64,000 nucleotides of DNA from Prolixibacteraceae bacterium. GTDB taxonomy: Bacteria; Bacteroidota; Bacteroidia; Bacteroidales; Prolixibacteraceae. The notes beneath the pieces are model-generated. The model was not told the DNA's origin, ran no database searches, and was given only the letters and a program-made list of their open reading frames with translations. Positions 1-64,000 of the stretch are shown here, piece by piece. Location of the stretch: positions 1 through 64,000 of the forward strand of contig JANXYV010000157.1 in NCBI GenBank assembly GCA_025355875.1, written 5' to 3'. The translations under genes were made by a program, and so were the position numbers. Positions within the stretch are counted from its first letter, which is position 1. The number at the start of each line of letters is the position of its first letter.

Positions 1-141
1 AACAACATCGACCCGCAAAAATGGCTTACCTATGTGATTCAAAACATAAATGATACCAAAACTTCCAAAGTCAAAGATCTGCTGCCGCAATTTATCGATA
101 AAAATTTACTGACCTAGAATGTAAATGCTGGGGTGGATACG
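1..141 (+). mobile_element. IS66-family transposase C-terminus and putative right end (partial)
   Basis: An open frame runs from the window edge to a TAG at 115-117 and encodes 38 residues. It contains the block IDPQKWLTYVIQNI and ends DLLPQFIDKNLLT. From memory this matches the extreme C-terminus of IS66 transposases (TnpC), where a 'P-x-x-W-L-x-x-V-L' helix is followed by 'ellP'. Downstream, GGGGTGGATACG at 130-141 resembles the inner part of an IS66 inverted repeat. IS66 ends normally finish in CTTAC, which is absent here. The element therefore appears to end, or to be broken, at about 141, directly inside a nitroreductase reading frame. The rest of the element lies outside the window. The family call is fairly sure; the exact end is inferred. 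Confidence 0.7.
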
Positions 142-705
142 ATCGAAAAGATCATTGAAGCTGCAGTTACTGCTCCAATGGGACTCCCGCCTTCAGACGT
201 GCAGCTGGTTGTTTTTAAAGGAAAAGAAAAAGTGCGGGAATTCTCGTTTGATGTTCTCGACTATTTTGGAAAAATTAGCTGGCTGTTTTCATTTCCGATG
301 ATTGGTTTGTGGAGATTGACTGGTAAGGAGAGTTACGAACTGATCAAGAGTTTTGCTGAACCACTCGTGCGTTTCTTTGCTGAATCAAAGGCAAAGCGAG
401 AAAATTATTTGTTATACGATGCCCCTTTGGTGATGTATTTTGCAGCGTCGCCCTATTCCGATCCGGCTGATCCGTATATTCCGGCAACTTATGCAATGTT
501 GGCCGCCGAAAGTCTGGGTCTAGGAACCTGTCTGATTGGAAGCATTCATCCGATGATTCAATACGGAGCAAAAAAGCTGAAAAAGAAATGGAATTTACCT
601 CCTAAATCTCCTGCTGGTTTGTTTGTGATTTTCGGTTATCCGAAATACAAGTTCAGCTCAGGAATAAAAAGAACTTTTGCTGGGCTTACTTTCTTCAAGA
701 ATTAA
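142..705 (+). pseudogene. Nitroreductase-family protein, 5'-truncated
   Basis: The 190 codons from the GTG at 133 (the first few derived from the adjacent IS end) resemble the C-terminal two thirds of the ferredoxin-type nitroreductases. Visible features are EKIIEAAVTAPMGLPPSD near the start, a central YDAPLVMYF strand, the flavin-fold helix YAMLAAESLGLGTCLIGS, and a C-terminal 'FGYPKY' strand. Family members begin with a 4Fe-4S ferredoxin region and an R-R-S-x-R motif that binds FMN phosphate; both are missing. The frame is joined without a gap to the IS66 remnant, so insertion or deletion removed the N-terminus. A product could still be made from GTG 133 but should not bind FMN normally. 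A hairpin terminator follows at 725. Confidence 0.75.
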
Positions 706-724
706 GGAAAACCATCTTAACAAA

Positions 725-781
725 GGAATTGGAAAAAGTAGAGTGAATCGACCTGGTTTCCCTTTTTCTCATTCCTTTTTT
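725..781 (+). terminator. Rho-independent terminator after nitroreductase remnant
   Basis: GGAATTGGAAAAAG pairs with CTTTTTCTCATTCC (12 base pairs around a 2-nt internal loop) and is followed by a run of six T. It lies 20 bp past the nitroreductase stop on the + strand. Confidence 0.6.
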
Positions 782-825
782 CTTTTCCTGCTTGACCTGC
801 CAGTTCTGGATAGGCATTGATTTTT

Positions 826-1275
826 TTATATCCTGACTTTTACTACCACTTTCTTCACCTTTTCCGGTCCAGCAACCTGAATACAGGGACGATGAACATC
901 ATGAGGGAAAAACACGGCAATCATTCCGGATTGAAGTAAAAACGGATTTCCTTCGCCTTTGTAAAAAACGATATCCTTCTCCGAATTATAAGAACTCAGT
1001 TCAGTTTGACCGTTTAAGCTTTCGAAACCAATCCGTTCACTGCCTGAAACAAGATATTGAATATCCGAATACACCTGATGCGCTTCCAGTCGGCAATCTT
1101 CCGGTTTTTTTGAGTCGTATTCGCTGACCAAGGCAAAAACATCATTTCCATGAATTTCGTAACGTCCTGGTCTAATAGTCTTTAAGTCAGTATTTCGAAG
1201 AAAATTCAAACCTAATTCCAGATTTGAACTGATTTTTGAATAGAGCTCGGAGTTCTCAAGTTTGTCTAAAATCAT
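826..1275 (-). CDS. YhcH/YjgK/YiaL (DUF386) family protein
   Basis: 149 residues, the usual size for this cupin-like family, which includes EbgC (beta-galactosidase small subunit) and NanQ/YhcH of sialic-acid catabolism. Visible hallmarks are the N-terminal MILDKL start, the Y-E-I-H-G strand, EAHQVYSDIQYLVSG (the His/Asp/Gln cluster that forms the metal site in structures), and the C-terminal FFPHDVHRPCIQV strand with a further conserved His. Members are cytosolic and are thought to act as sugar anomerases or sugar-acid processing proteins. The gene stands alone here, divergent from a DUF4380 gene and a GH5 gene, which fits a loose carbohydrate context but does not define a substrate. Confidence 0.85.
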   Translation of the reverse strand: MILDKLENSELYSKISSNLELGLNFLRNTDLKTIRPGRYEIHGNDVFALVSEYDSKKPEDCRLEAHQVYSDIQYLVSGSERIGFESLNGQTELSSYNSEKDIVFYKGEGNPFLLQSGMIAVFFPHDVHRPCIQVAGPEKVKKVVVKVRI

Positions 1276-1536
1276 ATTGTTCTTTCAGTTAGGTTAACCA
1301 AGTATTTAAACTTTAATTCCGGATAAAGAATGAATGCAAAGATAGAATTTGCATCCGACGGTGAAAAGTAAAATCTGATTCAGTGAGTTGGGATTGGAAA
1401 ACTTTGAGTTGAATTTCAATATGTTCGATATAAAACAACTTGTCAGTGAGAATCTTTCACAGAAATTGGCCTGGCTAGCCCAAAAAAAAGTTTTATAACA
1501 TATTCACTGGTGCGGTATTCAGAAGACCGAAAATTT

Positions 1537-1544
1537 TACTTTTG
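1537..1544 (+). promoter_or_regulatory. Putative Bacteroidota -7 element
   Basis: TACTTTTG fits the TAnnTTTG consensus and lies about 50 bp before the ATG of the DUF4380 gene. No good -33 TTG was found at the expected spacing. Nothing else was recognised in the roughly 320-bp gap between 1276 and 1596. Confidence 0.35.
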
Positions 1545-1596
1545 ATTGATAAGTGCAGTAACCTTGCTTTCAAAAAATAGATACAATCATCAACCA

Positions 1597-2523
1597 ATGA
1601 ATACACTTTGTAAATTACTCGTAACCTGTTGGCTGCTTGTTTCTTTCCTTTTTTCAGGAATGGGAATTGTTTCGGGACAAAATGAAGCCGGCAAAACTTT
1701 CGAAATCAAATCAACCACCACGGTGATGAAAATATCGTCCAATGGTGGGCGGATCGTTTCGTTCAGGTGCGGCTCAATCGAGATGTTAACCCAGTCTTCA
1801 GAACATGAGAACTTTGGTTCTACTTTCTGGACCGCGCCGCAAAGTGACTGGGGCTGGCCACCTCTAGCGATTCTTGATGAAAAGGAATACAAAGTTGAAA
1901 ACTTGGGTGATTTGCTGAAAATGACCAGTAAACCCGATCCAAAGAGTGGTTTTCAGATCGAAAAAACCTGGAAGCTAAATGCCAATCAAAGTATTCAAAT
2001 TGAATATCTTATCCGGAATATATCCGGAAGTCCAAAATCAGTTGGGCCTTGGGAAGTGACGCGGGTTCCCTGTGGCGGGTTTGCTTTTTATCCTTCCGGA
2101 GGTGAAGGAAAAGTTCCTGAATCGAGCCTGAAACCTGATCTTCAGACTGAAGAAATTAACTGGGTTTCGATTGATAAAAATCCAATTCACGAAAATCTGA
2201 AATTATACTCAACAGCTAAAGAAGGATGGCTTGCTTACGTTTTTAATGGTTTCCTTTTTGTCAAGCAATTCCCGGATACCAAACCTGAAAACTATTCTCC
2301 GCATCAGGGAGAAGTCGAAATTTATGCAGATAAAAACAAAGGTTATGTTGAGCTCGAAAATCAGGGTGCCTATCAGTTGTTGCAACCTGGCGAATCACTC
2401 CTATATGCCGAGAATTGGTTTCTGATTTCAATTCCCGAGCCGATCAAAGTTAAACCGGGAAATTTGATTCTTTCAGAATTGGTTCGCCATCAGCTTGGAA
2501 TCAGGAAACAAAGCCAAGACTAA
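1597..2523 (+). CDS. Secreted DUF4380-type protein
   Basis: 308 residues from the ATG at 1597. A TTG 51 bp upstream would add 17 residues in front of a good signal peptide, so the ATG is preferred. The signal peptide (a run of Leu/Val/Phe ending at GIVSGQ) predicts export. The mature part is a beta-sandwich rich in Trp/Gly (SDWGWPP, WEVTRVPCGG, PSGGEG), the pattern of DUF4380, whose members resemble aldose-epimerase/galactose-mutarotase folds. The biochemical role is unknown; sugar binding is a guess from the fold. It lies 82 bp upstream of a GH5 gene on the same strand, so the two may act on the same polysaccharide. No T9SS sorting domain is present, so a periplasmic location is likely. Confidence 0.7.
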   Translation: MNTLCKLLVTCWLLVSFLFSGMGIVSGQNEAGKTFEIKSTTTVMKISSNGGRIVSFRCGSIEMLTQSSEHENFGSTFWTAPQSDWGWPPLAILDEKEYKVENLGDLLKMTSKPDPKSGFQIEKTWKLNANQSIQIEYLIRNISGSPKSVGPWEVTRVPCGGFAFYPSGGEGKVPESSLKPDLQTEEINWVSIDKNPIHENLKLYSTAKEGWLAYVFNGFLFVKQFPDTKPENYSPHQGEVEIYADKNKGYVELENQGAYQLLQPGESLLYAENWFLISIPEPIKVKPGNLILSELVRHQLGIRKQSQD

Positions 2524-2605
2524 TCATGAAATGTAACCCAATCGCACTTTGTTGACAGAAAATGTTTACTTTTCCTGTTTAAAACTACAAACAATATAAC
2601 CAGCT

Positions 2606-3775
2606 ATGGAAAACCAACCCATTAACCGTCGTATCTTTTTAAAAACCACTGCAATTGCAACAGCTGCGACTGCTTTGGCCGGCAACCTGACTTTGGGATC
2701 AACTTTTGCTCCTTCTTTAAAGAATTCAATTCCCCGCTGGCGGGGCTTTAATCTACTCGATTATTTCGGGGCATTTCCGTCTAAAAATGGAAACGACCGT
2801 TCGAAAACCAATAAAGATGACCTGAAATGGATGGTTGACTGGGGTTTCGATTTTGTACGCCTGCCGATGGCTTATCCGCGCTATATCAATTTTGATCCAA
2901 AAAAGAATGTCACTCCTGCTGACGTGTTGAATATTAACGAAAAGGCTGTTGATCAGATTCAGGAATTAGTTTTAATGGCTCAGGAAGCCGGGTTGCATGT
3001 GAGTATCAATTTGCACCGTGCGCCGGGATATTGTGTGAATGCAGGATTTAACGAACCCTACAATTTGTGGAAAGATCAGGAAGCCCTGGATGCCTTCTGT
3101 TTTCATTGGGAAATGTGGGGAAAACGGTTTGCCAACGTTTCATCCAAAAAAATCAGTTTTGATTTGGTGAACGAACCCAGCTGGCGCGATGATATGAACG
3201 ATCAGTTTGGTTCACGGAAAATCGTTCCCGGAGATGCATATCGAAAAGTGGCACTGGCCGCCTCGAAGGCCATTCGGAAATCGAATCCGAACCATCTGGT
3301 GATTGCTGATGGAAACGATACAGGCAGTGCGGTCATTCCCGAGATTACCGATTTAAACATTGCCCAGAGTTGTCGCGGATACTTTCCTCACTATATTTCG
3401 CATTACCGTGCTCCATGGGTATACAAAAATCCGGATGATGCCCCAAAAGCAGTTTGGCCTGGAGTGATGGACGGGAAATCATTCAGCCGGAAAAATCTGG
3501 AAGAATTCTACCAACCCTGGATGGACCTGGTAAAACAAGGCGTTGGAGTTCATTGCGGCGAATGTGGCTGCTGGCGCGAAACTCCGCATGAGGTTTTTCT
3601 GGCCTGGTTCGGCGATGTGTTGGATATTCTGACTGAAAATCAAATTGGTTACGCGCTATGGAATTTCAGGGGTGATTTTGGAATTCTGAACTCCGGAAGA
3701 AAAGATGTGGAATATGAAGATTGGTATGGGCACAAACTCGACCGGAAAATGCTGGATCTTTTAAAGAAGCACTAA
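2606..3775 (+). CDS. Glycoside hydrolase family 5, secreted
   Basis: 389 residues. The N-terminus NRRIFLKTTAIATAATALAG is a Tat-like twin-arginine leader. The catalytic domain shows GH5 landmarks: RGFNLLDYFG, the 'WGFDFVRLPM' strand, a His in INLHRAPGY, the acid/base Glu at about residue 190 in DLVNEPSW, and the nucleophile Glu at about residue 319 in GVHCGECGCW, followed by W-N-F-R-G. The family hydrolyses beta-1,4-glucans, mannans and related glycans; this sequence alone does not fix the substrate. The length fits a single catalytic domain without a carbohydrate-binding module. The stop codon directly abuts that of the convergent PLD gene, so transcripts of the two must overlap. Confidence 0.88.
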   Translation: MENQPINRRIFLKTTAIATAATALAGNLTLGSTFAPSLKNSIPRWRGFNLLDYFGAFPSKNGNDRSKTNKDDLKWMVDWGFDFVRLPMAYPRYINFDPKKNVTPADVLNINEKAVDQIQELVLMAQEAGLHVSINLHRAPGYCVNAGFNEPYNLWKDQEALDAFCFHWEMWGKRFANVSSKKISFDLVNEPSWRDDMNDQFGSRKIVPGDAYRKVALAASKAIRKSNPNHLVIADGNDTGSAVIPEITDLNIAQSCRGYFPHYISHYRAPWVYKNPDDAPKAVWPGVMDGKSFSRKNLEEFYQPWMDLVKQGVGVHCGECGCWRETPHEVFLAWFGDVLDILTENQIGYALWNFRGDFGILNSGRKDVEYEDWYGHKLDRKMLDLLKKH

Positions 3776-4441
3776 TCAAATCCAAAACATTTCTCTCCAC
3801 AATATCTCATACTGATCAGAGTATTGTTTTACAATTTCGAAATTGGAAGTGATCAGCAGGTTTTCCTGATTGTGACTGGATGCCGTATAAGTCCAGTTGA
3901 AGCTTCCTGTGAAAACAATCCGGGAATCGATGATCCCGAATTTATGATGCATGTGGTAGCGTGAATGATCAATCTTAACGGGGATTCCAGCGTCTTTCAG
4001 GTCTTTGATCATCGAACCGCGGTCGAACATTTTATCATCGTCGGTAATAATCCTGACTGAAACGCCCCTTTGATGACAATTCCATATTTCTGTTGCCAAC
4101 CGTTCATCGGTAATCGTAAAAACGCAGATATCAAGGGTTTTCTTTGCCTGTTTTAATAAATCTGAAATAGATTCAAGGATTTCATTTCCCGGGCTGAATA
4201 TGACCTGATGCAAACGGAACATGTTTTTCTCAATCAGGTCGAAGCAGTTGTGAAGCCAGAAAAGCGCTGAGGAACTGTCTTTTTTGTTTTCGAACCTGCG
4301 GGCTTCATTAAAAAGACGCTGCCTCAACTCAATCAGTTCGATGCGGTTTAAGTTGTTGATGAGATCAACAATTTCGTGATTGATTCCGATTTCGAAAGGT
4401 TGCCCGTAATTGTCAGCAAAGTATTGTACTATTTTGTCCAT
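3776..4441 (-). CDS. Phospholipase D-like nuclease domain protein
   Basis: 221 residues. The first 75 are an uncharacterised helical region. Residues 80-220 form one PLD domain: FSPGNEILESISDLLKQA, the strand DICVFTITD, a 'GVSVRIITDDD' strand, then the HKD motif as H-H-K-F-G-I-I-D followed by FTGSFNWT and an N-Q-E-N turn. A single HKD motif means the active form is a dimer, as in Nuc endonuclease and mitochondrial cardiolipin hydrolase (Zucchini), so a nuclease is more likely than a lipid synthase. There is no signal peptide or membrane segment, which suggests a cytosolic enzyme. The helical N-terminal extension is not part of the Nuc core. The partner and substrate are unknown. Confidence 0.8.
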   Translation of the reverse strand: MDKIVQYFADNYGQPFEIGINHEIVDLINNLNRIELIELRQRLFNEARRFENKKDSSSALFWLHNCFDLIEKNMFRLHQVIFSPGNEILESISDLLKQAKKTLDICVFTITDERLATEIWNCHQRGVSVRIITDDDKMFDRGSMIKDLKDAGIPVKIDHSRYHMHHKFGIIDSRIVFTGSFNWTYTASSHNQENLLITSNFEIVKQYSDQYEILWREMFWI

Positions 4442-4450
4442 GAAATTCGT

Positions 4451-4545
4451 GTCAATTAAAGGTCATTGATAGGCATTTAGTTGTCATTGATAGTCATTAA
4501 AAGCACCTTTTACTATGAATGACGCGAAGCAAATGTCAATTATAT
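4451..4545. repeat. Degenerate GTCATT-rich dispersed repeat, copy 1
   Basis: The gap between the PLD gene and prmA contains several GTCATT/AATGAC units. The 20 bases at 4518-4537, read as reverse complement, match 44561-44580 at 17 of 20 positions, and the similarity continues into the flanking GTCATT units. The two copies are in opposite orientation, about 40 kb apart, both between genes. Confidence 0.55.
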
Positions 4546-4588
4546 GACATGTTTCACGGCCAATTGCGACTGATCACTGTATCTATTT

Positions 4589-5422
4589 TCAAGGTTTTTC
4601 AAACGAAAACACCACCCAGTTGTTCTTCTCCTGAAAGCCAGATTCCTTTAGTCCGAGAGATTCAGCTTTTGCTTTAACATCGGGCATATTCTGAGTGTAA
4701 AATCCACTCAGCCAGAGTTTTCCTTCGGAATTTAACACGCTTTCGTAAACAGGAAGATCGTTCAGGATGACATTTTTATGAATGTTGGCGAAAATCACGT
4801 CGAAGGTTTCTTTGCCCAGTATTCCTGCATCGCCAAGTCGGGCTTCAAGATTATTGATTTTATTCAGGCTTGCATTTTCGAGCGTGCTTTCAAACGACCA
4901 GCGATCGATGTCGATGGCAATGACGGATTTTGCGCCCTTCAGCGATGCCAGCATTCCCAGAATTCCGGTTCCGCAGCCCATGTCCAGGACGGTCTTGCCG
5001 GTTAGGTCCATGTCGAGAATTTGTTCGCCAACCAACGTGGTGGTTTCGTGGTTTCCGGTTCCAAATGCCATTTTGGGTTCTATCACGAGTTCAAATTCTG
5101 CAGGTTCGTATTCAGTATGAAAAGGCGCGCGAACCAGGCAACGTCCGCCAATTAGCAAGGGTTTGAAATAGTTCTTTTCCCATACTTCATTCCAGTTTTG
5201 ATCCGGAATGAGTTCGGATGCTATTTGCACCGAAAAGGGCATGGCCGAAACGACTTCAGTTATTTCCGTCAGATTTACTGATTCGCCGGGAAGATATCCG
5301 AGGATAGTTTCCGGTGTTTCATCAAAACTTTCGAAAGGCAGTTCAGAAAGTAGTGCAACCAAAATTTCACGGTTTTCCTGGGTGTCAGGAAAGATTTTAA
5401 AGCTGATTTGTGTGTAGATCAT
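4589..5422 (-). CDS. prmA: Ribosomal protein L11 methyltransferase
   Basis: 277 residues from the ATG at 5422; an upstream in-frame start would add 18 residues of non-conserved sequence, so the shorter form, of normal PrmA length, is chosen. The N-terminal alpha/beta domain (about residues 1-110) recognises L11. The C-terminal Rossmann methyltransferase contains MAFGTGNHETT, the SAM-binding motif I VLDMGCGTGILGMLA, the acidic IAIDID that binds the ribose, and ANIHKNVI in place of the common motif IV N-I-L. PrmA trimethylates L11 amino groups and is non-essential in most hosts. It lies downstream of tpiA on the same strand, separated by a terminator-like hairpin, so it probably has its own promoter. 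Confidence 0.92.
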   Translation of the reverse strand: MIYTQISFKIFPDTQENREILVALLSELPFESFDETPETILGYLPGESVNLTEITEVVSAMPFSVQIASELIPDQNWNEVWEKNYFKPLLIGGRCLVRAPFHTEYEPAEFELVIEPKMAFGTGNHETTTLVGEQILDMDLTGKTVLDMGCGTGILGMLASLKGAKSVIAIDIDRWSFESTLENASLNKINNLEARLGDAGILGKETFDVIFANIHKNVILNDLPVYESVLNSEGKLWLSGFYTQNMPDVKAKAESLGLKESGFQEKNNWVVFSFEKP

Positions 5423-5499
5423 CTTAGTTCCAAGTTTCAAGTTCCAGTTTTCAGGTTTGCTTTTATAATTGAGCATTCAAACGATCCAAAAGTAGCATA

Positions 5500-5530
5500 A
5501 AAAAGGCCACCCGTTTCAGGATAGCCTTTG
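5500..5530 (-). terminator. Terminator downstream of tpiA
   Basis: On the minus strand AAAGGC and GCCTTT pair around a short interrupted stem, followed by TTTT. It lies about 120 bp past the tpiA stop and before prmA. Confidence 0.6.
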
Positions 5531-5610
5531 TATTTTGTTTTGGATAGTTCACTTCGACTGCTTCCTTCGACACACTTCGCTGCTCAGGAAACATGGAGTT
5601 CATGGAGTGG

Positions 5611-5652
5611 AACTTCGGTCTCCAGACTTCCAACTTCGGTCTTCCGACTTTT
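5611..5652. repeat. 21-bp imperfect tandem duplication at tpiA 3' end
   Basis: Two adjacent 21-base units both begin AACTTCGGTCT and share most of the remainder (5611-5631 and 5632-5652). The second unit overlaps the tpiA stop codon. It may be a local slippage duplication; no function is evident. Confidence 0.6.
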
Positions 5653-6409
5653 AGTATGCCGTAATTATTCCCAGAAAATCTTCCGCTTTCAGGGAAGCAC
5701 CACCAATTAAACCGCCATCGATATCTGGTTGGGCAAACAATTCTGGTGCATTTTTGGCATTGCAACTTCCGCCGTAAAGAATCGAAGTTTCTTCAGCAAC
5801 AGCTTTTCCGAATTTTGCAGCAATCAGGCCACGAATGTAAGCCAGCATTTCCTGTGCCTGCGCGGTTGAAGCTGTTACGCCAGTTCCGATTGCCCAGATT
5901 GGTTCATAAGCAATAGAAAGTTTCGAAAAGTCTTCGGGACTGAGGTTGAAGATGGTTTCTTCCAACTGAGTTTTAACGTATGCATTTTGTTCGTTTGCTT
6001 CGCGGATAGCAAGAGCTTCACCACAGCAATAGATTGGAGTTAAACCGTTGGCCAATGCCAAAGCAACTTTCTTATTCAGGATTTCACTGGTTTCGCCGTA
6101 GTATTCACGACGTTCGGAGTGACCTAAAATTACATGAGTAGCGCCGGTTGATTTTACCATGGCAGCCGAAACTTCGCCGGTGAAAGCGCCTTTAGCTTCA
6201 GCGGCACAGTTTTGAGCGGCAACATTAATCAGCTTAGGATTCACAACTGAAACAACACTGGAAATATGGGTAAACGGAGTTCCAAGAACGACTACAACTT
6301 CTTTTGTTTCCGCTTTAGCAACCAATTCGTTTACAGCTTTCGCCAATTCGATTCCTTCCTGAAGGGTCGTATTGCATTTCCAGTTTCCTGCAACAATCTT
6401 TTTTCTCAT
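5651..6409 (-). CDS. tpiA: Triosephosphate isomerase
   Basis: 252 residues, normal length. It interconverts dihydroxyacetone phosphate and glyceraldehyde 3-phosphate in cytosolic glycolysis and gluconeogenesis. Visible: the N-terminal catalytic Asn/Lys in GNWKCNT, the catalytic His in [12 protein letters not shown], the catalytic Glu in [10 protein letters not shown] followed by the flexible loop-6 region, and the phosphate-binding '[10 protein letters not shown]' and 'GGLIGGASL' loops. All key residues are present, so the enzyme should be active. It is transcribed alone or with prmA; the RimK-like gene upstream is separated by about 105 bp. A duplication of 21 bp overlaps its stop codon. Confidence 0.97.
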
Positions 6410-6514
6410 TATTGATGGGTTTTTAATAGTTTTTGAAAAATTCTTTCAAAAGTAGAAAATCGTCGCCGAACCTCCTAACAAGCAGTAAAGTATGGACGCT
6501 TAATTAACTTTAGT

Positions 6515-7942
6515 TTAATGAGTCTCGGAGGTTTTGTTTTTCTTCTCCGGTTCGAGAACTTCCAGGTTTCGTTGCCAGCCCAGTTGTCTTTCTATGGCCG
6601 AAATCATCATCCCGGCAATATCTTTTCCGGTAGCCGTCTCAATCCCTTCCAACCCAGGCGATGAGTTGACTTCCAAAACTAATGGTCCTTTGTTTGACCG
6701 GATGATATCTACCCCTGCAATTTGTAATCCGAGCACCCGGGCAGCTTTGATGGCCATCTTCTTTTCTTCACTGGTTATTTTGATGAATGAAGCGGTTCCT
6801 CCCTGATGCAAATTTGCCCTGAATTCGCCTTTTGCAGCTTCGCGCTGAATAGAAGCAACGACTTTGCCGTCGATCACAAAGCATCGGATGTCTTTTCCTC
6901 CGGCTTCCTTGATAAATTCCTGAACCAAAATGTTGGCCTGAAGACTTTTAAAAGCATTGATAACGCTTTCGGCAGCTTTCGAATTTTCCGCCAGGACTAC
7001 TCCTTTTCCCTGGGTACCTTCGAGCAGTTTGATGATCAACGGAGCGCCATTCACCATGTTAATCAGATCGTTGGTGTCGAGCGGCGATTTGGCAAAACCG
7101 GTAATGGGAATCTGAATACCATTCTGTGAAAAAAGCTGAGATGAATACAGTTTATCACGCGATTTACTGATCGATTCCCATGAATTGGCGCAAAAAATGC
7201 CAAGCGATTCAAATTGCCTGATCAAGGCACAACTGTAAAACGTCAGGTTTGGTCTGATTCTCGGAATGACCGCGTCCAGATTGTTCAGGCTACTGCCTCC
7301 GCGGTAACGAACCTCGGGATTGGTCGAATCGAGTTTCATATAGCATTGCTGAACGTTCAGGAAAATCATTTCATGGCCGTGTTCTTCCCCGGCTTCCATA
7401 ATCCGCTGATTGCTGTATAATTGCATGTTGCTTGCCAGTAGTCCAATGCGCAAACCGCTGCGGATGTCCCGGATATGCTGATAAAATTCGTTGATTTTTT
7501 CGTCGGTATAATTACCAAGCAAAAACTGGTGGGCCGGATCAACGAGCACCCGATTTTCCATCGCTTCGCGGCCCAGTAACATGCGGAACCCCATTGAATC
7601 GCGGTTGGCCAGGGTCAACTCAATGTTCCATTCGTGGTTTCCTATTTTCACCTGGCTTTGGATTACATATCGTTTTTCAGAAATGCCACTTGAATTTTTA
7701 ACTACGCGCTGGTCAATGATTTTAGCCTCACACCGTATCGTAATCCGTCGGGTATCCTGCAAAGGATGTACCTCAAAACTGACCCATTTTTCGCCTTTTC
7801 TGCTGAATTTCTGTATGTTGCCAGCTTGAATGGCAGAAGTCTTTGCTCCTGAATCAACACGGGCTTTGATCGCCGGAATATTCAAACCGCGAAATTCGCA
7901 CCATTCTTCTCCCCCAATGATAACATGATCACCTATATCCAT
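6515..7942 (-). CDS. RimB-like zinc protease / RimK-like ATP-grasp ligase fusion
   Basis: 475 residues with two domains. Residues 1-150 match the 'ATP-dependent zinc protease' family (retropepsin-like, RimB in Pseudomonas): the D-S-G-A-K-T-S motif at residues 30-36 and a C-terminal 'MLLGREAM' strand. Residues 165-460 are a RimK-type ATP-grasp ligase: GLLASN start, ARIRPN-like '[13 protein letters not shown]', '[20 protein letters not shown]' as the nucleotide-binding lid, [18 protein letters not shown], and the metal-binding [20 protein letters not shown]. RimK adds glutamates to ribosomal protein S6; RimB is reported to regulate RimK. Here both are one polypeptide. The C-terminal charged tail is not conserved. 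Activity on S6 is inferred from family, not shown. Confidence 0.88.
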
Positions 7943-8094
7943 GGACCTCGTTTTGTATTTGTTTGAATGAATAATTTAAGTGCAGAAATTAAGACAATTA
8001 TTTACAGCTATTTGTTGCAGATCGATTAATTTCTCCGGAAGAAAGATTTGACAAGGGAATCCAATCATTCGATACTTCGTCGGAGGTTCTGCAG

Positions 8095-8595
8095 TTAGAA
8101 TATTTTTACCAGTTCTTCGGTAATTGCATATACCACGGGGCAAATCCGGCAATTCTTGTGTGTCAGGTTCAAGATCTGATACATGCGTTTGCGGTCGGTG
8201 TGCGGGTATTCGCGGCAAGCTTTTGGCCGATCTTCATATACCATGCAGTAGTTGTCCGACATCAGGAACGGACAAGGCGTTTGTTTGAAAACGTAATCGT
8301 TGTCTTCGTCGATGTAGAGGTATCCGGAAATAAAGTCAACCGGTTTCATTTTCAGCCGTTTGGCCATTCGTTCAGCGTCTTTTTCCGTAACAACCGGACT
8401 GATTGTCGAGCAGCAGTTGGCACAACTGAGGCAATCGAATTGATCGAAAGCTTCATCATGCAGCTCATGGATGAAACCATCCAGGTTTTTTGGCTTCTTT
8501 GCTTTCAGTTTTTTGAACAAAGCTGTGAATTCCTGACGGCGGTTATTGGTTTGTTCGTTCAGTTTTTCAGGCCTGATATATGGGATTTGATCCAT
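8095..8595 (-). CDS. YkgJ-family cysteine cluster protein
   Basis: 166 residues. The zinc/iron-chelating YkgJ motif is visible: CLSCANCC at about residues 55-62, then TPCPFL, the C in DNYCMVYEDRPKACREYP, and a C-terminal KNCRICP. The regularly spaced Cys residues are thought to bind a metal or Fe-S cluster; no reaction is known for most members. The start codon lies 29 bp inside the 3' end of the upstream EamA transporter gene on the same strand, so translation is probably coupled. A second YkgJ-type protein of different spacing is encoded at 59661-60278. Confidence 0.85.
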   Translation of the reverse strand: MDQIPYIRPEKLNEQTNNRRQEFTALFKKLKAKKPKNLDGFIHELHDEAFDQFDCLSCANCCSTISPVVTEKDAERMAKRLKMKPVDFISGYLYIDEDNDYVFKQTPCPFLMSDNYCMVYEDRPKACREYPHTDRKRMYQILNLTHKNCRICPVVYAITEELVKIF

Positions 8596-9484
8596 TCTTT
8601 TTACGTTTCCAATTGATTTGAGCTAAAAATAATCCGGAGATGACAACGGCAATTCCTATCAACTGATGAAAATTCAGTTGATCGCCCAGGATGAACCAGG
8701 CAAGAATTGCAACACACACGGGAATGATATTGATGAAGATATTGGATTTGTTAATCCCCAGATTTCGAACACTGTAAGTAAAGAGAATAAATGAAAATGT
8801 TGATGCAAAAATGGCCAGTTTGATGATGGCCAAAAATGCTTCCGGATTAAACTGTACCAGAATGAAATCTTTCATTTCAAACCCCAGCCAGAACGGAAGG
8901 AAGAATACTGCGCCGATCAGGTTTTGGTAGGTGATGATAGAAAAGGTATTGTACCGGTGAGAAATTCCTTTCAACAGGCTGGCATAGCCAATGGCACCGC
9001 ATACCGCCAAAAATTCAAGCGAGATACCCAATGGTGAAGCAGTAAATTGAAAGGAGGAATCAAGAACCACCAGACTGACGCCCAGAAAGGTAATAATCAG
9101 GCCAAAAAGGTTTGTCAGGCCAAGTTTTTCCTTGTAAAAATACCAGGCAGCTACAGGCGTGAAAAGTGGAATCGTGGCCACAATTACCGACGCAACTGTC
9201 GATGAAACATATTTCAGGCCAAAGCTTTCGCCCATGAAATACAGGAATGGTTCGAAGAAAGCCAGAAGAATAAACAATTTCAGGTCACCGGCTTTTATTC
9301 GTTGAAGTTTCTTGCTAAGAATGGTGAAAATGAGCAGTAATCCGGAGGAAATCAGTAATCGGAAAAGAATGGTTGTCAACGGACCATAAGCTTCATACAC
9401 GATTTTGATCCAGACAAACGAAAAGCTCCAGAAAATCATGGATAAAAGGGCAGCTCCAACCGGAACCCAGGATTTATTCTTCAT
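8567..9484 (-). CDS. EamA/DMT-family transporter
   Basis: 305 residues with ten hydrophobic helices in two EamA repeats, for example SMIFWSFSFVWIKI at the start of repeat 1 and FLAVCGAIGYASLL in repeat 2. The typical 'PLFTPVAAWYFYKEKLG' motif closes repeat 1 and IIPVCVAILAWFILGDQL closes repeat 2. The family exports amino acids, metabolites or drugs, and substrate cannot be read from sequence. It forms a two-gene unit with the YkgJ protein, whose start overlaps its 3' end. The basic C-terminus (NWKRKKNG) fits the positive-inside rule. Confidence 0.88.
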   Translation of the reverse strand: MKNKSWVPVGAALLSMIFWSFSFVWIKIVYEAYGPLTTILFRLLISSGLLLIFTILSKKLQRIKAGDLKLFILLAFFEPFLYFMGESFGLKYVSSTVASVIVATIPLFTPVAAWYFYKEKLGLTNLFGLIITFLGVSLVVLDSSFQFTASPLGISLEFLAVCGAIGYASLLKGISHRYNTFSIITYQNLIGAVFFLPFWLGFEMKDFILVQFNPEAFLAIIKLAIFASTFSFILFTYSVRNLGINKSNIFINIIPVCVAILAWFILGDQLNFHQLIGIAVVISGLFLAQINWKRKKNGSNPIYQA

Positions 9485-9584
9485 TGATTCGGTAAAATGA
9501 GCCGCAAAAGTAGAGATAAATGGCTAGATAAAAAAGGGAGGATGAACTGATCCGATAAAACCGCATTATCGGATCAGCCGGCAA

Positions 9585-10205
9585 TTAAAACTTGCCAAAT
9601 TTCATGATCAGCCCGATATTGTATCCTTTCAGAATATCCGTACTGGTATTGGCCATCACAATATCCGAGGTAAAACGGTAACCAAAAGTGGCAGCCATTC
9701 GCATGTGTCGGGTCAGGTTGAACTCCAGTTCAGCTGTCGGTTCGATCACCATAAACGAATCGGCCTGCCCATTGGTAATGATCTGATCCCATTGCTGGTC
9801 GTAGGCAATCCTTGAAATTCCGCCGAAACCAAAGAGGATAGGGAAGGAGACATGGACAGGATACCTTGGGGCAACAATCGGTTCAAGGTAAAAACCACCG
9901 TATCCACCGGCCAGGTTATTGTTGATGGTCATATTGTGTATGTCGTGGTAGTTCATATCATTCATAAATCCACAGCCACCCAAACCTATTGCAAACGAGT
10001 GGCCAATTACCCAGGATCCACGTCCTCCCATCAGAAATGCATCCTTCCCGTTGATTTGGGTATAGCTGAATGAAATGGCGCCATAACCGCCGTTCGACCG
10101 GTCTCCGGAGAAAAGAGTGGAAATCTGGTCATTATCCTGTTTGTCTTGTGCAAAAGTCAGGAAATATCCCAGTCCCAGAAAAATGATTAATGTTAACTTT
10201 TTCAT
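9585..10205 (-). CDS. Outer-membrane beta-barrel protein
   Basis: 206 residues from the ATG at 10205; a longer frame would place 32 polar residues before a clear signal peptide (KKLTLIIFLGLGYFLTFAQ), so the later start is chosen. The mature protein alternates hydrophobic and Gly/polar residues and ends in 'LIMKFGKF', the aromatic C-terminal strand typical of small outer-membrane barrels. It is the last gene of the sigma/anti-sigma/GIN cluster, 61 bp after another barrel gene. The function is unknown; it resembles barrel proteins that follow ECF-controlled envelope genes in Bacteroidota. It may contribute to envelope integrity or signalling. Confidence 0.65.
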   Translation of the reverse strand: MKKLTLIIFLGLGYFLTFAQDKQDNDQISTLFSGDRSNGGYGAISFSYTQINGKDAFLMGGRGSWVIGHSFAIGLGGCGFMNDMNYHDIHNMTINNNLAGGYGGFYLEPIVAPRYPVHVSFPILFGFGGISRIAYDQQWDQIITNGQADSFMVIEPTAELEFNLTRHMRMAATFGYRFTSDIVMANTSTDILKGYNIGLIMKFGKF

Positions 10206-10266
10206 ATTAAATTGTTTAAAGGTTGTTTTAAGTCTTTTTTGTGGATTTTTTCTATTTTCTCCTGTT

Positions 10267-10773
10267 TCAGAAGGTATATTTGATCGTGAAAGCAAAGTCA
10301 AATGGCTGAAGTTGGAAGAAATTTTGCCCGAAGAGGTTAAAGTATGGTTTTACTTCAAGGCCTACTACCAAAGGAACAGTAGGAATGGTGTATTCCAGGG
10401 CAGCGAGTCCGTCAAGTCCGATAACCGGCCCGGTATGGCGATCAGTGTAAAAAAATTGTTGGTTGTTTTCATAGTAATAATGGTTTACATCCCATGACTC
10501 GAAGCCAACGTGGGCACCAAATCCGTAAACGAACGATAATTCTTCACAGAAGTCGAAGGCACTGGGATTATGAAATTCTTTCAGGCCGGTAAGCTGTAAC
10601 CCATGTTCGCGGAACGAAAACAGGACTTTATACGAGTTTAACTCACCATCGAAAACCCGGTATTCAAAACCGGAAGAAAGCCCGCCACGGATGCCCACCG
10701 CCTTTTTCGGCAACTCCGAAAATCCCATGAGACCGGTGAACATGAAGATACTGATAAGGAGAATTTGTTTCAT
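10267..10773 (-). CDS. Small outer-membrane protein
   Basis: 168 residues with a signal peptide (MKQILLISIFMFTGLMGFS) and beta-strand-like alternation throughout, ending in FDFAFTIKYTF, a typical C-terminal barrel strand. It probably forms an eight-stranded barrel. It lies 44 bp downstream of the GIN-domain lipoprotein gene on the same strand, which suggests cotranscription. No specific family was recognised. Together with the next barrel it makes up the distal half of the ECF sigma cluster. Confidence 0.6.
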   Translation of the reverse strand: MKQILLISIFMFTGLMGFSELPKKAVGIRGGLSSGFEYRVFDGELNSYKVLFSFREHGLQLTGLKEFHNPSAFDFCEELSFVYGFGAHVGFESWDVNHYYYENNQQFFYTDRHTGPVIGLDGLAALEYTIPTVPLVVGLEVKPYFNLFGQNFFQLQPFDFAFTIKYTF

Positions 10774-10817
10774 AGTCTGGATATTTTGCTTTTTTTTGTT
10801 GAGTTCTGAAGGGTTTT

Positions 10818-11540
10818 TTAATTCTGATCAACCACCTTACCCGAACCAGAGATTCTGGCCTGAACAATAGGATGTCCGATATAGTAGATCCGGCCACTTC
10901 CGGATATGGCTGCAGAAAGGGTTTGGGTCACATTTACATACATATCGCCCGAACCGGAGACAGAAGTCTGGCAAATGGACTGCACCAAATCGTAGGTTTT
11001 AATTTTTCCGGATCCGCTGATCCTGAAATCGCTTTGAAAAGCGTCCCCGGTCAAATAAACAGAGCCGGAACCGGATACGTTGGCCTGTATATTTTTTGCG
11101 CTGACCTCAGCATCAATATCACCCGACCCTGAAATGGATATCTGAAGATTGTCGCAGGTAAAACTTCCGGTTTTGATCAATCCCGATCCGCTAAGGTTGA
11201 GGCCAGTCAGGGTGGGTTGGGTAATAGAGATTTCAATCGGCTCATTGTGCCGAAGCGAATGAATACCGGTGGTTCCGATTTTCAGGGTTTTCCCGCTGAC
11301 TTGGGTTTCAATGTATGGGAGAAGATTTGATTCGGCTATCACCTGAACCGAAAACTTAGCCCCAGGCAGAATACTGATCTGATAATCACCTCCCGAGGCG
11401 ATTGCGTCAAACCCGGTTATCGGCCGGTTTTGAGTCTGGACATTCCCGTTACCGGTCAGAAAAATGGTATCGGAACAGGAACCGAGTCCGGTTAGTAGGG
11501 CAAAGAGCGCGATCATGGAAGTAATTTGGTTTGTTTTCAT
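10818..11540 (-). CDS. GIN-domain (DUF2807) lipoprotein
   Basis: 240 residues with a lipobox 'LTGLGSC' (Cys about 22), so probably an outer-membrane-anchored lipoprotein. The body is a repetitive right-handed beta-solenoid with recurring S-G-S-G turns (at least six copies: LSGSGLIKTG, ISGSGDID, VSGSGSVYL, ISGSGKIK, VSGSGDMY, ISGSGRIYY). This is the DUF2807 'putative auto-transporter adhesin, head GIN domain' family. The repeats are conserved at DNA level as well, which favours recombination between them. It belongs to the ECF sigma cluster. Functions in adhesion or envelope sensing have been suggested for the family but not shown. Confidence 0.85.
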   Translation of the reverse strand: MKTNQITSMIALFALLTGLGSCSDTIFLTGNGNVQTQNRPITGFDAIASGGDYQISILPGAKFSVQVIAESNLLPYIETQVSGKTLKIGTTGIHSLRHNEPIEISITQPTLTGLNLSGSGLIKTGSFTCDNLQISISGSGDIDAEVSAKNIQANVSGSGSVYLTGDAFQSDFRISGSGKIKTYDLVQSICQTSVSGSGDMYVNVTQTLSAAISGSGRIYYIGHPIVQARISGSGKVVDQN

Positions 11541-11712
11541 GGCTTTGAGACTTCTTCAGTTTTCTAATTGTTTTCTGATTCTATAGACAGAATTTTTTTA
11601 TTCTGGTTGCAAATCCGCAAAAAAAGTATTCATTTTCTTGCTGAGCGGAGATTTTGAATTTCCTGTATAATTTCTCCTTCGATTAAAAATCGCGAACCTG
11701 AGACACCCAATC

Positions 11713-12819
11713 CTAATACGATAACACATTGGTTTCGCCACCAACAGCATTGATAATGAGCTGGTCTTCCTGCATTTTTTTGCCAAAATATCCGGAGTGC
11801 CTGATTTTATTTTCCTTTTGATCCAGAATTTGTTTGTCTTCTTCTTTCAATTCACGGCCCAATTTCAGGTCCGTTTTGGTTTCGGTGATCAGGTAGTTGA
11901 ATTTGGCCTCCGGATTGAAATACAGGTTTAAATCGGCCGACCTGGCTTCGATATAAATACTGGCAAACGAGTTCAGCACTTTTTCCATGTCGAGGCTTCC
12001 ATAACTCAGGCGCATATTGGCTTTGCCTTTAAGTTCGGATATGCTGAAATGACTGAAATTGCCCGTTGCATCCACTTTTTCGGCAATTCGAATCCGGAAC
12101 TTGTCGCGGCGCGAATCAATATTCAGATCCTCCGAATTCTGAACTTCAATGTTCGATGATTTGCTTTCAAATCTAAGCACCACCGAATTTTTGATTTGAA
12201 TATCGCTGTAATTGCTTGTAATCCTGGCATTCGAAAGGTTATTGATGTTCGCGTCGGCAAAACTCAGGTTCAGGTTGGCAGTTTTCGTAAGGTTTCCGGC
12301 TTTTAACTTCCCATTGCTCAGAATAATTTGAGTTTCGCCCGAAAAGTCGCCCATGATGATGTCACCAAATTTGTTTTCGAGCCGAAGTTCGTGGTTGTCG
12401 GGCAACCAGACCACCATATCAATGCGGATGCTGCCATTGGTTTGCAGCATGGTTTCCTTGAATTTGACCAGCTCATTTTCTATCGGACTCCGATTCTTGT
12501 CGACCTGCGTTTTCACAATCAGGTAATACTGGCTGTTGCTGATATCAAAATCAAGTTTGTCGAGCGTTTTCGAAAGCTTGTCAGGTTTTTTCTCATTCAC
12601 TTCCATCCTGAACTGAATCACCACCGAATCCTTTTTCCAGGTATTCAGCTCGATTTTTCCATATTTGTTGGTAATGTCGATTCGAGTGTCAGGCTGTATC
12701 TGAAACCGTTTCACAAATGCGCGGGTCTCGGTAAACTGTGCATTTGCCGAAAGGCTGATTAAGATAATCCATCCTGTAATCAGGATCAGGTAGCCAGTTT
12801 TGATGATTTTTTTCTTCAT
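11713..12819 (-). CDS. DUF4097-like beta-solenoid envelope protein
   Basis: About 368 residues, starting at ATG 12819 (or 6 bp earlier at 12825). A signal peptide (ILITGWIILISLSANA) precedes a region with a 'DITNKYGKIELNTWKKDSV' repeat, echoed by 'LENKFGDIIMGDFSGETQ' and 'SNYSDIQIKNS', the D/N-x-x-G-D-I pattern of DUF4097 solenoid repeats. There is no lipobox, so it is likely periplasmic. It is 4-10 bp after the anti-sigma gene, so almost certainly cotranscribed. In Bacteroidota such proteins commonly follow ECF sigma/anti-sigma pairs. A structural or sensing role in the envelope is an inference. Confidence 0.7.
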   Translation of the reverse strand: MKKKIIKTGYLILITGWIILISLSANAQFTETRAFVKRFQIQPDTRIDITNKYGKIELNTWKKDSVVIQFRMEVNEKKPDKLSKTLDKLDFDISNSQYYLIVKTQVDKNRSPIENELVKFKETMLQTNGSIRIDMVVWLPDNHELRLENKFGDIIMGDFSGETQIILSNGKLKAGNLTKTANLNLSFADANINNLSNARITSNYSDIQIKNSVVLRFESKSSNIEVQNSEDLNIDSRRDKFRIRIAEKVDATGNFSHFSISELKGKANMRLSYGSLDMEKVLNSFASIYIEARSADLNLYFNPEAKFNYLITETKTDLKLGRELKEEDKQILDQKENKIRHSGYFGKKMQEDQLIINAVGGETNVLSY

Positions 12820-12829
12820 AACCATTTGC

Positions 12830-13345
12830 TTAACAGTTTATTTGTTCCAGAACCTCGTCGACCAGTTTTAACCGGTAACGGTTATTTTCAATCATGGCTT
12901 CAATCACTTCCTTGTTCGAAATATTTTCTTTCAGGTCTCTTTTGAGCGACCGGTACATCGTTTCCAATTCGCTCAAATCACCTTCAATTTCACCTTTCAG
13001 CTCAGGATAAACCTGATAGCATTTTTGAATTTCAGCCATTTTTCCTGAAACTTCCTGGGCATAAAATGCTTCGGCTTCGATCAGTTCCTGAACTTCCGGA
13101 TCGACCTGAACGGCTTTGGCTGCTTGCCTTTGATCGGCAAAGCGGAGCTGATACACTATGGCCGGTAACAAGGCGATCACTGCAAATGCTGCGGCAATCT
13201 TTAGCCAGCCCAGCTTACGGATGCGTTGTTTGGGTTGCTTGTCGAGTTGTTTACTGATCGATTCCCATATTTTATCCGAAGGTTCCATGGGATCGAACTC
13301 ATGCCGGTTTTCGTTTACAAACGATTCTAATCTGTCTGGTTTCAT
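12830..13345 (-). CDS. Probable membrane anti-sigma factor
   Basis: 171 residues. A cytosolic N-terminus of about 45 residues (MEPSDKIWESISKQLDKQ) precedes one transmembrane helix (IAAAFAVIALLPAIVYQL) and a periplasmic coiled-coil-like C-terminus rich in Glu/Lys (ELETMYRSLKRDLKENI). The topology and the 4-bp overlap (ATGA) with the ECF sigma gene are typical of anti-sigma factors. No zinc-binding HxxxCxxC motif is present, so it is not a ZAS-type member. It is expected to hold the sigma factor at the membrane until an envelope signal releases it; the signal is unknown. Confidence 0.75.
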   Translation of the reverse strand: MKPDRLESFVNENRHEFDPMEPSDKIWESISKQLDKQPKQRIRKLGWLKIAAAFAVIALLPAIVYQLRFADQRQAAKAVQVDPEVQELIEAEAFYAQEVSGKMAEIQKCYQVYPELKGEIEGDLSELETMYRSLKRDLKENISNKEVIEAMIENNRYRLKLVDEVLEQINC

Positions 13346-13890
13346 ATCTTGCTTTTTGTTTGTTTCATGATTTCATAAACCTTGCGTTTGGCGCGCATAT
13401 ACTGAGTTTTTGAGGTCGATTCGGCTATGTTCAGGATTTGGGCAATTTCGCCGTGATCGTATCCTTCGAGCAGGTAGAGCGAGAAAACGATTCGTCCACC
13501 CTCCGGAAGCTGGTTCATGGCCTGAATTACATTTTCGGTGGTGTACAAGGCATCTTCAGGCTCTTCATCGATGGTTTCGAAACGGTGCATTTCGTCAAAA
13601 TACTTCAAATCGAGTTTTCGTTTGTTCAGCGCATTGATACAGGTGTGGATGGTAATCGTTTTCAGCCAGGTTCCGAACCCGGATTCGTGCCTGAAGGTTT
13701 CCAGTTTTTGAAATGCCTGCACAAATGCTTCCTGAAGCATGTCTTCAGCATCCTCGCGGTTGTTCATCATCCGGAAACACACATTGAACATCGCTTTGGA
13801 ATACAACTGGTATAGCTGATAGCGGGCTTTGTTGCTGCCCCGGATGCTATCGGCTATCAAATCCTGATGTATGAATGCAGTCTGGTTCAA
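13342..13890 (-). CDS. ECF-type RNA polymerase sigma factor
   Basis: 182 residues. Region 2 (about 25-90) shows YSKAMFNVCFRMMNNREDAEDMLQEAF, where the D-A-E-D block contacts core polymerase, then GFGTWLKTITIHTCINALNKRK. Region 4 (about 120-175) has LPEGGRIVFSLYLLEGYDHGEIAQIL and an HTH with ESTSKTQYMRAKRKV. There is no region 3, as in all ECF factors. The only plausible start is a TTG at 13890, because a stop lies three codons upstream and no ATG occurs near the N-terminus. It probably drives the downstream envelope genes and its own operon. Confidence 0.9.
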   Translation of the reverse strand: MNQTAFIHQDLIADSIRGSNKARYQLYQLYSKAMFNVCFRMMNNREDAEDMLQEAFVQAFQKLETFRHESGFGTWLKTITIHTCINALNKRKLDLKYFDEMHRFETIDEEPEDALYTTENVIQAMNQLPEGGRIVFSLYLLEGYDHGEIAQILNIAESTSKTQYMRAKRKVYEIMKQTKSKI

Positions 13891-14002
13891 ATGTGTTCAG
13901 TTTCGGTATTAATGACAAGGGTTTTTATTCAGGGTTGCAAGCGATCTCAACTATTTTTGATTTCAGGAGTAAAAACCTGTGTTCTCAAATATACACAGAA
14001 AA

Positions 14003-14043
14003 AATGATCCGGTCCAACCTGCAAGGCCAAACCGGATCATCAT
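14003..14043 (-). terminator. Terminator after the VIT-VWA gene
   Basis: ATGATCCGGT (14004-14013) pairs with ACCGGATCAT (14031-14040); on the minus strand it is followed by a T run. It separates the VIT-VWA gene from the sigma factor gene downstream. Confidence 0.75.
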
Positions 14044-14066
14044 TGAATCACAAATCGGGTCAAATC

Positions 14067-16328
14067 TTATTTTTTTACGATTTTACAGCTTCCTGATGCT
14101 TTTCCGTCGATCTTGAGCTGAAGCATGTAAATTCCTGACGACAACGAAGAAGATTCTTCAGGACTGAACTGATAGCTGTTGGAAGCCTGATTGAGACTGC
14201 TTACAGAGATCGTTTCTATTTTTTGTCCTGAACTGTTGTAAACCTCAAGTGACTTCTCTTTTCCCCGATCAGCATCTGACAGGTAAATGAGCAGCGTTAT
14301 CTGGTTCATAAACGGATTTGGAAAGGCACTCTCAATTTTTGAAGCACTTGGATTTGGGCTGATCATTTTACTTTCGTAGGTAGCACCAACAGCGCCTCCG
14401 AAACTTCCTCCGCCAATGGCATTGTCCGAAACACCCTGTGGCATTGGATTTGGCACAACCACCCGGGTGGGCACGCCGCCTTCATTTCTGATGACCGAAT
14501 CAATGGCCACAAACGAAGTGTATTCGGTCAACAGGTTGTATTTCAGTCCCAGTTCTACGATTTTGCTTTTAATTCCGGTGGTATCCAGCGAACCATAGTC
14601 GCTCAGCAATTGCAGTCGTTGCCTGGCCCATAAATAGCTCAGGGCTTTGTTTTTCTCCGAAGGCGGATAGTCGCTGAAATTCAATGTTTTTGAAAAGGGA
14701 ACATTACTCCCGGCGGTGCCTTCGAGGGTCATTGATCCTTGCAATGGTTTTTCCCATTTTCCAAAGATTAAAATAGGTCGTTCTGCGAAAACGTCAGGAA
14801 TGGAAAGGGGTTCAATGTCAGAAACAGTAATGTCGCTAAAACTGGCCTTGATTTTGGTTAAAACCGGGCTGGCTACATAGTTTTTAAACAGATCGGCCTT
14901 TGCTTTGGCTTCGGTTTCGTTCAGAACAATGAACGGTTCGCCCATTCCGGCGTGGGCAAGGCCTTCGATGAGGTACCGGTTCACAGCCTTACCTATTCCG
15001 AAAGCAAAGAAATTGGCCTTGTTCAGGTTATTCCGGACCAAATCAAATGCTTCTTTTTCGACAGTAACATATCCATCGGTGGCGATCATCATGATTCTGG
15101 AAAACTGGTTGTCGGCGGGATAGGAGATGGCTTTCTGAAGCGCCGGAAGCAGCTCTGTTCCGCCTGAACCTTCCAGTTTTGAGATGAAATCCAGTGCTGT
15201 TTCCACGTTTTGGGCTGAAGCCACTTTGGATTCATCAAACAGGAAGTTTGAACCTCCGGAAAAGCAAAGAATGTTGAATTTTTCCTGAGGTTTCAGGTTT
15301 TGGATGATGGCTGCAGTCAGTTTTTTGGAAGTTTCAACCGGAAATCCGGACATTGAACCCGATACATCCAGGATAAAAATGTATTCGCGAAGATTAATAT
15401 CTTCCGGAGCTGGCGATTTAGGGGGTTGAATCATCGACAAAAAGAAATTCTCCTCTTTTCCTTCATACAAAAGCATTCCGGTTTTATTCTTTTCGCCGGC
15501 CAGAACATAATCGAGCACAAAATCCCGGTTTCCTGAAAGGGAATCATTTTTCGGCAAGGTACATTCGGCCAGATTCTGACTCAGGTACTTGATCTCCAAA
15601 CTGTCGTGAGAAGGGCAGTTGATGGCCGAAACCGGCATTCCGCCATCAACGGTAACCGCCATATTGAAGGTGCTTTTCGGAGCTTGTCCCTGGTGAGTGT
15701 ATGGAATTTCAACCCAGGTACTATCCTTCGGGTCGGAGTGCGTTTGACTGAAATACCGTGGCCCAACCACCGTTGGGTAAACAAATTCATAAATCCCATT
15801 CACCGGAGTGATCAGTTCGGTGTATTTGAGCACGATGTTGATGGTATCGCCCGGCATAATATTTCCGACTTTCATTTGCAGCACATTCGGACGGTTCTGT
15901 TCGAGCAAGGTTGCAGTTTGGCCATTGTTGACGGCATTTTGGTAATCTTGTTGGGCTTTTTCTTTCTCTTCGATTACTGCGGTTAAAATACGGCTGCCGA
16001 TGATCATTTTCAACTGGTAAACGGCCGCTTTGGTCGATGCCGGAAAAATGTATTTCGATTCAATGGCTGTGGTTCCGGTATTCATGTATTGTTGCCGGAT
16101 GGTGACATCGGCAATTACGCCAACAATTGAAACATCGACTTTCGTTGATTTAAGCGGAAGTGAATCGACAGTCGAATCTTTGCACTCGACATAAAAGTAC
16201 GGGGAAATAGTCTTGTCTTCCACGACAGGTTCCTGTGCCCTAATATGTTCGGAGCAAAGCACGACGACTAAAACCAGGATCAGGAATGAAGCAAATAAGT
16301 GGGAATTGATCGGTAGAATTTTTTTCAT
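14067..16328 (-). CDS. VIT and VWA domain surface protein with T9SS sorting domain
   Basis: 753 residues. Signal peptide (FASFLILVLVVVLCSE) is followed by a VIT domain (about 45-180: TKVDVSIVGVIADVTIRQQY, then 'YIFPASTKAAVYQLKM' and EKEKAQQDYQNA), then a von Willebrand A domain starting near 312 with an intact MIDAS (D-V-S-G-S at about 320) and later 'MIATDGYV'. The last 85 residues form a T9SS type-A sorting domain (SAFPNPFMNQITLLI, then VYNSSGQKI, and LSSGIYMLQLKIDGK). It is therefore predicted to be exported across the outer membrane and attached to or released from the surface. VIT-VWA proteins resemble inter-alpha-trypsin inhibitor heavy chains and bind ligands through the metal site; the ligand is unknown. 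Confidence 0.88.
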   Translation of the reverse strand: MKKILPINSHLFASFLILVLVVVLCSEHIRAQEPVVEDKTISPYFYVECKDSTVDSLPLKSTKVDVSIVGVIADVTIRQQYMNTGTTAIESKYIFPASTKAAVYQLKMIIGSRILTAVIEEKEKAQQDYQNAVNNGQTATLLEQNRPNVLQMKVGNIMPGDTINIVLKYTELITPVNGIYEFVYPTVVGPRYFSQTHSDPKDSTWVEIPYTHQGQAPKSTFNMAVTVDGGMPVSAINCPSHDSLEIKYLSQNLAECTLPKNDSLSGNRDFVLDYVLAGEKNKTGMLLYEGKEENFFLSMIQPPKSPAPEDINLREYIFILDVSGSMSGFPVETSKKLTAAIIQNLKPQEKFNILCFSGGSNFLFDESKVASAQNVETALDFISKLEGSGGTELLPALQKAISYPADNQFSRIMMIATDGYVTVEKEAFDLVRNNLNKANFFAFGIGKAVNRYLIEGLAHAGMGEPFIVLNETEAKAKADLFKNYVASPVLTKIKASFSDITVSDIEPLSIPDVFAERPILIFGKWEKPLQGSMTLEGTAGSNVPFSKTLNFSDYPPSEKNKALSYLWARQRLQLLSDYGSLDTTGIKSKIVELGLKYNLLTEYTSFVAIDSVIRNEGGVPTRVVVPNPMPQGVSDNAIGGGSFGGAVGATYESKMISPNPSASKIESAFPNPFMNQITLLIYLSDADRGKEKSLEVYNSSGQKIETISVSSLNQASNSYQFSPEESSSLSSGIYMLQLKIDGKASGSCKIVKK

Positions 16329-16494
16329 TGGGTGAATTTGAAGGTTTTTATGAAAGGTAGTGATTTTAACTTAAACTGTATCCGTTTTTCCTAATATGAT
16401 GTGAAATAAGTTCTAAAGGTTGCGTCGGGGAATATTTTGGTATTCAAATTACTGATTGGGAGACTTCGAGCCTCCCCGTCAATAACAGGCTTTT

Positions 16495-18258
16495 TCAGCT
16501 TTCCCTTTTACCGTGAAGTAACATATTTACTGCGTCCTGAAGTGACCCGGCGCGAAGGACTTCGCCGGAGTTGACAAAGAAGATTTCATCGGCATTTTCG
16601 ATGGTGTTTAGCCGGTGGGCAATGATGACCCGGGTGGTGCTTGCGGGCAATTTCTGAAGGATATTTTCGAGCAATTGTTCAGTAACTGTGTCAATGTTGG
16701 CAGTGGCTTCGTCAAGAATGAGCAGTTCGGGTTTGCGCAATACCGAGCGCATAAAGGCAATCAGTTGTTTTTGCCCCAGGCTGATGCTGTCGCCGGTCGT
16801 CTGAACCTTAGAATCCAGGCCTTCGTCGAATCGGCTCAGCAAACTTTCAAGCCCTGCTTCCATTATGACTTCTGCCAGTTCATTGTTTGATAAATTCCGG
16901 TATTCCTCATTTCCATACAGTATATTATCCCGAACAGTTCCGGTAAAAAGGAAGGGTTCCTGAAGGATAAACCCGATTTTTTGAGTCCGCTCGGCTGGTT
17001 CATACGAACGTATATCTTTTCCATCAAGAAAAATAAGTCCTTTGGAGCCATCGTACAATCGGGCAATCAGCGATGCGGTAGTTGTTTTTCCTCCTCCGGT
17101 TGGTCCGACAAAGGCATAGGTTTTTCCCCGTTCAAGGTTAAAACTCACATGGTGCAGCACTTCTTTTCCGTTGGGGTAGGTGAACGACACATTCCGGAAC
17201 GAAAGATAGGCATGCGAATTGTCGCTGCAATGACCCGGTAAAACAGTCAGGTTGGTATCGAGCGAAAGAATCTGAGAAATCCGGTCCCAGCCTGCCATGG
17301 CCACCTGAAAACTGGCCCAAAGCGCCGCAAGCTGACGCAAAGGATGATAAAAATTGTTGATGTAGGCCAGAAACCCAATCAGCAATCCGATGGTGAATTG
17401 TCCGGAAATAATCAGGTAAATGCCAAATGCCAGCACAATCAGCTGACCAATATTTGCTGAAAGTCCATAAACCGGCGTGAAAATATTGTTCGCCAAACCG
17501 GCGCTGACGGCTGTTGAGTAATTTTTTTGATTCGCTTCGTCAAACCGTTTACGAAAGTAATCGCGCCGGTTAAAAGCGACAATCACCTTGAAATTATTCA
17601 GGCTTTCCTGAATTTCGGCGCTCAATCCGCCCACACTTTTTAGGTTGGCGGCATTCTTGCTTTTTACCCAGGGTGTGATGGCTTTGGTAAATATCCAGAT
17701 GATCACCGCCGGTAAAAGTGCGGCGCCACCTAATTCAGGATTAATACTCAACAGAAAAATACCGGCTCCGAGCATGGTGAAAATGCTGCTGATAAACTGC
17801 ATCAGCGACTGTGAAAAAAACTGGTTCAGCTTGTCGGTGTCGTTGTTGATGCGCGAAATCAAATCTCCGGCTTTGTTCTGGTTGAAAAAATCGACCGGAA
17901 GTACCTGCAATTTATTGAAGACCGCATTGCGCAAACTATAGAGCATCCGCTGTCCGACGCCGCCCATCAGGATAATCTGAAGATAATTGGTCACAAAAAC
18001 GGTGGTATACAATCCAAGTAAAATGCCTGAAAACACGATTACTCCATGATATTGCTTCGATTGAATATAGGTGTCGATGGTATGCCCGATCAGGAAAGGA
18101 GCCAGCAAACTCAAGCCTGCATTGATCAGGATGATGATCATGGCCAGGATGATCGTTTTTCGTTCTTCCTGAATCAAATCGAGCAGTTTCCGGAGCGCTG
18201 CCAGGGTAGATTTTTTTTGCTCTGTTTTGCTGGCAGCCTCGTTCAGATTATAGTTCAT
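16495..18258 (-). CDS. ABC exporter half, catalytic NBD with degenerate signature
   Basis: 587 residues from the ATG at 18258 (an in-frame start 39 bp upstream also exists). Six membrane helices form a type IV exporter domain, followed by a nucleotide-binding domain: Walker A GPTGGGKTT, Q-loop GFILQEPF, signature region ISLGQKQ instead of LSGGQ, Walker B LLILDEATANID with the catalytic Glu, and H-loop IIAHRL with His. The start overlaps the upstream ABC gene by 11 bp, so the two are translationally coupled and form a heterodimer. This subunit contributes the hydrolysis machinery for the active site and the degenerate signature to the inactive one. Substrates of such exporters are drugs, lipids or peptides; not predictable here. 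Confidence 0.9.
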   Translation of the reverse strand: MNYNLNEAASKTEQKKSTLAALRKLLDLIQEERKTIILAMIIILINAGLSLLAPFLIGHTIDTYIQSKQYHGVIVFSGILLGLYTTVFVTNYLQIILMGGVGQRMLYSLRNAVFNKLQVLPVDFFNQNKAGDLISRINNDTDKLNQFFSQSLMQFISSIFTMLGAGIFLLSINPELGGAALLPAVIIWIFTKAITPWVKSKNAANLKSVGGLSAEIQESLNNFKVIVAFNRRDYFRKRFDEANQKNYSTAVSAGLANNIFTPVYGLSANIGQLIVLAFGIYLIISGQFTIGLLIGFLAYINNFYHPLRQLAALWASFQVAMAGWDRISQILSLDTNLTVLPGHCSDNSHAYLSFRNVSFTYPNGKEVLHHVSFNLERGKTYAFVGPTGGGKTTTASLIARLYDGSKGLIFLDGKDIRSYEPAERTQKIGFILQEPFLFTGTVRDNILYGNEEYRNLSNNELAEVIMEAGLESLLSRFDEGLDSKVQTTGDSISLGQKQLIAFMRSVLRKPELLILDEATANIDTVTEQLLENILQKLPASTTRVIIAHRLNTIENADEIFFVNSGEVLRAGSLQDAVNMLLHGKRES

Positions 18259-19996
18259 AGTGACTTGTACTTCGTTGTGAATTTTCGATTTGCACATACT
18301 CGGTGCAGGTTTCCATTAACTCGCGATGCGTTCCGGTGGCAATCACTTCGCCTTCCATCAACAGAATGATTTGCTCAAAATGCTTGACTGACGCGACCTT
18401 TTGAGCAATCGAAATCAAGGTCAGATCGGGATAATTCCTGGCAAGATTGGTAAGGATTTTTTTCTCGGTCTGACGATCGACCCGCGAAGTGAAATCGTCG
18501 AGCAAAAGAATTTTTGGATCGATGGCCAGCGCACGGGCTAGCATGATCCGCTGTTTTTGCCCTCCGGAAAGACTGGTTCCACGTTCGGAAACGATGGTGC
18601 TGAGCTTTTCGGGAAGTGAATCAATAAAATCTTTCAGTTCGGCAGTGGCAATGGCTTTTTCGAGCGATTCGTCGGTCACCAGATTGCTGAATGCAATATT
18701 TTCGCGCAGGCTCATGTTGAAGATCACGCTGTCCTGAAGTACAAATCCAATCTGGCTGCGAAACGATTGTTTGTCATAGCTTTCAATGCTGCGGCCATCA
18801 AAAAGCATGGTTCCGCTGTCCTGTTTCACCAAATCGGTCAGTAGATTAATCAACTGGCTTTTTCCAGCCGCCGTTGGACCGATAATAGCCACCTGCGTTT
18901 TACCTTTCACTGAAAATGAAATGTTTTTCAGGATGGGCTTTCCGTCATACGAAAGCGAAACATTTTCAAGTTCAATTTTTCCCTGAAGGATTTCCTTAAT
19001 GGTCCCGGTTTCAGGGATTTCAGGAGCTTCCAGAACCTCATTGATTCTGGCATACGATGCCGATGCCTGGGCAATGATGTTGCTCATAAAACCAATCATC
19101 AGGATTGGAAAAATAAGCAGAGCCAGGTAGCTGTTGAAGGCTGCAAAATCGCCCAGCGACATTTCTCCGGAAATGACAAAATGGCCGCCAAGCATCAGGA
19201 TCACAAGCATTCCGATGTTAGCAGTATAGGTTACAATCGGGATCAATGCTGCGAATAAACGCAGGATGGAAAGTCCAATGTTTCGGGCTTCGGTATTGAC
19301 TTCCAGAAATTTGTGATATTCGGTTTGCTGTGAATTGAGCACCCTGATGATGGCTGAACCCATGATGCTTTCGTTGATGACCCGGTTGAGCCAGTCGATG
19401 ATTTCGCGGCTTCGTTTAAACAAGGTGCGCACTTTCCGGAGAACAATATAAAAAGTTCCGCCAATGATAGGAATGATGAGGATGATCGGAACTGCCAGTT
19501 TGTAATTGATCATGACCAGCAGCATGCAGGTACCGATAATCATAAACAGAGAAGAAAAGATCGTAACCACGGCCATCGAAACAAACATCTTGATAGAATC
19601 GATGTCGGAAGTGAGGTTGGTCAGCAGTTTCGACGGATTTGCCTTGAGCACGTATGAATAGCTTTGCCGGGATATCTTGTCGGCAAGACGGGTTCGCAGA
19701 TCGCGGGCCACCTTTTCGGAGGCAAAAGTTTGTACAATGCTTTGCAGATAAGTGAAAAAGAAAATCACCAGTGAGGCAATCAAAAACTCGGTCACAATGG
19801 TCCGGAACACAAAATTGCCAGCCGTAAACGCATCAATTCCCCTCGAAATAATTTTGGGAAGCAGCAAATTTACCCCATTACTCAGCAGGGCAAACAGTAC
19901 CAAAAAGGCGACCATGCCCCGGTACGGCTTCAGTAAACTAAACACACTTGGTTTCTTTTCCTTTTTTTCGTTTTTCCTATTTTCTGATTGGCTCAT
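18248..19996 (-). CDS. ABC exporter half, NBD with degenerate catalytic residues
   Basis: 582 residues: a six-helix exporter domain (starting YRGMVAFLVLFALLS) and an NBD with Walker A GPTAAGKS, Q-loop GFVLQDSVI, an intact signature LSGGQKQ, Walker B ILLLDDFTSRVD with Asp replacing the catalytic Glu, and IAQKV in the H-loop with Gln replacing His. It should bind but hardly hydrolyse ATP. It lies first in a two-gene unit with the other half-transporter. The residue pattern is complementary to the partner, as in TM287/288, BmrCD and TmrAB. The upstream gap holds a palindromic repeat at 20105-20180 that may separate it from the sigma-factor unit. Confidence 0.9.
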   Translation of the reverse strand: MSQSENRKNEKKEKKPSVFSLLKPYRGMVAFLVLFALLSNGVNLLLPKIISRGIDAFTAGNFVFRTIVTEFLIASLVIFFFTYLQSIVQTFASEKVARDLRTRLADKISRQSYSYVLKANPSKLLTNLTSDIDSIKMFVSMAVVTIFSSLFMIIGTCMLLVMINYKLAVPIILIIPIIGGTFYIVLRKVRTLFKRSREIIDWLNRVINESIMGSAIIRVLNSQQTEYHKFLEVNTEARNIGLSILRLFAALIPIVTYTANIGMLVILMLGGHFVISGEMSLGDFAAFNSYLALLIFPILMIGFMSNIIAQASASYARINEVLEAPEIPETGTIKEILQGKIELENVSLSYDGKPILKNISFSVKGKTQVAIIGPTAAGKSQLINLLTDLVKQDSGTMLFDGRSIESYDKQSFRSQIGFVLQDSVIFNMSLRENIAFSNLVTDESLEKAIATAELKDFIDSLPEKLSTIVSERGTSLSGGQKQRIMLARALAIDPKILLLDDFTSRVDRQTEKKILTNLARNYPDLTLISIAQKVASVKHFEQIILLMEGEVIATGTHRELMETCTEYVQIENSQRSTSHYEL

Positions 19997-20104
19997 TCTC
20001 CGATTTAAACTTTGAAATATTAACTACAAAGAAACTACAAAAGTGTTTAGGGTTTATGAAAATTTGTGAACTTAATTCTTACGTAAAGTTTAATGATAAA
20101 AAAT

Positions 20105-20180
20105 GCCACCAAGACACCAGCTTCTCAAGTTTCACGAAGAGTTTCTTCGTGGTCACATTGTGTTTTAGTGCCTTGGTGGC
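20105..20180. repeat. Nested palindromic repeat (CACCAAG type)
   Basis: GCCACCAAGACACCA (20105-20119) pairs at 13 of 15 positions with the reverse complement of 20166-20180. Inside it CACGAAGA (20133-20140) and TCTTCGTG (20144-20151) form a perfect 8-bp stem with a 3-base loop. The element is 76 bp long, intergenic and resembles the widespread 'CACCAAGGCACTA' extragenic palindromes seen in many Bacteroidota genomes. Besides this element, nothing was recognised between 19997 and 20211. Confidence 0.65.
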
Positions 20181-20211
20181 AAAACTCAATTCCTATATGC
20201 GGATTAATTCT

Positions 20212-20574
20212 TCAGGATTCCTTTCCTTTTTCATCCCAATTCCAGCGATTTCCCCAATGTCCATGATAATTTTGAATATTTTCCTTGAACTTTTCACGTT
20301 CTTCCGGGGTCATATTTTCCCATTTTTCGAGCATGCGTTGACCAAATTGGTTTCTTTGACCACATCCACCTTTGTGATGCCCGCCAAATCCGCCGAGAAT
20401 CAACCGGGATAGAATCATCAGGCCAATGGTTTGCCAGAACGAAATTTCTGGTATATGGAACAATAGTGGCATAAGCCAATTCCACAAGTGCATTGTCAGG
20501 AAACCAAAAGCTACGAAGGCAACAAACATCAGAGGTATAAATAAATACCATCTTCTTCTAAAAACTGTTCTCAT
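20212..20574 (-). CDS. Small membrane protein with His/Gly-rich and Spy-like tail
   Basis: 120 residues. Two hydrophobic helices (YLFIPLMFVAFVAFGFLTM and FWQTIGLMILSRLILGGF) are followed by a GGHHKGGCGQ segment and a C-terminal amphipathic stretch, MLEKWENMTPEEREKFKE, which resembles the 'TPEER' motif of Spy/CpxP- and ZraP-like periplasmic chaperones. The tail then becomes His/Trp/Asn rich (YHGHWGNRWNW). It starts 12 bp after an ECF sigma gene and is probably cotranscribed with it. Metal binding through His/Cys, or a role as a regulator of the sigma factor, is a guess; no known family was recognised. Confidence 0.6.
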   Translation of the reverse strand: MRTVFRRRWYLFIPLMFVAFVAFGFLTMHLWNWLMPLLFHIPEISFWQTIGLMILSRLILGGFGGHHKGGCGQRNQFGQRMLEKWENMTPEEREKFKENIQNYHGHWGNRWNWDEKGKES

Positions 20575-20586
20575 ATTTTCTATTCT

Positions 20587-21207
20587 TTAAAAGTTTATTA
20601 ATTCGTCATAAATAAGCCTTAACCGTTCCCGAAGTAACAAAACTGCATAACGTTTTCTTGAAATCAGGGTATTCACCGGGACACCGGTCTGCTTCGAAAT
20701 CTCCTTAAACGAAAGGCCTTTTAAATCAGTCATTTCGAACACAAATCGCTGTTCTTCCGGAAGTTCTTCCATGGCTTTTTCGAGTTCAGACCAGACCAGT
20801 GAACGCAGATAATCGGTTTCGGGCGTATTTCCATCGTCGAAAAGCAGATCGCGCAATTCGGTAAAGGAGCTATCATCATCTGTTTCAGAGAAAATCTCCG
20901 GAATGGATTCTGTCTTCTTTTTCCTGTATAAATCGGTGATCCTGTTACGGGCCACGGTGAAAAGCCATGCCGCCATTTGGTCGATCGGTTTGAGTAACCA
21001 GTCGGCTTCAGCCAGCTGATAATAAACCTCCTGAAGAATATCCTCGGCATCTTCGCTGTTGCTCACACGTTTGCGGATAAAACTCTGCAAACGATGGCCG
21101 TAGTTTTTGATGATTTCGGATATGGATTGTTTTTCCTTCAATGTAGTTTTTATCAGATCAAGCGACAACTCGTCGGACGACAGACCTAAAACCTCAATTC
21201 CATTCAT
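20587..21207 (-). CDS. ECF-type RNA polymerase sigma factor
   Basis: 206 residues from the ATG at 21207; a TTG 21 bp upstream is the other candidate. Region 2 shows KNYGHRLQSFIRKRVSNSEDAEDILQEVYYQLAEA and MAAWLFTVARNRITDLYRKKK. An acidic linker with EIFSETDDDSSFTEL follows, then region 4 with ELPEEQRFVFEMTDLKGLSFKEISKQTGVPVNTLISRKRYAV, an HTH that binds the -35. It does not have an adjacent classical anti-sigma gene; instead a small membrane protein starts 12 bp downstream and may fill that role. It is not close in sequence to the sigma factor at 13342-13890. Confidence 0.9.
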   Translation of the reverse strand: MNGIEVLGLSSDELSLDLIKTTLKEKQSISEIIKNYGHRLQSFIRKRVSNSEDAEDILQEVYYQLAEADWLLKPIDQMAAWLFTVARNRITDLYRKKKTESIPEIFSETDDDSSFTELRDLLFDDGNTPETDYLRSLVWSELEKAMEELPEEQRFVFEMTDLKGLSFKEISKQTGVPVNTLISRKRYAVLLLRERLRLIYDELINF

Positions 21208-21526
21208 TTTGTTTCGATTGAACGACAACTGAATTTCCCTGAATCGCCTGACCTGTTAACCGACCTGGTCTTTCATTCAAATCCACTTGTTCAGCTTATA
21301 TTCCGATAGACGAATGAGCTCAGAAAATATTTTATGGAATTCGGTTATATTTTAAAAATTTTAAGGTTCATATCCAATGCCTGAACGAAATCGGATTTTG
21401 TAGCTATATGAAATTATTTCGTCTATATATCTGTTTCATCATAAGTTTCGTGAACTTCAAGAGCAAAAAATCGTATGAGACAATATCAGCAAATAAAACT
21501 AAAATTCACCATTTAAAACTTAAACT
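21208..21526. other. Intergenic region without recognised gene
   Basis: This AT-rich gap lies between the divergent ECF sigma gene and the lipoprotein gene and must hold promoters for both. No clear TAnnTTTG element, hairpin or small reading frame was found. Confidence 0.4.
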
Positions 21527-21976
21527 ATGAAAGCAAAGATGATTATCAGCCTGATGATTTTGCTCATCATTGTATGTTGTTCGCCCAATGAAAAACAACA
21601 TCGCAAAATTGATGGTGCCTGGAGTTTGGTTTCCTACATAACTGTCTCAAAAGATACTGTTGTTGGCAGATATGTTGGAAAAGATGTCGTTGGATCTCAA
21701 ATTAAAGTTTGGTCACAGAATCACTTTGTTTTTGTTGGACGTTTTATCGTTCAGGATAAAGCAAAAGATAATTATGGTGGGGGCACTTATACTTTGGAAG
21801 GATCACAATACATCGAAACCATCCTGTACCACAAAAATCATCAATGGGTCAATTCAAAGCCCCGAATGTTGTTGGAAATTAGAGGAGATACACTTTACCA
21901 GACCTGGCCGGTTAATGATAACTGGCAAATCAACAAATACGATTATACAGTAGAAAAATATGTCAAGCTAAAATAA
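21527..21976 (+). CDS. Small lipoprotein, lipocalin-like
   Basis: 149 residues. The leader MIISLMILLIIVCCS carries a lipobox, so it should be a lipoprotein. The mature part begins KIDGAWSLVSYITV, a 'G-x-W' strand followed by several short beta-strands (FVFVGRFIV, GGGTYTLEGSQYIETIL, MLLEIRGDTLYQTW), the general pattern of lipocalin-like or DUF4488-type beta-barrels. Function unknown. It stands alone and shares a bidirectional terminator with the convergent epimerase gene. Confidence 0.65.
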   Translation: MKAKMIISLMILLIIVCCSPNEKQHRKIDGAWSLVSYITVSKDTVVGRYVGKDVVGSQIKVWSQNHFVFVGRFIVQDKAKDNYGGGTYTLEGSQYIETILYHKNHQWVNSKPRMLLEIRGDTLYQTWPVNDNWQINKYDYTVEKYVKLK

Positions 21977-21979
21977 TCC

Positions 21980-22024
21980 GAAAATGAGCAATCCTGCTGC
22001 TCAACAGCGGGGCTGTTCATTTTA
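21980..22024. terminator. Bidirectional terminator
   Basis: AAAATGAGCA (21981-21990) pairs with TGTTCATTTT (22014-22023) with one mismatch; both strands end in T runs. It overlaps the stop codon of the epimerase gene and follows the lipoprotein gene. Confidence 0.65.
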
Positions 22025-22877
22025 TACAGATTTCAGATAAAGCACATTTAATATCGGGATATTTGAATCTGAACCCTAAATCCAGAAGCCTTCCAGGAAA
22101 GACAACCGGTGATTGTAAGAGAAGTGAAGCTGCTTCTCCATAAATGAATCGGAGGACAAAAGCAGGTACGGTAAAAAATGCCGGTCGGTTTAAAGCTTCT
22201 GATATGGCCTTGGTGAATTCACTGTTGGTGATGCTTTCAGGAGCTACCAGATTATAAATTCCCTGGACATGCTGATTTTCAATGGCCCACAAAACAGCCT
22301 GAGCAACGTCCTGGATATGAACAAACGGGAAAGCCTGTGTGCCTGAGCCAATCCTGCCACCAAGTCCAAGTTTAAAAAGCGGCAGTAACTGCTTTATTAT
22401 CTGGGCATCCTGACCAATAACCGGGGCAATCCTGAATATTACCTTTCTGACTGAACCAGATAAATTTGCAGAAGCATTTTCCCATTGTCTGACGACATCT
22501 GCAGCAAAACCATCAGCAAGACTGGAGCTCTCTTCGGTATGATAACTTCCCGGAGAATAGATACCTATTGCAGAAGCTGAAATGAATTTCTGAGGTCTGA
22601 ACTCAGGAGGTAATTGATTAATTGCCTGAACTATTTTCCCGGTAGGTCCGATTCGGCTTTTCAGAATTTCATCTTTCTTTGCTTTCGTCCACCGGCAAAG
22701 TATCGGAGCCCCGGCCAGATGGATAACCACATTCATTCCGGAAATTATTTCCATTAAACATGAAACATCGGATAGAAGTTCCCGGTTGATGAATAGGATG
22801 TCGTGACCTGAATTTTTCAGTTCGTGAATAAGATTTTTCCCAATATAACCGTTTGCTCCTGAAAGGACAATCTTCAT
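22017..22877 (-). CDS. TIGR01777-type SDR epimerase (YfcH-like)
   Basis: 286 residues. The Rossmann NAD(P) motif GANGYIG is at residues 7-13, VIHLAGAP lies at the beta-4 position, and ISASAIGIYS carries the family's Ser/Tyr region (Y-x-x-x-x motif modified, as is common in this subfamily). Further hallmarks are FRIAPVIG, the 'PFVHIQDVAQAVLWAI' segment and a C-terminal DUF1731-like domain (GRLLDLGFRFKYPDI). These are atypical short-chain dehydrogenases of unknown substrate, conserved in many bacteria and in plant chloroplasts (cell-division protein SulA-type naming is historic). Cytosolic. The stop overlaps a terminator hairpin. Confidence 0.88.
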   Translation of the reverse strand: MKIVLSGANGYIGKNLIHELKNSGHDILFINRELLSDVSCLMEIISGMNVVIHLAGAPILCRWTKAKKDEILKSRIGPTGKIVQAINQLPPEFRPQKFISASAIGIYSPGSYHTEESSSLADGFAADVVRQWENASANLSGSVRKVIFRIAPVIGQDAQIIKQLLPLFKLGLGGRIGSGTQAFPFVHIQDVAQAVLWAIENQHVQGIYNLVAPESITNSEFTKAISEALNRPAFFTVPAFVLRFIYGEAASLLLQSPVVFPGRLLDLGFRFKYPDIKCALSEICIK

Positions 22878-23141
22878 TCGTAATTTAGGATTAAGTTTAC
22901 ATGCTTGCTAAAATACAAACAACTTATTAATAAGTTTATCTTTTCAGGATTTTTCAGTTAAGTTTGTTTCAATTCAAAGGTTCATACTCATCCACTTTTT
23001 TGAAACATGAAACGAACATACCGCTGGAATGAATTTCATAGGAGGCGGCACAGGATGGAAATTATAATTCGAAATATGGAATTCTTGGCATGATGGTTCT
23101 ATTCGAACGCTCAATAAATCAATTAATACAGTTATTTTCGA

Positions 23142-25577
23142 ATGAAAAAGAAACCCCCCATATCTTCTGCAAAATCGAAATCAAAAACCACAACAAGCCG
23201 AAAAAAGGGTGGATCATCTAAAAGTTTCAAGCGTAGAATATTCTTCTTTTTGCTAAAAGCCGGAGCCGCATTAATCATGCTGGCCTTTTTACTTTTTCTG
23301 ATTGTATACGTTGGATTTACAGGACCGGTGCCTTCGTCCGAAGAATTGCAAAAAATAAAAAACCCGGTTTCGACCGAAGTTTATGCCAGCGACGGGCGTT
23401 TGCTTGGGCGTTATTACATTGAGAACCGAAGCAACGTGAGCTTTGACCAGATTTCGCCCAATGTGATTAATGCGTTGGTAGCTACCGAAGATTCCAGATT
23501 TTACAAGCATCGCGGGATAGATGAAATCGCTTTAATCCGGGTGTTTTTCAAGTCGGTTCTGTTGCAGGATCGTAGTGCAGGCGGAGGAAGTACACTCAGT
23601 CAGCAGATCGCAAAAAACCTGTACCCACGTAAATCTTTTGGCCCATTGACCATGCCGGTCAACAAACTTAGGGAGTCAATTATTGCCTACCGTCTCGAGA
23701 AACTGTATACCAAAGAAGAAATACTTTCACTTTACCTGAACACCGTTCCTTTTGCTGAAAACACGTTTGGAATTGGGGTGGCCTCCGAGCGGTTTTTTAA
23801 CAAACCGCCCGCAAAACTGAAAGTTCAGGAGGCAGCCACTCTGATCGGAATGCTTAAGGCAAACAACAGCTATAATCCACGGAAAAATCCGGAAAAATCT
23901 CTGGAACGCCGCAATGTGGTCATTGATCAGATGTTGAAATACGATTACCTGTCGGTTGCTGAAGCCAAAGTGTATAAAGCTGAACCCCTCGAGCTTACCT
24001 ATAATTTAATCACATACAATGAAGGGCCAGCGCCTTACCTGATGGAAAAAATCCGGCCAATTCTTCAGACCTGGTGCGACGATCACCTGAAGGAAGACCA
24101 AACAACCTTCAATCTTTTTACCGATGGTTTAAAAATCCGGACCACCATTGATTTTGATATGCAATTGGCGGCAGAGAAAGCTGTTTCAGAACAAATGAAA
24201 AACCTTCAGGCCTTGTTTCTCGCAAGTTTAGGAAAAAGTAAACCGTGGGGAAATGATCAAACCGTGGTTTACCGCGCAATGAAACGATCCGATCGTTACC
24301 GGATGCTGAAAAAAAGTGGTCTTGTAGAGGAACAGATCCGGCAAGTTTTTAACACCCCAACTTTGGTTTCATTATTCGACTGGAATGACGACAAACAGGT
24401 TGAAATGACCCCTATGGATTCTGTTCAGTATTATCTGAAAATCCTGAATACCGGATTTATGGCCATGGATCCTGCTTCCGGAGAGTTGAAAGCCTATATT
24501 GGAGGAAATGATTTTCGGTATTTTAAATACGATCATACCAAAGCCAAACGACAGGTTGGATCTACATTTAAACCCATTGTCTATCTGGGAGCATTGGAAG
24601 CCGGAATTTCACCGGATACTTATTTTGCCAATGAAAAGAAAGTTTACACGGAATACGATAATTGGTCGCCCGAGAACTCCCACGATGATTACACAGGTTT
24701 CTATTCGATGGAAGGTGCCCTGGCCAAATCCATCAATACGATTGCGGTGGAAGTGCTGATGCAAGCCGGAATATCGAAGGTCGTTGAGTTGGCCAAACGC
24801 ATGGGGATCGACTCTGATTTACCTGAATATCCCTCATTGGCACTTGGTACTGCTTCGGTTTCGCTGGAAGAAATGGTGTGTGTGTATTCGGAAATTGTGA
24901 ACGGTGGACGGAAGGTTTCCCCGTATTATTTAAAGAGAATCGAATCGAATGCCGGCCAGGTGCTGGAAGAATTTCAGAATATTCAGCCGGTTGATCAGGT
25001 TGCACAAAGCGAAAACTGCAGGATGATTACTCAAATGCTGAAAGGAGTGGTGAACGATGGAACTGGAAGTGCTATTCGTTCAACCTGGGGGATTGATTCC
25101 GAGTTTGCCGGAAAAACCGGTACAACTCAGGATCAGGCCGATGGCTGGTTCATAGGAATGACCCCGAATCTGGTGGCTGGTGCCTGGGTTGGGGGAGAAG
25201 ATCCCTGCATCCATTTTCGGACTTTGGGTGAGGGAGCCGGCGGACATACTGCTTTGCCAATTGTCGGCAGCTTCTTTAGCCAGATATTACACAACCCCAA
25301 ATTTCAGAGAATGAAGTCCGGCACCTTCGAAACTCCATCAGAAGAAAACCTTGCATTGATGAACATTCCACCCTATCGCGAAGTTCTTGAAGTTAAAAAA
25401 AGAGGTTTTATACATGATTTGTTTGGTAAAAAAGAAACGAAAAAGGAAACAGATTTGAAAGTTAAGGAAAAACCCAATTCTGAACCTGAAAAGAATGAAC
25501 CCAAGCCTGCTGCTGAGCCTGAGAAAAAACCGTTCTGGCAAAGCATGAAAGAAATCTTTAAGAAGAAAAGCAAATAA
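23142..25577 (+). CDS. Class A penicillin-binding protein 1A
   Basis: 811 residues. Basic cytosolic N-terminus (about 40 residues), one membrane anchor (GAALIMLAFLLFLIVYVG), then glycosyltransferase family 51: ATEDSRFYKHRGID with the catalytic Glu at about 116, GGGSTLSQQIAKNL, and the 'EKLYTKEEILSLYLNTV' motif. The transpeptidase domain has the three penicillin-binding motifs: S-T-F-K at about 473, S-I-N at about 530, and K-T-G-T at about 658. It polymerises and crosslinks peptidoglycan in the periplasm. The C-terminal 80 residues are a Lys/Glu/Pro-rich tail of low complexity. The next gene starts 3 bp downstream, which suggests a two-gene unit with the ClC channel. Confidence 0.94.
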   Translation: MKKKPPISSAKSKSKTTTSRKKGGSSKSFKRRIFFFLLKAGAALIMLAFLLFLIVYVGFTGPVPSSEELQKIKNPVSTEVYASDGRLLGRYYIENRSNVSFDQISPNVINALVATEDSRFYKHRGIDEIALIRVFFKSVLLQDRSAGGGSTLSQQIAKNLYPRKSFGPLTMPVNKLRESIIAYRLEKLYTKEEILSLYLNTVPFAENTFGIGVASERFFNKPPAKLKVQEAATLIGMLKANNSYNPRKNPEKSLERRNVVIDQMLKYDYLSVAEAKVYKAEPLELTYNLITYNEGPAPYLMEKIRPILQTWCDDHLKEDQTTFNLFTDGLKIRTTIDFDMQLAAEKAVSEQMKNLQALFLASLGKSKPWGNDQTVVYRAMKRSDRYRMLKKSGLVEEQIRQVFNTPTLVSLFDWNDDKQVEMTPMDSVQYYLKILNTGFMAMDPASGELKAYIGGNDFRYFKYDHTKAKRQVGSTFKPIVYLGALEAGISPDTYFANEKKVYTEYDNWSPENSHDDYTGFYSMEGALAKSINTIAVEVLMQAGISKVVELAKRMGIDSDLPEYPSLALGTASVSLEEMVCVYSEIVNGGRKVSPYYLKRIESNAGQVLEEFQNIQPVDQVAQSENCRMITQMLKGVVNDGTGSAIRSTWGIDSEFAGKTGTTQDQADGWFIGMTPNLVAGAWVGGEDPCIHFRTLGEGAGGHTALPIVGSFFSQILHNPKFQRMKSGTFETPSEENLALMNIPPYREVLEVKKRGFIHDLFGKKETKKETDLKVKEKPNSEPEKNEPKPAAEPEKKPFWQSMKEIFKKKSK

Positions 25578-25580
25578 CGG

Positions 25581-27350
25581 ATGAACCTTCATATGAACAG
25601 GAATCTGAAAAAAAGACTTTCGGAAGTATCAGAAAAGAACCTGATCTATATTTTAAGCATGGTGATTGGATTACTGGCTGGTATTGCTGCCTTTACGCTA
25701 AAAAGTTTTATCCACTATGTAAGCTATTTTCTAACCCGGCATTTAAAAGCCACTGATGGAAGTATCATTTATCTGGCGTTTCCGATGGTGGGTATCCTGA
25801 TTTCTGTTCTGATTGTTCGGTACCTGGTTCGCGACGATATCAGTCACGGGATTTCTAAGATTTTATCGGCACTTTCAAAAAAAGGCAGTTATATCAAGGC
25901 TCACAACATGTTTTCGTCCATGATTACCAGCGGATTCACCATCGGATTTGGGGGTTCGGTCGGAGCAGAATCGCCCATTGTTTATACAGGATCGGCTATC
26001 GGATCGTACGTTTCAAGTGTATTTAACCTGAATCAGAACCAGTTGAGATTGCTGATCGGTTGTGGGGCAACCGGTGCAATTGCAGGAATTTTTAAAGCGC
26101 CGATTGCAGGCATCATGTTTACCCTCGAAGTTCTCATGCTCGACCTGACGATGGCTTCATTGATTCCACTTTTGATTTCAGGAATTACCGCGGCCACCTT
26201 TGCCTATTTTTTTATGGGTTCTGAAGTCTTATTTCATTTTGATATAACGAACCAGTTCAACTCAAACAATCTACCGTACTATGTTTTGCTTGGAATATTT
26301 TGTGGATTTATTTCGCTCTATTTTACCCGCACAGGCATGTTTGTTGAGAGTCGTTTTAAACTAATTAAAAACAACTATAACAAGTTGATAATTGGTGGAA
26401 TTTCTCTGGGACTGATTGTTTTTTTGTTTCCATCGTTGTGGGGCGAAGGATACGAATCAATTAACAAGATATTTGTGGGCAAAGGTCCGGAATTGTTGAA
26501 TAATTCGGTGTTTTTTGACTGGAAAACCGAACCGGTGGTACTTTTGCTCATTTTGGTAATGATTCTTTTTCTGAAAGTAATTGCGATGGCTATTACAACC
26601 TCAAGCGGAGGAGTTGGCGGTATTTTTGCTCCAACTTTGTTTATGGGAGCTATCGGAGGGTACATTCTTTCACTTTCGCTCAATACTTTTTTCGGTTTGA
26701 AATTACCTCAGGCAAATTTTGCATTGGCTGGAATGGGAGCATTGATGGCTGGAGTCATGCATGCCCCGCTCCTCGGTATTTTCCTGATAGCAGAAATAAC
26801 CGGTGGTTATCAATTGCTTATTCCGTTAATTGTATCGGTTATAGTATCGTATGTAACTATTACCCGTTTTGAGCCACACTCTATTTATACGAAAAGGTTA
26901 GCCGAGCTCGGCGACCTGGTTACCCATCATAAGGACAAGGCGGCCATGCATTACATGAATACCAAAGAACTGATTGAAACTGATTTTGAAATTCTTACAC
27001 CTGATCTGAGCCTGGGACAAATGATCTATTTCATTGCCCGTTCGAAGCGCGATTTATTCCCTGTGGTTGACTCAGACGGTTTCATGAAGGGAATGATTAA
27101 AATGAACGATATTCGAAATATCATGTTTGAGCAGGAATTGTATGAAAAAATTACGGTTCAGGATTTGATGTACATGCCCGAATTCTTTATATCTCCGAAT
27201 GATACCATAGAGGTTATTGTCGAAAAGTTCAAGTCATGTGGAAGGTACAATCTGGCGGTGATTGATGACGGCAAATACATCGGATTTATTTCCCGGGCAC
27301 GCGTATTTTCGGCTTATCGCGACACCATTGCCGATTTATCGTACGAATAG
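25581..27350 (+). CDS. ClC-type chloride channel/antiporter with CBS domains
   Basis: 589 residues. About ten membrane helices form a ClC core: the motif near helix N of repeat 1, GSVGAESPIVYTGSAIGS, keeps the gating Glu (equivalent to GREGP), and GGVGGIFAPTLFMGA corresponds to GxFxP. The helix D region reads DISHGI in place of GSGIP. Residues 460-589 hold two CBS domains (LSLGQMIYFIARSKRDLFPVVDSDGFMKGMI and SPNDTIEVIVEKFKSC), which often bind adenine nucleotides and regulate gating. Gly-to-His substitution in the selectivity loop could affect anion choice (fluoride and nitrate variants are known); that is inference. It starts 3 bp after the PBP1A gene. Confidence 0.9.
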   Translation: MNLHMNRNLKKRLSEVSEKNLIYILSMVIGLLAGIAAFTLKSFIHYVSYFLTRHLKATDGSIIYLAFPMVGILISVLIVRYLVRDDISHGISKILSALSKKGSYIKAHNMFSSMITSGFTIGFGGSVGAESPIVYTGSAIGSYVSSVFNLNQNQLRLLIGCGATGAIAGIFKAPIAGIMFTLEVLMLDLTMASLIPLLISGITAATFAYFFMGSEVLFHFDITNQFNSNNLPYYVLLGIFCGFISLYFTRTGMFVESRFKLIKNNYNKLIIGGISLGLIVFLFPSLWGEGYESINKIFVGKGPELLNNSVFFDWKTEPVVLLLILVMILFLKVIAMAITTSSGGVGGIFAPTLFMGAIGGYILSLSLNTFFGLKLPQANFALAGMGALMAGVMHAPLLGIFLIAEITGGYQLLIPLIVSVIVSYVTITRFEPHSIYTKRLAELGDLVTHHKDKAAMHYMNTKELIETDFEILTPDLSLGQMIYFIARSKRDLFPVVDSDGFMKGMIKMNDIRNIMFEQELYEKITVQDLMYMPEFFISPNDTIEVIVEKFKSCGRYNLAVIDDGKYIGFISRARVFSAYRDTIADLSYE

Positions 27351-27380
27351 GCAAAGTCAATCCTTCAGTCTTTCAGTAAA

Positions 27381-27773
27381 TCAACCCTTCAACAATCTGT
27401 AATAAGCCAGATAAACTCCGGAAAACAGGATGGTGAAAATAGCGCTGGTTTCCGAGAATGCATTGTTTCCGAGCCAAAACACCGGCAAAAACAGGATGAT
27501 GGTTTGTGCGGCCAAATAAAACCAAAGTCCCACCCGCTCCATCCGGTACAGTTTGATGGCTCCGGCCAGCGACACGCTGAAAGCAGCCATCAGCATTGCA
27601 AAATACATCGGACTCAGGTTTTCGGTGGCGGTCAGATCGGTCACCGACCTGATTTTTTCTGTTACAAAACCGAAAAAGAAGGTCGAAATGAACATGCCCA
27701 CAAATCCAATGGTGCTCCCGACAATACTGAAAATACAGGCTGATTCGAAAAGTAAGGGTTTTTTTTGCATCAT
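27381..27773 (-). CDS. Four-helix membrane protein, unknown function
   Basis: 130 residues with four predicted transmembrane helices (SACIFSIVGSTIGFVGMFIST, MYFAMLMAAFSVSLAGAI, GLWFYLAAQTIILFLPVFWL, AIFTILFSGVYLAYYRLL) and short loops. No recognised family; small four-helix proteins of this type recur in Bacteroidota near the genes for core metabolism. It is transcribed away from glyA, convergent with the ClC gene, and a stop lies 30 bp from the ClC stop. Inner-membrane location is expected. Function cannot be assigned. Confidence 0.6.
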   Translation of the reverse strand: MMQKKPLLFESACIFSIVGSTIGFVGMFISTFFFGFVTEKIRSVTDLTATENLSPMYFAMLMAAFSVSLAGAIKLYRMERVGLWFYLAAQTIILFLPVFWLGNNAFSETSAIFTILFSGVYLAYYRLLKG

Positions 27774-27846
27774 ACGGAAAAGTTAATTGTTCAAAAGTAT
27801 CTCATTATTTGAATAACTTCATTTTTAAGGCTGCCTGAAATTGTGC

Positions 27847-27854
27847 TACCTTTG
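27847..27854 (+). promoter_or_regulatory. Putative -7 element of glyA
   Basis: TACCTTTG fits TAnnTTTG 31 bp before the glyA ATG. A T-rich stretch lies 20 bp upstream, but no clear -33 TTG. Confidence 0.5.
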
Positions 27855-27885
27855 ACACTTCAATTTTAACCAATATTTTACTGCA

Positions 27886-29166
27886 ATGGAAAGAGATACC
27901 AAAGTATTTGAAATCATTGAAAAGGAACGTCAGCGACAGATAACCGGAATCGAATTAATAGCCTCTGAAAATTTTGTCAGCAAGCAGGTTATGGAAGCGA
28001 TGGGATCGGTTATGACCAATAAATATGCAGAAGGCTATCCTGGAAACCGTTATTACGGAGGTTGCCAATTTGTGGATATGACCGAGCAACTGGCTATCGA
28101 CCGTATCAAGGAATTGTTTGGAGCGGTTTATGCCAATGTTCAACCACACTCGGGTGCCCAGGCCAATGCAGCAGTTTTGGCTGTGATCCTGAATCCTGGC
28201 GATACCTTTTTAGGGTTGGACCTGGCTCACGGAGGTCATCTTTCTCATGGTTCTCCCGTAAACTCTTCCGGAGTATTGTATCACCCAATTGCCTACCATG
28301 TAATTGAAGAAACCGGCATGGTCGATTACGACGAAATGGAAGGTTTGGCTCTGGAGCACAAACCGAAACTGATTATTGGTGGCGCTTCGGCTTATTCACG
28401 TGAATGGGATTATGCGCGGATGCGCGCCATAGCTGATAAGATTGATGCCATTTTGATGATCGATATGGCTCACCCTGCCGGATTGATTGCCGCTGGGTTA
28501 TTGGAAAACCCTGTAAAACATGCGCATATTGTCACTTCAACAACACATAAAACACTGCGTGGTCCACGTGGTGGAATAATCCTGATGGGCGAAGATTTTG
28601 AAAATCCGTTTGGCTTTAAAACTCCAAAAGGAGTTACTAAGATGATGTCGCAGGTGCTTGATTTTTCTGTTTTCCCAGGACAACAAGGCGGTCCGTTAGA
28701 ACATGTAATTGCCTCGAAAGCAGTTGCATTTGCTGAAGCACTCGATCCATCCTATAAAGTTTATCAGGCACAGGTGAAAAAGAACGCCTCCGTGATGGCC
28801 GATGCATTTATGGCCAAAGGCTATAAAGTGATTTCAGGAGGAACCGACAATCATTCGATGTTGATTGACCTTCGAACCAAATTCCCTGAGGTTACCGGGA
28901 AACAGGCTGAAAATGCACTGGTTCGCGCCGATATCACTATCAACAAGAATATGGTTCCTTTCGATAGCCGGTCGCCGTTTACCACTTCCGGATTGCGTGT
29001 TGGAACGCCTGCAATTACTACCAGGGGCGTGAAAGAAGATATGATGCCGGTCATTGTCGATCTGATCGACGAAGTGATCAGCAACATTGAAAATGAAGAA
29101 GTGATTCTTTCGGTTCGTAAAAGGGTAAATACCATGATGAAAGATCTTCCTTTGTTTGCCTGGTAG
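27886..29166 (+). CDS. glyA: Serine hydroxymethyltransferase
   Basis: 426 residues, normal length. It converts serine and tetrahydrofolate to glycine and 5,10-methylene-THF, using PLP, and is the main one-carbon source in the cytosol. Visible: [37 protein letters not shown], the PLP lysine K222 in [13 protein letters not shown], and [12 protein letters not shown]-type motif downstream. All active-site blocks are intact. It is monocistronic: a -7 element lies upstream and a strong terminator follows at 29199-29242. Confidence 0.97.
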
Positions 29167-29198
29167 ATTCATTCTGGAATCAGAAAGGAGGAAAAAGT

Positions 29199-29244
29199 AA
29201 AATCCGGAAGCAAGTCAGTTGATTTTTGCTTTCGGATTTTTCGT
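29199..29244 (+). terminator. glyA terminator
   Basis: A 13-bp stem (AATCCGGAAGCAA pairing with TTGCTTTCGGATT, one G-T pair) is followed by a T run, 33 bp past the glyA stop. Confidence 0.85.
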
Positions 29245-29260
29245 CTGTAACCACTTCAAT

Positions 29261-30403
29261 CTATTTCGTTCCTTCAGCTTTTATTTCAGGATGGAGTTGT
29301 TTTAATAACACATCAGCAAGATCAAAGGCAGGAAGTTCCCAGGTAGTATTTTGGATGTTGGCAGCAATGGCAATTACCATTTTGTCTTCGGGATAAATCA
29401 GAAGAGTTGCACAACCTCCGGTGATTGAACCTCTCAATCCATAAAAAGTCCTTTTTTTTGCATCTTTGGAAACGATCAAGCCAAAACTGTACTTTGAGAA
29501 TTGATTGCCCGGCAAATGGTAGGGGGTTGTCATTAGATGGATGGTTTCCGGCTTGAGGAATCCCGGGTACAGGATCGTGTTCCCGATTTTAACCAGGTCG
29601 AGTACTGAACTCAAATATCCGGCAGAAGCTTCCTTTCCACGCAGGTCAATCTGACTGGCAACCATGGGTTGTGCAAAATTATCATATGCATAATTACTGC
29701 TCTTGTTTTTAGTAATTCGGTATGGATGGTCAGCAATTGTTTGGATCAGCTTTAAACTGTCGAGGACCGTTTTCTGGACTGCCTCGTTAAATGGCTTGTT
29801 ACTGCTTTTTTCGATCAGGTAGGCAATCAGGTCGAAGCCCAATTCTGTATGCATAAAATTAGTTCCCGGTTCATAAATCAGATCATCATCGATGAAGGAT
29901 GGAATCAGCGTTTCCAGATTGGAGTTGCTTACCGAACCGGCCATCACTTTTTCAGAACTGATGCCGGCTGTATGTGCGCCAAGTTGACGAATAGTAAAAT
30001 CAACATGCTTGTGGTTCAGCGCAGTCAGATATTCTGAAACAGGTTTGTCGATCTGAAGTATACCTTCTTCTGAAAGTTTGACTGCAGTCAATGCAGCAAT
30101 TAGTTCGGAAACCTGCCCGATCCGGTATTTGTGCTCTGGCGAGGCCGGCACCTTAAACTCAATATTCGAATACCCAAATCCATCGGCATAAATAATCTGA
30201 TTGTCGATCGAAACGGCCACAACCATTCCCGGAATAAAGTTCGTGCTGTAAAACATTCCAAGTTCCTGATTGATTTTCTTCAGGCTTTCCAGATATTTCG
30301 ATGAATTTACCACCAATGATTCGGTTTGCTTCTGATTGCACGAAGCGATTGATCCACTAATCAGAAGGATCAGTAGGGGTTTTATTAGAAATGAGTTTTT
30401 CAT
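29261..30403 (-). CDS. Serine beta-lactamase-like lipoprotein lacking catalytic residues
   Basis: 380 residues with a lipobox I-A-S-C (Cys 22). The sequence follows the class C beta-lactamase / serine hydrolase fold: MVVAVSIDNQIIYADGFGYSNIE, then YRIGQVSELIAALTAVKLSEEG, then 'TIRQLGAHTAGI', YEPGTNFMHTELGFDLIAYLIEK. In active members the second block reads F-R-I-x-S-V-S-K; here it is Q97-V-S-E100, so both catalytic Ser and Lys are gone. The Y-S-N motif is replaced by H185-T-E. The C-terminal H-x-G block reads L-R-G-S. It is a probable pseudoenzyme, perhaps a peptidoglycan- or ligand-binding lipoprotein. The frame is intact, which argues for retained function. No neighbour explains the role. 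Confidence 0.85.
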   Translation of the reverse strand: MKNSFLIKPLLILLISGSIASCNQKQTESLVVNSSKYLESLKKINQELGMFYSTNFIPGMVVAVSIDNQIIYADGFGYSNIEFKVPASPEHKYRIGQVSELIAALTAVKLSEEGILQIDKPVSEYLTALNHKHVDFTIRQLGAHTAGISSEKVMAGSVSNSNLETLIPSFIDDDLIYEPGTNFMHTELGFDLIAYLIEKSSNKPFNEAVQKTVLDSLKLIQTIADHPYRITKNKSSNYAYDNFAQPMVASQIDLRGKEASAGYLSSVLDLVKIGNTILYPGFLKPETIHLMTTPYHLPGNQFSKYSFGLIVSKDAKKRTFYGLRGSITGGCATLLIYPEDKMVIAIAANIQNTTWELPAFDLADVLLKQLHPEIKAEGTK

Positions 30404-30535
30404 TTTTGTATAGATTCAAATCAGATTTTAATTTGAGTCGAAAATAGGACATTTATCGTCGATAAACATATCGAAAGATTCAAAAAGACCCTAATAAGGA
30501 AGTTGAATTTTGTGAATGGTATCCTTCGGAAATAA

Positions 30536-30562
30536 AAAAGCCAGCAGAAACTGGCTTTTACT
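30536..30562 (-). terminator. Terminator after small membrane protein gene
   Basis: AAAAGCCAG pairs with CTGGCTTTT around a 6-base loop, directly at the 3' end of the 78-residue gene on the minus strand. T runs on both sides make it usable both ways. Confidence 0.75.
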
Positions 30563-30798
30563 TATCTTTTATGCTGATGTCGCTGGATTTGCTCCCGTGT
30601 CCGGCTCTTGAAGTTCTCATTTTCCGAATCCCTGAGCTTCGAAAAAAAGAGGTTTCCAAAATATATGATGGCTATGATTAATAGAACAATTCCAAGATAT
30701 CGCAAATAACCAGTTATACTTACAAGTAACAGAAATCCTGCAAGGAGCAGGCAAACTCCAAGGATTAATTGTTGGGGTCTGAAATTTTGGTTTTCCAT
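30562..30798 (-). CDS. Small two-helix membrane protein
   Basis: 78 residues. Two adjoining hydrophobic segments (LILGVCLLLAGFLLLVSI and YLGIVLLIIAIIYFGNLFF) form a hairpin, followed by a charged, basic tail (KLRDSENENFKSRTREQIQRHQHKR). The upstream region carries AGGAGG-like sequence 6 bp before the ATG, unusual in Bacteroidota. It is flanked by its own terminator. No family recognised; probably an inner-membrane protein. The gene is convincing because of the terminator, the good start and the biased residue pattern. Confidence 0.6.
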   Translation of the reverse strand: MENQNFRPQQLILGVCLLLAGFLLLVSITGYLRYLGIVLLIIAIIYFGNLFFSKLRDSENENFKSRTREQIQRHQHKR

Positions 30799-30910
30799 TG
30801 TTTCCTCCTTTCGTATTTTGTTCGTCGGTTTCTACGAAGCTTGAAGCCGGATTGTTCTAATCCAAAACAACGAGAAAGAAGTCAGCCTTTTTACAATGAC
30901 TTCATTCAGT

Positions 30911-32446
30911 CTAAAGCGGGATATTTCCATGCTTTCTGGGCAAGTTCGATTTTCGTTTGTTATGAGTCATATTCAGAGCCTGGATAATTTTAGCCCGGGT
31001 ATTTTGCGGCAAAATAATTTCATCAATATATCCGAGTGCTGCAGCACGGTATGGATTGGCAAATTTTTCGCGGTAATCTTCCACAGCTGCTATTTTTTCC
31101 TCGTCGCTAAGTTTCCCGCGGTACAAAATATTGATTGCTCCTTCAGGCCCCATAACTGCAATTTCAGCGGTCGGGTATGCGAAATTCACATCAGCACCGA
31201 TGTGCTTGCTCGACATCACATCGTAGGCGCCACCATATGCTTTCCTGGTGATCAGGGTAATTTTGGGTACGGTGGCTTCGGCAAAAGCATAAAGCAGTTT
31301 GGCTCCGTGTTTAATGATCCCACCAAATTCCTGCGCAGTTCCGGGCAAAAAACCGGGAACATCAACCAACGTAATTAAAGGGATATTAAATGCGTCGCAA
31401 AAACGGACAAACCGGGCAGCCTTCGATGAGGAATTGATGTCGAGTACTCCGGCCAAGTGATTGGGCTGATTGGCAACAATTCCAATTGGTTTACCTCCCA
31501 TTCGTGCAAATCCGATGACAATATTGGCTGCATAATGCGGCTGGACTTCCAGGAAATGTTCGTCGTCGATGATTTTGTGAATGATATCTTTGATGTCGTA
31601 GGGTTTGTTCGGATCAACCGGAACAACTTGATTTAACGAAATATCGACCCGGTCTTCAGGATCGGTACAAGTTTTCAGTGGTGGTTCTTCCATATTGTTC
31701 GATGGGATGAAGCTCATCAGTTCACGCACCATCATGAGAGTTTGCTCTTCATCGCTTCCTGTAAAATGGGCCACTCCGCTTTTCGAAGCATGAGTCACCG
31801 CTCCGCCAAGTTCTTCTTTGGTCACATCTTCATGGGTAACCGTTTTAATAACTTCAGGACCGGTCACAAACATATGGCTGGTTTTTTCAACCATAAAAAT
31901 GAAATCAGTCAGGGCAGGTGAATAAACAGCCCCACCGGCACATGGACCAAGAATGGCGCTGATTTGCGGGATAACTCCGGAACAAATTACATTGTTGTGA
32001 AAAATGTCGGCGTATCCAGCCAAACTTTCCACACCTTCCTGAATTCTTGCTCCGCCCGAATCGTTGAGGCCGATCATAGGGGCACCCATTTTAACTGCCA
32101 AATCCTGAATTTTTAAGATTTTATTGGCATTGGCGCGACTTAATGTTCCACCAAACACAGTGAAATCCTGTGCAAAAACATAAACCAGCCGTCCGTTGAT
32201 CTGGCCATATCCTGAAACCAAACCGTCGCCCGGAAATTTTTGATTTTCGATGCCAAAGTCGGTGGTCCGGTGAGTCACCATTTTATCAATTTCATTGAAA
32301 GTTCCCGGATCTAAAAGGAGAGCTAATCGTTCACGTGCAGTTTTTTTTCCTGATTCGTGTTGTTTTTCTACCCGTTTAGCTCCTCCGCCGGCTTCTGCCT
32401 GATGGTTCAGGTGTTCAAACTGATCAAATTTGGCCTGTAAATCCAT
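30911..32446 (-). CDS. pccB: Acyl-CoA carboxylase beta subunit (carboxyltransferase)
   Basis: 511 residues. The carboxyltransferase fold has two crotonase-like halves: [22 protein letters not shown] and a '[20 protein letters not shown]' oxyanion region in the N-half, and [38 protein letters not shown] with [18 protein letters not shown] in the C-half. It transfers CO2 from biotin to an acyl-CoA; the motif pattern fits propionyl-CoA carboxylase or the related methylmalonyl-CoA decarboxylase alpha subunit. It is the last gene of a three-gene operon with BCCP and biotin carboxylase. The presence of the biotin carboxylase favours the ATP-using carboxylase. The substrate (propionyl- versus acetyl-CoA) is inferred. 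Confidence 0.9.
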
Positions 32447-32456
32447 ATTTTCTGTA

Positions 32457-32966
32457 TTATTCGATTTCTATTAGTTTTTGATTGGCTTCCACTGTACTTC
32501 CTTCAATCACAAAAATTTTGATAATTTTTCCGTCGATAGGTGATTTGTATTCGCTTTCCATCTTCATGGCAGAAATGGTAATTACCGTATCGCCCTTTTT
32601 AACTTCATCGCCTGGCTTGACCGGAATCCGGATCACCTTGCCTGGCATTGGTGATGAAATCGTATTTTCTGACAGTAGTTGGGTGGCTCCCGAACGGTTG
32701 CGAAGATATCTCGATTCTGCATCTATTACTTCAATTTCATAATTGTCGTAGAGTGTATAGGCGGTATACTGTTTAGGCTTGGAATGAGGAACCAGTTCGA
32801 TGTTGTATGAATGGCCATTTTCAAGGATTGAAAAAATACCTTCGTCGTTGTGCATTAAATCGATCTGATAGATTTTGTCATCCACCTTGATTTCCAACAG
32901 GTTTTCGAATTGTTTCAAGATCTCCACGGAGGCTATTCGATGATCCAGTTTGATTTGTACTGACAT
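32457..32966 (-). CDS. Biotin carboxyl carrier protein
   Basis: 169 residues. The C-terminal biotinyl domain (about 100-169) has [23 protein letters not shown] and the biotin-acceptor K135 in I-S-A-M-K-M-E-S. The N-terminal 90 residues are a separate beta domain ([21 protein letters not shown]) that is typical of the decarboxylase/PCC type and probably mediates subunit contacts (BT-like domain). It is the middle gene of the operon, with gaps of 10-11 bp on both sides. Biotinylation requires BirA encoded elsewhere. Confidence 0.92.
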
Positions 32967-32977
32967 TTAGCAGGGGA

Positions 32978-34492
32978 TTATAATCGTTCAAAATTCTTTT
33001 GATAGGTGTATTTCTTCCATCGGTTCTGGGCAGTGTACATCTGTTTTGAAATTTGCGAGATATTCATCTGGTCCAAATATTCAATATAGGCGGCAATGAT
33101 GATCATGTCTTCCGTTTCGAGCGAACATTTCTTTTCTTCGAGAAGAACTTCCTTGTTTTTTTCGATGAAGTTGGTGTCATAATTTCCACTCCGGAAGTCT
33201 TCGGTGTCCATGATGCGTTCAAGAAACTTGATGGAAGTCTTCACACCCGTAATTTTATATTCGTAGAGCGCACGTTTCATCCGGGCAATAGCTTCTTCCC
33301 GGTTTTGAGCCCAAACGATAAGTTTTGAGATCATCGAATCGTAATAGATTGGGATTTCATATCCCTCATAAACGTAACCATCGGTCCGAACCCCTAATCC
33401 GAGAGGCTGTGTGATATTGTATATTCTTCCGGGATTTGGCATGAAATTGTTATCCGAATCTTCTGCATAAATCCGGCATTCAATAGCATGTCCGGTTTGC
33501 CTCAGTTTCTCCTGACTAATTTGAAGTATTTGTCCTTCGGCAATCAGAATTTGTTGCTTCACAAGATCAATTCCCGTGACCCGCTCGGTTATCGGGTGTT
33601 CAACCTGAAGCCGGGTGTTCATTTCCAGGAAATAGAAATTCAGATCATTATCAACCAGAAATTCGATGGTTCCGGCTCCTTCGTAATTCACCGCTTTAGC
33701 TGCATTCACTGCACATTCTCCCATTTTCATCCGAAGCTCCGGCGTGACCAGCGGTGAGGGTGTTTCTTCAATCATTTTTTGATGCCGGCGCTGTACCGAA
33801 CATTCGCGCTCGAACAAATGGATCACATTTCCGTGCTGGTCGCCCAAAATCTGAAATTCGATATGATGGGGTGATAAAATATATTTTTCGATGTAAACCG
33901 AGTCATTGCCAAAAGAAGATTTGGCCTCCGATCTGGCCGACCTGACTAGTGAAAGGATATCTTTCTCAGCGGTAATCATCCGCATCCCTTTGCCGCCGCC
34001 ACCAGCCGCAGCTTTAACCATCACCGGAAGTCCAATTCGCCGAATCGTTTCAATGGCATCCTTTTCCGTTTTTATACTTTCAGTTGTTCCCGGAACAACC
34101 GGAACGCCGGCCGCGATCATGGTGAGCCTGGCCTGAATTTTATTTCCCATCTGGTTGATCACTTCAGGCGACGGACCGATAAATTTAATTCCGTTTTCAG
34201 CACATTTTTGGGCAAAATCGGCATTCTCCGACAAGAATCCATAACCGGGATGGATGGCATCGGCATTCGACATTTTGGCAACCTCAATTATTTTTGCTGA
34301 ATTCAGATAGCTTTCAGAGGAAGATGATGGACCGATATGATAGGCTTCGTTTGCATATCGGACATGCATCGAAGTGCGGTCGGCGTCTGAAAAAACTGCA
34401 ACCGTCGAAATGCCCATTTCACGGCATGTACGCATGATCCGTATGGCTATTTCTCCACGGTTGGCTATCAGAATTTTTTTGATTTTTGGCAT
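32978..34492 (-). CDS. accC: Biotin carboxylase subunit
   Basis: 504 residues. N-terminal IANRGEIAIRIMRTCREMG, ATP-grasp Gly-rich loop VMVKAAAGGGGKGMRMI, ECSVQRRHQKMIEE, FLEMNTRLQVEHPITE with the catalytic Glu/Arg, and a C-terminal lobe. It carboxylates biotin on BCCP using ATP and bicarbonate. The last 45 residues extend past the standard biotin carboxylase core. As the first gene of a separate-subunit acyl-CoA carboxylase operon it serves the carboxyltransferase downstream rather than fatty acid synthesis alone; the gene symbol follows the family name. Promoter at 34509-34538. Confidence 0.92.
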   Translation of the reverse strand: MPKIKKILIANRGEIAIRIMRTCREMGISTVAVFSDADRTSMHVRYANEAYHIGPSSSSESYLNSAKIIEVAKMSNADAIHPGYGFLSENADFAQKCAENGIKFIGPSPEVINQMGNKIQARLTMIAAGVPVVPGTTESIKTEKDAIETIRRIGLPVMVKAAAGGGGKGMRMITAEKDILSLVRSARSEAKSSFGNDSVYIEKYILSPHHIEFQILGDQHGNVIHLFERECSVQRRHQKMIEETPSPLVTPELRMKMGECAVNAAKAVNYEGAGTIEFLVDNDLNFYFLEMNTRLQVEHPITERVTGIDLVKQQILIAEGQILQISQEKLRQTGHAIECRIYAEDSDNNFMPNPGRIYNITQPLGLGVRTDGYVYEGYEIPIYYDSMISKLIVWAQNREEAIARMKRALYEYKITGVKTSIKFLERIMDTEDFRSGNYDTNFIEKNKEVLLEEKKCSLETEDMIIIAAYIEYLDQMNISQISKQMYTAQNRWKKYTYQKNFERL

Positions 34493-34508
34493 AAATACAA
34501 TTTTAGTT

Positions 34509-34538
34509 CAAAGTTTGATTTTGTCAGCAAAAGTCAAA
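34509..34538 (-). promoter_or_regulatory. Promoter of the acyl-CoA carboxylase operon
   Basis: On the minus strand TTTG (34535-34538) and AAACTTTG (34509-34516), close to TAnnTTTG, are separated by 18 bp, matching the Bacteroidota -33/-7 arrangement. The ATG of the biotin carboxylase gene lies about 17 bp downstream of the -7. Confidence 0.6.
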
Positions 34539-34668
34539 TTACAAGCATTAACAACCACAAAAAGCGAGAATTGTTTGCATATTTGTTTCCTATCTCGGCA
34601 ATAAAAATACAGTTAACATAGGAGTGAATTGCGTTTTTATTCTATATTTGCCATGTTAATCTAACCTT

Positions 34669-37293
34669 ATGATTTCTCGCCCTGGCTTATTCATCCTTTT
34701 CTGGCTGTCTGGAATTATTTCGGTATATGCTCAAATTTCTGAAAAATATAACCTTTCAAAAGATTCGACGGTAAACCGGCTTGCCGGAACCAGTCGCACT
34801 TATTATATAACCAAAACAGACAAACGCCCAAGAATAGATGGAAAACTGAATGATGCCTGCTGGGGAACCGGAGAATGGTCGGCAGGTTTTGTCCAACAAG
34901 TACCAAAACAGGGCAAAAATGCCTCACAAGATACTGAAATAAAAATACTCTACGACGATAATAACCTCTATATCGCTTTTAAATGTTACGACAGGGGGCC
35001 GGGAGAGATTCGTCCAATCCTTACCCGCAGGGACGAAAGTGTTGGAAATGGAGATGTTGTGGGGATTGCTTTCGATTCGTACAACGACAAGCAAACCGCC
35101 TACGAGTTTAATATCGGGGCTTCCGGACAAAAGGTCGACCTGGTCCATTTGGCTTCCGGAGAGACCGATTATAACTGGGATGCAGTCTGGGATGGAAAAA
35201 CGCAGGTCTATGATTCGATCTGGACCGCCGAAATAGAAATTCCGTTTAGTCAGATCCATTTTGCCCCGGGAAAGGATCGTGTTTGGGGCATGCATGTATG
35301 GCGCTGGATAGATCGGCTTCAGGAAGAAAGCCACTGGAAACTGGTTCCAGTTGATGCGCCGTCGGCAGTATATCTTTACGGGCAGCTAAAAGGAATAGAA
35401 GGAATAAACCCAAAACCCAACTATGAATTCCTGCCCTATTTGAGCACCCGGTTTAGCCCGAATACTGATCAGAAAAACAAGATGACCTATGGTGCCGGTT
35501 TAAACGGCAAGATCGGACTGAATTCGGGATTTTTGATTGACTATGCAGTTAATCCGGATTTTGGACAGGTTGAGGCCGACCCCGCAGTGCTGAATTTAAC
35601 CACCTACGAGGTTTTTAATGAAGAAAAACGTCCGTTTTTTCTGGAAGGAAATACCATTATGGATTATAGTATCGGTGACGATATGCTTTATTACAGCCGC
35701 AGAATTGGCCATGCACCCAGTGATTCGCCGGACCTGCAGGAGAACCAGACGATGTCGATGCCCGACCAAACCTCAATCATCAGTGCAGTCAAACTGACCG
35801 GAAAGACCAAGGATGGATTGTCGGTGGGAGTGGTGCAAAGCATGACTGCCAAAGAAAATGCCACCATATATACCGGCGACTCAACCTCAAAACAAGCGGT
35901 GGAGCCGTTTTCAAATTTTATGGTGGGCCGTGTCAAACAGGATTTTAATTCAGGAAATACGGTCTTAGGTGGAATGGTAACTTCCACTTTGAGGAGTATT
36001 AATGATAAGAATCTTCAGTTTTTATCCAATTCTGCCATGTCAGGAGGGTTGGATTTTCAGCATAACTGGAAAAATCGCAAATACTACATTGATTATAAGG
36101 GTTTTTTTAGCGATATCCATGGTGACAAAGAAGCCATTTCGAGGTTGCAACTTTCGCCCGTGCATTACTATCAGCGGGTTGATGCCGATTACCTGAGTTA
36201 TGATCCGGAAAAAACAAGTCTTTCAGGTTGGGGTGGATTTCTTTCCGGAGGGAAACGTTCCGGAAGGTTCAGGGCCGTAGGTTCTTTAAACTGGCGTTCT
36301 CCGGGAATCGATTTGAACGATTTGGGATATTTGCGTCAGGCCGATTTTGTGATCGAAACAGCCAAATTAACTTATAAAGTGAGCAAACCGATCGGTATCA
36401 TGAGAAGTTTTTATACCGAATTTACTCAGGATCACACCTGGAGTTTTGGTGGTGAAAATACGCTCGACCGTTTGAACTTACACGGTTTTATCCAGTTTAA
36501 TAACCTGTGGCTGATTCATTTAAATCTGAAAAACAGTTTTAATAATTTTGATACCCGCGAACTTAGGGGCGGGCCGAAACTTTACAAGGATTCGTATTCT
36601 GAAGTGATTTTTTATGTTCAGTCGAATTCAATCAAGGATTTTTGGGCTGGTGTCCAGGCACGGTATTCCCTCTCAACTGATAAAAACTCGAAAGTATTGA
36701 CTTTTCCAATCACGTTGAAGTGGCAAGTCAGCAATCAGTTTAGTATTACTTCGGTCACCAGTATCGATCATACGATCGACAACAATAAATATGTGACCAC
36801 CACCAGGAATAATTCCGGCCAACTTAATTATCTGGTCGGGACGATTGACCGGAATACGATTTCTGAAACCCTTCGTTTTGAGTATTTTATTTCGCCTGAG
36901 ATTTCCCTTCAATATTACGGTAATCCGTATGCATCGACCGGCTCCTATCAAAATTTCCGGGAAGTAGTCGACGCTTCGAACCGAAATCTGAACGAGCGGT
37001 ATGGAACGCTGTCCAAAACCATTCTGCCCGATGGCCGATACCTTCTTGAAAATCAAAATGGATCGACCTACACGATCTCAAATCCCGACTTTAACTATCA
37101 GGAATTCAGCTCGAACACAGTAGGTCGTTGGGAATTTCGGCCAGGATCAACGTTGTACCTGGTTTGGACAAACACCCGCTCGGCATATTCCGATCAAATC
37201 GGCCAAAGTATCTGGAAAAGTTTTGGGAGCATCTGGAATGTGGCGCCGCAAAATGTATTTATGATCAAATTCAGCTACTGGTTCTCCCTGTAA
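34669..37293 (+). CDS. DUF5916 / CBM9-like outer-membrane protein
   Basis: 874 residues. After a signal peptide (GLFILFWLSGIISVYAQ) residues 50-235 form a family 9-like carbohydrate-binding domain (RPRIDGKLNDACWGTG, EIKILYDDNNLYIAFKCYD, EIEIPFSQIHF). The rest is DUF5916, a predicted barrel of many long strands: LTTYEVFNEEKRPFFLEG (highly conserved in the family) and a C-terminal aromatic strand FMIKFSYWFSL. Proteins of this type are common in Bacteroidota and are thought to sit in the outer membrane, linked to glycan or peptide uptake; no activity is known. A TATATTTG -7 element lies 18 bp before the start. No adjacent gene suggests a substrate. Confidence 0.85.
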   Translation: MISRPGLFILFWLSGIISVYAQISEKYNLSKDSTVNRLAGTSRTYYITKTDKRPRIDGKLNDACWGTGEWSAGFVQQVPKQGKNASQDTEIKILYDDNNLYIAFKCYDRGPGEIRPILTRRDESVGNGDVVGIAFDSYNDKQTAYEFNIGASGQKVDLVHLASGETDYNWDAVWDGKTQVYDSIWTAEIEIPFSQIHFAPGKDRVWGMHVWRWIDRLQEESHWKLVPVDAPSAVYLYGQLKGIEGINPKPNYEFLPYLSTRFSPNTDQKNKMTYGAGLNGKIGLNSGFLIDYAVNPDFGQVEADPAVLNLTTYEVFNEEKRPFFLEGNTIMDYSIGDDMLYYSRRIGHAPSDSPDLQENQTMSMPDQTSIISAVKLTGKTKDGLSVGVVQSMTAKENATIYTGDSTSKQAVEPFSNFMVGRVKQDFNSGNTVLGGMVTSTLRSINDKNLQFLSNSAMSGGLDFQHNWKNRKYYIDYKGFFSDIHGDKEAISRLQLSPVHYYQRVDADYLSYDPEKTSLSGWGGFLSGGKRSGRFRAVGSLNWRSPGIDLNDLGYLRQADFVIETAKLTYKVSKPIGIMRSFYTEFTQDHTWSFGGENTLDRLNLHGFIQFNNLWLIHLNLKNSFNNFDTRELRGGPKLYKDSYSEVIFYVQSNSIKDFWAGVQARYSLSTDKNSKVLTFPITLKWQVSNQFSITSVTSIDHTIDNNKYVTTTRNNSGQLNYLVGTIDRNTISETLRFEYFISPEISLQYYGNPYASTGSYQNFREVVDASNRNLNERYGTLSKTILPDGRYLLENQNGSTYTISNPDFNYQEFSSNTVGRWEFRPGSTLYLVWTNTRSAYSDQIGQSIWKSFGSIWNVAPQNVFMIKFSYWFSL

Positions 37294-37358
37294 TTGTTTT
37301 CTTTGTCCTGAATTTGAAAGGTGCTCTTTTTCCTGTTTCCTTTTTTTTCTGAATTATT

Positions 37359-38699
37359 GTGAGAATAACTGAATATTTACCAGTTTACCGAAAAAACCTG
37401 ACGCTTGCCGTGCCGGTTATTTTTTCGCAGATCGGACAGGTTACGGTTAACCTTGTTGACAACATCATGGTTGGTCATCTTGGTACCACTGAGCTGGCTG
37501 CTTCCTCATTTGCGATCAGTGTTTTTCATGTCGGAATGCTTTTCGGGCTCGGGATAACTCTCGGAATAACTCCATTAGTCGGGCAATCTCTCACCTCCGA
37601 CAAATCCGGTGAAATAGGTTCCTGGCTTAAAAACGGAATGTTGGTAAACAGCATCGCCGCTGTTCTGCTTTGTGCAGCCATGTCGTCAGTAGCGCTTTTT
37701 ATGAACCGGATGGGGCAAAGTCAGGAAGTAGTTCAAAAAGCTATCCCGTTTTACCTGATCCACGTGGCATCTCTGTTTCCGCTGATGCTGTTCTTTTCAT
37801 TCAAACAGTTTTTTGAAGGGATTGGGAATACCAAAATAGCCATGGTGATTACCATCATCATCAATTTGGTAAATATCGTGCTCAATTACCTGTTGATCTA
37901 TGGAAAATTTGGATTCCCGGCTTTGGGTTTGAATGGCTCCGCACTGGCATCCTTTATTTCAAGATTAATCATGCCCCTGATATTTGTGTGGATTGTTCTT
38001 CGGAAACCTGGTTTCAGAAACTACCTGATTCATGCTTTTCATTCCGGAATTGAGCGTTTCAAAATCAAACGAATTGCGTCCATCGGGATTTCAATCGGTT
38101 TCCAGATGGTTATCGAAATTCTTGCTTTTACCTTGGGGGCGATCATGATGGGTTGGATTTCAAAGGAATCGCTGGCTGGTCATCAGGTTGCCATCAGCAT
38201 GGTTTCGATGACGTACATGATTTCGTTTGGTCTGGCTTCCGGAACTACCATCCGCGTGAGCCATGCCTTTGGCGACGGCGATCGTCATGAACTGAAACAT
38301 GCCATCTTTGCTTCGCTCCATTTGGTGATTGCATTTATGTCGACGATGGGAATTCTTCTGATTCTTCTCCGCAACCAATTGCCTTTACTTTTTACTTCTG
38401 ATCCGGCTGTGATCCATGTTGCAGCAGGTTTGCTCGTAATTGGGGCGCTTTTTCAGGTATTCGACGGCGTTCAGGTGGTGTTGCTGGGTTCTTTGCGCGG
38501 AATGGCCGACGTCCGGATTCCGATGTTCATCGCCTTTTTCTCCTATATCATAGTTAGCCTGCCGGTAAGTTATCTTCTTGCCTTTGTGTTCAATTTCGGA
38601 AATTCAGGAATCTGGATTGGTTTTGTGTTTGGACTGTCGACAGCTGCGATTTTGTTTGCCTTCCGGCTAAAACATCAGGTAAAGAAATTTGGACATTAA
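37359..38699 (+). CDS. MATE-family efflux transporter
   Basis: 446 residues beginning with GTG at 37359, which gives the family-typical N-terminus (I-T-E-Y-L-P-V-Y-R-K-N). Twelve hydrophobic helices are visible in two halves; conserved blocks include SQIGQVTVNLVDNIMVGHLGT in helix 1 and 'LAGHQVAISMVSMTYMISFGLASGTTIRVSHAFG' in helix 7-8. It exports cationic drugs or metabolites by Na+ or H+ antiport through the inner membrane (NorM/DinF group). It begins 65 bp after the DUF5916 gene. A hairpin follows the stop at 38703-38728. Confidence 0.92.
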   Translation: MRITEYLPVYRKNLTLAVPVIFSQIGQVTVNLVDNIMVGHLGTTELAASSFAISVFHVGMLFGLGITLGITPLVGQSLTSDKSGEIGSWLKNGMLVNSIAAVLLCAAMSSVALFMNRMGQSQEVVQKAIPFYLIHVASLFPLMLFFSFKQFFEGIGNTKIAMVITIIINLVNIVLNYLLIYGKFGFPALGLNGSALASFISRLIMPLIFVWIVLRKPGFRNYLIHAFHSGIERFKIKRIASIGISIGFQMVIEILAFTLGAIMMGWISKESLAGHQVAISMVSMTYMISFGLASGTTIRVSHAFGDGDRHELKHAIFASLHLVIAFMSTMGILLILLRNQLPLLFTSDPAVIHVAAGLLVIGALFQVFDGVQVVLLGSLRGMADVRIPMFIAFFSYIIVSLPVSYLLAFVFNFGNSGIWIGFVFGLSTAAILFAFRLKHQVKKFGH

Positions 38700-38702
38700 A
38701 AA

Positions 38703-38730
38703 ACCGGAACTCTTTTTCAGGATTCCGGCT
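38703..38730. terminator. Possible shared terminator
   Basis: CCGGAA (38704-38709) pairs with TTCCGG (38723-38728) with flanking A and T-rich sequence, between the convergent MATE gene and the small secreted protein gene. Confidence 0.5.
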
Positions 38731-38749
38731 TCATGAAAGTTGGCGGATA

Positions 38750-39121
38750 CTATTTTTTTACTGCATTGATTGCTTTCGGACCTTCCGGACTTTCGACCGT
38801 ACCGGTGAGTTTGTCTTTTTTACGGATCATTTCTACTTTAATTGAATTCCCGTCAACCATAGTTGCGAAAGACACTTTGTCTTTTTCGATTTTCAGATCG
38901 CTGACGGTCAATTCACCGGCTTCAAGTTTGACCACACAAACCGTTTTTCCTTCCTTTTCCGAAAAAACCAAAGTTCCTTTTTGGTACCCGTAAGGTGCAT
39001 CACTTACTTCATAAGCCCATTCACCTGTCATTGGTTTGTTTTTAACTTCTGCCTGAAGTTGAATGCCTGAAAAAAACATCATGACAAATAATAGAACGAT
39101 TTTACTGATCTGGATTTTCAT
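38750..39121 (-). CDS. Small secreted beta-rich protein
   Basis: 123 residues with a signal peptide (MKIQISKIVLLFVMMFFSGIQLQAE). The mature part has regular short strands (GEWAYEVSDAPYGYQKGTLVFSEKEG, AGELTVSDLKIEKDKVSF, KDKLTGTVESPEG), a layout shared by small lipocalin-like proteins in Bacteroidota that look like 'G-x-W ... K-G-x-L' domains. Function unknown; periplasmic location expected. It diverges from tex, with only about 90 bp between the two starts. Confidence 0.65.
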   Translation of the reverse strand: MKIQISKIVLLFVMMFFSGIQLQAEVKNKPMTGEWAYEVSDAPYGYQKGTLVFSEKEGKTVCVVKLEAGELTVSDLKIEKDKVSFATMVDGNSIKVEMIRKKDKLTGTVESPEGPKAINAVKK

Positions 39122-39213
39122 AGCTAGTGAGTTTTAGTTTCAATTCGAAAAGTACAAAAGATTTTAACTTCTACAAAAACATTACCTTCGGGTCTCAATT
39201 TTACCGGATTAAA

Positions 39214-41349
39214 ATGGAATCAAAAATTATACAGATCATTGCTCAACAGGTTGGAATTCAATGCTCAAAAGTGACGAGTGTTATTCAATTGCTCGACGAA
39301 GGAGCCACTATCCCGTTCATTTCACGTTACCGGAAAGAACGTACAGGCAGTCTCGACGAGGTTCAGATTGAACGAATCAAAGAGGAGAAAGAGAAAATGG
39401 AAGAACTGCTGAAACGCAGGGAAACTGTTTTAAAAACCATTGAAGAACAGGGTTTGCTTGTGCCTGAATTGAAAAAACGGATTGAAGATTGTTTCGATCC
39501 CACTGAATTGGAAGACATTTACCTTCCGTATAAACCCAAACGCCGCACCAGGGCTTCGATTGCGCGCGAAAAGGGGTTGGAACCACTGGCAAATCTGATC
39601 ATGAAACAAAATGAACGCGATCTGACGCATCGTGCTCAATCATTTGTGGGCGAATTGGTTGAATCGGCTGAGGATGCCCTTGCCGGTGCCCGCGATATTA
39701 TTGCCGAATGGATCAACGAAAACGAACGGGCCAGAGGAATTGTGAGACGTGCGTTCGATTCCGGAGCATTTATAAGTTCCAAAGTTATAAAGGGCAAAGA
39801 GGAAGAAGCTTCCAAATATCACGACTATTTCGATTGGAACGAGCCGTTAAAAAAGTGCCCTTCGCATCGGCTTATGGCCATGCGCCGGGGAGAAAAAGAA
39901 GGATTTCTGCGTGTTTCAATCAGTCCCGAAAGTCAGGAACCGATCCAAAGGCTGATGCGGTTTTTCATTCACAGCAACAATGACTGTGCAGACCAGATGG
40001 AGTTTGCCATCATTGATTCATATAAACGCCTGCTCGAACCATCCATTGAAACCGAATTTGCCGGTTTATCGAAAGAAAAGGCTGACGAAGAAGCCATCCG
40101 GGTTTTTGCCGATAATTTGCGGCAACTCCTGCTGGCGGCACCTCTGGGGCAATATCGGGTACTGGCGCTCGATCCGGGCTATAGAACCGGCTGCAAATTG
40201 GTTTGTCTCGATGCTCAAGGAAATTTACTGCATAACGAAACTATATATCCACACAAACCTCAGGAGGAAGTTAAACAGGCTGCCCGGAAGATTTCTTCGC
40301 TGGTGAGTTCGTATCAAATTGAAGCCATTGCCATTGGAAACGGAACAGCCAGCCGCGAAACCGAAGCTTTTATCAAAAAACTGCATTTCGACCGGGAACT
40401 GCGCGTATACGTGGTTTCGGAAGATGGCGCCTCGATTTATTCGGCCTCCAAAATTGCCCGCGACGAATTTCCGCAATACGATGTCACGGTGCGTGGAGCG
40501 ATATCAATCGGTCGCCGCCTGATGGATCCATTGGCAGAATTGGTAAAAATTGATCCGAAATCGATCGGGGTGGGGCAGTATCAGCACGATGTGGATCAGA
40601 AAAAACTGAAAAACAGCCTGGATAAAGTGGTGGAATCGAGTGTGAATATGGTTGGCGTGAATGTGAATACGGCTTCACAGCACCTGCTGACCTATATTTC
40701 AGGACTTGGACCGCTGCTTGCTCAGAATATGGTGGATTACCGAAAAGAAAACGGAGCTTTTCATTCGCGTTTCGATATCCAGAAAGTACCACGGATGGGT
40801 GCCAAATCGTTTGAACAATCAGCCGGATTTTTGCGGATTCCCGATGCTGAAAACCCGCTGGATAATTCAGCCGTTCATCCTGAATCGTATTTTGTGGTCG
40901 AAAAAATGGCCAACGATTTGAAATGCAGCATTCAGGAGCTGATTTCGAAGGAAGAACTTCAGAAACAAATTGTATGGGAAAAGTATGTGAGCGAAAAAGT
41001 CGGACTTCCAACGCTCGAAGACATTAAAAAAGAGTTAGCCAAACCGGGACGCGATCCGCGGAAAGCCATCAAAGTATTTGAGTTTGCCCCCAATATTTTC
41101 AAGGTTGAAGACCTGGAAGTGGGAATGGTTTTACCGGGCATTGTGACCAACATCACCAAGTTCGGGGCTTTTGTCGATGTAGGCGTAAAGCAGGACGGCC
41201 TGGTTCATGTTTCACAACTGGCCGATCGTTTTGTGAGCGATGCTTCAGAAATTGTGAAATTGCACCAGCATGTACATGTCAAAGTAATTGAACTCGATTT
41301 ACAGCGAAAACGAATTCAGTTGAGTTTAAAGCAGGTACCTCAGCAATAG
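39214..41349 (+). CDS. tex: Tex-family S1 RNA-binding protein
   Basis: 711 residues from the ATG at 39214; an earlier in-frame ATG at 39127 would add 29 non-conserved residues and run into the divergent promoter region. Domains in order: N-terminal Tex helices (QLLDEGATIPFISRYRKERTG), a YqgF/RuvC-like domain (RVLALDPGYRTGCKLVCLD, then IAIGNGTASRETE), the helix-hairpin-helix block (NTASQHLLTYISGLGP, KVPRMGAKSFEQSAGFLRI) and a C-terminal S1 domain (GMVLPGIVTNITKFGAFVDVGVKQDGLVHVSQL). Tex binds nucleic acid and associates with transcription; it is highly conserved and probably helps maintain elongation. Confidence 0.95.
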   Translation: MESKIIQIIAQQVGIQCSKVTSVIQLLDEGATIPFISRYRKERTGSLDEVQIERIKEEKEKMEELLKRRETVLKTIEEQGLLVPELKKRIEDCFDPTELEDIYLPYKPKRRTRASIAREKGLEPLANLIMKQNERDLTHRAQSFVGELVESAEDALAGARDIIAEWINENERARGIVRRAFDSGAFISSKVIKGKEEEASKYHDYFDWNEPLKKCPSHRLMAMRRGEKEGFLRVSISPESQEPIQRLMRFFIHSNNDCADQMEFAIIDSYKRLLEPSIETEFAGLSKEKADEEAIRVFADNLRQLLLAAPLGQYRVLALDPGYRTGCKLVCLDAQGNLLHNETIYPHKPQEEVKQAARKISSLVSSYQIEAIAIGNGTASRETEAFIKKLHFDRELRVYVVSEDGASIYSASKIARDEFPQYDVTVRGAISIGRRLMDPLAELVKIDPKSIGVGQYQHDVDQKKLKNSLDKVVESSVNMVGVNVNTASQHLLTYISGLGPLLAQNMVDYRKENGAFHSRFDIQKVPRMGAKSFEQSAGFLRIPDAENPLDNSAVHPESYFVVEKMANDLKCSIQELISKEELQKQIVWEKYVSEKVGLPTLEDIKKELAKPGRDPRKAIKVFEFAPNIFKVEDLEVGMVLPGIVTNITKFGAFVDVGVKQDGLVHVSQLADRFVSDASEIVKLHQHVHVKVIELDLQRKRIQLSLKQVPQQ

Positions 41350-41378
41350 AAATGTGATAGTAGAAGTGTTCCCCCGGG

Positions 41379-41573
41379 TTAAAATGTACCTTCTTCCGGA
41401 ACAACGATCCACATAATGAGGTAAACAAGAATTGCCGCACCGCCTGCAAAAGCAATGATAATAAACAAAATCCGAATGATGGTCGGATCCATATCGAGGT
41501 AATTGGCAATTCCGGCGGCCACACCGGCAATCTTTTTTTCTTTAGATCTGGTCAGTCTTTTCGGTGGTGTCAT
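41379..41573 (-). CDS. PspC-domain membrane protein
   Basis: 64 residues. KRLTRSKEKKIAGVAAGIANYLDMDPTIIRILFIIIAFAGG is the PspC hallmark, followed by a second hydrophobic stretch (ILVYLIMWIVVPEE). Such proteins sit in the inner membrane and relate to phage-shock-type envelope stress regulators, although the partner PspA is not seen nearby. It follows the 84-residue acidic protein by 2 bp on the same strand and they are certainly cotranscribed. Length is at the lower end for the family; it is a stand-alone domain. Confidence 0.9.
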   Translation of the reverse strand: MTPPKRLTRSKEKKIAGVAAGIANYLDMDPTIIRILFIIIAFAGGAAILVYLIMWIVVPEEGTF

Positions 41574-41575
41574 GA

Positions 41576-41830
41576 TTAGTCGTCCTCCCCGTCTTCAAAA
41601 TAAGTATCCTGATTTTCTAATTCAGCTTCAAGAAACGCTTCGGCTTCTTCAAGCAGCTGGGCAACAAGGTCTTTGTCTGTGCATTCTTCGTCGATCCAGT
41701 AAATCGTCTGATTCACCGAAAAATCTTCAATGTCACTTCCGACAATAAAGCGGGGAGTTTCATTGTGTACAACGTAAAGCATGTCAGGCATTTCCTGAGA
41801 ATTGTCGGCAAGCAAAAATTTTGGCAGCAT
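41576..41830 (-). CDS. Small acidic protein, PspC partner
   Basis: 84 residues, strongly acidic (theoretical net charge clearly negative; C-terminus AFLEAELENQDTYFEDGEDD). The N-terminus MLPKFLLADNSQEMPDMLYVVHNETPRFIV and the strand 'SVNQTIYWIDEECTDKDLV' have the look of a small soluble alpha/beta protein. No known family was recognised, but an equivalent gene often precedes pspC in related genomes (from memory). It is the first gene of a two-gene unit with the PspC protein, with 2 bp between. Function unknown. Confidence 0.7.
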   Translation of the reverse strand: MLPKFLLADNSQEMPDMLYVVHNETPRFIVGSDIEDFSVNQTIYWIDEECTDKDLVAQLLEEAEAFLEAELENQDTYFEDGEDD

Positions 41831-41956
41831 AGTTTTCTGTTTTTGATTGAATAAACAAATCTAATTAAAAATGGGAACTTTAACCACGAAGGTTCATCAA
41901 TTTTTTATCAATAAAAGATCAATATGTTTGAAATACGGGAACTTCGACATTTGAAC

Positions 41957-41985
41957 TTGAAATATGGAATTCCTTCTTACTTTTG
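41957..41985 (+). promoter_or_regulatory. Promoter of mutS2
   Basis: TTG at 41957-41959 and TACTTTTG at 41978-41985 are 18 bp apart and match the Bacteroidota promoter pattern. The ATG at 42004 lies 18 bp past the -7 element, which supports that start. Confidence 0.6.
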
Positions 41986-42003
41986 CAGGCACAACAAAAT
42001 GGT

Positions 42004-44490
42004 ATGACACTGGTATATCCTGAAAATTTTGAATCGAAAATTGGATTTGACAAGGTCCGCGAATTGCTGAAAGGCCGCTGCCTGAGTAACCTCGGACAAG
42101 AATTGGTGGATGGGATCAGGTTTTCGGGTGAATTCGAGCAATTGACCGAAGATCTTTCCCAGGTCAGCGAATTCGTAACCATCCTTCAGGAAATGGAAAA
42201 TTTCCCAACCAGCTTTTATTTCGACCTTCGCGAAGCGCTGGACAAAATCAGGATTGAAGGCCGCTTTCTGGAAGTGGACGAAATTTTTGACCTGAAACGC
42301 TCTCTCGAAACGATTTCAGGAATTGTGCGTTTCCTGAAACAGACCAAAGAAAATCAGTTTCCCTGTTTGAAACGCCTGCTCAACGCAGTCCAGTTCTATC
42401 CATACGTCATTACCCGAATTGATTCCATTCTGAATAAATACGGAAAAGTCAAGGACAATGCTTCCGCCGATTTGGCAAAAATCAGGAAGGATCTGCAGAA
42501 TAAACAAGCCGGTGTTTCAAGGCGTTTGCAATCGATTCTGAAAAAAGCACAAGACGATGGTCTGGTAGAAAGTGACGCTTCGGTCGCCATGCGCGACGGT
42601 CGTGCCGTGATTCCGGTTGCTTCGGCCCTGAAGCGTCGGCTGAATGGAATTGTGCACGATGAGTCAGCCACCGGAAAAACTTCGTATATCGAACCGGCTG
42701 AAGTGGTTGAACTGAATAATGAAATCCGTGAGTTGGAATATGCTGAAATGCGCGAGATTGTTAAAATCCTGACCGTTTTTGCCAATGATATCCGGCCCTA
42801 TCTACCCGATTTGTTGCAGTCGTACGGATTTCTCGGCAAGATCGATTTCATTCGTGCCAAAGCGATCTATTCGATTGATATCAATGGGATCCAACCTTTT
42901 CTTGAAAATACCTGCCAACTCGATTGGGAAGGAGCTGTGCACCCCTTGTTGATGCTGGCTTTGCGCCGCGAAAACCGGAAAGTGGTTCCGCTCAATATTC
43001 GTCTGACACAAAAAAAACATATTTTGCTCATTTCAGGCCCGAATGCCGGCGGAAAGTCAGTCTGCCTGAAAACAGTAGGTTTGCTTCAATATATGCTCCA
43101 ATGCGGACTATTAATTCCAGTAAAAGAGAATAGCGTAACCGGGATTTTCGATAAACTGTTCATCGATATTGGGGATGAACAATCGATTGAAAATGACCTG
43201 AGTACATACAGTTCGCATCTGATGAACATGAAGTTTTTCCTGAAGAACTCGAACGAACGGACACTGGTATTGATTGATGAATTTGGAACCGGAACCGAGC
43301 CGATGCTGGGTGGTGCCATTGCCGAAGCCATACTTTCGCAGTTGAATGAAATGAAAACTTTTGGGGTGATTACTACCCACTATACGAATCTGAAACATTT
43401 TGCATCTTCGTCGGAAGGCATTGAGAATGCGGCCATGATGTACGATTCATCCAGAATGGAACCGTTGTTTCAGCTCGACATTGGCAAGCCGGGCAGTTCG
43501 TTTGCCTTCGAAATAGCCCGAAAAATAGGACTTCCGGAGAATATTCTTCAGGATGCAACGGAGAAAATCGGGAAGGACCATATCAATTTCGACAAACACC
43601 TGCGAGATATTGTTCGCGATAAGCGATACTGGGAAACCAAACGGGAGAAGATCAGGAAAGTCGAGAAATCGCTCGACGAACTGGCTGAGAAATATGAAGG
43701 CGATTTATCGCAGCTCGAAAAACAGCGCAAGGAGATCTTGTTGAAAGCACGTCAGGAAGCCGAACAAGTTCTCTCTGAAGCTAATAAACGAATTGAGAAT
43801 ACGATTCGGGAAATTCGTGAGAGCCAGGCCGATAAGGAAAAGACAAAACAAATACGCGCTAAATTGGTTGATTTTAAGCAGGAAGTGGAAGAATCTGGTT
43901 CCAGTCAGGATGATCAGATCAATCAAAAAATCCGGAAACTGAAAGAAAAGGAAACCCAGCGAAACCTGAAACGGCCGGTAAAAAGTCAGGAAGTTACAAA
44001 AGAGAAAGTAGCGATTCCTAATGAATGGAAACCGGGAGACCGTGTTTTAATGACTGGAAACCAAAATATTGGCGAAATCCTGGAACTAAACGAAAAAAAT
44101 GCAGTGGTTGCTTTCGGACATATCCGAACTTCGGTGAGCAGGGATAAATTGCAGAAAATCACCAATAATGAGGCAAAGAAAATACAGCGAACCTACAACC
44201 AGACCATGCCGAATATCAATAAAGGTTTGAATGAGAAACGTTTGAATTTCAAAACGGAAGTTGATGTTCGCGGCCAGCGCACTGAAGAAGCGATCCAAAT
44301 CATCCAGGCGTTTATTGACGATGCCATTATGCTTGATTTCAGTGAATTAAGAATACTTCATGGAAAAGGAAACGGTATTTTAAAAGAAATGATCCGGAAT
44401 TACCTGAAATCGGAACCAGCCGTCAAATCGTGCCGCGACGAACATGTACAGTTTGGCGGTGCCGGAATTACTGTGGTGGAGATAGGGTAG
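42004..44490 (+). CDS. mutS2: Endonuclease MutS2
   Basis: 828 residues from the ATG at 42004; a TTG 21 bp upstream lies at the promoter and is unlikely. The N-terminal core (VREXLKGRC-type helices) and lever domain are followed by the ABC-type ATPase (LISGPNAGGKSVCLKTVG, Walker A near residue 345; ERTLVLIDEFGTGTEPMLGGAIAEA, Walker B; a 'TTHYTNLK' His switch), a coiled coil rich in Lys/Glu (about 540-640), a KOW-like stretch, and a C-terminal Smr nuclease domain (VDVRGQRTEEAIQIIQAFID, then ILHGKGNGILKEMI). MutS2 restrains homologous recombination and may resolve stalled ribosome collisions; it has no mismatch recognition domain. A hexanucleotide repeat starts 11 bp after the stop. Confidence 0.95.
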   Translation: MTLVYPENFESKIGFDKVRELLKGRCLSNLGQELVDGIRFSGEFEQLTEDLSQVSEFVTILQEMENFPTSFYFDLREALDKIRIEGRFLEVDEIFDLKRSLETISGIVRFLKQTKENQFPCLKRLLNAVQFYPYVITRIDSILNKYGKVKDNASADLAKIRKDLQNKQAGVSRRLQSILKKAQDDGLVESDASVAMRDGRAVIPVASALKRRLNGIVHDESATGKTSYIEPAEVVELNNEIRELEYAEMREIVKILTVFANDIRPYLPDLLQSYGFLGKIDFIRAKAIYSIDINGIQPFLENTCQLDWEGAVHPLLMLALRRENRKVVPLNIRLTQKKHILLISGPNAGGKSVCLKTVGLLQYMLQCGLLIPVKENSVTGIFDKLFIDIGDEQSIENDLSTYSSHLMNMKFFLKNSNERTLVLIDEFGTGTEPMLGGAIAEAILSQLNEMKTFGVITTHYTNLKHFASSSEGIENAAMMYDSSRMEPLFQLDIGKPGSSFAFEIARKIGLPENILQDATEKIGKDHINFDKHLRDIVRDKRYWETKREKIRKVEKSLDELAEKYEGDLSQLEKQRKEILLKARQEAEQVLSEANKRIENTIREIRESQADKEKTKQIRAKLVDFKQEVEESGSSQDDQINQKIRKLKEKETQRNLKRPVKSQEVTKEKVAIPNEWKPGDRVLMTGNQNIGEILELNEKNAVVAFGHIRTSVSRDKLQKITNNEAKKIQRTYNQTMPNINKGLNEKRLNFKTEVDVRGQRTEEAIQIIQAFIDDAIMLDFSELRILHGKGNGILKEMIRNYLKSEPAVKSCRDEHVQFGGAGITVVEIG

Positions 44491-44500
44491 AAGTTAGTGC

Positions 44501-44529
44501 TCAGTCTCAGTCTCAGTCTCAGTCTCAGT
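44501..44529. repeat. Hexanucleotide tandem repeat (TCAGTC)n
   Basis: Four and a half copies of TCAGTC lie head to tail just after the mutS2 stop. A slippage-prone microsatellite; whether its length varies is unknown. Confidence 0.9.
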
Positions 44530-44540
44530 AAACAGAAGGA

Positions 44541-44635
44541 GTCATTTATGGTCATTCGTGGTCATTCGCTTTGCGTCATTAGTTGTAAAAAAAGAAAGAG
44601 TTACTACCATTGACAATTTAATGACAATAAATGAC
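44541..44635. repeat. Degenerate GTCATT-rich dispersed repeat, copy 2
   Basis: GTCATT and its complement recur about every 10 bp. GTCATTCGCTTTGCGTCATT (44561-44580) matches copy 1 (4518-4537, reverse complement) at 17 of 20 positions, and the adjacent 'GTAAAA' run is also shared. Confidence 0.55.
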
Positions 44636-44693
44636 TGCTATAAATAAAGACTTTAAATATTTTAATTAAGTTCATACAAATAACACCATATCA

Positions 44694-45332
44694 ATGATTA
44701 ACGAAAAATTGGATGCTCAATTAATTGAAGTCCTGAAGGAAAACGGATTTACCGAATCCACCGGATTGCAGCAGATTTGCATCCCAAAAATAAAGAGCGG
44801 CCGCGATCTCTTGTGCATCGCTCCGAATGGAAGCGGGAAAACCACTACCATTGTGGTGAGTGTTCTTCAGCAGCTCAAAGCTTCGCTGAACGATGTTCCC
44901 CGGGCGGTAATTGTGGTGACGGATAAGGATCGTGCTATCAAAATGCAGGAGGAATTTGAACGTTTGGGCGAATACACTGATTTACGGATCAATCTGGCTT
45001 GCGATGACGGAAAAATTGATGTCCAGAAGGACCAGATATACATGGGTTCGGATGTGGTTATCGGCACAGCCAAGCGCCTGAATAAGATATATTCGCTGTA
45101 TGCGCTAAACCTGAGTGGGGTCCGGATTTTTGCGATTGATGAAGCCGATAGTGTTGTTCGAATAATGAATTACCAGCAAATCGACCGTCTTTCGGAAAGC
45201 ATGCCCAAAGCTCAACGGGTAATCTTTGCATCACAAATGACCGAATGGCTGGAACGTTATTCTACAGAATTTATGAATGTTCAGGAAATGGTTGAATTTG
45301 ATGAAGCAGAAGATCAAGCCACGACTGATTAA
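44694..45332 (+). CDS. Stand-alone DEAD-box helicase N-terminal domain
   Basis: 212 residues covering only the first RecA-like domain: a Q-motif-like FTESTGLQQICIPKI, Walker A APNGSGKTTT, the motif Ib-like 'VVIGTAKRLNKIY', and motif II VRIFAIDEADSVVRI. Motif III, normally S-A-T, reads F-A-S-Q-M. There is no second RecA domain, so it cannot be a standard helicase. A typical full protein is 380-450 residues; here the frame ends after a short acidic tail (FDEAEDQATTD) rather than by disruption. ATP binding is likely; unwinding is doubtful. It is 30 bp upstream of the phosphoesterase gene. Confidence 0.85.
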   Translation: MINEKLDAQLIEVLKENGFTESTGLQQICIPKIKSGRDLLCIAPNGSGKTTTIVVSVLQQLKASLNDVPRAVIVVTDKDRAIKMQEEFERLGEYTDLRINLACDDGKIDVQKDQIYMGSDVVIGTAKRLNKIYSLYALNLSGVRIFAIDEADSVVRIMNYQQIDRLSESMPKAQRVIFASQMTEWLERYSTEFMNVQEMVEFDEAEDQATTD

Positions 45333-45361
45333 CTATTTTTCATTTTTCTTTTCCTTGAGTT

Positions 45362-46525
45362 ATGCGTTACACATTTTTCTTCTTTTTCAGTGTTGTTATC
45401 CTGATTTATCTTTCTTCAAATTTTTACCTTTTTGAACGAGGTCTTCAGATATTTTCGCTGAACCAGAATCTTCGCAGGTCGTTTATCCTGATTTTCTGGT
45501 GCCTGGTGCCCATGTTCCTTATTGGCTCTGTGCTTGAGCGAACGTATTCATCGGCTTTAAGCGAGTGGATTTACCGGATAGGCGCCTTCTGGCTGGCTTT
45601 TATGCTGTATTTCACCCTTGCAGCCGTCCTTATTGATCTGATCCGGATTATCGATTATTTCTTTCACTTTTTACCGGTGTTTTTGCCGGTCATGAAATTC
45701 AGGCTCGGTCTGACTGTCATTTCACTGGTATCACTCCTTGTCATTGCAGGTCATATCAATGCCTTGTGGATCAATGTAAAAGAAATTCCTCTCACGATCC
45801 ATAAAAAGGTTTCAGGTTCTCCTGAAGTGAAAATATTAATGGCATCCGACATACATTTGGGCGCCTTGATTGGCGAGCGACGCGAAAAACGATTGCTTGA
45901 AATTATTCAGGAGCAGAAACCTGATCTGGTATTGCTTTGCGGCGATTTGATCGACGGTGAAATTGCGCCGGTTCTTCGAAAAAACCTTGGACGGCATATT
46001 CAGGAAATCAGGACTCCTTTAGGCGTTTTTGCCATTACAGGAAATCACGAGTATATTGGCGGAATCGGCAAAACCTTGCCATACCTGCAAAGCATCCATA
46101 TCCGAATGTTGATTGACGAGGTGGTTACTTTGCCCAATGGTATTCAGTTGGTGGGTCGCAACGATCATTCGGCAGCGAGAGGTTCCAATCCTCCCAAACC
46201 ATTATCTGATCTATGCGCCGGATTAGACCCGGCGAAACCGTTGATTGTGATGAACCATCAGCCATACAATCTTCAGGAGGCGGTCGATGCAAAGGTTGAC
46301 TTACATCTTTCAGGTCATACTCATAACGGGCAGCTTTGGCCGTTCAATTATCTGATTAAAGGAATTTTTGAACTGAGTTGGGGATATCTGAAAAAAGGAG
46401 ATACCAATTTCTATGTTTCCTCTGGTTTTGGCACCTGGGGTCCCACAGTCAGAATTGGGAACCGACCGGAAGTGGTGGTTTTTAAGCTGAAATTTGATGA
46501 AAAAATTGACTCAATTAAGAACTGA
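45362..46525 (+). CDS. Membrane-anchored calcineurin-like phosphoesterase (YkuE-like)
   Basis: 387 residues. Four to five hydrophobic helices (YTFFFFFSVVILIYLSS, then LIFWCLVPMFLIGSVLE, AFMLYFTLAAVLIDLI and LTVISLVSLLVIAGH) form an N-terminal membrane part. The C-terminal domain carries metallophosphoesterase motifs: LMASDIHLG, DLVLLCGDLIDGE, ITGNHEYIGG, MNHQP, and LSGHTHNGQLWP, with the Asp/His/Asn residues that bind two metals. Members of this group dephosphorylate lipids such as UDP-diacylglucosamine-like or phosphatidyl substrates; the real substrate is unknown. The active site faces the periplasm or cytosol depending on helix number, which is uncertain. Confidence 0.88.
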   Translation: MRYTFFFFFSVVILIYLSSNFYLFERGLQIFSLNQNLRRSFILIFWCLVPMFLIGSVLERTYSSALSEWIYRIGAFWLAFMLYFTLAAVLIDLIRIIDYFFHFLPVFLPVMKFRLGLTVISLVSLLVIAGHINALWINVKEIPLTIHKKVSGSPEVKILMASDIHLGALIGERREKRLLEIIQEQKPDLVLLCGDLIDGEIAPVLRKNLGRHIQEIRTPLGVFAITGNHEYIGGIGKTLPYLQSIHIRMLIDEVVTLPNGIQLVGRNDHSAARGSNPPKPLSDLCAGLDPAKPLIVMNHQPYNLQEAVDAKVDLHLSGHTHNGQLWPFNYLIKGIFELSWGYLKKGDTNFYVSSGFGTWGPTVRIGNRPEVVVFKLKFDEKIDSIKN

Positions 46526-46720
46526 AATCTTGCCTTTTACATTCCGGGTTCGCAATTGAACTAGCTAATAGGTCCGGACAAAATTTTGTTCCGAGTTTAT
46601 TCAATCGGTGTTACCGTTTTTATCCTGAAATAATCCAAAATTGGCACAGGCTTTGTTTTATGTGAATCATCTTACCGGTAAAGTTCAAACAAATATTGAT
46701 TCACCTTAAAACAAAAAGCC

Positions 46721-47317
46721 ATGAAAACATTTGATTATTTAAGGCAGTACGTTCCGGTGTTGACTATTTCTTTGGTTCTGATCGCTTCAGTAATTAGCGT
46801 AAATGCCCAAAACGATCAGAATGGCGATCATCGTAAGAAAGAGCGCGATCACGGACGAAATGAATATCGGAATGACAATAGATTAGCTGACAACGAACAG
46901 ATTGGGAAAAAGGGCTGGGATCACCACAACGGAAATGCTGAAAGTCGCGAAGGCCGTAACGATTACCGTCCCCATTACTACCAAAAGCACTATCATGCAC
47001 AACCGAATTATTACGATCATCCGAGATATGGAAGGGTTTACCACAGGTTTGAGCATAACCCGATCGTTTTTGAGAATCGGTTTGGCGATTACTATTATTA
47101 CGGAAATAGCTTTTACCAATACCGCGAAGGCCTTGGCTATTGCATAGTTGAACCACCGCGACATGTCTTTTTCAGACATCTTCCGCTTGATTGTGAGAGG
47201 GTGTATATCAACGGAAAAGTATTATTCAGGAATGGCGATTTGTTCTTCGAATTCTCTCCCAGGGGATATGTTTTGATGCCGTCGCCGATCGAAATCAGGT
47301 TTTCTGCCAGGTTTTAG
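46721..47317 (+). CDS. Secreted His/Tyr/Arg/Asn-rich protein
   Basis: 198 residues. A signal peptide (YVPVLTISLVLIASVISVNAQ) is followed by about 70 residues dominated by Asp, Asn, Arg, Lys and Glu (NDQNGDHRKKERDHGRNEYRNDN), then a His/Tyr/Pro-rich segment (HYYQKHYHAQPNYYDHPRYG) and a folded-looking C-terminus with VYINGKVLFRNGDLFFEFSPRGY. No family was recognised. The His-rich section could bind metals. The composition is far from average but the reading frame is intact and the leader is good. It stands alone between the phosphoesterase and the purC terminator. Confidence 0.65.
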   Translation: MKTFDYLRQYVPVLTISLVLIASVISVNAQNDQNGDHRKKERDHGRNEYRNDNRLADNEQIGKKGWDHHNGNAESREGRNDYRPHYYQKHYHAQPNYYDHPRYGRVYHRFEHNPIVFENRFGDYYYYGNSFYQYREGLGYCIVEPPRHVFFRHLPLDCERVYINGKVLFRNGDLFFEFSPRGYVLMPSPIEIRFSARF

Positions 47318-47347
47318 AATGAACCGGAAAATAATTCCTGAAAATGA

Positions 47348-47392
47348 AAAAAAAGGCTGCCTCAGTTTTGATGGGCAACCTTCTTTTTTAGA
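47348..47392. terminator. Terminator after purC
   Basis: AAGGCTGCC pairs with GGGCAACCTT around a 10-base loop, flanked by A and T runs on both sides. It serves purC (minus strand) and could also end the His-rich protein gene. Confidence 0.75.
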
Positions 47393-48335
47393 TGCTTTTC
47401 AGAAAGTTTTGAATGTTTTTTTCAATTCGTCCCTGGATATCGGTTAAATCGGATTTGACAAACTGATCACCGGTAATGTTTTCGTAGAGTTCGATGTACC
47501 GTTCCGAAACCGAAAGTACGAAAGCTTCATCCATTTCCGGAACAACCTGTCCTTCATGACCCTGAAAACCATTTGCAATCAGCCACTGGCGAACAAACTC
47601 TTTGGAGAGTTGTTTCTGGTCCTCGCCTTTGGCCAATCGTTCTGCATATCCTTCTGAATAAAAATAGCGCGAAGAGTCTGGAGTGTGGATTTCGTCGATC
47701 AGATAAATTTTTCCATCTTTTTTGCCAAATTCATACTTGGTGTCTACCAGAATCAGTCCCATTTCAGCAGCGATTACAGTGCCCCGCCGGAATACTTCGC
47801 GGGTATAGTTTTCGAGCATTTCATAATCATGCTGATGTACAAGTCCCTGGGCAATAATTTCTTCCCTGGAAATATCTTCATCGTGTCCTTCGGAAGCTTT
47901 GGTGGTAGGAGTGATGATGGGTTCGGGGAATTTCTGGTTTTCAACCATTCCGTCGGGCAGAGGAATCCCACAAAGCGTCCGCTTTCCACTGCGGTATTCG
48001 CGCCAGGCATGGCCGGTCAGGTAACCTCGGATCACCATTTCGACCTTGAATGGGTCACAATGAATTCCAACAGTCACGTTTGGATCGGGAGTGGCTACTT
48101 TCCAGTTGGGAACAATATCGCTGGTTGCATCCAGAAACTTGGCTGCAATCTGGTTCAAAACCTGCCCTTTGTAAGGAATTCCTTTCGGCAAAACCACATC
48201 GAAAGCTGAAATACGGTCGCTGACCACCATTACGAGATACTCATTATCAATATTATAAACATCTCTTACTTTTCCATGATAGACACTTTTCTGTCCGGGG
48301 AAATTAAAATCGGTACGGGTTAATGCTTTGCTCAT
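47388..48335 (-). CDS. purC: SAICAR synthetase
   Basis: 315 residues, the longer eukaryote-like/Bacteroidota form. It joins aspartate to CAIR with ATP, giving SAICAR in purine synthesis. Visible: [29 protein letters not shown], the substrate strand [39 protein letters not shown] and LVDTKYEFG, and a C-terminal [11 protein letters not shown]. The start overlaps the phoH stop by 4 bp (ATGA), so the two genes form an operon with translational coupling. A terminator follows. Confidence 0.96.
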
Positions 48336-49342
48336 TTTTCTTCGGTTTTATTTGTTGTGTTTTTTTCTTTTTCCTTTTCTTTCCTCGTTAGCTCATGTGC
48401 GTGGTGTTTTTCATAGGCCATTACAATGTCGCGCACCAAACGATGCCTGACAATGTCTTTTACATCGAACTGAACAAAGGAAATATCCTTAATGTTCTTC
48501 AGGATTTTTTTTGCGAGGATTAGTCCCGATGGACTCTGGAAAGGCAAATCAATCTGGGTTTCGTCTCCGGTAACCACAAACTTGGTATTCAGTCCCATGC
48601 GGGTCAGGAACATTTTCATTTGATTGATCGTTGTATTCTGTGCTTCATCAAGGATCACAAAGGCATTGCTAAGGGTTCGTCCCCGCATAAAAGCCAGCGG
48701 GGCAATCTGAATAGTGCCGTCTTTCATGAATTCGTCGAGCTTTTTTGCAGGAATCATGTCCAAAAGCGCATCGTACAAAGGTTGGAGGTATGGATCAATC
48801 TTCTCTTTTAAATCGCCCGGAAGAAAACCCAGACGTTCACCTGCTTCAACCGCAGGCCGACTTAAAATAATCCGCTTGATTTCCCTGTTTTTCAAAGCTC
48901 TGACGGCCAAAGCAATGGCGGTGTAAGTTTTGCCAGTTCCGGCGGGCCCAATGGCAAAAATGAGGTCTGAAGTTTTGCAGACTTCTACCAAAAGCCTTTG
49001 ATTGGGTGTCCTTGCCCGGATTGCCTTGCCATTGATTCCGAAAACCAAAACATCTTTTTCTTCGTCGAGGGATTCCGGAACACCATCCGACTCGTTCAGA
49101 AATACCTGATTGATTACATCATCGGGCAAAACATTAAACTGGTTGTAGTGATCGGTAATCAGGTGAAATTTCGACTCAAACCGCAGAATTTCTTCATCAT
49201 CGCCTTTGATGATCATATCATTGCCCCGGTATACAATAATCAGTTTTGGAAAAAAGGATTTGATCAGGTTCATTTTGGCATTGTTCACTCCGAAAAATTC
49301 GAGTGGATCGATGCCTTCGAGATGAATGAGCTTTTCGAACAT
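48332..49342 (-). CDS. phoH: PhoH-family ATPase
   Basis: 336 residues. N-terminal KH-like part (about 1-120) with [20 protein letters not shown]; ATPase domain with Walker [41 protein letters not shown], Walker [12 protein letters not shown], and a motif [11 protein letters not shown]. PhoH proteins are ATP-dependent RNA-binding NTPases, possibly linked to RNA processing with YbeZ/YbeY (the YbeZ-type). It forms an operon with purC. Its upstream region is shared divergently with the cobalamin riboswitch. Confidence 0.93.
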
Positions 49343-49410
49343 AGAGTTTTACTGCGTTTATGTACTGCAAAAATAAGGACTTTTTCGATCTTTTATATAC
49401 CTTTGCCGCC

Positions 49411-49590
49411 GATAAGGTTCCTAATTTTGGGATTAAAAGGGAAACAGGTTATCCGGAGAATCCGGCAATTCCTGTACAGTTCCCGCTGCTGTGATTCCTG
49501 TACAACTCTTTCACGAAGAACCACTGTTGGCCATCCGGCTGACGGGAAGGCGTCAAAGAGGGGATAAGTCAGAAGACCTGCCCGATCATG
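49411..49590 (+). promoter_or_regulatory. Adenosylcobalamin riboswitch
   Basis: The leader has the family sequence blocks in order: GGTTCC followed by GGGATTAAAAGGGAAACAGG, AATCCGGCAATTCCTG, CCCGCTGCTGTG, then CACTG, GGCCATCCGGCTGACGGGAAG, GGGATAAGTCAGAAGACCTG. The last one is the B12 box (AGTCAGAAGACCTGCC; consensus AGYCMGGARACCTGCC). The stretch is on the + strand directly before the three-gene B12 uptake unit. B12 binding normally lowers expression of transport genes. Covariation could not be computed, but the primary motifs are distinctive. Confidence 0.93.
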
Positions 49591-49660
49591 TATGGATTTT
49601 GACGCTTTCGGAGAAAAAGCATAAAACCGTGTAATCTTTTCAATTTTCATTCCTGAAAAG

Positions 49661-49700
49661 CTGCAAAATCCAATTCCTAATTAAGATTTTACAGCAGATG
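49661..49700 (+). promoter_or_regulatory. Candidate riboswitch expression platform (start-site hairpin)
   Basis: CTGCAAAATC (49661-49670) can pair with GATTTTACAG (49685-49694) with one G-T pair. The hairpin ends three bases before the ATG at 49698, so its formation could hide the start region. How it couples to the riboswitch is inference. Confidence 0.5.
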
Positions 49701-52124
49701 TTTCAAAGTAAAAACATTTATCAAAACCTTCCCGGAATCATGCTCATTTTGCTGGCATGGAACTCTGATGCACAGTTTGCATCGAAGGTGATTGATTTTA
49801 CACCAGCACCTGGACAATATACCAATGCCGATTTTTTAGGCACACCTTCAGCAGCTAATTCAATTGTTGGTACAAACAAGGGAATGGTTAGTCTGGGTGC
49901 TTTTGGCGGATCAATCACAGTGTATTTCGAACATGGAATTCACAATGATCCGGCCAATCCTTATGGCGTCGATTTCACCGTTTACGGAAATGCCACTCCA
50001 ACCTGGTCGGAGCCGGGAATTATTCAGGTGATGAAAGATGAAAACGGAAATGGAATTCCTGACGAAACCTGGTACGAAATCGCCGGAAGCGACCATTTCT
50101 GGAATACAACCAATTTATCGTATGAAGTCACTTATCAGAATAGCGGTCTGAACTTTGCGAGTAATATTCAATGGACAGATAATCAGGGCAAATCCGGGTT
50201 CATTCCCGTAAACAGTTTCCATCAGCAACCGTATTATCCCAAACCTGATCTGTTTCCCGAAGTTTCAACCGACCACTATACGTTGAAAGGTACCCGGATC
50301 GCAGGGCAAATCGATTTATCAAACCCCGGAGTGGTGAATTCCTACCACCGGGCATTCGGATATGCTGATAACACTCCGGTACTTTCTTATACTGAAAAAT
50401 TGCCTGATAATCCATATACGCCTGAAATTGAAGGAAGCGGAGGTGATGCCATAGATATTGGCTGGGCGGTTGACAAGGATAGAAAACCAGTACATCTCGA
50501 TGAAATTCATTTTATCCGGATTTATACCGGAATGAACGCACTGGCAGGCTGGCTGGGCGAAATATCGACTGAAGTGACCGGAATCCGCGATGTTGAACCT
50601 GCCACAGTTACTGGCGTCCATTCGATGGTTGTGATTCAGGATTTGCCGACTAAAATCAGGCTTGGTGAATCACTCAATCTGAATGCCATTGCTTTTGAAA
50701 GCGGAATCAGGCAGGAAAATACCCCAATAATCTGGACGGTCGATCAGCAGGAACTGGCAGGCATTGAAAACAGTTGGATCATTGCTAAAAAGGATGGCAT
50801 TATTCGGCTTCGCGCAACCTCCGGAGCAAATTCAGAAGTGTTTGCAGAGAAAGAAATTGAGATATTTTCGGCTGCCAAAGCGACAATTACAGTTCCTTCA
50901 ACAAGCTTGAAAATAAATGACAAGATGGATTTGTCCGGAAAACTGACTGATCAAAACGGGAACGCGATTTCAGGAATATCAATCAGTTGGCGAATTGATA
51001 ATGAGAATATTGCGAATATAACAACACTCGATGGAAAATACTTCCTGAACGGAAAACAGACCGGGAAAAGCTGGCTGGTTCTGGAAATTCCGGATATTCC
51101 ATCCCTTCGCGATTCTGTACTCATCGAGGTATTGCCTGAATCTGTCAGGAAGAAAGTTTTTATTTCTGTGAAAACGAGTGAAAAAACGCTCTTGCCGCTG
51201 CATTCGGTTTGGGTCGATCAGGTTGATCTGACTCCATGGGTCGACCGTCACCAAAAATTTTACGGACTTCAGGATATCAAGTTTGTTTCTTTGGCTCATG
51301 CGATTGCCGCTGCCTTCAAAAATACTGACTTGGAAAACGAATGGGCATTCAGAGACGATGCTGAGGGCGGATCAGTCTTGTATCTGTGGAAAGTTCCCGA
51401 AATTGAAGAGGGTTCGACCAGCTTTGATTTTGGATATGGCGGCTCAAGAACTTCAGACGCTTACCGGAAAACATGGATGGTTCTCCTGAATCAGCAACCC
51501 ATTCTTTCAGGTTTCGATCAGGTGAAAGTGAATAATAACGATGAAATACTTGTATATCATGTTATTGACAACGCTTTGCCCTGGCAGGTTACACAACTTG
51601 CTATGAAGAATGATACCGTAAAGACGAACGAATTGATTGAAATACAGCTCCGGAAATATTTTTGTTCGATGGGCGATAACCGCAATGTTTCAGTGAATTC
51701 TTCAGAGGTCATTGCCAATCAGGCGGTGAAACTGATGTCTAAAAATCAGGAAAACAATCCCGTCAGTTTTATGACGGATGAGTTTGGCAAAGTCCTTATA
51801 TCAGAAGAAAATGCAGGTGATTACATGGTGACATCCGGTATTGATGCCGCAAACCTAGCGGTTGAATCAGCAACCGGAATCAAAGCTTTGGCAAATAATC
51901 CATTGATCTGTAAGGTTTTTCCCAATCCATTTTCTGAAAAATTCCGGATACAATGTGTTTTCCCGATCACATCAATCGAAATCCATGATCCGCAAGGAAA
52001 ACTGGTCTTTCATCAAACCGGACTTTCACCCGAAGTGAATTTAACTACCATTTCATCAGGAGTTTACATTTTAAGCATCCATTCAGGGACTCAGGTTTTC
52101 AGGCAAAAAATGATAAAAAATTAG
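49698..52124 (+). CDS. T9SS-exported multidomain surface protein of B12 locus, with transcobalamin-like domain
   Basis: 808 residues. Signal peptide (GIMLILLAWNSDAQ) is followed by a first domain (about 25-310: YTNADFLGTPSAANSIVG, a Ca-binding-like DENGNGIPDETWYE at about 115, and GGDAIDIGWAVD), of the cell-surface protein type that accompanies BtuB genes in Bacteroidota. Two Ig-like segments (about 310-475) follow. Residues 480-640 look like DUF4430, the beta-domain of transcobalamin/intrinsic factor (KTWMVLLNQQPI and VNNNDEILVYHV as the typical G-W-x-x-x-V-N-G and G-D-E-I pattern). The last 75 residues are a T9SS sorting domain (CKVFPNPFSEKFRIQ, then IHDPQGKLV and TISSGVYILSIHSG). Under the riboswitch it probably binds or delivers cobalamin; binding is inferred. 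Confidence 0.78.
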   Translation: MFQSKNIYQNLPGIMLILLAWNSDAQFASKVIDFTPAPGQYTNADFLGTPSAANSIVGTNKGMVSLGAFGGSITVYFEHGIHNDPANPYGVDFTVYGNATPTWSEPGIIQVMKDENGNGIPDETWYEIAGSDHFWNTTNLSYEVTYQNSGLNFASNIQWTDNQGKSGFIPVNSFHQQPYYPKPDLFPEVSTDHYTLKGTRIAGQIDLSNPGVVNSYHRAFGYADNTPVLSYTEKLPDNPYTPEIEGSGGDAIDIGWAVDKDRKPVHLDEIHFIRIYTGMNALAGWLGEISTEVTGIRDVEPATVTGVHSMVVIQDLPTKIRLGESLNLNAIAFESGIRQENTPIIWTVDQQELAGIENSWIIAKKDGIIRLRATSGANSEVFAEKEIEIFSAAKATITVPSTSLKINDKMDLSGKLTDQNGNAISGISISWRIDNENIANITTLDGKYFLNGKQTGKSWLVLEIPDIPSLRDSVLIEVLPESVRKKVFISVKTSEKTLLPLHSVWVDQVDLTPWVDRHQKFYGLQDIKFVSLAHAIAAAFKNTDLENEWAFRDDAEGGSVLYLWKVPEIEEGSTSFDFGYGGSRTSDAYRKTWMVLLNQQPILSGFDQVKVNNNDEILVYHVIDNALPWQVTQLAMKNDTVKTNELIEIQLRKYFCSMGDNRNVSVNSSEVIANQAVKLMSKNQENNPVSFMTDEFGKVLISEENAGDYMVTSGIDAANLAVESATGIKALANNPLICKVFPNPFSEKFRIQCVFPITSIEIHDPQGKLVFHQTGLSPEVNLTTISSGVYILSIHSGTQVFRQKMIKN

Positions 52125-52128
52125 TCCA

Positions 52129-54120
52129 TTGAAATCAGCAAAGGAAAACCATTCAGAAGTTAAGTTCAAAGTATTGCTTTGTATGGTTATCCTTTTTATT
52201 TATTCTGAAAGTGTTAAATCACAGAAGCTTACTGATACAATACCGCTTCACGAAGTGCGGGTTTATGGCGTCCGCAACCTGGCACAGGCAGGACTTCAGG
52301 TCAACCGCATCGATACCCTTGCCTTGCAGATGATGAAAACCCAAACCATTTCGGAGTTACTGAGTTTCTATTCGCCCATATTTATAAAATCGTACGGTCG
52401 GGGTTCTACGGCGTCCGCATCGTTTCGGGGAACCGCTCCTTCGCACACACAGCTCTACTGGAACGGCATCAAATTGAATTCGCCCATGCGCGGCGAGGTC
52501 GATTTCTCGATGTTTCCGGTGTATTTTATTGATGATATCAGCATTTTACCGGGCGGAAGTTCACTCCAATCGGGTTCAGGCGCTTTGGGCGGAACCGTGT
52601 TAATCAACAACCTACCTGACTGGAACTGTCGGCTGAACATCCGGTACATACAGACTATCGAGAGTTTTTCAACTTCTAAGGAATATCTGAATGTTGGGTT
52701 TGGAAACCGCAAAATCCAGTTTAAAACCCGTCTGTTTTCGGAACAAAGCAAAAACGATTTTTCATATTACAATTATGGTGTTTTGCCAATGTATGAAACC
52801 GTTCAGAAGAATGCGGCTTTTAACAAAAAAGGTTTACTTCAGGAAGTTTATTCCCGCCTCAAAAATCATCTTTTTTCAGCAAAAGTGTGGGCAACCCGCA
52901 GCCATCGCGACTTACCTCAGCTTATGTCGTTCGAAGGCGAGTCAAGGACTGAAACTCAGGAGGACCAAAATCTCCGGACAATCCTTTCGTGGAAGTATTT
53001 GGCCGAAAAAAGCAAATTGGAATGGATCGGTGGATTGAATTTCAATAAATTGCACTATTTCAGGGCAAGCAGCGAGGCCAATTTTGTGAATTTCGACAGC
53101 CAAAGCAAAGAGAGCAGTTACACGAGCCAATTCAGTTATGACTGGAAACCCAAAGAGGCTTTCAGCTTCAACTGGGCCTTGAATGCAGCTTATGATCGGG
53201 TGTCTGTTTACGAACAGGTTCAGAAAACTGGCTACGACAAAGATCGTTTGTCAGTCTCTCTCCTGAATGCCGCCCATTGCCAGCCACTTCCTGAAGTATC
53301 ACTTTCGTTATTAATTCGCAGTGAATTGTATGACAGTAATTTAATTGGATTTATTCCATCGTTAGGGATTGAATATTCGCCCGATAAAAAGCAGCAAAAC
53401 CTGTTTAAAATGAATCTTTCACGCAATTATCACCAACCGGGTTTAAATGATTTGTACTGGATTCCGGGAGGAAATCCAAATCTGAAGCCGGAAAAAGGAT
53501 TTGCCGCTGATTTAAGCTATGGTTATTCATTCAGGAACGAAAAAACTATGTTTTCGGCTCAGGCAACCGGTTTCGCATCCAAAATTGACGATTGGATCGT
53601 TTGGCAGCCCTCGGCTTCCGGAGCATCTTACTGGGAGGCCAGCAACCTTCGGCAAGTTATGGTAAAAGGCGCCGAGTTTCAGGTTTCTTGGCAATCGAAT
53701 ATTGCGAATACGGTTCTTGTCAATCTGAGAGGCAATTATTCGTACACCGCCACTTCCAACATGGATGCGGTTCCGTCGGTAGACGAGTCGCGAGGTAAAC
53801 AGCTGATTTACATTCCAAAAAATAAGGCAAACATTTTTGGTGAAGCCGACTATCGGGATTTTTATCTGAAAATTGATGCTCCATTTACGGGTAAGCGTTA
53901 CACTTCAAGCAACAATGTGGAATCGGACTATGAAAAGGTGCTGAATCCATACTGGCTGATCAATCTGAGTGCAGGGAAAAGGTTTAATTTTAAACCTGTG
54001 CAAGTGGATGCTTCGCTGAACGTTGAAAACCTGGCTAACACCGATTATATGGCTATTCTGTGGCGGCCAATGCCCGGAAGATATTATTCTTTAACCATTC
54101 AATTTCAACACAGAAGGTGA
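52129..54120 (+). CDS. btuB: TonB-dependent cobalamin receptor, BtuB-like
   Basis: 663 residues starting at TTG 52129, 4 bp after the previous stop; no ATG fits the signal peptide better (LLCMVILFIYSESVKSQ). A TonB-box-like IPLHEVRVYG is followed by the plug domain (SELLSFYSPIFIKSYGRGSTASASFRGTAPSHTQLYWNGIKL, then ISILPGGSSLQSGSGALGGTVLIN) and a 22-strand barrel ending NVENLANTDYMAILWRPMPGRYYSLTIQFQH, the usual C-terminal pattern. No carboxypeptidase-regulatory extension, so a BtuB-type rather than SusC-type receptor. Function in B12 uptake is assigned from the riboswitch and neighbours. TonB-energised, outer membrane. Confidence 0.87.
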   Translation: MKSAKENHSEVKFKVLLCMVILFIYSESVKSQKLTDTIPLHEVRVYGVRNLAQAGLQVNRIDTLALQMMKTQTISELLSFYSPIFIKSYGRGSTASASFRGTAPSHTQLYWNGIKLNSPMRGEVDFSMFPVYFIDDISILPGGSSLQSGSGALGGTVLINNLPDWNCRLNIRYIQTIESFSTSKEYLNVGFGNRKIQFKTRLFSEQSKNDFSYYNYGVLPMYETVQKNAAFNKKGLLQEVYSRLKNHLFSAKVWATRSHRDLPQLMSFEGESRTETQEDQNLRTILSWKYLAEKSKLEWIGGLNFNKLHYFRASSEANFVNFDSQSKESSYTSQFSYDWKPKEAFSFNWALNAAYDRVSVYEQVQKTGYDKDRLSVSLLNAAHCQPLPEVSLSLLIRSELYDSNLIGFIPSLGIEYSPDKKQQNLFKMNLSRNYHQPGLNDLYWIPGGNPNLKPEKGFAADLSYGYSFRNEKTMFSAQATGFASKIDDWIVWQPSASGASYWEASNLRQVMVKGAEFQVSWQSNIANTVLVNLRGNYSYTATSNMDAVPSVDESRGKQLIYIPKNKANIFGEADYRDFYLKIDAPFTGKRYTSSNNVESDYEKVLNPYWLINLSAGKRFNFKPVQVDASLNVENLANTDYMAILWRPMPGRYYSLTIQFQHRR

Positions 54121-54203
54121 AAACAAAAAGGAAAGAGGACGACGGAAAGGGAGAAAAGTCATTAGTCATTCCCAATCCTGACTTCATAGTGGGACGAATA
54201 GTG

Positions 54204-55364
54204 ATGAAAAGAATTCAGTCATTCGGAAATTCTCTGAAAATATTTTTTCTAATGCCCTATGACTTTTTACTTTCCGTTCTGAAAGGACGAATTGGAAAGT
54301 CCCTGGTTTTACTCGGAATCTTGCTTTTTTCTTGTTCGAAAAACCCTGTGGATACCGTGTTTTTTGATTTCACAGGGAATCGGGGTGTGTATATTGTCAA
54401 TCAGGGGAATTTTATGTACGGAAATTCATCCTTGTCTTTTTATGACCCTGCATCAAAAAGGGTATATAATCAGGTTTTTCAGGCCAGGAATGGCGTCCCT
54501 CTGGGCGACGTAGCAGAATCCATGACCATCTGGAAAAACCTGGGTTTTATTGTGGTCAACAATTCCGGGAAAATCTATGTGATTGACTCGCGAACTGCCG
54601 AATTTAAAGGCAGTATTACCGGTTTAAGTTCACCAAGGTACGTGCATGTTATCAATCCTGAAAAAGCGTATGTCACGGATCTGTTTGCCCATAAAATCAC
54701 GATTTTTAATCCACAGACTTTTCAGGTCACTGGCCATATTCCGGTCAATAATTCCAAGTCAGAATTTAATCAGCATCCCACCGAGCAAATGGTTCAGTAT
54801 AAAAATCAGGTTTTCACCAACTGCTGGTCGTACGACAATAAAATACTGGTAATAGACTCAAATACTGATCATCTGATTGATTCAATTGAAGTGTTTAAAC
54901 AACCAAACAGTATGGTTATTGACCGGGGAAATAAAATTTGGGTATTGACTGACGGAGGTTTTGAGGGAAGTCAGTTTGGTTATGAAAAACCGGGCTTGCT
55001 TAAAATTGATGCCGAAACTCATGAAATTGAGCGGACATTTCGCTTCGAATTGGGCGAACATCCGCTGAGCCTTTCCATCAATTCAACCAAAGATACCCTG
55101 TATTATATCAATGGGCATGTCTGGAAAATGGCAATCTCCGAAAAGCATCTTCCGGAAAGTCCATTCATTCAATCGGAATATACGGATTCGTACGGCGGGT
55201 TCTTCAGTTTAGGAATCGATTCGGTAAGTTCGGAAATTTATGTCGGAGATGCGATTGATCACAGGCAAAATGGAATAGTCTACCGGTATTCTTTGTCCGG
55301 AAAACTCATCGATCAGTTTAAAACCGGAATTTCACCAGGCTCTTTTGCCTTCAAAAAAGAATAG
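54204..55364 (+). CDS. btuG: BtuG-like DUF5074 beta-propeller lipoprotein
   Basis: 386 residues from the ATG at 54204 (an ATG at 54252 is an alternative; upstream sequence overlaps btuB in another frame). Lipobox LLGILLFSC gives a lipoprotein. The body is a YncE/DUF5074-type seven-bladed propeller: repeated blades such as GVYIVNQGNFMYGNSSLSFYDP, KIYVIDSRTAEFKGSITGL, AYVTDLFAHKITIFNPQTF, ILVIDSNTDHLIDSIEVFKQPNSMVIDRGNKIWVLTDGG. BtuG of Bacteroides is such a propeller that captures B12 with very high affinity and sits on BtuB. It is the third gene of the riboswitch-controlled unit. Confidence 0.82.
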   Translation: MKRIQSFGNSLKIFFLMPYDFLLSVLKGRIGKSLVLLGILLFSCSKNPVDTVFFDFTGNRGVYIVNQGNFMYGNSSLSFYDPASKRVYNQVFQARNGVPLGDVAESMTIWKNLGFIVVNNSGKIYVIDSRTAEFKGSITGLSSPRYVHVINPEKAYVTDLFAHKITIFNPQTFQVTGHIPVNNSKSEFNQHPTEQMVQYKNQVFTNCWSYDNKILVIDSNTDHLIDSIEVFKQPNSMVIDRGNKIWVLTDGGFEGSQFGYEKPGLLKIDAETHEIERTFRFELGEHPLSLSINSTKDTLYYINGHVWKMAISEKHLPESPFIQSEYTDSYGGFFSLGIDSVSSEIYVGDAIDHRQNGIVYRYSLSGKLIDQFKTGISPGSFAFKKE

Positions 55365-55372
55365 CTAATCGG

Positions 55373-55837
55373 TTAAAAGATAGGTGCTTCTCGTTTGAAA
55401 GTTTCGTCGAGAGAGATAAATGTCTCGGTACTTGCAATTCCACCTATTTTTTGGATTTTGTCGCTTAGAATATCCCGCAGATGCTCATTATCTTTGGCGT
55501 AAACCTTGACGAAAATAGCGTACTGACCTGTAGTATAATGACATTCAACAATTTCAGGAATTAATTTCAATTGCTCGGCAACTGTTGAATACAAACTGCC
55601 TTTTTCGAGAAAAACGCCAATGTAGGTGCAGGTTTTGAAATCAATTTTCTTGGGATCGATATGGTAACCCGAACCTACAATGACATGCAGGTCGATCATC
55701 CGGTTTACCCTTTGGTGGACTGCCGCCCTGGAAACTCCCACCTCTGAAGCAACATCTTTGAACGGAATACGGGCATTTTTGGAGATGATATCCAGGATGT
55801 TCAGGTCGATATCATCCAGTTGATTTCTTAAAGTCAT
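55373..55837 (-). CDS. Lrp/AsnC-family regulator 1
   Basis: 154 residues. N-terminal HTH (LDDIDLNILDIISKNARIPFKDVASEVGVSRAAVHQRVNRM) and C-terminal RAM domain (VGSGYHIDPKKIDFKTCTYIGVFLEK, then IPEIVECHYTTGQYAIFVKVYAKDNEHL) that binds amino-acid ligands and forms octamers. It ends just past the btuG stop, convergent. It lies 9 bp downstream of a clear paralog, so the pair is one operon. Two such similar regulators may form mixed oligomers. Confidence 0.92.
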   Translation of the reverse strand: MTLRNQLDDIDLNILDIISKNARIPFKDVASEVGVSRAAVHQRVNRMIDLHVIVGSGYHIDPKKIDFKTCTYIGVFLEKGSLYSTVAEQLKLIPEIVECHYTTGQYAIFVKVYAKDNEHLRDILSDKIQKIGGIASTETFISLDETFKREAPIF

Positions 55838-55846
55838 GTCGCTGAT

Positions 55847-56326
55847 TTATTTGATTGGAACCTGCCGTTTGAACTCCATTTCGAGCGAGATAAAGGTCTC
55901 GGTGCGCGCAATTCCTTCAATTTCCTGAAGATCTTCATCAATCAGTTTTTTGAGGTGTTTGTTCGTCTTGGTCTGAACTTTAATAAATATGGCGTAAGAA
56001 CCTGTAGTATAATGACATTCGACAATTTCAGGAATATTGATCAACGCTTCAACAACCTGTTGGTGGAATTTTGCTTTTTCGAGATGGATGCCCATGTAGG
56101 CACAGGTAAAATAGCCTAATTTTTGAGGATTGACAATAAATTCGCTTCCGGAAACAACACCCAGATTCAGCAAACGCTGAACCCGCTGGTGAATTGCGGC
56201 TCCGGAAACGCCACATTCCCGGGCTACTTCCAGGAAAGGTATCCGGGCATTCTTGGTAATGAGTTTCAGGATTTTTTCGTCCAGTTCGTCGATGCTTGGG
56301 AGTGGTTCAATATGCAGATCATTCAT
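55847..56326 (-). CDS. Lrp/AsnC-family regulator 2
   Basis: 159 residues. HTH (IDELDEKILKLITKNARIPFLEVARECGVSGAAIHQRVQRLLNLG) and RAM domain (VSGSEFIVNPQKLGYFTCAYMGIHLEK, IPEIVECHYTTGSYAIFIKV). Extensive identity with the next gene, including VECHYTTG and IARTETFISL blocks, indicates a tandem duplication. The upstream 250 bp leads into a mobile-looking repeat. Ligand and targets unknown. Confidence 0.92.
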   Translation of the reverse strand: MNDLHIEPLPSIDELDEKILKLITKNARIPFLEVARECGVSGAAIHQRVQRLLNLGVVSGSEFIVNPQKLGYFTCAYMGIHLEKAKFHQQVVEALINIPEIVECHYTTGSYAIFIKVQTKTNKHLKKLIDEDLQEIEGIARTETFISLEMEFKRQVPIK

Positions 56327-56533
56327 AATGTAGAGTTCTACTGTCGTTTAAAAATTGAAACGTAAAAGTATAAAAAATTGACAATTTTTAAATATTCTTG
56401 CTGAAAAACATCTCGTTTGTAATGATATGAAAGCATTTCCAGTCAAATCAGGAGAAGTGGGTCATTCAGGAACTTACCGGCGACAGCCATATCAGGTTTT
56501 AGAAATAAATGGGAATCTATAAAATTCTAAATT

Positions 56534-56808
56534 TTGAGTCCACTGCGAAAAGTTAGAAAGTCAAAAATTGTCATGAAAGGCCTGAATTTCAATAACCGTG
56601 GGCTTCGGCGTGAGCTCAGTCGAACGGCGAAACCTACGGCAGAATGAAAATTGAGCACCCAACCCTGAAGGGTTGAATATTAACACACGAATAATTCAAC
56701 CCTTCAGGGTTGTGATTTTGATTTCATTTCTCTCCACCGGTTTTCACCGGAGGTTATTCAGATTTTATCCCTTCGGGATATTTATCGGACTTTTCGGAGT
56801 GGACTCAA
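56534..56808. mobile_element. MITE-like element with terminal inverted repeats and nested palindromes
   Basis: GAGTCCACTGCGAAAAGT (56536-56553) and the reverse complement of 56789-56806 agree at 17 of 18 positions; with the adjoining TT the repeats are 20 bases long and enclose about 275 bp. No reading frame of note lies inside. The interior holds an exact 19-bp inverted repeat (56660-56678 with 56694-56712), each arm itself a palindrome around CAACCC/GGGTTG, then an ACCGG hairpin (about 56735-56755) and TATCCCTTCGGGATA (about 56766-56780). It resembles a non-autonomous element. Target duplication was not clear because the flanks are AT-rich. The 490-bp gap from 56327 also contains only AT-rich upstream sequence. 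Confidence 0.75.
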
Positions 56809-56822
56809 TTTTAAAATTTTAA

Positions 56823-58584
<1,762 letters not shown>

Positions 58585-58705
58585 GGTTTGAATTAATATT
58601 TGGTTTACGAAATGTTTTGAACAGGTAAAAATATAAAAAGCATTAAAAATGCGATATTAAATTATTGGTCATATTCAGAAGAATTCAGTCAACCCAACCA
58701 AAAGA

Positions 58706-59251
58706 CTATTCGGAGACTCCGTAAACGGTCCTGTAAATATGTGCTTTTAATTTTGTAAAATGTTCGTCTTTAATTTTATCAGGATGGCTCATTAACAACA
58801 TTTTAACCTTTTGTTGATCGATGGAGTAGGGTGGTTGAAAATAATCGCATCCCGATGCCTTGAAGTTCAATCTTTCATAAAATGCTACCCGTTTCCGGTT
58901 TGTTTCAGAAATCGCTTCATCCACTTCAAGGAGGACCGGTAATTTGGAATTCCTTGTCAATTCCCGGATAACCGCGGAACCAAAACCTTTTCCACGTTCA
59001 TCGGGCCGAAAAGCAAAATGCTCAATAAACAAGAATTCGTCCAGGTTCCAGACCGACAACATTCCAATCAGGGTATTCTGTTGAAAGATCCCATTCAGCC
59101 TGAATTCGGGAATGTTGAGTAATTTTGTCAATGATTCCCAATCGCGACGCTCGTTCCATGGGAAAGCTTCTTCATAGATTTGCCTGATTTCTTCATGGAT
59201 TTGTGTGGCATTGGTAAACCTGATCAAACAAATATTTTCGTATTCAGTCAT
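58706..59251 (-). CDS. GNAT-family N-acetyltransferase
   Basis: 181 residues from the ATG at 59251 (the frame also has a TTG one codon earlier). GNAT core: LIGMLSVWNLDEFLFIEHFAF, then the acetyl-CoA binding RPDERGKGFGSAVIREL, PVLLEVDEAISETNRKRVAFYERLNFKASGCDYF. Overlaps the arfB stop by 8 bp, so translation is coupled. Substrate unknown; may acetylate a small molecule or protein N-terminus. Confidence 0.88.
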   Translation of the reverse strand: MTEYENICLIRFTNATQIHEEIRQIYEEAFPWNERRDWESLTKLLNIPEFRLNGIFQQNTLIGMLSVWNLDEFLFIEHFAFRPDERGKGFGSAVIRELTRNSKLPVLLEVDEAISETNRKRVAFYERLNFKASGCDYFQPPYSIDQQKVKMLLMSHPDKIKDEHFTKLKAHIYRTVYGVSE

Positions 59252-59657
59252 CAATTTTCTGGCGGTTTTGCTTTATTTCCGATTTGATCCGTTTCCTGGT
59301 CAATCTCCTTTCTATTGAGGTTCGGGTTGGATTCGTCCTTCTTCGCCGTTTTACCGGTTTCAACGCTTTCAAAATCAACAGGTAGAACTTTCGGATCGCG
59401 TCTTCCTTGTTGGCAAACTGAGAGCGGTCAATTTGCGAAACGACACTTAAAATGCCGTCGTTACTGATTTTTGTGGCTAGTTTTGAGAGAAGTATTTCTT
59501 TTTGTTCATCAGAAAGGAGCATCGAATTTCCGATATCGAACCGAAGTTCAACTTTCGAATTGACTTTGTTTACATTTTGTCCGCCGGGGCCGCTGCTTCG
59601 GGAGGTAAGAAACTGAAATTCTGCCGATAAATCGGGAAGGTCAAGGATTGGTTCCAT
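59244..59657 (-). CDS. arfB: Peptidyl-tRNA hydrolase / ribosome rescue factor ArfB
   Basis: 137 residues. The catalytic GGQ motif is in SSGPGGQNVNKVNSKVEL, the release-factor-like domain, and the C-terminus is a basic tail (KPVKRRRRTNPTRTSIERRLTRKRIKSE) that enters the empty mRNA channel of stalled ribosomes. It hydrolyses peptidyl-tRNA on non-stop ribosomes. Length matches ArfB/YaeJ. It lies between a YkgJ-type gene (3 bp gap) and a GNAT gene (8-bp overlap) in a tight operon. Confidence 0.93.
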   Translation of the reverse strand: MEPILDLPDLSAEFQFLTSRSSGPGGQNVNKVNSKVELRFDIGNSMLLSDEQKEILLSKLATKISNDGILSVVSQIDRSQFANKEDAIRKFYLLILKALKPVKRRRRTNPTRTSIERRLTRKRIKSEIKQNRQKIDD

Positions 59658-59660
59658 GGA

Positions 59661-60278
59661 TTACAATTCTTTTTCGATGGCTGGTTTTGGCTTCGTTCCA
59701 GATTTCCGTACTGGTTTATGTTCATAATAATAAGCAACTTTTTCAATAGCTTTCCGGATGCTAACATTAATCGGATTGTAGTCGTTAGCCAGCTGTGGAT
59801 CAATATAATAGATCTGATAGTAATAGTCTGAAACAACCGGGATATCCAGATCGGAGTTAATCCGCTCCATAGTTTGTTTATATTCCGCAGCAAATTCATT
59901 TTTCATGAGCGAACAAGTGTACACGGCCAGCCGGGCATTTTTATCGCGCACTCCCGAAAAACCAAAAAGCCGGCAGATCAATCCGCGGTGCTCGTACACC
60001 GAACAACCAGCCGTTTGACCGGGTGCCTGGGTTTTTGCCAGATTGATGCAATGTTCGGGATTGGAATCCAAAAGATCGAGTGCAGCATCGTGCAGGTCAT
60101 TTTTTACCAGATAGTAGGCAAACGGAAGAAATTCGAGCACATTGGCTTCGAGTCCTTTTTTACGACAACAGATATCGCAGTTAGTCAGACATCTCAATCC
60201 CGATTGTTTGCCAAATTTTACCGATTCCTTTTCAAGCTGGTTAAAAATACGTTCGATCTTTCTGATCTTGTCGAGCAT
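59661..60278 (-). CDS. YkgJ-type cysteine cluster protein
   Basis: 205 residues. Cys-rich pattern CLTNCDICCRKKGLEAN at about 31-47, then GCSVYEHRGLICRLFGFSGV at about 100 and a final YTCSLMKN. The spacing differs from the protein at 8095-8595, but the C-x-x-C...C-R pattern fits the YkgJ/zinc-chelating superfamily. It is the first gene of the ykgJ-arfB-GNAT unit, whose gaps are 3 bp or less. Function unknown; possible metal or Fe-S binding. Confidence 0.8.
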   Translation of the reverse strand: MLDKIRKIERIFNQLEKESVKFGKQSGLRCLTNCDICCRKKGLEANVLEFLPFAYYLVKNDLHDAALDLLDSNPEHCINLAKTQAPGQTAGCSVYEHRGLICRLFGFSGVRDKNARLAVYTCSLMKNEFAAEYKQTMERINSDLDIPVVSDYYYQIYYIDPQLANDYNPINVSIRKAIEKVAYYYEHKPVRKSGTKPKPAIEKEL

Positions 60279-60317
60279 AGAAATACGTGGTGTAAAAGTT
60301 AGGCAAATTTAGGATTT

Positions 60318-60860
60318 TTAAGGTCCCCACGGCGATTGGTGATTGGAAATGTTTATCTGGGTCTCAACCTTGAAGTTTTTCGAAACCTTATATTGCAAAA
60401 ACATGGCGGCTCCGCAGGTGTTCATATTCTGCATGGATGAATTCAATGAAGGCTGGTCAAAAACTGACTGTGTTGCATAACTGTTGCCACCAAACGAAAA
60501 CCGGTCATTCAGGTGATAAGTTGCCTGATTAAAGACATTGTCCTGTGAAAAGTATGGTGAAAACCCAAATCCTGTTGTGGAGAAGGATTCTGAAGAGAAC
60601 AGGGGTGAATTGATTGACTTTAAAAAACTGAGATTTTTGGTGTAGTCGGGGAGGAGGGGCTGACTGAACGCCGACTTATCCAACTGATTCATTGAATTTA
60701 ATGAAAAAGAAGGTTTTGAAAGTGTCGATGGATCCATATTCAGGGATCGGGTATTGAGTTCCGGTTTGATTTTTTGAATACTGTCTAAAACAATTTCCTC
60801 CTGTGCAAAAGCAAAAAGCATCACACAGGAGGAAATGATCATCAAAACGAACCGTTTCAT
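60318..60860 (-). CDS. Secreted Ser/Asn-rich protein, unknown
   Basis: 180 residues. Signal peptide MKRFVLMIISSCVMLFAFAQ followed by Ser/Leu/Phe/Asn-rich sequence (LNMDPSTLSKPSFSLNSMNQLDKSAF, SLNSSMQNMNTCGAAMFLQYKVSKNFKVE). The C-terminal third could be barrel-like, ending NISNHQSPWGP. Not recognised. It follows a barrel gene by 13 bp, so the two probably act together in the envelope. Confidence 0.6.
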   Translation of the reverse strand: MKRFVLMIISSCVMLFAFAQEEIVLDSIQKIKPELNTRSLNMDPSTLSKPSFSLNSMNQLDKSAFSQPLLPDYTKNLSFLKSINSPLFSSESFSTTGFGFSPYFSQDNVFNQATYHLNDRFSFGGNSYATQSVFDQPSLNSSMQNMNTCGAAMFLQYKVSKNFKVETQINISNHQSPWGP

Positions 60861-60873
60861 ACAAAATCAGCTG

Positions 60874-61455
60874 TTAGAATAATTTTACGCCCAAACTGAG
60901 GACGAATGTACCGTTTTTTGAATTGAAATCAGGAGCGTCGTACAGATTCTTGGCATACGATTCCATGCGGGCATCGAGCGAAAGGAACAGAAAATCCATG
61001 CCTGCTCCGTACTGCCATCCAAAGAAATTACTGGCAATTTTATCGGTCGTCAATTGTTCCGACGCCGATTTATTGGTTGCAAAATAAAAGGCTGGCCCAG
61101 CCATGATGCGCACATTAATGGTCTTTTGATCGATGATTTTAAATCCCAGCAGAACAGGTACATCAATCGTGTTCAAATCGAACGAAGAAGTGATGGTCGA
61201 AATGCCAGGATTTTGAATCACTTCGCCGCCTTTGGAACTAATATAGGCTTCAGGCTGAACATAAATTCGTCCAAGGTTGATTCGGGCAAATGCTCCAAAC
61301 AAATAATTATTTACCGTTTGTGGAGTATAATCGGCCAGATTGGTCGAAATCCTGGAGGTATTCAGACCAGCCTTCAAACCAAAATCGAGACCGCCCTGAG
61401 CTTTGCCTGAAAAAGTAAATACAACTAGTATAAAAAGAATGCAAAATTTTTTCAT
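60874..61455 (-). CDS. Outer-membrane beta-barrel protein (PorT/OMP_b-brl type)
   Basis: 193 residues from the ATG at 61455; a TTG two codons earlier is the alternative. Signal peptide (FCILFILVVFTFSGKAQ) and alternating strands with G-L-K-A-G-L-N (DFGLKAGLNTSRIS), YVQPEAYISSKGGEV, VLLGFKIIDQKTINVRIMAGPAFYFAT, and a terminal strand FVLSLGVKLF. This matches the 'outer membrane protein beta-barrel domain' family (PF13568). A role specific to this gene cannot be given. It heads a two-gene unit with the Ser/Asn-rich protein. Confidence 0.8.
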   Translation of the reverse strand: MKKFCILFILVVFTFSGKAQGGLDFGLKAGLNTSRISTNLADYTPQTVNNYLFGAFARINLGRIYVQPEAYISSKGGEVIQNPGISTITSSFDLNTIDVPVLLGFKIIDQKTINVRIMAGPAFYFATNKSASEQLTTDKIASNFFGWQYGAGMDFLFLSLDARMESYAKNLYDAPDFNSKNGTFVLSLGVKLF

Positions 61456-61646
61456 GTCCAAGTTTATTTATTAAACGTTTATACTGTGGTTCTATTGTTC
61501 CTGAACGCCGCCATTCCGATTCGACACTCTAAATCAAATAATTTAAGCGCTTTTACAGTGTAAAGATTGTTTGATAAACTATCCTGAATGTTATATAGTT
61601 ATTGTAAATAGTTGCATTATTCACACCCTATTAAAAACTGGACTTT

Positions 61647-63155
61647 TTACTCCAAGTCACCATAGGTGTACGAAACGAAAGCTACTTGTTTACTGTCGGG
61701 GCTCCAGGCCGGAACGTTAAAAGTTCCCTGACCGCCATAGATGTGAGCCAAAACTTTAGATTCATTTCCATCAACCGCCTGCAATCGCAGCATGACGCGC
61801 TGATTGTGAGGATGACTTGTGGCCGGCACTGAGGTCGGATATGAAATATAAATGAGCGACTTGCCATTGGGTGAAGGATGTGCAAACCAATTGTTGTGAT
61901 CATCAAAAGTGATTTGTTCCTGATTAGTTCCATCCGGTTTCATCCTCCAGATTTGCATGGTTCCCGTACGGGTCGAATTAAAATAAATGTATTTCCCATC
62001 CGGAGAATATTCGGGTCCGTCATCCAAGCCTTTGGTGGTGGTCAATTGCTTTTCAACACCGCCTTTTGCCGGAATCTGGTACACGTCATAGTCGCCATTG
62101 CGCTCGGCACAATAAACCAGCAATTTTCCGTCGGGTGACCAGCCATGCCAGTACGACGGCCCTTTATCAGTTACCCGGAAGGGTTTGCCACCTTGAATAG
62201 GAACCGTGAAAATGATCGAAGCGTTTCCCCCGTTTTCTGTCACATGATTACTGATTGCCAGCATCTTGCCGTCGAATGAAATGCCGTGGTCGTTGTTGTT
62301 GTTGATTGCCATTCCGGTTTCGATGACTTCTGACTTGCCTTTTTTCAAATCAAATTTGTAAAGTTTACCTCCGGAATTGTATATCAGGAATTTACCGTCG
62401 CGTGACCAGTTTGGAGCTTCAATGTGGCCAGTAGTTGAATAGATCACTTTTCGGTTTCCGGTTTCGGCATCCAGAATTTCGAGCCGGCTTGCAGAAGGAG
62501 TTTTGTATCCGTCAACTCCATCAGCGGCTGGCACATCAAATCGGACGTTCAAAAATGATCCTTTGACTATATTTTCAGGATTGTGTGAGCAGGCAGCCAG
62601 TCCTACGAAAAACGGAGCTTCAAAAGGAAGTTCAACCTCGTTGGCCGCCGTCAGTTCCTTTTCAGTCTGGGCAATCCGTGCCAGGATTTTTGAACCTTTC
62701 TTCTCGAGTTGAAGGTACTGTGCCCCAACTTCTTTAAATTTTATTTCTTCGGTCATTCCGCCTTGTTTCGAACGATATTGCAATGAAAGCAGACCATCAG
62801 AATGATGGATGATGTCGGCATAAGGCGAGTTGGCCTCCATGGATTGCCTGACCATCAAACCCATTTTCCGGTGTGCGTCGCCGGTTTTGGTGAGGATTTC
62901 AACTTTGGCAGTTAAAATGAAATCACCACTTACTTTCCGGGCTGCAAAGAAAAATTCATCTTTTTCGGCCCAGATATTGGTTCCGGATCCGGAAATCTCA
63001 TATACCTGGGATGCTTCATCATAGACCAGAGCGCCTGAATTCTTTGGATCGCCAATGTTTTTTGTTTCAGGAAAGAATGACTTTTGAGCGTGTGCCATAA
63101 GGTTAATTGTCAGAAGTACAATTAGTAAGGAAATTGTTTTTTTTGCAGTAGACAT
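61647..63155 (-). CDS. Secreted PD40/TolB-like beta-propeller protein
   Basis: 502 residues. Signal peptide (LLIVLLTINLMAHAQ). Residues 35-205 form a concanavalin-like domain (DFILTAKVEILTKTGDAHRKMGLMVRQSME, like DUF1349). Residues 225-500 hold WD40-like PD40 repeats: APNWSRDGKFLIYNSGGKLY, HGWSPDGKLLVYCAERNGDYDVYQI, GPEYSPDGKYIYFNSTRTGTMQIWRM, AHPSPNGKSLIYIS and PAWSPDSKQVAFVSY. This architecture is found in secreted carbohydrate-associated and 'biopolymer transport TolB' proteins of Bacteroidota; a sugar-binding or lyase-like function is possible. Next to a sugar-type transcriptional regulator, which may control it. Confidence 0.85.
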   Translation of the reverse strand: MSTAKKTISLLIVLLTINLMAHAQKSFFPETKNIGDPKNSGALVYDEASQVYEISGSGTNIWAEKDEFFFAARKVSGDFILTAKVEILTKTGDAHRKMGLMVRQSMEANSPYADIIHHSDGLLSLQYRSKQGGMTEEIKFKEVGAQYLQLEKKGSKILARIAQTEKELTAANEVELPFEAPFFVGLAACSHNPENIVKGSFLNVRFDVPAADGVDGYKTPSASRLEILDAETGNRKVIYSTTGHIEAPNWSRDGKFLIYNSGGKLYKFDLKKGKSEVIETGMAINNNNDHGISFDGKMLAISNHVTENGGNASIIFTVPIQGGKPFRVTDKGPSYWHGWSPDGKLLVYCAERNGDYDVYQIPAKGGVEKQLTTTKGLDDGPEYSPDGKYIYFNSTRTGTMQIWRMKPDGTNQEQITFDDHNNWFAHPSPNGKSLIYISYPTSVPATSHPHNQRVMLRLQAVDGNESKVLAHIYGGQGTFNVPAWSPDSKQVAFVSYTYGDLE

Positions 63156-63200
63156 GAGTTGTAGTTTAGATGTTGAATGCTCTAAAGTACAAATTAGTTA

Positions 63201-64000
63201 TTACAATGAACCTCTTAGGATTAATTGAGTTGGGATTACTTCAGTTACTTTTTCTTTATTGACGATGAACCTGGCACAATCGCGCCCCATACGCACAAAA
63301 TCGGTTGAAATGACCGATATTCCGGAACCAACAATTTCCTTCATTGGCGTGTCGTTGTACGAAATAATTCCAACTTCGCTGCCAATTGCATACCCATTCT
63401 TTCGGCAGTCTTTTACAATTTTGACCAGATCCGAGTCTTTGATCACCAGGTACGCTTGTCCCGGTTGAACTTCCCGGTTTTCAATCTGATCGAGCACCGT
63501 GTGGGTGAGCCCATTCTCCTCGCAGAAACCATTAAATGAGGTGATGGTTTCGGTCGGATGCGGCGTATCCTGGGGAAAAACAAGGATGAATTCTTTGTAT
63601 TTTCGGATTAATTCCAATCCAGAATTCAGGCAATCAATTACGGCCTGACTAAAATCCTGGGTCAGGGAGGAAACTTCATTTTTAGGATCGTTTCCCATAT
63701 CCAGGATCAGCAGTTTTTTAGGATCGATCTTTCTCAGGACATCTTCCATCTTTTTATTGTCGATATTCATGACCACATACATGCTATAGCGGCCCAGACT
63801 GTTCAATATGAGCTGATCGAAAATCTCAGGATTATAGTGATGAAACAAAAGGTCAACCGAATAACTGTCGGGAAGATGGGCGCGGAACGATTTGTAAAGT
63901 TGCTCTTTGAATGCGCTGAAATCATCAAGCAAAACAAAAACCCTGTATGATTCGGAAGCCACAAAATAGCCTTTGGTGGGCGTGGATGAAATAATGCTCC
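63201..64000 (-). CDS. GntR-LacI-type regulator, sensor domain (5' end outside window)
   Basis: The frame stays open to the window edge. The first visible residues, ISSTPTKGYFVAS, are the end of a GntR winged helix (typical 'I-x-S-x-P-G-K-G-Y-Y-V-A-S'). The rest is a periplasmic-binding-protein-like LacI sensor: VFVLLDDFSAFKEQLYKSFRAHLP, ELIRKYKEFILVFPQDTPHPT, GYAIGSEVGIISYNDTPMKEIVGSGISVISTDFVRMGRDCA. Regulators with this fusion sense sugars (for example arabinose or rhamnose) in Bacteroidota. At least 266 residues; the HTH lies beyond 64000. It probably controls the PD40 gene or a sugar operon upstream. Confidence 0.85.
   Translation of the reverse strand, partial: SIISSTPTKGYFVASESYRVFVLLDDFSAFKEQLYKSFRAHLPDSYSVDLLFHHYNPEIFDQLILNSLGRYSMYVVMNIDNKKMEDVLRKIDPKKLLILDMGNDPKNEVSSLTQDFSQAVIDCLNSGLELIRKYKEFILVFPQDTPHPTETITSFNGFCEENGLTHTVLDQIENREVQPGQAYLVIKDSDLVKIVKDCRKNGYAIGSEVGIISYNDTPMKEIVGSGISVISTDFVRMGRDCARFIVNKEKVTEVIPTQLILRGSL

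Follow-up and report, generated by a model that had tools for sequence, protein, structure and literature searches.

The locus lies within a 64,000-nucleotide stretch of a Prolixibacteraceae genome (contig JANXYV010000157.1 of assembly GCA_025355875.1), which is called the window here. On its forward strand, a cobalamin riboswitch is followed by the gene for an 808-residue protein (gene 1), then by a BtuB-type gene (gene 2) and a BtuG-type gene (gene 3). The features, in window coordinates, are as follows.

49398..49599, + strand: cobalamin riboswitch aptamer (RF00174; cmscan, E 6.4e-21)
49600..49697, + strand: leader from aptamer to start codon, with candidate alternative helices
49698..52124, + strand: T9SS-tailed BtuH-domain protein, 808 residues (open reading frame and domain matches)
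49698..49772, + strand: predicted signal peptide, type I-like (...DAQ|F), without cysteine (by eye and from relatives)
49761..50594, + strand: BtuH B12-binding domain, residues 22-299 (homology to 8blw_B and 7biz_A)
50595..51128, + strand: two Ig-like domains, residues ~300-477 (sub-cut-off Big_1; all-beta in the model)
51129..51662, + strand: DUF4430-like, transcobalamin beta-domain-like domain, residues ~478-655 (profile and fold matches)
51663..51914, + strand: beta-rich linker region, residues ~656-739 (strands in the model)
51915..52121, + strand: T9SS type A sorting domain, residues 740-808 (PF18962, TIGR04183)
52129..54120, + strand: BtuB-type TonB-dependent transporter (8bmx_C; Plug domain)
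54204..55364, + strand: BtuG-type beta-propeller, probable lipoprotein (DUF5074; lipobox by eye)

Riboswitch, leader, and partner genes

The aptamer matches RF00174 over its full length at 89.9 bits (gathering score 31.5), which bears out the AdoCbl riboswitch proposed in a preliminary description of this DNA. It is one of two RF00174 matches in the whole genome. Related loci are arranged similarly: among the 11 of 79 named loci that were scanned, 10 have RF00174 upstream of the BtuH gene and on its strand, and in 8 it ends about 100 nt or less before the open frame. In the leader, GGATTTTG upstream and GATTTTACAGC downstream are each able to pair with GCTGCAAAATCC, and across 12 aligned leaders the first and middle arms are invariant and the third is conserved in part. 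Folding of the leader was no better than chance (z -1.26, with 26 of 200 shuffles equally good), and because it failed to beat the shuffles, alternative helices are put forward here as a suggestion. No terminator-like site was found on the + strand of the leader.

Gene 2 matches the Bacteroides BtuB structures 8bmx_C (E 1.1e-94) and 8p98_A (E 3.6e-93); it also matches TIGR01779 with an E of 3.8e-23, yet its 81.9 bits fall well short of the cut-off of 599.7. Gene 3 scores above the cut-off for DUF5074 (PF16819) and matches BtuG structures at E values of about 1e-106 (8bmx_D, E 1.4e-106). Both genes had been described as BtuB-like and BtuG-like, and these matches agree. The listed reading frame of gene 3 opens earlier at a GTG, while the ATG at 54204 yields an LFSC lipobox-like signal by eye, and the product is probably a lipoprotein. 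The gene order and these assignments support a predicted three-gene B12 unit led by a riboswitch.

The second RF00174 match in the genome stands before the gene of a T9SS-tailed DUF4465 (BtuJ-type) protein, in which the DUF4430-like domain was not found. A search for a single marker, CbiC, gave no match in the 98%-complete assembly, and the host is probably a corrin auxotroph.

The BtuH domain and the sorting tail of gene 1

Gene 1 aligns with the BtuH domains of two structures, 8blw_B over its residues 22 to 299 (E 7.2e-42) and 7biz_A over residues 25 to 299 (E 3.1e-35); BtuH entries also take structural ranks 1 to 3 with a full-length AlphaFold model. PMC8941943 names eight B12-contact residues, of which five are identical in gene 1 (Q40, N98, H175, W285, and L286), while three BtuH2 contacts are changed (F401 to T, Y510 to V, and W511 to V), two of them in a badly aligned stretch. 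By homology, gene 1 is a BtuH-domain protein with predicted cobamide binding and is not mainly transcobalamin-like. The earlier label of a transcobalamin-like protein had missed this domain, although the DUF4430-like domain behind the label is present. The large protein with a signal peptide and Ig-like segments was also recovered, the signal by eye and the Ig-like stretches as sub-cut-off matches; Big_2 does reach its cut-off in one relative, L020.

The C-terminal tail matches PF18962 (Por_Secre_tail) at 36.6 bits (cut-off 27) and TIGR04183 at 39.3 bits (cut-off 23), so the tail noted previously stands above both curated cut-offs, and the N-terminus contains neither a cysteine nor a lipobox. 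Two components of the T9SS machinery were searched for in the genome, and both SprA (2696 bits) and the T9SS sortase (1214.6 bits) were found. Because of the tail and these two components, we infer that gene 1 is exported through the T9SS and not lipidated. Since it has a T9SS tail in place of an N-terminal cysteine, it is filed as a BtuH-domain protein and not as a BtuH lipoprotein.

The closest known proteins are BtuH1 and BtuH2 of B. thetaiotaomicron (7biz; PMC8941943), which share the homologous B12-binding domain, Ig-like modules (BtuH2), and a locus with riboswitch, BtuB, and BtuG. They are lipoproteins with a C-terminal BtuH domain, whereas gene 1 has the domain at its N-terminus behind a type I-like signal and adds a DUF4430-like domain and a T9SS tail. 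In B. theta, BtuGH (BtuG1) likewise fuses a BtuH domain to a further module and works with BtuB, but that module is the BtuG propeller and the protein is lipidated (8blw; PMC10404256). The differences of gene 1 from known BtuH proteins are its predicted export route, its domain order (BtuH first), and the added transcobalamin-beta-like domain.

IPR026444 is presumably the T9SS sorting entry. Juodeikis et al. 2025 report it for 229 of 824 DUF4465 proteins (PMC12751083). These DUF4465 or BtuJ proteins are extracellular and B12-binding, as is predicted for gene 1, with a B12-binding fold other than BtuH (PMC12751083, PMC13398666). Sorting tails at the C-terminus of B12-binding proteins are thus not wholly new. 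The proposal that the locus represents a solution different from lipoprotein BtuG/BtuH holds for the T9SS tail and the missing lipobox; it does not hold in that gene 1 is still a BtuH-domain protein and that such tails are published for DUF4465 proteins. In PMC13398666, by contrast, lipidation is predicted for more than 70% of DUF4465 proteins, with periplasmic signals on the remainder, which sits poorly with broad T9SS export of B12-binding proteins. A literature search returned no paper pairing BtuH with T9SS or DUF4465 with type IX, and none on vitamin B12-binding proteins with a sorting domain in Bacteroidota; by term counts, "T9SS" is absent from PMC8941943, PMC10404256, and PMC13398666.

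A T9SS-tailed BtuH protein is no one-off, because a local model finds 42 tailed BtuH reading frames among the 79 named loci (short, weak BtuH matches, L122-L137, are excluded from every count). TIGR04183 is found in the last 90 residues at E <= 0.01 in all 42, against 2 of 41 closed tail-less BtuH frames. A simple regular expression finds a lipobox-like signal in 25 of the 41 tail-less and 2 of the 42 tailed frames; in the tailed relatives L045 and L047, a cysteine is also present close to where the signal would be cleaved. These tailed proteins come from many Bacteroidales genomes and usually head an H-B-G gene order (32/42), while 23 of 41 tail-less relatives stand directly after btuG. btuB begins within 400 nt after the tailed frame in 34 cases; of the other eight, L045 and L048 run into contig ends, and L058, L066, L070, L072, L074, and L077 lack it with no contig end involved.

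The sorting tail invites the idea of a carrier cleaved into the medium that binds B12 and returns it to BtuG-BtuB, a protein "cobalophore" comparable to a siderophore. T9SS type A cargo is frequently retained on the cell surface, and shared goods would be costly in mixed communities; these points count against such release, which we regard as unlikely. What speaks for it is the tail itself, present in gene 1 instead of a lipid anchor, and the proposal, made in PMC12751083, that BtuJ-carrying vesicles of B. theta act "analogously to siderophores".

The DUF4430-like domain

The region patterned like DUF4430 was upheld in comparisons between profiles, at a level that single-model searches do not reach. 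Scanned alone, the domain scores 15.5 bits with DUF4430 (PF14478), below the Pfam cut-off of 23.8, and the family does not appear at E <= 1 in a Pfam search with the complete protein. The Pfam model is blind to the domain at E <= 0.001, because it gives no match at that level in the window's own genome or in any of 295 sampled genomes of its class. With an alignment free of DUF4430 rows, hhalign against Firmicutes DUF4430 profiles gave 94.7% and a score of 51.8 over 122 columns, while no decoy, whether a reversed profile, one of five other domains, or one of 100 column shuffles, scored above 18.9. Of 25 domain members, 9 match DUF4430, and no other Pfam family matches more than one of them, although the members are mutually related. 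Homology to DUF4430 at the profile level is therefore supported for residues ~478-655. The underlying alignments took in 16 of 30 loci (A1; three partial, five near-duplicate, and six of other architecture excluded), 25 of 29 distinct DUF4430-like stretches (A4; without L007, L009, L011, and L014), and 11 of 15 DUF4430 matches (A5; without L149, L151, and L154, below cut-off, and L152, with a stop in the stretch).

A structural match to the transcobalamin fold, which the preliminary description had named as a check, was found. The 17 best PDB matches of the domain model are all haptocorrin, transcobalamin, or intrinsic factor (among them 5np4, 4kki, and 3kq4), the best at E 0.0019, so that none reaches E 0.001; TM-scores by query length are 0.29-0.41, identities are 9-20%, and the model is partly circular, with DUF4430 making up 3 of its 31 alignment rows. 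A transcobalamin beta-domain fold is supported for the residues as modelled with those rows. In the full-length AlphaFold model without DUF4430 rows, block pLDDT was 24-49 over residues 481-630, too poor for use. By sequence, single or profile, nothing relevant was found in the PDB; the sole profile match, at E 0.46, was to ribosomal protein L20 and was dismissed as a chance hit. A likeness that is a product of chance or modelling, with the domain in truth of unrelated fold, would fit the sub-cut-off Pfam score, the reliance of the confident model on DUF4430 rows, and the modest fold scores, as well as the lack of any match at E <= 1 for a domain-family HMM in two clostridial genomes rich in DUF4430. 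The margin over decoys and the recurrence of DUF4430 as the one matching family make this explanation very improbable.

The domain occurs in 36 genomes of the window's family. In 29 of 30 loci checked it shares its reading frame with BtuH, and the thirtieth frame begins at a contig end; the beta-rich linker accompanies the domain in relatives. Cultured relatives that share the architecture include Mariniphaga anaerophila DSM 26910 (L063) and Maribellus maritimus 5E3 (L065). A match from the phylum-wide search, L185, was set aside as unrelated, being phage-tail-like by eye. Two clostridial giants also join BtuH and DUF4430 in one chain, L076 (Anaerophilus nitritogenes) above the cut-off and L071 (Clostridiales bacterium SIT11) below it at 19.9 bits. 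Both differ from gene 1 in that SLH domains replace the T9SS tail, and L076 has Prenyltrans and Cobalamin_bind matches in addition.

This steady company, the carrier folds, and the clostridial fusions would suit a two-domain clamp, in which BtuH and the DUF4430-like domain either bind two B12 molecules or enclose a single one between them, like the alpha and beta domains of transcobalamin. The beta domain of human transcobalamin has also been crystallised alone with CNCbl (PMC5599065). However, two Ig-like domains lie between the partners, the alpha-alpha toroid of transcobalamin is absent (neither Prenyltrans nor Cobalamin_bind matches gene 1 at E <= 1), and 30 of the 42 tailed BtuH frames (27 plain and 3 fused to DUF4465) do without the DUF4430-like domain, so that such a clamp appears somewhat doubtful. 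The same optional presence, in 12 of 42, is what would be expected if the domain had no B12 role and served as a structural or docking module, for instance for BtuB/BtuG or a surface polysaccharide. The next PDB match after the B12 carriers, bacterial 3u7z, is titled a putative metal-binding protein and agrees with such a module, while the nearest folds being B12 carriers and the near-constant pairing with BtuH do not; a role of this kind is quite conceivable.

A predicted route for B12 capture

Taken as predicted from homology, the locus is probably a capture operon induced by B12 starvation, in which a T9SS-exported BtuH protein feeds BtuG-BtuB. By family precedent, low B12 would leave the mRNA active. 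The gene 1 product would then cross the inner membrane via Sec and, judging from its tail and the SprA and sortase genes, the outer membrane via the T9SS. Outside the cell, the N-terminal BtuH domain would bind cobamides, and the Ig-like domains may serve as spacers. The DUF4430-like domain may offer an extra B12 contact or site, or it may dock the protein to a partner. Following the route published for B. theta, captured B12 would be handed to the surface BtuG protein and taken up through BtuB with energy from TonB. The most likely role of the gene 1 product is that of a B12 scavenger, on the surface or released, that supplies BtuB-BtuG. A bolder and rather speculative version has both the BtuH and transcobalamin-beta-like domains holding B12, which would make the protein a bacterial counterpart of transcobalamin, free or surface-displayed; together with the tailed DUF4465 protein encoded behind the second riboswitch, it would make up a scavenging set of exported binders without a lipid anchor.

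The BtuH literature examined describes lipoproteins of gut Bacteroides. Here the same B12-binding domain has a T9SS tail and, in one lineage, is joined to a domain of predicted transcobalamin-beta fold. If both domains do bind B12, pieces of the animal B12 carrier would be working in bacteria, and whether surface B12 capture must be lipid-anchored becomes a directly testable question.

Locus layout and export signals

The B12 unit lies on the forward strand, where gene 1 begins about 100 nt 3' of a cobalamin riboswitch aptamer and gene 2 follows after 4 nt.

Features of the B12 unit and its flanks
Upstream flank, reverse strand: PhoH gene
49398-49599, forward strand: cobalamin riboswitch aptamer (RF00174, 89.9 bits, E 6.4e-21)
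49698-52124, forward strand: gene 1, 808 aa
52129-54120, forward strand: gene 2, TonB-dependent transporter
End at 55364, forward strand: gene 3, beta-propeller protein after gene 2 (BtuG structures, E ~1e-106)
Downstream flank, reverse strand: two small ORFs, Lrp/AsnC-regulator-like by eye

Gene 2 matches the Bacteroides BtuB chains 8bmx_C (E 1.1e-94) and 8p98_A (E 3.6e-93). The BtuH domain of gene 1 is made up of residues 22-299, which match 8blw_B (E 7.2e-42), a BtuG1 chain with a fused BtuH domain, and 7biz_A (E 3.1e-35), which is BtuH2; the 8blw and 7biz entries also occupy ranks 1-3 in a fold search with the full-length gene 1 model. Passages of PMC8941943 name eight B12 contacts of BtuH2 (Q333, F401, N399, H476, Y510, W511, W577, and L578). 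Five are identical in gene 1, with Q333, N399, H476, W577, and L578 corresponding to Q40, N98, H175, W285, and L286, while F401, Y510, and W511 are not kept. Gene 1 starts with a cysteine-free stretch that resembles a type I signal peptide, and its last 69 residues form a T9SS type A sorting domain that exceeds two curated cut-offs. The genome also encodes the T9SS protein SprA (2696 bits) and a T9SS sortase (1214.6 bits). The closest named relatives of gene 1, at loci L031-L036 (74-82% identity in the BtuH domain), are in records titled Prolixibacteraceae or labelled only Bacteroidetes or Bacteroidota.

The only other cobalamin riboswitch match in this genome, at 12111-12296 of contig C46, precedes a 319-aa DUF4465 (BtuJ-type) protein (L189:4409-5368, or ~12.4-13.4 kb of C46 in genome G000; DUF4465 E 6.2e-55) with a T9SS tail of 52.4 bits, so both riboswitch matches head T9SS-tailed B12-type proteins. 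The C46 protein contains MNTPGY, near the MNTPSY given as a BtuJ motif in sections of PMC12751083. By eye, neither btuB nor btuG was found among the ORFs at L189:3453-7363.

Two further observations concern the window. At 14088-14327 (reverse strand), inside a 767-aa open frame, the T9SS sortase model is weakly matched at its C-terminal end; this stretch is probably another T9SS cargo tail. A 168-aa ORF at 56970-57476 has, by eye, a histidine-kinase start motif after which the kinase pattern is lost, and it may be a broken gene.

The DUF4430-like domain of gene 1

The preliminary description likened residues ~478-655 to DUF4430. The Pfam comparison falls short of this at 15.5 bits, under the cut-off of 23.8, but profile-profile alignment with clostridial DUF4430 supports it (probability 94.7%, score 51.8, 122 columns). 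That alignment compared 25 rows for the gene 1 region, none clostridial, with 11 clostridial DUF4430 domains. Reversing the profile, substituting five other domains, or shuffling columns 100 times gave control scores of no more than 18.9. DUF4430 was matched by 9 of the 25 members of the domain family (best E 0.0018); because the members are mutually related, the nine matches cannot be counted as independent. Every other Pfam family matched at most one member. Among the points against the DUF4430 reading, searching two genomes rich in DUF4430 with an HMM of the region gave no match at E <= 1, and an earlier model built without clostridial DUF4430 rows reached block pLDDT values of only 24-49 across residues 481-630.

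The proposed comparison with transcobalamin and intrinsic factor, run on an AlphaFold2 model of the region (pLDDT 88.6, pTM 0.84), came out in favor of the transcobalamin-like reading, in that the best 17 PDB matches were all haptocorrin, transcobalamin, or intrinsic factor, three related proteins; the model is partly circular, as 3 of the 31 rows of its alignment are clostridial DUF4430. The best E was 1.9e-3, with no match at 0.001 or better, and TM-scores for ranks 1-17 were 0.29-0.41 by query length. Ranks 18-19 were the bacterial protein 3u7z. When TM-scores are taken by target length, the beta domain of transcobalamin on its own (5np4) reaches 0.47 and 3u7z reaches 0.66. The predicted fold of residues ~478-655 is very likely related to DUF4430 and the B12-carrier beta domains.

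Spread and architectures among relatives

The DUF4430-like domain was found in 36 of 140 Prolixibacteraceae genomes, including 18 of 23 in the window's genus. Loci from 30 of these 36 were fetched and checked, and the BtuH domain lies in the same ORF in 29, the remaining ORF starting at a contig end. Across a phylum-wide sample of 395 genomes, the sole matches were the window and one that was rejected; outside Prolixibacteraceae the domain was seen in L061, a record titled Fulvivirga sp. The named-genome scan took the best 79 of at least 564 confirmed candidates by similarity to the BtuH domain of gene 1, making for an uneven sample. Its BtuH ORFs comprise 42 with a T9SS tail, 41 closed and tail-less, and 4 cut off by a contig end. 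Tails were called by a model built on relatives of gene 1, and TIGR04183 at E <= 0.01 matched 42/42 tails versus 2/41 tail-less ORFs. A simple lipobox pattern occurs in 25/41 tail-less versus 2/42 tailed ORFs. Twelve tailed ORFs carry the DUF4430-like domain and three a DUF4465 fusion. btuB lies within 400 nt 3' of 34 of the 42, with the order btuH-btuB-btuG in 32 of these, and 23 of the 41 tail-less ORFs are directly 3' of a btuG. Of 11 loci scanned, 10 have RF00174 upstream of, and in the same orientation as, the BtuH gene, and in 8 it ends no more than ~100 nt before the open frame; it is 1.5 kb upstream in L058, is separated from the BtuH gene by a DUF4465 ORF in L041, and had no match in L061.

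A DUF4465 ORF is present in 22 of the 79 loci, 17 with a T9SS tail. These include the three fusions (L042:1-2601, L043:3-1823, and L044:3-1997), which join two different B12-binding folds, DUF4465 and BtuH, in T9SS-tailed proteins 5' of btuB. At L026:457-1500 and L067:4870-5997, a ~350-aa region N-terminal of BtuH had no Pfam match at E <= 0.01 and is possibly another B12-binding module. In four Bacteroidales loci (L070, L072, L074, and L077; one is titled Bacteroides nordii), a tail-less BtuH directly 3' of btuB-btuG is accompanied downstream by a second BtuH protein of 1163-1425 aa with a T9SS-like tail; few Pfam matches precede that tail in L070, L072, and L074, the three scanned. BtuH domains are not confined to Bacteroidota, as two clostridial SLH-bearing proteins contain them: one of 2535 aa (L071:1900-9504) and one of at least 3454 aa, whose frame leaves the locus (L076:1-10362), with BtuH, DUF4430, Prenyltrans, and Cobalamin_bind (PF01122).

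Proposed riboswitch control and working, and prior knowledge

The leader from aptamer to start codon (49600-49697) is strongly conserved and offers two possible partners for one GCTGCAAAATCC arm. Across 12 aligned leaders, GCTGCAAAATCC and one partner are invariant and the other is conserved in part, and alternative helices around this arm may switch the leader. The leader folds no better than its shuffles. No terminator-like site was found on its forward strand, which leans towards translational control.

Domain homologies, the sorting signal, two secretion-machinery parts, and the operon layout with its conservation are observed; from these, a working of the unit can be proposed. When B12 is scarce, the riboswitch would become permissive, and the gene 1 product would pass through Sec and then T9SS to be displayed on the cell or released. 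Its BtuH domain would bind cobamides, and B12 would be handed on to BtuG and taken up through BtuB. In B. theta, according to parts of PMC10404256, BtuG hands B12 to BtuB, and BtuH may load BtuG. CbiC was not found in the window's genome by a search that was positive in 7 of 14 control genomes; its absence, a single marker, fits dependence on imported corrinoids.

According to passages of PMC8941943, the BtuH proteins of B. theta are lipoproteins whose B12 domain lies at the C-terminus. Sorting tails at the C-terminus of DUF4465 proteins have been published before and are not new: sections of PMC12751083 report IPR026444 in 229 of 824, at odds with PMC13398666, which describes more than 70% of DUF4465 proteins as lipoproteins and the remainder as periplasmic. 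In the open-licence PubMed Central literature, we found no report treating BtuH together with T9SS, nothing linking DUF4465 with 'type IX', and nothing joining vitamin B12-binding, sorting domain, and Bacteroidota; what was found there on DUF4430 with transcobalamin concerns vertebrate carriers. The interest of the T9SS-tailed BtuH protein would rise if its DUF4430-like domain binds B12.

Follow-up and report, generated by a model that had tools for sequence, protein, structure and literature searches.

The A and B regulators separated before Prolixibacteraceae arose

The adjacent AsnC-type regulators A and B, encoded in the window (the whole 64,000-nucleotide stretch of Prolixibacteraceae DNA analyzed here), had already split into two orthologous lineages by the time the family Prolixibacteraceae emerged. 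On sequence comparison, we think it fairly probable that both are local AsnC-type nitrogen regulators, of which B would be autoregulated and A would ancestrally have controlled the ammonium transporter gene amt. The two genes and the gap between them are as follows:

55373 to 55837, minus strand: regulator A, AsnC-type protein of 154 aa (from its ORF and Pfam domains); its ortholog is the amt-divergent gene in many sister genera
55838 to 55846, minus strand: gap of 9 nt from the B stop to the A start, too short to hold a terminator or a promoter specific to A
55847 to 56326, minus strand: regulator B, AsnC-type protein of 159 aa (from its ORF and Pfam domains)

Both proteins were full-length, with an AsnC-type HTH (PF13404) followed by an Lrp/AsnC ligand (RAM) domain (PF01037), and the domain matches were above the Pfam cut-offs and far beyond chance. 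A and B aligned without gaps over 147 aa at 54% identity. The original prediction of two similar, neighboring Lrp/AsnC regulators at 55373 to 56326 was thus confirmed, and the VECHYTTG and TETFISL blocks that it had named were present in both sequences. TETFISL was widespread, occurring in 16/23 class-level homologs of the tree set. VECHYTTG was narrower: it was found in 29/30 A and 17/36 B sequences of Prolixibacteraceae and in 3/17 further order-level homologs, but in none of five A orthologs from other families and none of the 23 class-level homologs, 13 of which carried the looser form E-x-[HYF]-[YVA]-TTG.

The top NCBIfam model for both regulators was E. coli AsnC (NF008384; 135.0 bits for A and 138.8 bits for B), and the nearest solved structure by sequence similarity was AsnC 2cg4. 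Since the equivalog cut-off is 227 bits, assignment to AsnC itself was rejected. Global Lrp (NF008370) was rejected as well; E. coli Lrp belongs to the same superfamily, but A and B scored only 61.9 and 64.1 bits against its cut-off of 233. A and B are ordinary members of the Lrp/AsnC family, and the find is mostly an ordinary one. A ligand-domain search of the window's own genome (97.9% complete) returned one match besides A and B, a 91-aa RAM-only protein. This protein lacks an HTH (L003, C205:20238-20453) and adjoins molybdenum-cofactor-like genes, which were named by eye.

The ortholog search covered 61 genomes, the window's own included, and the A query and the B query were each matched in 53. 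Two genomes of the same genus, G007 (10% contaminated) and G016 (88% complete), gave no match to A or B. A orthologs were 90–96% identical within the genus and 68–79% identical in other Prolixibacteraceae genera; the corresponding values for B were 92–99% and 73–88%. Outside the family, A was 60–62% identical to its orthologs in four families (G038, G047, G055, and G059) and 55% identical in a fifth (G057), and B was 61–67% identical to homologs in five families (G042, G043, G050, G052, and G054). A recent duplication had originally been predicted, on the understanding that neither regulator would resemble distant families more closely than it resembles the other; both did. The phylogeny put forward as a check placed A in a clade of 35 of the 112 rows (support 100/99), five of which each came from a different family outside Prolixibacteraceae, and B in a clade of 36 rows (support 100/100), in a main tree whose bootstrap was incompletely settled (correlation 0.987). 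A single clade of window-genus A and B (three A and three B rows) was rejected with a p-AU of 4.8e-7, calculated on the 107 rows that were left once five rows, either long or outgroup, had been dropped. The closer orthologs, the separate clades, and this test led us to reject recent tandem duplication; the duplication is older than the family.

The likely place of the ancestral gene is marked by a neighbor of B:

57334 to 58584, minus strand: mechanosensitive-channel gene, neighbor marking the likely ancestral place of B

Neighborhood counts out of 19 or 61 loci refer to the best 80 of 511 loci, comprising 19 of the window's genus (L064-L082; assigned by B identity of at least 92%) and 61 from other genera; they count loci, many from few genera, and not independent events. 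Among these best 80 of 511, a homolog of the channel gene was upstream of B in 12/19 genus loci and 42/61 other loci. In two relatives, L179 (G043, where no other homolog was found) and L184 (G050, where there is also a second, distant homolog), a lone homolog was located between the channel gene, which elsewhere is next to B, and the SpoU gene, which elsewhere is next to A. This arrangement resembles what would have preceded an in-place tandem duplication, or it may instead reflect loss of one copy. The earlier view that A and B are paralogs was right, and they probably arose by tandem duplication. Both genes are under strong purifying selection, with pN of 0.008–0.049 against pS of 0.64–0.80 in six chosen same-genus loci; the A row of L084 (pN 0.75) was dropped from this range as a length or alignment fault, and the B row of L084, from another genus, had a pN of 0.088 and lies outside it.

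Fixed differences between A and B lie mostly in the HTH

When 30 A and 36 B sequences were compared, 12 positions were fixed for different residues in the two groups (at least 93% within each) and 54 were fixed alike. Of the 12 differences, eight fell in the HTH and two each in the linker and the ligand domain, and the excess in the HTH over the ligand domain was just significant (Fisher p = 0.042). One of the HTH differences is Arg37 of A versus Gly42 of B, in the stretch SRAAVHQRV/SGAAIHQRV. Because the fixed differences are mostly in the HTH, one shared effector with split DNA targets fits better than split ligands, although this evidence is indirect.

This bears on the proposal that A and B duplicated recently, assemble into mixed oligomers, and now differ in ligand. 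Their 54% identity, their common ligand/oligomerization domain, the near confinement of VECHYTTG to orthologs of A and B, and a possible single operon in the window are all consistent with it. RAM-only proteins can also join FFRP oligomers, as in the FL11/DM1 hetero-octamer reported in vitro in the accessible part of PMC2995911. However, the tree and the p-AU test place the split before Prolixibacteraceae, and the eight HTH differences against two in the ligand domain do not favor ligand divergence, so we consider this explanation doubtful.

The amt gene goes with A

The amt product is a PF00909 protein. Among the 61 non-genus loci of the best 80 of 511, A was within 3 kb after B in 35 and absent from that interval despite room in 20, and six loci were too short. 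In 27 of these 61 loci amt was between B and A and pointed away from A; B and A were adjacent without amt between them in eight, and amt directly followed B in three short loci. Where B stood alone outside the genus, amt never followed it (0/20 loci, best 80 of 511). When each of the 14 other genera of the family was represented by one genome, amt was divergent from A in seven (G024, G025, G026, G029, G030, G032, and G036). Draconibacterium and Maribellus are among the genera that have retained amt. Seven loci in which A is apart from B were fetched; amt was still divergent from A in four of them (G005, G024, G025, and G029), including G005, a species of the window's own genus, and A was without amt in the other three. 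Since amt is kept with a separate A and by no lone B, we conclude that amt goes with A.

The window's genome contained three Amt genes, none of which was near the A/B pair. Two of them (L258, C128 and L259, C76) adjoined small genes that looked PII-like by eye. In a Mariniphaga contig (L109:8511-8801), the amt between B and A was only a 97-aa open frame, possibly from amt decay or an assembly fault.

Conserved palindromes precede B

A palindrome, TTACAAaTTGTAA, was found de novo before B, at sites separated by 31 and 41 bp. Palindromic expectation-maximization on the 160 bp preceding B, run for 44 non-genus loci, gave nTTACAAaTTGTAAn, with a log-likelihood of 154.7 compared with 34–38 in four nulls. 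The B matrix was trained on other genera only, and the window's genus was held out. In this held-out genus, the best site reached p ≤ 0.05 in 15/20 B promoters, a count that includes the window and near-duplicates, and in 3/4 after near-duplicate removal. The sites predicted in the window were the following:

56347 to 56361, minus strand: predicted B-type operator 1, GTTTCAATTTTTAAA (p = 0.01 versus shuffles)
56363 to 56370, minus strand: putative promoter-like element, TACTTTTA (read from the sequence)
56378 to 56392, minus strand: predicted B-type operator 2, TTTAAAAATTGTCAA (31 bp from operator 1)
56419 to 56433, minus strand: predicted B-type operator 3, CTTTCATATCATTAC (41 bp from operator 2)

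Spacings between B sites of 31, 41, and 72 bp accounted for 16, 12, and 15 of 57, i.e., 43/57 with training loci included. Controls used at most 25 loci per control gene. In non-genus control promoters, the B matrix reached p ≤ 0.05 in 2/25 for ABCF, 2/25 for M64, 1/25 for MSC, 2/25 for SPOU, and 4/24 for amt; the corresponding figure was 3/55 in window-genus control promoters and 4/23 in A-amt regions. Scores in non-genus B promoters (44/46), A-amt regions (18/22), and amt promoters (18/24) are essentially those of training data. The palindromes upstream of B are conserved sites, although this motif, like the A-type one below, could be that of another regulator. Scans for sigma-70-type promoters gave little, and such models do not cover promoters of this phylum; TACTTTTA before B resembles the Bacteroidota -7 box, TAnnTTTG. 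At the sequence level, the clustered 15-bp palindromes, with three predicted sites before B, are of the kind expected for Lrp/AsnC (FFRP) operators. In the accessible portions of PMC2995911 and PMC8707732, the family is described as binding imperfect palindromes of 13–17 bp with periodicities of 30–31 bp, features with which the palindrome size and the 31-bp spacing found here agree.

In the window genus, A directly followed B in 18/19 loci (best 80 of 511). The B-A gap in these 18 loci was 19–30 nt in nine, 160–208 nt in eight, and 779 nt in one, with the lengths in L075, L080, and L103 resting on corrected ORF starts. With only 9 nt between B and A in the window, A is probably under the promoter of B and co-transcribed with it. 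In L065, the sole long-gap locus scanned, a 15-pair terminator-like stem was observed after B (8501-8534).

A related palindrome occurs upstream of amt and mdh

In the A-amt intergenic regions (20 after near-duplicate removal), the palindrome TTATCAAaTTGATAA was found de novo, with a likelihood of 68.6 versus 25.8–30.6 in six nulls. This A-type motif and the B-type motif have a common CAAnTTG core. The A matrix matched 1/25 control promoters each for ABCF, M64, and SPOU and 5/25 B promoters; in window-genus B-A gaps, the A matrix matched 1/7 and the B matrix 2/9. The A matrix also matched 6/25 non-genus mechanosensitive-channel promoters, which was above the other controls.

Exact A-type palindromes were not enriched genome-wide in 80 genomes (32 versus 45 in the reversed control). 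In the window's own genome, there were two exact copies versus none in the control, and seven with at most one mismatch versus 17. One exact genome-wide match is located between A and amt (G264, L239), and one of the two exact copies in the own genome is upstream of mdh (L224, C38:3372-3386), a malate dehydrogenase gene named from its sequence and not by a library. A TTA[CT]CAAATTGTTAA-like palindrome approximately 100 bp upstream of mdh matched the A matrix (p ≤ 0.04) in 18/21 genus loci (L224, L263-L282, and L289). An A-matrix match was also present upstream of mdh, at varying distance, in 11/26 other loci of the family; the two order-level loci that were read lacked it. These matches raise the possibility that mdh is a second target of A.

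The same sites can be read differently: the palindromes upstream of amt and mdh could belong to an unrelated regulator, with A and B being Lrp-like and having no special nitrogen role. The frequency of the mdh matches (18/21 and 11/26), the lack of genome-wide enrichment of the exact motif, and the mdh site of G016, a genome in which A and B were not found, are all in keeping with this. Yet both motif types are built around CAAnTTG, as expected of paralogous regulators, and the amt linkage tracks A rather than B. We regard an unrelated regulator as rather unlikely and retain local control of amt by A as the preferred interpretation.

The B12 unit is probably a genus-level neighbor

The original prediction placed the pair next to B12 genes on which it converges. 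The relevant neighbors in the window, both outside the A/B system, are as follows:

49398 to 49599, plus strand: cobalamin riboswitch heading the B12 unit
54060 to 55364, plus strand: DUF5074 beta-propeller gene, last of the B12 unit and convergent with A

The unit at 49398-55364 on the plus strand, likely a B12-uptake unit, comprises the riboswitch, a surface protein that ends in a type IX secretion tail, a TonB receptor resembling BtuB, and the DUF5074 beta-propeller. The convergence was confirmed: the stop codons of A and the DUF5074 gene face each other 8 bp apart. The DUF5074/BtuB-like/surface-protein unit faced A in 15/19 window-genus loci (best 80 of 511); of the four loci without it, L082 has no A near B, L074 and L078 end near A, and L072 has other genes downstream. 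The unit was beside A in none of the 61 non-genus loci (best 80 of 511), of which 35 have A in view and 32 extend at least 1.5 kb past A. The arrangement is probably a later, genus-level one. A and B are on the opposite strand from the unit, which among these 80 loci adjoins A only in the window genus, so they are not counted as part of a cobalamin-uptake system.

The adjacency and convergence in 15 of the 19 genus loci would nevertheless suit a pair that regulates the B12 unit by sensing cobalamin-dependent metabolism, e.g., methionine. Against this, genes in convergent orientation do not share a promoter, a cobalamin riboswitch already heads the unit, and the adjacency was found in none of the 61 non-genus loci. 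The promoters of the unit also scored like controls with both matrices (B matrix: SURF 0/9, BTUB 0/6, and DUF5074 0/3; A matrix: SURF 1/9, BTUB 0/6, and DUF5074 0/3). On the riboswitch, the genus-only adjacency, and the control-level scores, B12 regulation by A and B was rejected, and we hold it to be highly improbable. The original description of the link as unproven was right.

Discussion

A close known counterpart of A and B is E. coli AsnC (asnC-asnA), which has the same HTH and ligand domain, the TTGxY block, the best curated model, and the best solved structure. The accessible portions of PMC2995911 and PMC8707732 describe local FFRPs that are divergent from their targets, AsnC among them, and a locally acting, self-regulated regulator beside a divergent target is an AsnC feature (PMC8707732). 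A and B differ from AsnC in scoring 135/139 bits, below its 227-bit equivalog cut-off, in having amt as the divergent neighbor in the relatives of A, and in being two paralogs instead of one. A haloarchaeal Lrp beside glnA (Haloferax and Halobacterium) likewise adjoins an ammonium-assimilation gene; that system is archaeal and involves glutamine synthetase instead of a transporter, and the accessible part of its source describes no such paralog pair (PMC8229911). As far as the available part of PMC8707732 goes, PA2577-PA2576 of Pseudomonas aeruginosa resembles the A-amt arrangement in that an FFRP is divergent from a transporter gene under its control, but the transporter is of the EamA type and the operon partner is an acetyltransferase, not a second FFRP. 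A literature search on AsnC/Lrp with ammonium in Bacteroidetes/Bacteroides found no described Bacteroidota AsnC-amt system.

We propose that one ancestral AsnC-type regulator, probably located between the mechanosensitive-channel gene and the SpoU rRNA-methyltransferase gene, as single-gene relatives suggest, was duplicated, and that its A and B lines were separate before Prolixibacteraceae. B would regulate itself by binding three phased 15-bp palindromes that overlie its promoter. The ancestral job of A would have been local control of the divergent amt through a related palindrome. The effector would most likely be an amino acid that reports nitrogen supply, e.g., asparagine or glutamine, as the relationship to AsnC suggests. 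In most of the window's genus, amt is absent from the locus, and past A lies an unrelated B12 unit controlled by a riboswitch; the window likewise no longer has amt at this locus, and there A probably belongs to the operon of B.

A more ambitious version, to which we give limited credence, is a Bacteroidota-specific two-regulator nitrogen switch. One ligand pocket would have been kept while DNA recognition was split (nTTACAAaTTGTAAn for B and TTATCAAaTTGATAA for A); A would link amt to mdh, B would set the dose of both, and the genes in the window would form one self-regulated operon after the loss of amt from the locus.

These results replace a guess about B12 with a testable nitrogen hypothesis and supply two concrete operator candidates for paralogs whose differences fall chiefly in the DNA-binding half, a clean case for how a regulator pair splits its targets.
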